Under the pieces are notes generated by a model. It worked only from the letters and a program-made list of their open reading frames with translations, ran no database searches and was not told where the DNA came from. 13,033 nt of DNA from contig JAJRTK010000185.1 in NCBI GenBank assembly GCA_024278345.1, positions 1 to 13,033 on the forward strand, in the 5' to 3' direction. Made by a program: the position numbers and the translations under genes. Positions within the stretch are counted from its first letter, which is position 1, and every line of letters begins with the position of its first letter. The DNA comes from a bacterium (GTDB taxonomy: Bacteria > CSSED10-310 > JAJRTK01). Shown here piece after piece: positions 1 through 13,033 of the stretch.

Positions 1-1
1 T

Positions 2-293
2 ATCCACGCAAGGCGGGACAATGGCTCGGAAAAAAACTTGGCTTCGGACAACGCCGCGCTCCGCTCGGCGGGTCACGTTTGCGTGACTCGAAGGGTCACG
101 CATCGCGTTACCCGAAGGTGGTCCGGGGACTCCGTCCCCGGTCCCCTGGCAGGGCTTCGCCCCGCACCCACCAGGGAGCTAGCTCCCTGGACCCACATTT
201 TTTGTATGGTGGGCCTCGCTTATGCTCGGCATCTCGCTGCGCTCGGCACCATATTTTCCTTTTTTTTCCTGTTCTGTCCCGCCTTGCGTGGAT
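2..293. repeat. Hairpin array bounded by 19-bp inverted repeats; possible MITE or REP-like element
   Basis: Bases 2-20 (ATCCACGCAAGGCGGGACA) are the exact reverse complement of 275-293. Between them lies a run of short-loop hairpins: CGCCG/CGGCG (52-56/66-70), GTCACG/CGTGAC (72-77/82-87), a 9-bp stem with one mismatch (93-101/105-113), CCGGGGAC/GTCCCCGG (123-130/134-141), GGGC/GCCC (152-155/159-162), a perfect 20-bp palindrome (171-190) and ATGGTG/CACCAT (206-211/247-252). A 7-A run (30-36) and an 8-T run (260-267) lie just inside the ends. No ORF here resembles a protein. The block sits downstream of the last gene of the operon, a usual place for REP/MITE-type repeats. Any target-site duplication would need bases left of position 1. 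It could instead be a cluster of unrelated palindromic repeats. Confidence 0.6.
171..190. repeat. Perfect 20-bp palindrome
   Basis: The sequence CCAGGGAGCTAGCTCCCTGG is identical to its own reverse complement. It lies in the middle of the hairpin array and can form a 10-bp arm cruciform or, with a small loop opened at the centre, an RNA hairpin on either strand. No T tract follows it on either strand, so it is not a standard intrinsic terminator by itself. Confidence 0.8.
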
Positions 294-407
294 GCCCGGT
301 CGATACCGATGTGAGCGGACGACGGCACAAGAGAAAAACGAGGGATTTCCAAGGAGCGTGGGTCCGCCACCGTGCGTTCTCAGGGTTGGACCTCGTGGAG
401 AAGGAGG

Positions 408-3128
408 TCAAGAGGCGGCCTCGATTTTGAAGCTCCACAGTCGCCAGCGGCCTAGGCTCCAGCGGTAGCGGAGGCGGGCCTTTCCCGGGGTTTTCTTTTT
501 GAGCAAGAGCAACGCCTCGACGCTGGCGGCACCATTTTCTTCAGTTTTCACGGTGATGATGGAACGCCGGGATGTTTTCCCGTGCTTCTTTCGGAAGAGC
601 TTGAGCCCGCGGTGGAACTGTTCCACGGGTTGCCGCCGCTTTTGCTCCGCGGCCAGGCTCTCGTAGATGAGACGGTAGTTCTTTTCATTGTAGAGTTCCA
701 GCATGGTGAGAGTCAGAGGCCCGAGGGCGGCGGTATCGGGCTGGGGCTCTATTTCTTGGGGAATCGGCAGATGGAAACCCAAGAGCCGCCAATCACCTCG
801 CTCGCGGCGGAAGCTGAAGTCGCCTTCGGTGGTCGCGTTGTCATAGACGAAGGCCAGCCGCACCCGATAGCCAGACAGCTTCTTGGAGCCGTTGCTGAGA
901 GGGCTTTGTCCGAGCCAATGGATCCGTCGGACATTCCCAAGAGTGGCGCGGATGTAATCAAGGCGCTCCACGAGCTCTGCCCGGGTCCATCGGCTTTGGA
1001 GATCGATGGTGGCGCGTGCGTGGACTCGGGCGGCTTGCCGTTGACGGCTGGCCTGCAAGACATTTCGGGCGGCCTCCACGAACATTTCCCCTTGTCGGAT
1101 TGTGTCAAGGGCGTGGATGGCCTCTTGGCGTGCGCCCTCCCCGGAGCGCCTGGCAAGGCGTCTCAGGGCGGGAACGGCCGTGGCCGACGCGGGTCCAAAG
1201 GCGCCAAGGCTTCGACAGGCAGCCTGGCGTAGCGGCGAAAAATCGGAGCCCAGGGCCTGGAGAAGGGCTGGGATAGCCTCAGCGGCAGCGGGACCGATTT
1301 GGCCCAGGGTCTCTGCCGCGGCCGCTCGAAGATCGTTCCCTTCGGCAGGCTGAAGAAGCTCCACAAGCCTGGGCGCGGCGCTGGCCGCGCCAGATCTGAA
1401 ACGGCCCAAGGCCTCCATCGCCGGGCCGCGAAGGGACTTGTTGTCCAAGAGCCCTGCCAGAACCGGAACCACGAGATCCGGATGAAGACCGATCCTGCCC
1501 AGCGCCGTCACGGCGGCGATTCCGTGCAAAGAGTCTTCCTTGCCAAGCTCCTTCAGAAGGAGAGGGACCGCCTTGGGGCCTGAACTCTCTAGAAGTCTCC
1601 CGGCCGTTTGGCGAACGGAAACGTCGGGATCCTGGGTTGCATCCAAGAGGATTGCCACCAGGAGATGGGAAGGCGCATGGAGAGCGGTCAGGCCGGCAAT
1701 GGCAAGCCGCCGGATAGCGGGATCGCCATCGCGGGCAAGCCCGGCGAAGGTAGGGATGAGCGCCTTCTCCCCCTGGTCACCGGCTGCTCGGATCAAGGAT
1801 TCCATGATTTGGCGGCGAATCCCGGATTTCTTGTTTTTGAGGGCTTCCTTCAGAATGGGAATCGCCTGCTTTCCCAAGAAGCCCAAGGCCCTGATCAGGC
1901 GACGCTGAACACCTGGATCGGCTTCACCGCCAAGGCGAGTCCGGAGTGCCGGGAGAACGACATGGGCCGGAGGCTCAATAGACGCGAGGATATCGGCGCA
2001 AAGAGCCCGGAGCACCGGATCCCCGTCGTCCAGACAGGCAATCACGTCAGGGATGGCGGAGGCGGCTTCCCTCCCAAGCTCTCCCAATGCCTCGGCGGCG
2101 GAACGTCTAAGGGTCGAGTCCCGTCCACGCAGGGCCTTCACAAGAGAGGGGACGGCTCGACCTCCCAGCTCTTGGAGAGCGGCCAGGGCCGGAGCCCGGA
2201 TCGAAAGGCGATCCTCGTCCTGGAGTGCCTCAATGAGCGCGGCATGGATCTCCGGGCCCATGGAACCGAGCCGGATGAGGGCTCGGGCTGCCGCAAGCCG
2301 AACCATCCGGGAACTATCCTCCAGGCGGACTTGTAGAGCCGTGACGGACTGGCGCTTCTTGCCATCGGCGGCTCCCAGCGCGGCCGCCGACGCGCTCCGG
2401 ATGCTGGGGCTTGGGTCGGAAAGTAGTTCGATGAGCCCGTCAACGGCTGGAGCGGCAGCCAGGCCAAGGTTTTCCAGGGTTTTGGCCGCACGCCAACGAA
2501 GGGATGGCCTCTTCGCACGAAGCGCAACCAGCAATCCGGGGATCGCCCGGGCCGCGGGAGCCCCCATTTCGCCTAGAGCCGTCACCGCCGCCTCGACAAT
2601 TTCCAGGGAAGGACTCTCCAGAGCTTTCTCCAGAGCCGGCACCGCCGCTGAGCCGATCCTGCCCAAAGTCGCCGAAGCACGGTCCCTCAGCTCCCAGGCC
2701 GGATCCTCAAGCGCCGCCATGAGACCGGGAATCGCGGGGCTCGCCGCCGGCCCCATCCGCCCGAGGATACGAACGGCTAAGAGCCGCGGATCAAGTGGGC
2801 GGTTCTTCAGAATTCTCACCAACGCCGGAACCGCGGGCCCGCCAATCCCCACCAGGGCGTCGGCGGCCTGGAACTGCAGATCACGCGGAGTCCGGGGCGA
2901 CTTCAGAAGCTTCATCAAAGCCGGAACAGCCGATTTCGCTGCCGGCCCGAAATCCTGAAGAGCCACCGCGGCCGAAATACGGACCTCGGGATCCGCGTCG
3001 TCGAGCTGCCGAATCAGGGCGCGAACGATGGAGCCCCCGCTACGACCCACGGCTCTCGGGACCGTTCCGAAAACCAGAAGCACCGCTGTCCACAAGAGCA
3101 GGGCTCGATTCGGGAGATAACCGCTCAT
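408..3128 (-). CDS. Exported HEAT-repeat (PBS lyase HEAT-like) solenoid protein with tandem C-terminal domains
   Basis: The protein is 906 residues. Residues 8-23 are a hydrophobic segment after a basic N-terminus, followed by an A-V-G| type cleavage site near residue 28: a signal peptide without a lipobox cysteine, so periplasmic or secreted. From about 33 to 675 there are some 16-17 HEAT repeats of 36-39 residues, with the recurring pattern A-[IV]-P-A-L...L....D..[LI]R..AA..LG.[IL]G and often a PAA or PA loop. Residues about 690-906 are not HEAT; they appear to be two related small alpha+beta domains, each ending in an aromatic strand (GDWRLLGF at 779-786, GRWRLWSF at 893-900), reminiscent of NTF2-like/DUF4019-type folds (inference). 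The ATG overlaps the mutL stop (ATGA, 3125-3128) and has only a weak upstream G-run, so translation is probably coupled. HEAT solenoids are binding scaffolds; the partner is not deducible here. Confidence 0.85.
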   Translation of the reverse strand: MSGYLPNRALLLWTAVLLVFGTVPRAVGRSGGSIVRALIRQLDDADPEVRISAAVALQDFGPAAKSAVPALMKLLKSPRTPRDLQFQAADALVGIGGPAVPALVRILKNRPLDPRLLAVRILGRMGPAASPAIPGLMAALEDPAWELRDRASATLGRIGSAAVPALEKALESPSLEIVEAAVTALGEMGAPAARAIPGLLVALRAKRPSLRWRAAKTLENLGLAAAPAVDGLIELLSDPSPSIRSASAAALGAADGKKRQSVTALQVRLEDSSRMVRLAAARALIRLGSMGPEIHAALIEALQDEDRLSIRAPALAALQELGGRAVPSLVKALRGRDSTLRRSAAEALGELGREAASAIPDVIACLDDGDPVLRALCADILASIEPPAHVVLPALRTRLGGEADPGVQRRLIRALGFLGKQAIPILKEALKNKKSGIRRQIMESLIRAAGDQGEKALIPTFAGLARDGDPAIRRLAIAGLTALHAPSHLLVAILLDATQDPDVSVRQTAGRLLESSGPKAVPLLLKELGKEDSLHGIAAVTALGRIGLHPDLVVPVLAGLLDNKSLRGPAMEALGRFRSGAASAAPRLVELLQPAEGNDLRAAAAETLGQIGPAAAEAIPALLQALGSDFSPLRQAACRSLGAFGPASATAVPALRRLARRSGEGARQEAIHALDTIRQGEMFVEAARNVLQASRQRQAARVHARATIDLQSRWTRAELVERLDYIRATLGNVRRIHWLGQSPLSNGSKKLSGYRVRLAFVYDNATTEGDFSFRRERGDWRLLGFHLPIPQEIEPQPDTAALGPLTLTMLELYNEKNYRLIYESLAAEQKRRQPVEQFHRGLKLFRKKHGKTSRRSIITVKTEENGAASVEALLLLKKKTPGKARLRYRWSLGRWRLWSFKIEAAS

Positions 3129-5152
3129 GAGCCAAACCCCATGCGGCCGAACTCGCGCTCAATCTGGCGGAGAGGAAGGCGAAAATAGGAGGGCCGGCCA
3201 TGGGGACAAGAGAAGGGATGCCGCGCCCTGTCGAGCTTTTGGATGAGCGCCTTTGCCTCCTGGGGAGCCAGGGGATCATTCGCCTTGATGGCACCCTTGC
3301 AGGCCGCCATGACCAGAGCATCCTCCACCAATTGAGCAGCTTCGGGCAATTCCTCGGCGTCGTCGAGCAATCTTCGCACCAAGAGACGAACCGTCGGCTC
3401 GATCTCCCCAACGGGAAGATTGGCAGGCGCCGTCCTCACCGCCACCGAACCCCCGTCGAGGGAATCGATCTCGAATCCGAGCTGAAGCAGCGGTTCATTC
3501 CCCCTTTCCAGGGCCATGACGGCCTCGGGCGGAAACTCAATAACGATGGGTATCAAAAGAGGCTGGAGGGTCCTCTTGGCATTGCGAACGCCGTCGATAA
3601 GGGCTTCAAGGCGAACACGCTCGTGAGCTACGTGCTGATCGATAATAACCAGCCCCTCCTCATCCTCCAAAAGCAGAAAAGTGTTGGCAAGCTGCCCGAT
3701 GTAGCGAAGCTGAGACAGCCCCAACCGAGGAAGATCCCCTTGGCCGACACCAGCCTGCACCGGCGCCACAAACGACTCGCCCACCTTCGCCGCATCTCCC
3801 TCTGTTCCCCGGTCACTCCCAGACTCAGCGGCGACAACCGAACCCGCCGAATAAGGGTGTGCCAGACGTGGAGTGGGTGATTGCGAAGCAAGACCGGGGA
3901 GCAGTGGAAGGTGGGACTGCCTACCCCTTTCCCCTGCCGCGCCGGGGCGCGCTCCTGAAAAAGAAGTCTCTGCTCGAGCCCATCGGACCCGATCCTCATC
4001 CCCGGGCAACCCCACGGAAGACGCCGGGGAGACCCTGGGGTTCCGCCCTTCCAAACTCGCGGCTCCAGCCGCCCCAAGCTTTTCCGGGTAAACGGAATCG
4101 AGGCGAAGGCGGAGACGTTCATTTCGATCCCGACCAAGACTCATTCTGGGCAGGTCACCCCTGGCCTGAACCGCCAGGTATTCTCCAAGGGCGTCGGTGA
4201 GGAACCGCCGAACCCTGTAGGGACTGAAAAACCGGACCTCGGCCTTGGTGGGATGCACATTGACATCCACTTCCCCGTGGGGAAGCTCAAGGTAGAGAAT
4301 GATCACGGGAAGGCGCCCCTTGGGAAGGACAAGCCGGAAGGCATCGCGAATGGCTGCCCGCAGCGTGGGGCTTTGGACGGCCCTGCCGTTGACGAAGGTG
4401 TGCTGGTAATCGCTGCCGCTCTTGGTATCGTGGAGAGGCCCGATATAGGCGTGAAGATGGTGATCTTCCTCGCTCCGGTGAAGCGCCGTCAAGCTCTTGG
4501 CCAGTTTGGGGCCGTAAAGATTGGCTATCCTTTCCAGCGCTTCGGGATAGGGAACAAGATCGAGAATAGAGCGCCCCTTGTGGAAACCCAAGAACCGGAC
4601 CTTCGGGTGGGCCAGGGCAAGGCGCGTCAGCATGGCCGAGATATGCCGAAGCTCGGTTTGCTGGGTCCTCAAAAACTTGCGCCGCGCCGGCGTATTGTAG
4701 AAAAGCGAGCGCACTTCGATGGTGGTACCACCGGGCCAGGCAATGGGGGCGACTTTTTTTAGAATCCCGCCCTCAATCAGGACTTCGGTCCCCAGATCGT
4801 CGGCCTCCGCACGGGTTTTGAGGCGAACCTTGGCAACGGAAGCGATGCTGGGAAGGGCCTCGCCACGAAAGCCAAGAGTTCGAACCGACAAGAGCTCCTC
4901 GCTTTCGCGGATCTTCGACGTGGCATGCCTCTCGAAACAAAGTACGGCATCATCTCCATCCATCCCGCGTCCATCGTCCTCCACGCGAATCAGATTCCGG
5001 CCACCAGCTTCCAGGTGGAGCACAATCCGCGTGGCCCCCGCATCCAGAGAATTCTCCACGAGCTCCTTCACAACGGCAGCCGGCCGCTCTACCACCTCTC
5101 CAGCAGCAATCTTGTTGGCCACCTGGTCACTCAAAACGCGAATCCGGCTCAT
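3125..5152 (-). CDS. mutL: DNA mismatch repair protein MutL (endonuclease type)
   Basis: The product has 675 residues, a normal MutL length. The N-terminal GHKL ATPase is complete: KELVENSLDAGAT with catalytic Glu30 and Asn34, DDGRGM at 59-64, GFRGEAL at 94-100 and FYNTPARRKFL at 151-161. A proline/glycine/alanine-rich linker spans about 335-475. The C-terminal dimerisation domain carries the metal-dependent nicking-endonuclease motifs: DQHVAHERVRLE (505-516; family form DQHA-X2-E-X4-E, here Ala to Val), ACKGAIKA (617-624) and CPHGRP (649-654), plus a terminal F-G-R (668-670). QPLLIP (530-535) matches the beta-clamp binding motif QXXLXP. These are features of MutL in organisms without MutH, where MutL nicks the daughter strand. 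An AGAGG Shine-Dalgarno lies 5 bases before the ATG. mutS is not in the window. mutL follows cheW by 66 bases and overlaps the HEAT gene. Confidence 0.97.
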   Translation of the reverse strand: MSRIRVLSDQVANKIAAGEVVERPAAVVKELVENSLDAGATRIVLHLEAGGRNLIRVEDDGRGMDGDDAVLCFERHATSKIRESEELLSVRTLGFRGEALPSIASVAKVRLKTRAEADDLGTEVLIEGGILKKVAPIAWPGGTTIEVRSLFYNTPARRKFLRTQQTELRHISAMLTRLALAHPKVRFLGFHKGRSILDLVPYPEALERIANLYGPKLAKSLTALHRSEEDHHLHAYIGPLHDTKSGSDYQHTFVNGRAVQSPTLRAAIRDAFRLVLPKGRLPVIILYLELPHGEVDVNVHPTKAEVRFFSPYRVRRFLTDALGEYLAVQARGDLPRMSLGRDRNERLRLRLDSVYPEKLGAAGAASLEGRNPRVSPASSVGLPGDEDRVRWARAETSFSGARPGAAGERGRQSHLPLLPGLASQSPTPRLAHPYSAGSVVAAESGSDRGTEGDAAKVGESFVAPVQAGVGQGDLPRLGLSQLRYIGQLANTFLLLEDEEGLVIIDQHVAHERVRLEALIDGVRNAKRTLQPLLIPIVIEFPPEAVMALERGNEPLLQLGFEIDSLDGGSVAVRTAPANLPVGEIEPTVRLLVRRLLDDAEELPEAAQLVEDALVMAACKGAIKANDPLAPQEAKALIQKLDRARHPFSCPHGRPSYFRLPLRQIEREFGRMGFGS

Positions 5153-5166
5153 CGTTGCCTCTCATC

Positions 5167-5186
5167 AAAAAAACGGGCGGGGCCGT
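5167..5186 (-). terminator. Weak candidate intrinsic terminator between cheW and mutL
   Basis: Read on the minus strand, a 4-bp GC-rich stem ACGG/CCGT with a 6-base loop (5173-5186) is followed by a run of T (7 A on the plus strand at 5167-5173). The stem is short, so this would at best attenuate read-through from cheW into mutL. The mutL Shine-Dalgarno lies immediately downstream. Confidence 0.3.
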
Positions 5187-5218
5187 GGCTTTCTTTTCTG
5201 GGTTGCCTTCCTCTCGGG

Positions 5219-5815
5219 CTACTCGCGGCCGCTCGCATCCCTCGACAACTGCTCCGAAGGGCCTCCGCTTCCGCCCGAAGAAGAAGCTTCCGCCGGATCG
5301 TAGGGCTCCAGGACCCGCAGATCGAGCAGATGCGCCATCAGGTTCGGCATGGCGATGGAAGCTACGGCACCAGGCTGCCTTTGGGGACTCTGTATCGCTT
5401 CTTCCGGAACCTTCACCACCCGAACGATCCGCTCCACCACAAGACCGATCTCGCCGTACGGCATCCGGATCACCAGGACCGGTGGGCGAGGAATCGAGCC
5501 TCGGGCCAGCTCACCCAAGGCATGAGACTGCGGCGGAAGGCCCAGCTTAATCGCCAGATCCACCAGCGGCAAGACCCGTCCCCGGCGAAAACAAATACCC
5601 AGCAGCTCCGCGGGAGTCCCGGGAAGCGGCGTCGTCGCCGGCTGACTCATCACTTCCACGGCCTCATCGACAGCCACGGCATAGTTCTGGCCCGCCACCG
5701 TAAAAAAGAGAACGGCGAACTGCTCGCTCTCCTCCTCGGCTTCCCCCGGAGCAGCATTGCGGTCGGTCGCGTCGTGGCGATGGACGGTTTCGGAATGAAA
5801 AGAGCGCTGCATCAT
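5219..5815 (-). CDS. cheW: CheW-like chemotaxis coupling/scaffold protein
   Basis: The chosen ATG at 5815 gives 198 residues; a TTG at 5857 would add 14 residues but lacks a good ribosome site, whereas AGGG lies just upstream of the ATG ATG pair. Residues about 32-171 form a single CheW domain: FAVLFFTVAGQNYAVAV at the start, the conserved GICFRRGRVLPLVDL strand-turn (73-87) with the Arg-Gly that contacts receptor and CheA P5, and MAHLLDL near the end. Both termini (about 30 residues each) are polar and probably disordered; the C-tail is rich in Ser and Gly. CheW proteins bridge receptors and CheA at the cytoplasmic face of the membrane. It shares its strand with cheA but is separated by a 299-base structured spacer, so it may have its own promoter or RNA-level control. 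Confidence 0.9.
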   Translation of the reverse strand: MMQRSFHSETVHRHDATDRNAAPGEAEEESEQFAVLFFTVAGQNYAVAVDEAVEVMSQPATTPLPGTPAELLGICFRRGRVLPLVDLAIKLGLPPQSHALGELARGSIPRPPVLVIRMPYGEIGLVVERIVRVVKVPEEAIQSPQRQPGAVASIAMPNLMAHLLDLRVLEPYDPAEASSSGGSGGPSEQLSRDASGRE

Positions 5816-6114
5816 GGACCCTACAAGTTCGAGGATTCGACGCCCAACAGGACCCAAATCTTACCGCGAAAACCAGGATTAAGCTCAACCCTGTCCTACA
5901 CGGCACCCCGCGGGACGTCGCCAGGTGGCCTTGGTCACCGATGACCGCGGAGCAGAGCCGCCCTCGGCTGTGCAAAAGGCTATTTCATCGCAGTCGAGGG
6001 CGACTGCGCCCTCCTTGCCTGGTTCCCGCAAGAACGATGACCAAGGCCTTCCCGTCCCAAAGCCCCCGTGCCCTCTTTTTGGGCAGCTTGTCGGGCACCA
6101 CGCCCGATCCAGCC
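5816..6114 (-). other. Non-coding cheA-cheW spacer with a self-complementary core
   Basis: This 299-base gap interrupts an otherwise tightly packed operon. Its core (5927-6047) is closed by an exact 11-bp inverted repeat, GGCCTTGGTCA (5927-5937) with TGACCAAGGCC (6037-6047). Inside it can form hairpins AGCCG/CGGCT (5956-5960/5965-5969), an 8-bp stem CGCAGTCG/CGACTGCG with a 4-base loop (5989-5996/6001-6008) and GTTC/GAAC (6021-6024/6031-6034). Alternative pairings exist: GGTCA/TGACC (5933-5937/5942-5946) competes with the closing helix, and GAGGGC/GCCCTC (5996-6001/6008-6013) competes with the 8-bp stem. Short ORFs exist in several frames but none looks like a protein. It could be a 5' leader element of cheW, a processed small RNA or a relic of a palindromic repeat. 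No known Rfam family was recognised. Confidence 0.45.
5858..5888 (-). promoter_or_regulatory. Possible weak sigma70-type promoter for cheW
   Basis: On the minus strand TTGAGC (5883-5888) and TAAGAT (5858-5863) resemble -35 and -10 boxes (4 of 6 matches each), but the 19-base spacer is longer than the 17-base optimum. It sits 42 bases before the chosen cheW start, in the non-coding spacer after cheA. Visual match only. Confidence 0.2.
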
Positions 6115-8139
6115 TCAACGAAACTCCAGCGGCCTGCTCGTCACCTCCGTGACCAAGGTGCCGATGTCTAGCACCAGAACGGGTTTTCCATCCCCCAGCT
6201 CCGTGGCGCCGGCAAACCCTCGCATTGCCGCGAGGTAGTCGCCCAGAGGTTTGACCACGATCTCCGCTCGGCCACGGATCTCGTGGGCCAGGAAGGCGAC
6301 CCGGCGATCTCCGCCGTGGGCCACCAACAGAATGGGCGGAGGCTCGGAAATCTCTTCGAGGCCAAAAACTTGATCCAGCCGAAAAAGAGGCAGCGTCGAG
6401 CCTTCGTATTCGATGCCTTCATCGTAAATCCCCCCCGGCGTCTCTCCTGCCGCCAGATCGTACGCACGAGTGATCGACCCCATGGGAACGGCGTAAACCT
6501 GGTTGGCAACCCGAACCAACAGGGAGGGAATGATCACCAACGTCACCGGAAGCACAATGCTCCAGCAGGTCCCCTTGCCGGGTTCGCTGTGGCACTGGAT
6601 CGCGCCTCCCAGCTTGACGACCTTCTTCCGGACAATATCCATGCCCAGCCCGCGACCGCTGAGCTCGGTCACTTTCTCTTGAGTGGAAAAACCCGGAGTG
6701 AAGAGGAACCGGATCAGATCGTCTTCCTCGATCTCCTCGCCTGGAGTCAAAAGGCCGAGATCCCAGGCCTTCTCCCGGATTTCCCCGGGCGCGATCCCCC
6801 GACCGTCATCGCTGACCTCGATGACAATCCGCCTTCCCTGGTGCCGAGCGGTGATCTCGATGCGCCCCGTGGCGGGCTTGCCTTGGGCGACTCGATCATC
6901 AGGAGACTCGATACCATGGCCGATGGCGTTTCGCACAAGGTGGACCAGCGGGTCGGTCATCTCGTCGATGACCATTTTGTCGAGCTCGGTATTTTCACCG
7001 CTGGTGATGAGCTCGACCTCCCGCCCCTCCTCCCGGCTAAGCTTGTGCGCCAGCCTGGAGAGGCGACTAAAAAGGCTTCGGACGGAAACCATCCGCATCT
7101 GGACGATCCGATCTTGGACGGCCAGGACGCTCTTCTCCAGTTGCCGTGAACTCTTCGCTAGGTTTTCCGTCAAGGCGGACCTGCCGTATTCTTCTCGAAA
7201 CGCCTCGGTCAAGTGGTCGAGCTGGCTCTTGACGATGAGCAGCTCACCAATGGTTGTGAGGCTCGATTCCAACTTGTCCAAGGATACGCGGACACTTTGA
7301 AGCTCCAACCGTGTAGACTGGGGCGTCGCCGGCTGATCTGGCGCCACCGGGCGCCCCGATTCCTCCGCCGCGAAGCTCTCCGCTGGCACCGACCGGCGAG
7401 GCAGAGGGACCACCGTCGCCTGTTCTTCCGTGGCTTCCCGGACGCGCTCGACTCCGAGGTTCGAGGCCACCAACACGTCGAACAAGAGCCTATCTTCCCC
7501 GGACTCATCGCTGCTGGGCAAAGTCGTGATCACCTCGCCCACCTTCTGGAGGCGACCGGTTAGCTCTTCCAGATCGACGTCGAAGGTCGCGAAATCAAAA
7601 GCGGCTTTGACGATGAACAGGTCCTTCTCCCGCCGGATGTTCTGGATGAGGCGGTTTTCCTCGTACTCGGTGAGAGAGCCATGGATCGCTTCTGGAAGCT
7701 CCAAATGCCGCCCCAGATCGATGGCTTCCACCTCGCGGTTCGTATCGACGAAATGCTCAATTTGGCCTAGCAAAGTGGAAATATCCGCTTCCTGGACCTT
7801 CGACTCCCCCGTGGTCTCGATGAGCTCGAAAAAGGTCTCAAGGCAGATTTCCAGCAGGCTGGAAAGCTCGGCGGAAAACTTCAGGCGCCCGAGCCGGAGC
7901 TCATCCAAAAGGCTTTCCAAGCCGTGGGCCAGCGCCGCCAGTCGATGGAAGCCCAGCATGTCCGACAACCCCTTGAGGCTGTGAACAAGGCGGAAAAAGC
8001 TGTTCACCGCCTCCTGCGGCGGATCGCCATGAGGAGAATTCCTGGTCAACGCGCCCAGGAGCTTCTCCATCTGCTCCAGCATCTCCTGGGTTTCCGAAAG
8101 AAACTCATCCTTTGCCGCCGTGCGGTCAGGCGTGATCAT
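6115..8139 (-). CDS. cheA: Chemotaxis-type sensor histidine kinase CheA
   Basis: The 674-residue protein shows the full CheA order. The P1 phosphotransfer domain (about 8-125) has the phospho-accepting His53 in LVHSLKG. A P2-like response-regulator binding domain lies at about 155-235, followed by a linker rich in Pro, Ala and Glu. P3 dimerisation is at about 275-345. The P4 ATPase (about 350-530) has the N-box HLVRNAIGHGIE (His400, Asn404), DDGRGI (444-449), F-box FTPGFST (470-476) and GRGLGM (495-500). The CheW-like P5 is at about 535-670. There is no receiver domain. The N-box has Gly407 where the family normally has Asp (NA[IV]DHG). A strong GAGGAG site (plus-strand 8144-8149) precedes the ATG, which overlaps the stop of the transglutaminase gene (ATGA, 8136-8139). 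CheA phosphorylates CheY/CheB-type partners in response to receptors; none is encoded here. Confidence 0.97.
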   Translation of the reverse strand: MITPDRTAAKDEFLSETQEMLEQMEKLLGALTRNSPHGDPPQEAVNSFFRLVHSLKGLSDMLGFHRLAALAHGLESLLDELRLGRLKFSAELSSLLEICLETFFELIETTGESKVQEADISTLLGQIEHFVDTNREVEAIDLGRHLELPEAIHGSLTEYEENRLIQNIRREKDLFIVKAAFDFATFDVDLEELTGRLQKVGEVITTLPSSDESGEDRLLFDVLVASNLGVERVREATEEQATVVPLPRRSVPAESFAAEESGRPVAPDQPATPQSTRLELQSVRVSLDKLESSLTTIGELLIVKSQLDHLTEAFREEYGRSALTENLAKSSRQLEKSVLAVQDRIVQMRMVSVRSLFSRLSRLAHKLSREEGREVELITSGENTELDKMVIDEMTDPLVHLVRNAIGHGIESPDDRVAQGKPATGRIEITARHQGRRIVIEVSDDGRGIAPGEIREKAWDLGLLTPGEEIEEDDLIRFLFTPGFSTQEKVTELSGRGLGMDIVRKKVVKLGGAIQCHSEPGKGTCWSIVLPVTLVIIPSLLVRVANQVYAVPMGSITRAYDLAAGETPGGIYDEGIEYEGSTLPLFRLDQVFGLEEISEPPPILLVAHGGDRRVAFLAHEIRGRAEIVVKPLGDYLAAMRGFAGATELGDGKPVLVLDIGTLVTEVTSRPLEFR

Positions 8140-9437
8140 GGCTCTCCTCGGGAATGGGAAACGGCCCGCCGGAAAAGAGGGGACAAGTCAAGATCGATCC
8201 GTAACAACTCTCGAAGCCCAAGTCGAACAGAAGGGAAACGGACCGTGCCCCGCCGAGTCTCCACCACCAGCTCATAGGTGCCCCGCCCCAAGCCTGAAAT
8301 GGAGAAATCGGCTCCGATCCGCCTCGCCTGCCGGTGCCCCCGCCAACCATCGGCGATGATGCGGACGGGCTCCAGCTCTGTCAGGAAAGGCTCCGGCGCT
8401 TCTCCCCGCACCACAAGACGGCCAAGAACGGCACTCCGCGACAGCGACCGGCCCGGCGACCATGCCGCCACAAGATTGGCGCCGGCGGGCCAACTTGCGC
8501 GGTCGATCTCCAGAAGCCGGTTCACGAAAGCGCCAGCGACGAACTGCCGGTGGAAAGGCTCCGCCGGGTTGGCGGGAACCAATCTTCCGGCCTGTTCCGA
8601 TTCCGCGCCCTCTCTCCCCAAAACCACGAAGTCGGCCGGCAAGAAATTGATGGTTCTGCCCACGTCGGAACCGGTCCAGCCAACGCCGGGATACTCGATT
8701 TCCAGGGCGCGGTGAAACGCGCCACCCACAACCTCGCCATCCCGAAACCAGAGCTGGTAACCGTGGAGGCTCCTGGACGGGACCCCGGCGGAGCGGAGCA
8801 TCGCCACGGCCATGCGGGTCATCCCGACACAATTGGCTGTCCGGCGCGTATAAACCGAGAGCGGATCCTGCTCTCGGCCACCGGCCGTCTCGTAGCGAAC
8901 CTGTTCAGCCAGCCAGTAAAGGACCCCTTCCACAAGCTGCAACCGGCTGTTCACCGTCGTACGAAGGCGCCGGGCCTCCCGCATCGCCTCCGGCGGAAGC
9001 GCTTCGATGGGCAGAAGATAATCCTCCCCATCATCTGGGGCGCCATCCCCTTCCGAAAGGCGCGGCCCGGCCGAAGAAACGCCAACCGGCCGGCGGCGGA
9101 CACCCAAAGGAGTCCTTCCCGGCCGCGATTCTATAGAAATCCTGAAACCCCCATCAGCCGACGGAGAAACCACCTGCTGAAACCCGGCATTCCGGTAGGA
9201 AGAAATGGGGACGGGAAACTCCCGTGTCACTCTGTAATTGCCTTCCGAAACCCCTAAAACCCAGCGAGTCTCCGCTCCCACACACAGGGGAATCAACGCG
9301 GAGCCAATCAGTAGCGAAAGAAGTAGGTATGTGCTTTGATTCACCACGATTCTCACTGGAACCATCAACCCGCACTCATGGGAACCGGCCTTGGTGCAGC
9401 GCATCAGGCCACGCCGGCGAAACGCGATCCTGGCCAT
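8136..9437 (-). CDS. Exported transglutaminase-like protein with C-terminal beta-sandwich domain
   Basis: The chosen ATG at 9437, four bases after the phosphoesterase stop, gives 433 residues. The frame stays open to 9623, but that extension lies inside the phosphoesterase gene and is implausible. An internal ATG at 9365 (residue 25) is an equally possible start. A hydrophobic segment (about 37-52) followed by V-G-A|E (53-56) reads as a signal peptide, so the protein is probably periplasmic. The transglutaminase core has the Cys-His-Asp triad: Cys203 in TANCVGMTRMA, His242 in GAFHRALE and Asp258 in GWTGSDV, with AGVPSRSLHGY (217-227) matching the family's 'GIPAR.V.GY' strand. Residues about 336-413 resemble a carboxypeptidase-regulatory-like beta-sandwich (ISGLGRGTYELVV). 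Such proteins are usually cysteine proteases or amidases acting in the envelope; the substrate is unknown. It is coupled to cheA by an ATGA overlap. Confidence 0.85.
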   Translation of the reverse strand: MARIAFRRRGLMRCTKAGSHECGLMVPVRIVVNQSTYLLLSLLIGSALIPLCVGAETRWVLGVSEGNYRVTREFPVPISSYRNAGFQQVVSPSADGGFRISIESRPGRTPLGVRRRPVGVSSAGPRLSEGDGAPDDGEDYLLPIEALPPEAMREARRLRTTVNSRLQLVEGVLYWLAEQVRYETAGGREQDPLSVYTRRTANCVGMTRMAVAMLRSAGVPSRSLHGYQLWFRDGEVVGGAFHRALEIEYPGVGWTGSDVGRTINFLPADFVVLGREGAESEQAGRLVPANPAEPFHRQFVAGAFVNRLLEIDRASWPAGANLVAAWSPGRSLSRSAVLGRLVVRGEAPEPFLTELEPVRIIADGWRGHRQARRIGADFSISGLGRGTYELVVETRRGTVRFPSVRLGLRELLRIDLDLSPLFRRAVSHSRGEP

Positions 9438-9441
9438 GGTC

Positions 9442-10170
9442 TTAGCGACCGTAGGCCAAGCGATCAATGAGAAAGCGGTGCAACCCCGCCAGCTCCATTT
9501 TCTCCTGCACCTTCTCGATGTCGTAGGGAACGCGCTGGAGCTGGACGCGACGGGTCTCCGTGTCGTAGAAGCCAACGCAGGAATCGGGATTGCCGTCCCG
9601 CGGCTGACCGACACTGCCAACATTGACGATATACCGCCACTCCGGGTTCAGATCGGCTTCCGGCTCACTGTAAACCTTGATCTCGCCCTCCGGCGTCATG
9701 GCAACGATGAAGGGCTGGTGCGAATGGCCTATGAAGCAGATGAACTGCTCGAAAAAAGCGAAGTTGAGGCGGGCATCCTCCGTGGTGAAGATGTAGTTCC
9801 ACATCTCCGGCTGGAACGGCGTTGAGTGGGCGAACAACAGCTCCCATTTCTCCGTGATGATGTCCAGATCCCGCAGATAGTCCACGTGCTCGCTCTTGAG
9901 CATCGAGCTGGTCCACGAGGCGGCCTGGCGTGCGTACTCATTGAAATAGGAAGTGTCGAGAGATCCGATAACCGCGTGATCGTGATTGCCGGCAAGGCAG
10001 AGCGTCACCTTTTTCCGGACGAGATCTACGCACTCGTTGGGGTCGGGACCGTAGCCCACCGTGTCTCCAAGGCAGACAAGAGAATCGTATCCCATCCTTT
10101 CGAGATGCGCCAGACAGCTTTCAAAAGCTTCGAGGTTCGAATGGATATCCGAAACGAAGGCAAGCCTCAT
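9442..10170 (-). CDS. Calcineurin-like metallophosphoesterase
   Basis: The 242-residue protein carries all metal-binding motifs of the family in order: DIHSN (8-12), GDTVGYGPDP (35-44), GNHD (61-64), AHS (114-116) and GHSH (148-151), then the NVGSVGQPRDG signature (183-193). It belongs to the small cytoplasmic COG0639-like group related to YfcE/MJ0936-type phosphodiesterases, which use two metal ions to cleave phosphodiester or phosphomonoester bonds; the true substrate cannot be deduced. No signal peptide or membrane segment. AAGGA lies just before the ATG, which overlaps the nusB stop (ATGA, 10167-10170). Confidence 0.93.
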   Translation of the reverse strand: MRLAFVSDIHSNLEAFESCLAHLERMGYDSLVCLGDTVGYGPDPNECVDLVRKKVTLCLAGNHDHAVIGSLDTSYFNEYARQAASWTSSMLKSEHVDYLRDLDIITEKWELLFAHSTPFQPEMWNYIFTTEDARLNFAFFEQFICFIGHSHQPFIVAMTPEGEIKVYSEPEADLNPEWRYIVNVGSVGQPRDGNPDSCVGFYDTETRRVQLQRVPYDIEKVQEKMELAGLHRFLIDRLAYGR

Positions 10171-11012
10171 GTTTCCTTAGTCTCCGGTTTTTCTTGGCCG
10201 CCGGCTTCGGCATCGATCGTCGAGCCACTGGATGCTTCGGTCCGGAGTCTTGCAGCCATTTCTGGTTCTGGATTCGCTTCACGCGCAGACTCTGGAGCTT
10301 CTTCCTGAACAGCGACGCGTATTTTGTCAAGCATAGCATTAATAAAAGAAGGAGTCTTCTGTTCGCCAAAGATTTTCGCGATCTCGATCGCCTCATTCAA
10401 GATCACTTTGGGCGGCTCTTTGCCATTGATCAACTCAAAGGCAGCCATCCGAAGAAGATTCCGATCGACGGCAGCCATCCTGGAAAGGCTCCATTTTTCG
10501 CTAAAACGCGATAAAAGCGGATCGATCCGGGATAGATTCTCCACCGTGCCGCGCACAAGAAAACGAGCGTAAACGATCTCTTCTCGGGTCGGTGGGCGAG
10601 GCGAGCCGTTGGGATGAGAGGAATCCTTACAGTAATCGAGCCAAATTCCGGAGTGCTTCACAAGCTCATCGAGGCATGAGGAAGCACGGGCTTTCTGTAA
10701 GCTTGATGGGGAGGGTTCTTGAAGGTGAGAATCGGGAGTCTCCTGCCCACAAGAGAGAGTGGGTTCTTGGGGGAAAGAGGCGACGAGCACTTGCCGTGAA
10801 GAGGCAGGGGATTCCTGGCAAGAAGAACCGGGAATTGGCTCCGCCGAGGAGATGGGAGGCTCTTGGGTGGCAGCCGCCGGTGTTTCCCCGTGAATGTCCA
10901 GGGCATAGATCGCCTGAAGCGCCAGGATCCGCGATCTCCGGCGCGTGCCGCCCTTCCAGCGCTGGGCGCTGCTTTCACCGCGCCCAATGGAATGTTCGGA
11001 AAACCCGTTCAA
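10167..11012 (-). CDS. nusB: Transcription antitermination factor NusB with repeat insertion and long tail
   Basis: NusB, with S10 (NusE), binds boxA RNA in antitermination complexes, for example on rRNA operons. The core is recognisable: [19 protein letters not shown] (24-42) is helix 1, and the rest of the fold runs from about 114 to 235 with [14 protein letters not shown] (147-160), [16 protein letters not shown] (179-194), [14 protein letters not shown] (203-216) and [11 protein letters not shown] (222-232). At 281 residues it is nearly twice the usual 130-165. The excess is an insertion of eight 8-residue repeats (50-113) and a polar, Glu-rich tail (about 236-281). The start is TTG, supported by a GGAGA site 7 bases upstream and by the TTGA overlap with the ribH stop (11009-11012); no in-frame ATG exists before the core. 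Confidence 0.93.
10674..10865 (-). repeat. Eight tandem 24-bp repeats inside nusB (8-residue units, consensus Q-E-P-x-x-S-S-x)
   Basis: Codons 50-113 of nusB divide exactly into eight 8-residue units with no indels. Seven of the eight start with Gln, four start with Gln-Glu followed by Pro or Ser, and all eight have Ser at position 6; five have Ser also at position 7. At the DNA level CAAGAACCC starts unit 5 (10769) and unit 7 (10721), and related words recur at 48-bp steps (10817, 10865). A ninth, more decayed unit (GETPAAAT, 42-49) may precede them. The units are diverged at third positions and elsewhere, so this is an old expansion rather than a recent slippage event. Confidence 0.85.
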
Positions 11013-11500
11013 GAGCCGTTCTCCGTTGTTTCCCGGGAGCTCCTGGCCAGGAGATCGACGGTCTCCATGGCACTCATCGCCGCTTCCCAGCCTTTGTTTC
11101 CCATCTTCGTGCCCGCTCTTTCCACGGCCTGCTCGATGGTATCACAAGTCAGGACGCCATAGGTGATGGGCGTGCCGCTGGCCAAACTGACCTGTGCAAT
11201 CCCCTTGGTAACTTCGGCGGCGATGTAATCGAAATGGGGCGTGCTGCCGCGGATAAGGGCACCTAGACAGATGATACCATCGTGCTGGTCCAGGCGCGCC
11301 ACATGTTGCGCCACCAGGGGAATCTCGAACGATCCCGGCACGCGGTAGACACTCAGGGCGTCTTCGGCAGCCCCGTGGCGGACAAGGCAGTCCAGGGCCC
11401 CTTCCAGGAGGCGCTCCGTGATGAAATTGTTGAACCGGGAGACCACAAGCGCGAAGCTGCGGCCCGTGGCATCGAGTTTTCCTTCAAACGTTCTGGGCAT
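11009..11500 (-). CDS. ribH: 6,7-dimethyl-8-ribityllumazine synthase
   Basis: This is the penultimate enzyme of riboflavin synthesis: it condenses 5-amino-6-ribitylaminouracil with 3,4-dihydroxy-2-butanone 4-phosphate and typically assembles as pentamers or 60-mer capsids. The 163-residue length is typical. Visible motifs are SRFNNFIT (21-28), VPGSFEIP (54-61), [15 protein letters not shown] (80-94) with the catalytic-type His89, and [12 protein letters not shown] (130-141). The ATG follows the ribBA stop by 15 bases with only a weak GAG upstream. The last codons overlap the TTG of nusB. Confidence 0.97.
11020..11024 (-). promoter_or_regulatory. Shine-Dalgarno site that fixes the TTG start of nusB
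   Basis: On the minus strand GGAGA lies inside the end of ribH, 7 bases before the TTG at 11010-11012. It supports a TTG start for nusB overlapping the ribH TGA. Confidence 0.75.
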
Positions 11501-11515
11501 CGCATTTGGCTCGGG

Positions 11516-12733
11516 TTAGGAGTCGAGCCCAGACAGCATGTGTCCGAGCTTCGAGCGTTTCGTTTTGAGGTACTGGAGATTCGTGGAAGTGGGCGGGACT
11601 TCCAAGGGAACGCGCTCTACTACCGTCAAGCCGTAGAGCTGGAGGCCGACAATTTTCTTGGGATTGTTCGTCAGAACGCGCAAGCGGTGGACCCCCAGAT
11701 CCGCCAAAATCTGTGCGCCTATGCCATAGTCTCGAAAGTCGGCGGGAAATCCAAGGGCCAGGTTGGCCTGAACGGTATCGTGGCCGCGATCCTGGAGCTG
11801 GTAGGCTAAAAGTTTGTTCGACAAACCGATTCCTCGGCCCTCCTGGCGCAAATAAAGAAGAACGCCACGCCCCTCCCGGGCGATCTGCTTCATGGCCATC
11901 TGGAGTTGTTGGCCACAGTCACACCGCTGGGATCCAAAGACATCCCCCGTGAGACACTCAGAATGGATCCGCACGAGCACCGGGTCATTGGGGAGCAAGT
12001 CCCCACAAACCAGGGCAATGTGGGTCTCTTGGTCCACAGTGGATGTGTAGCCGCAAGCCTGGAACAATCCATGGGGCGTCGGTAACTCCACCCGGGCCAC
12101 CTGCCGAACTAGGGTCTCCGTGCGCATCCGGTGGGAGATAAGATCCTCGATGGAGATCATCTTCACACCAAGAGCTTGAGCCACCTCGGAGAGCCCCTTC
12201 AGATCCGCCAGATCACCTGATCGGTCCAGGATTTTGCACAGAACACCCGCCGGCGCCAGACCCGCAAGTCGCGCCAGATCGACGGAGGCCTCGGGAGACG
12301 AAGCACGCTTGAGGACCCCGCCCGTGCGGCAGCGAAGTGGAAAAACATGTCCCGGCCGAGACAGATCCGAAGGCTCGGTTTTCGGATCGATGGCCATCCG
12401 GATGGTCCAGGCGCGATCCGCCGCGGAAATCCCCGTGGACACCCCGCGCGCAGCCTCGATGGAAACGGTGAAGGGCTCCCGACTCAGAGGAACCCGGGCC
12501 TCCCCCTCCGAAACCATCATGGGGAGCTCCAGATCCCGAACGCGCTCCTCGGTCAAAGCAAGGCAAATCAGCCCACGGGCATGCCGCGCCATGGCATTCA
12601 CCACCGCCGAGTCAACCTTCTCCGCGGCGCAGATCAGGTCGCCCTGGACCTGGTCCTTGAAGCTGTCCACCACGATGACCATGCGGCCCGCCGCTAAATC
12701 GGCAAGCACCTCGAAAACTGTCGAAAAACCCAT
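11516..12733 (-). CDS. ribBA: RibBA: GTP cyclohydrolase II fused to a degenerate DHBP-synthase domain
   Basis: From the ATG at 12733 the protein is 405 residues, the usual RibBA length. The C-terminal GTP cyclohydrolase II half (about 205-405) looks fully active: [18 protein letters not shown] with zinc ligands Cys260, Cys271 and Cys273, [11 protein letters not shown] (294-304), [11 protein letters not shown] (333-343), LTNNPKK (354-360) and TKRSKLGH (391-398). The N-terminal DHBP-synthase half keeps the fold ([31 protein letters not shown]) but lacks active-site residues: the acidic DDEDRENEGD loop reads [10 protein letters not shown] (23-32), GHTEA reads SSPEA (145-149) and IC-E reads LC-K (Lys167). 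A separate ribB is therefore expected elsewhere. The frame stays open to an ATG at 12898 that has a better ribosome site; the extra 55 residues have no family counterpart, and their third-position GC (about half) is lower than in the gene body. Confidence 0.93.
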
Positions 12734-12812
12734 GGAGCCCGATCCATTCTGTTGAAACCTACCAAACTTACGATATCTCGCTGAGCACCGAGCCACCCAG
12801 TTCCTTGCCAAA

Positions 12813-12864
12813 AGGGCCGGCCCTGGAACGGAAGGCCATTTTTCCTCTGGTTGCCTTCCGCTCC
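12813..12864 (-). promoter_or_regulatory. Adjacent strong hairpin and palindrome in the ribE-ribBA spacer
   Basis: A 12-bp stem (one G-T pair) joins 12853-12864 with 12825-12836, closing a 16-base loop; its innermost 8 pairs CGGAAGGC/GCCTTCCG are perfect. It is followed directly, in the direction of transcription, by the 12-bp palindrome AGGGCCGGCCCT (12813-12824) and then TTTT (CCCTTTTGG). The pair lies 80-131 bases before the ribBA start at 12733. It could attenuate, stabilise or process the transcript. It lacks FMN-riboswitch consensus elements. Confidence 0.45.
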
Positions 12865-12900
12865 CATCGGTCACAGCCGCTCCCGCTGCTCGCCTCATCG

Positions 12901-12907
12901 CCTCTCC
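12901..12907 (-). promoter_or_regulatory. Strong Shine-Dalgarno before the alternative ribBA start at 12898
   Basis: Minus-strand GGAGAGG lies two bases before an ATG at 12896-12898, with the GGAG core spaced 5 bases from it. This ATG is in frame with ribBA. Either RibBA has a 55-residue N-terminal extension, or a coding leader is translated through the hairpin region. The start at 12733 has only weak purine-rich sequence upstream. Confidence 0.5.
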
Positions 12908-12926
12908 CCCTTGCTTTCGGGAAACC

Positions 12927-13033
12927 TCATAGATAACCCTGGCGCCCCAGAAGCTCTTCCGTCAACCCTCCACCATCACTGGAATTTTCCCGGTCGTGGG
13001 GCCGGAGCATCCGCTCCACATACTTGGCGATAA
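12927..13033 (-). CDS. ribE: Riboflavin synthase alpha subunit, C-terminal end (partial)
   Basis: The last 34 codons and the TGA are in the window; the gene continues beyond the right edge. The translation begins [11 protein letters not shown] and ends [12 protein letters not shown], matching the conserved C-terminus of riboflavin synthase (typically D-[IL]-[IL]-A-K-Y-V-E-[RK] followed by a short tail ending in [ST]-x-E-x-L-x-x-x-G-[FY]-L). The enzyme dismutates two lumazine molecules to riboflavin. Its position just before ribBA and ribH supports the call. The gap to ribBA is 193 bases, or 28 bases if ribBA starts at 12898. Confidence 0.85.

Follow-up and report, generated by a model that had tools for sequence, protein, structure and literature searches.

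The nusB gene in the window (the whole stretch of DNA that was analysed, 13,033 nucleotides) contains eight tandem 8-residue units, each encoded by 24 bp, at 10674-10865 on the minus strand. This repeat is real, statistically strong and unusual for a NusB, yet an old in-frame tandem duplication can account for it, and judged against the 45 other NusB sequences compared it appears to be lineage-specific. We consider it reasonably probable that the whole feature reflects an old, lineage-specific tandem duplication in a tolerant loop, which is now a disordered tether carrying Q..S motifs.

From its profile matches, the minus-strand gene at 11012-10167 is a genuine NusB. It has 281 codons, encoding 281 amino acids, and begins with a TTG codon overlapping the ribH stop; its product exceeded the curated cut-offs of both PF01029 (residues 141-231, E 1.5e-28, 100.3 bits against a cut-off of 23.1) and TIGR01951 (110.2 bits against 88.35). 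The PF01029 match marks the conserved NusB core at 10320-10592 (minus strand). In the alignment with homologues, the invariant NusB residues are kept in the core, and an arginine-rich N-terminal helix 1 precedes the other helices, which come in the expected order, the helices of the structural model being of low confidence. Helix 1 with the arginine-rich N-terminus was assigned to residues 22-41 (10890-10949, minus strand), based on this alignment and on a helix at residues 22-41 in the model. Genes for lumazine synthase and RibBA lie upstream in the order ribBA-ribH-nusB; these are the usual neighbours of nusB, and the order is the canonical one. The protein ends in an acidic, disorder-like tail (residues 237-281; 10170-10304, minus strand), recognised from the model and the composition, which is also missing from most NusB homologues.

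The initial annotation of this DNA had described eight consecutive in-phase units with an invariant Ser at position 6 and a 24/48-bp periodicity with divergence. By permutation tests and inspection of the codon columns, the units were recovered exactly at 10865-10674 (minus strand), position 6 being Ser in 8/8 units and position 1 being Gln in 7/8. Residue identity was 21/56 at lag 8 and 17/48 at lag 16, with 1-11 identities at the other lags up to 24, and the described DNA periodicity proved correct, the identity being 0.44 for a shift of 24 bp and 0.51 for one of 48 bp. A shuffled-sequence test, which had been proposed at the same time, rejected chance periodicity at both levels: the period-8 column-pair identity was 83 compared with 23.5 ± 4.1 in protein permutations (maximum 43, 2000 shuffles), and the period-24 DNA score was 320 compared with 191 ± 11 in the codon shuffle (z near 12). 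The 24-bp units are alike at 7-17 of 24 bases when compared in pairs, which is about half. Tandem Repeats Finder, run at a score of 30, does not list the array in NusB, because the DNA units are too diverged. The low identity of the units and the absence of the array from this output rule out a young minisatellite. Directly ahead of the array, the segment GETPAAAT (10866-10889, minus strand) may be a degenerate extra unit; the resemblance is weak and the segment is partly native, GET belonging to the end of native helix 1.

The bounds of the whole insertion were set by spacing and by alignment with three Treponema NusBs, the only ones that a search of genome contigs gave (viral contigs yielded none), which placed it at residues 45-113 (10674-10880, minus strand), a segment of 69 residues consisting of PAAAT and the eight units. 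It is flanked by ...LDIHGET and LDELVKHS... and separates helix 1 from helix 2. Between the helix-1 motif and a conserved Gly there are 118 residues here, compared with 31-55 residues in 42 of the 45 other NusBs and 105-107 in the other three. NusBs from the same phylum, which supplied the closest comparison genomes, have only 37-50 residues at this junction and carry no repeat. The segment therefore stands as an insertion whose 8-residue repeat is found in 0/45 other NusBs, and no homologue shows it as a conserved, non-repetitive domain. The statement that NusB has little length variation, however, has to be corrected, as the junction itself varies in most NusBs and three genomes have around 70 extra conserved residues there. 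From these alignments, the helix 1-2 junction of NusB is a length hot-spot that tolerates insertion. The open-access literature, subscription papers being outside the scope of the search, yielded no NusB with a tandem-repeat insertion.

The three long NusBs (L175-L177) matched a cyanobacterial-type NusB query over its full length with 61-69% identity. This query served purely as a search probe, and the three proteins are presumably of the cyanobacterial type. Their inserts are mutually alike, conserved, non-repetitive, helix-like and rich in Leu, Glu and Ala.

An AlphaFold2 model of the protein was obtained from a shallow alignment of 4 sequences and has a mean pLDDT of 49. The expected NusB helices are present in it, with pLDDT 50-71 in the core blocks, and the array (residues 42-101) is without secondary structure at pLDDT 26-36; the C-terminal tail likewise has low pLDDT. 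A Foldseek search with this poor model returned NusB as the top four chains (3r2d, 3r2c, 2jr0) with E values of 0.056-0.2, and because these are weak, the family assignment was taken from the sequence profiles. The 69 residues of the insert include 15 Ser, 11 Pro, 8 Ala, 7 Gln and 6 Glu, 80% of its letters are disorder-prone, and its charge-hydropathy value is right at the boundary between order and disorder. The insert is probably a disordered, surface-exposed loop, as had been suggested from the letters, and we infer that it projects from the NusB core.

Codon positions were used to examine the age of the units. For the first, second and third codon positions, the Gln column had pairwise base identities of 0.75, 1.0 and 0.43 and the Ser column of 1.0, 1.0 and 0.39, and the mean third-position identity over the whole array was 0.37, compared with 0.27 expected from composition. 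With third positions near-randomised but the first two bases of the Gln and Ser codons kept, the pattern appears to be constrained at the protein level. Redrawing synonymous codons gave a weak excess of ancestry signal in the array (p 0.03-0.08), therefore the case for common descent by DNA duplication comes mostly from the protein pattern. Neutral decay was simulated in 400 runs from eight identical units on a star tree, each run being stopped at the observed third-position identity. None of the 400 runs kept one column at 8/8 with a second at 7/8, and only 0.25% reached the observed total column identity. The star tree assumes simultaneous duplication, and a stepwise tree would weaken the inference of constraint. 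Subject to this assumption, and with comparison genomes that are of the same phylum at closest, the Gln1/Ser6 pattern looks to be under constraint and not that of a fresh minisatellite. The units are near saturation at synonymous sites, which supports the earlier description of an old, diverged in-frame tandem array.

The same data bear on whether the array could be a functionless, decaying minisatellite, tolerated in an unimportant loop and retaining its pattern as a trace of shared ancestry. Such a history would suit a genome where tandem arrays are common (55 of period at least 9 in 1.11 Mb, 40 of these having periods divisible by 3) and a junction that tolerates insertion. However, neutral decay should have lost Gln1 and Ser6, two such columns being kept in none of the simulations, and the array contains no frameshift and no stop; we therefore regard this explanation as unlikely. 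The three genomes whose NusBs are some 70 residues longer at this junction could instead indicate that the insert is a conserved subfamily insertion of the cyanobacterial type, merely repetitive-looking here. This is very improbable, as the cyanobacterial-type inserts lack repeats, have a Leu/Glu/Ala-rich composition and sit in proteins unlike the present NusB, and the NusBs of its own phylum have short junctions. The junction comparison across the 45 NusBs speaks against a conserved subfamily domain as the identity of the insert. It is extremely improbable that the repeat works at the mRNA level by providing boxA-like sites for regulation of the nusB gene by its own product. CTCTT-like stretches do arise from Ser-Ser codons, but within the insert the closest match to the boxA-like sequence of the organism's rRNA leader is 7/13, which is no better than in codon shuffles and does not support a boxA decoy in nusB mRNA.

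The invariance of Ser6 despite near-saturated synonymous sites would also be consistent with a phospho-switch, in which Hanks-type Ser/Thr kinases would modify the loop at multiple sites, and charging up to eight Ser6 residues (plus Ser7) would tune the binding of NusE/S10 or boxA RNA and thereby rRNA synthesis. Pkinase stretches in the genome number 129, corresponding to roughly 95-100 kinase genes. However, the Q-E-P-x-x-S context presents no kinase consensus open to testing and, going by sequence position, the loop would follow helix 1 at the end opposite to the arginine-rich one, and in known NusBs RNA is bound by the arginine-rich end. Multi-site Ser phosphorylation of this putative substrate loop is conceivable, and the switch as a whole is unlikely. 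We hold it to be quite unlikely that the loop is a selected multivalent array, phosphorylatable or partner-binding, by which a kinase-rich bacterium controls rRNA antitermination through NusB.

The explanation that we favour, an old duplication in a tolerant loop, would have begun long ago in the lineage, when a stretch of the NusB helix 1-2 loop would have been multiplied by in-frame tandem duplication in units of 24 bp, with some steps probably of 48 bp. The array would now be a flexible, surface-exposed loop rich in Ser, Gln, Pro and Glu, outside the folded core. The retention of Gln1 and Ser6 would fit a tether bearing several copies of a weak linear motif, not dead repeat DNA, and the role of these motifs could be to bind a partner in the antitermination complex or to be modified. 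We infer such a motif function from the sequence pattern, with the core still working as a NusB. A boxA-like sequence, GTTCTTTGAAAAC, is located in the rRNA leader upstream of the 16S gene (L093, about 2240-2262, minus strand), therefore the antitermination pathway is plausibly in use. Together with the intact arginine-rich start of helix 1, this makes it likely that the protein retains ordinary NusB function, with predicted binding of NusE/S10 and boxA RNA.

The suggestion to look for the same unit in other genes was followed with protein and DNA searches, which gave only noise across the 6.06-Mb assembly, where disordered repeats of other sequence are present; seven other genomes of the phylum also gave only noise. 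A periodicity scan covered 1.11 Mb of the assembly and 898 open frames, including some contigs picked for weak similarity to the insert, and the NusB array ranked 16th in internal periodicity, behind among others those of NuoC, a GlgB-like enzyme, a subtilase and a TPR protein. Strong protein-level periodicity was found in 11 of these 898 frames compared with 0 of 238 in two phylum relatives, which is no more than suggestive of an excess of protein-level repeats. The density of DNA tandem repeats was not raised relative to the phylum: this genome has 49 per Mb, and the two relatives have 27 and 76 per Mb. The array in NusB is one old instance of a process that recurs in this genome and is not proven to be special to it.

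Several other repeats were observed in this genome (G000). In the window, 408-3128 (minus strand) encodes a 906-residue protein consisting mostly of HEAT-like repeats that recur about every 30 residues. NuoC (PF00329; G000:C434, L068 11315-12583, minus strand) has a disordered-looking N-terminal extension of more than 200 residues, in which there is a young tandem repeat (72 bp x 3.1, 93% matches; TVAPEEPPKALPQEKSAEEASPKG). A subtilase (PF00082; G000:C250, L054 7885-11055, plus strand) carries dozens of copies of C-terminal 9-residue units, QDWLLSPSG or QDWLFTPAG, and a GlgB-like enzyme with CBM_48 and alpha-amylase domains (G000:C460, L109 9198-11807, minus strand) ends in a tail of 11-residue units, GAERAEAAEEA. 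A TPR protein (G000:C120, L172 7716-11318, plus strand) has a 69-bp x 4.9 array with 98% matches, encoding a Glu/Leu/Gln-rich 23-residue unit, and a second, 138-bp array. A 23-bp tandem unit with the palindromic core GTCACG NNNN CGTGAC, often near contig ends and also dispersed as single copies, occurs at 70-118 in the window and at L054 16225-16324, L117 7212-7296, L161 19855-19937 and L166 1-83; there were 24 in 1.11 Mb of this genome and 0 in 0.33 Mb of the two phylum relatives. Hanks-type kinases are very numerous (for example L054 3689-4741), and in about 20 of them an insertion interrupts the domain near profile position 91-102; this insertion was Ser/Glu/Gln-rich in the one that was read.

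Should the loop prove functional, it would provide a means of regulating rRNA transcription antitermination, with as many as eight equivalent sites, that standard NusBs do not have. Even if it does not, the helix 1-2 junction of NusB has room for unrelated inserts of around 70 residues, and disordered segments built from repeats are present in core proteins of a poorly sampled lineage.

Compared with known NusBs (PF01029/TIGR01951; solved structures 1tzt, 1eyv, 3d3b and 3r2c), this protein shares the core helices, the invariant residues and the ribBA-ribH-nusB neighbourhood, but it has 281 residues instead of about 140-180. The extra length comprises the repeat insertion of 69 residues that separates helices 1 and 2, an N-terminal extension of about 21 residues and the 45-residue acidic tail. 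The cyanobacterial-type NusBs share a large insertion at the same junction, but theirs is conserved, non-repetitive and helix-like without an 8-residue period. NuoC of the same genome is likewise a core protein with in-frame P/E/Q/S-rich tandem units in a segment that is not conserved; its 72-bp (24-residue) units are young and located in an N-terminal extension, whereas those of NusB are old and in an internal loop. Low-complexity and tandem-repeat flexible regions of prokaryotic proteins (PMC6821194) resemble the NusB array in having Ser/Pro/Gln-rich tandem repeats of short oligopeptides that are probably flexible. The NusB array differs in that it sits inside the fold of a small core factor and is strongly diverged, with two positions kept.
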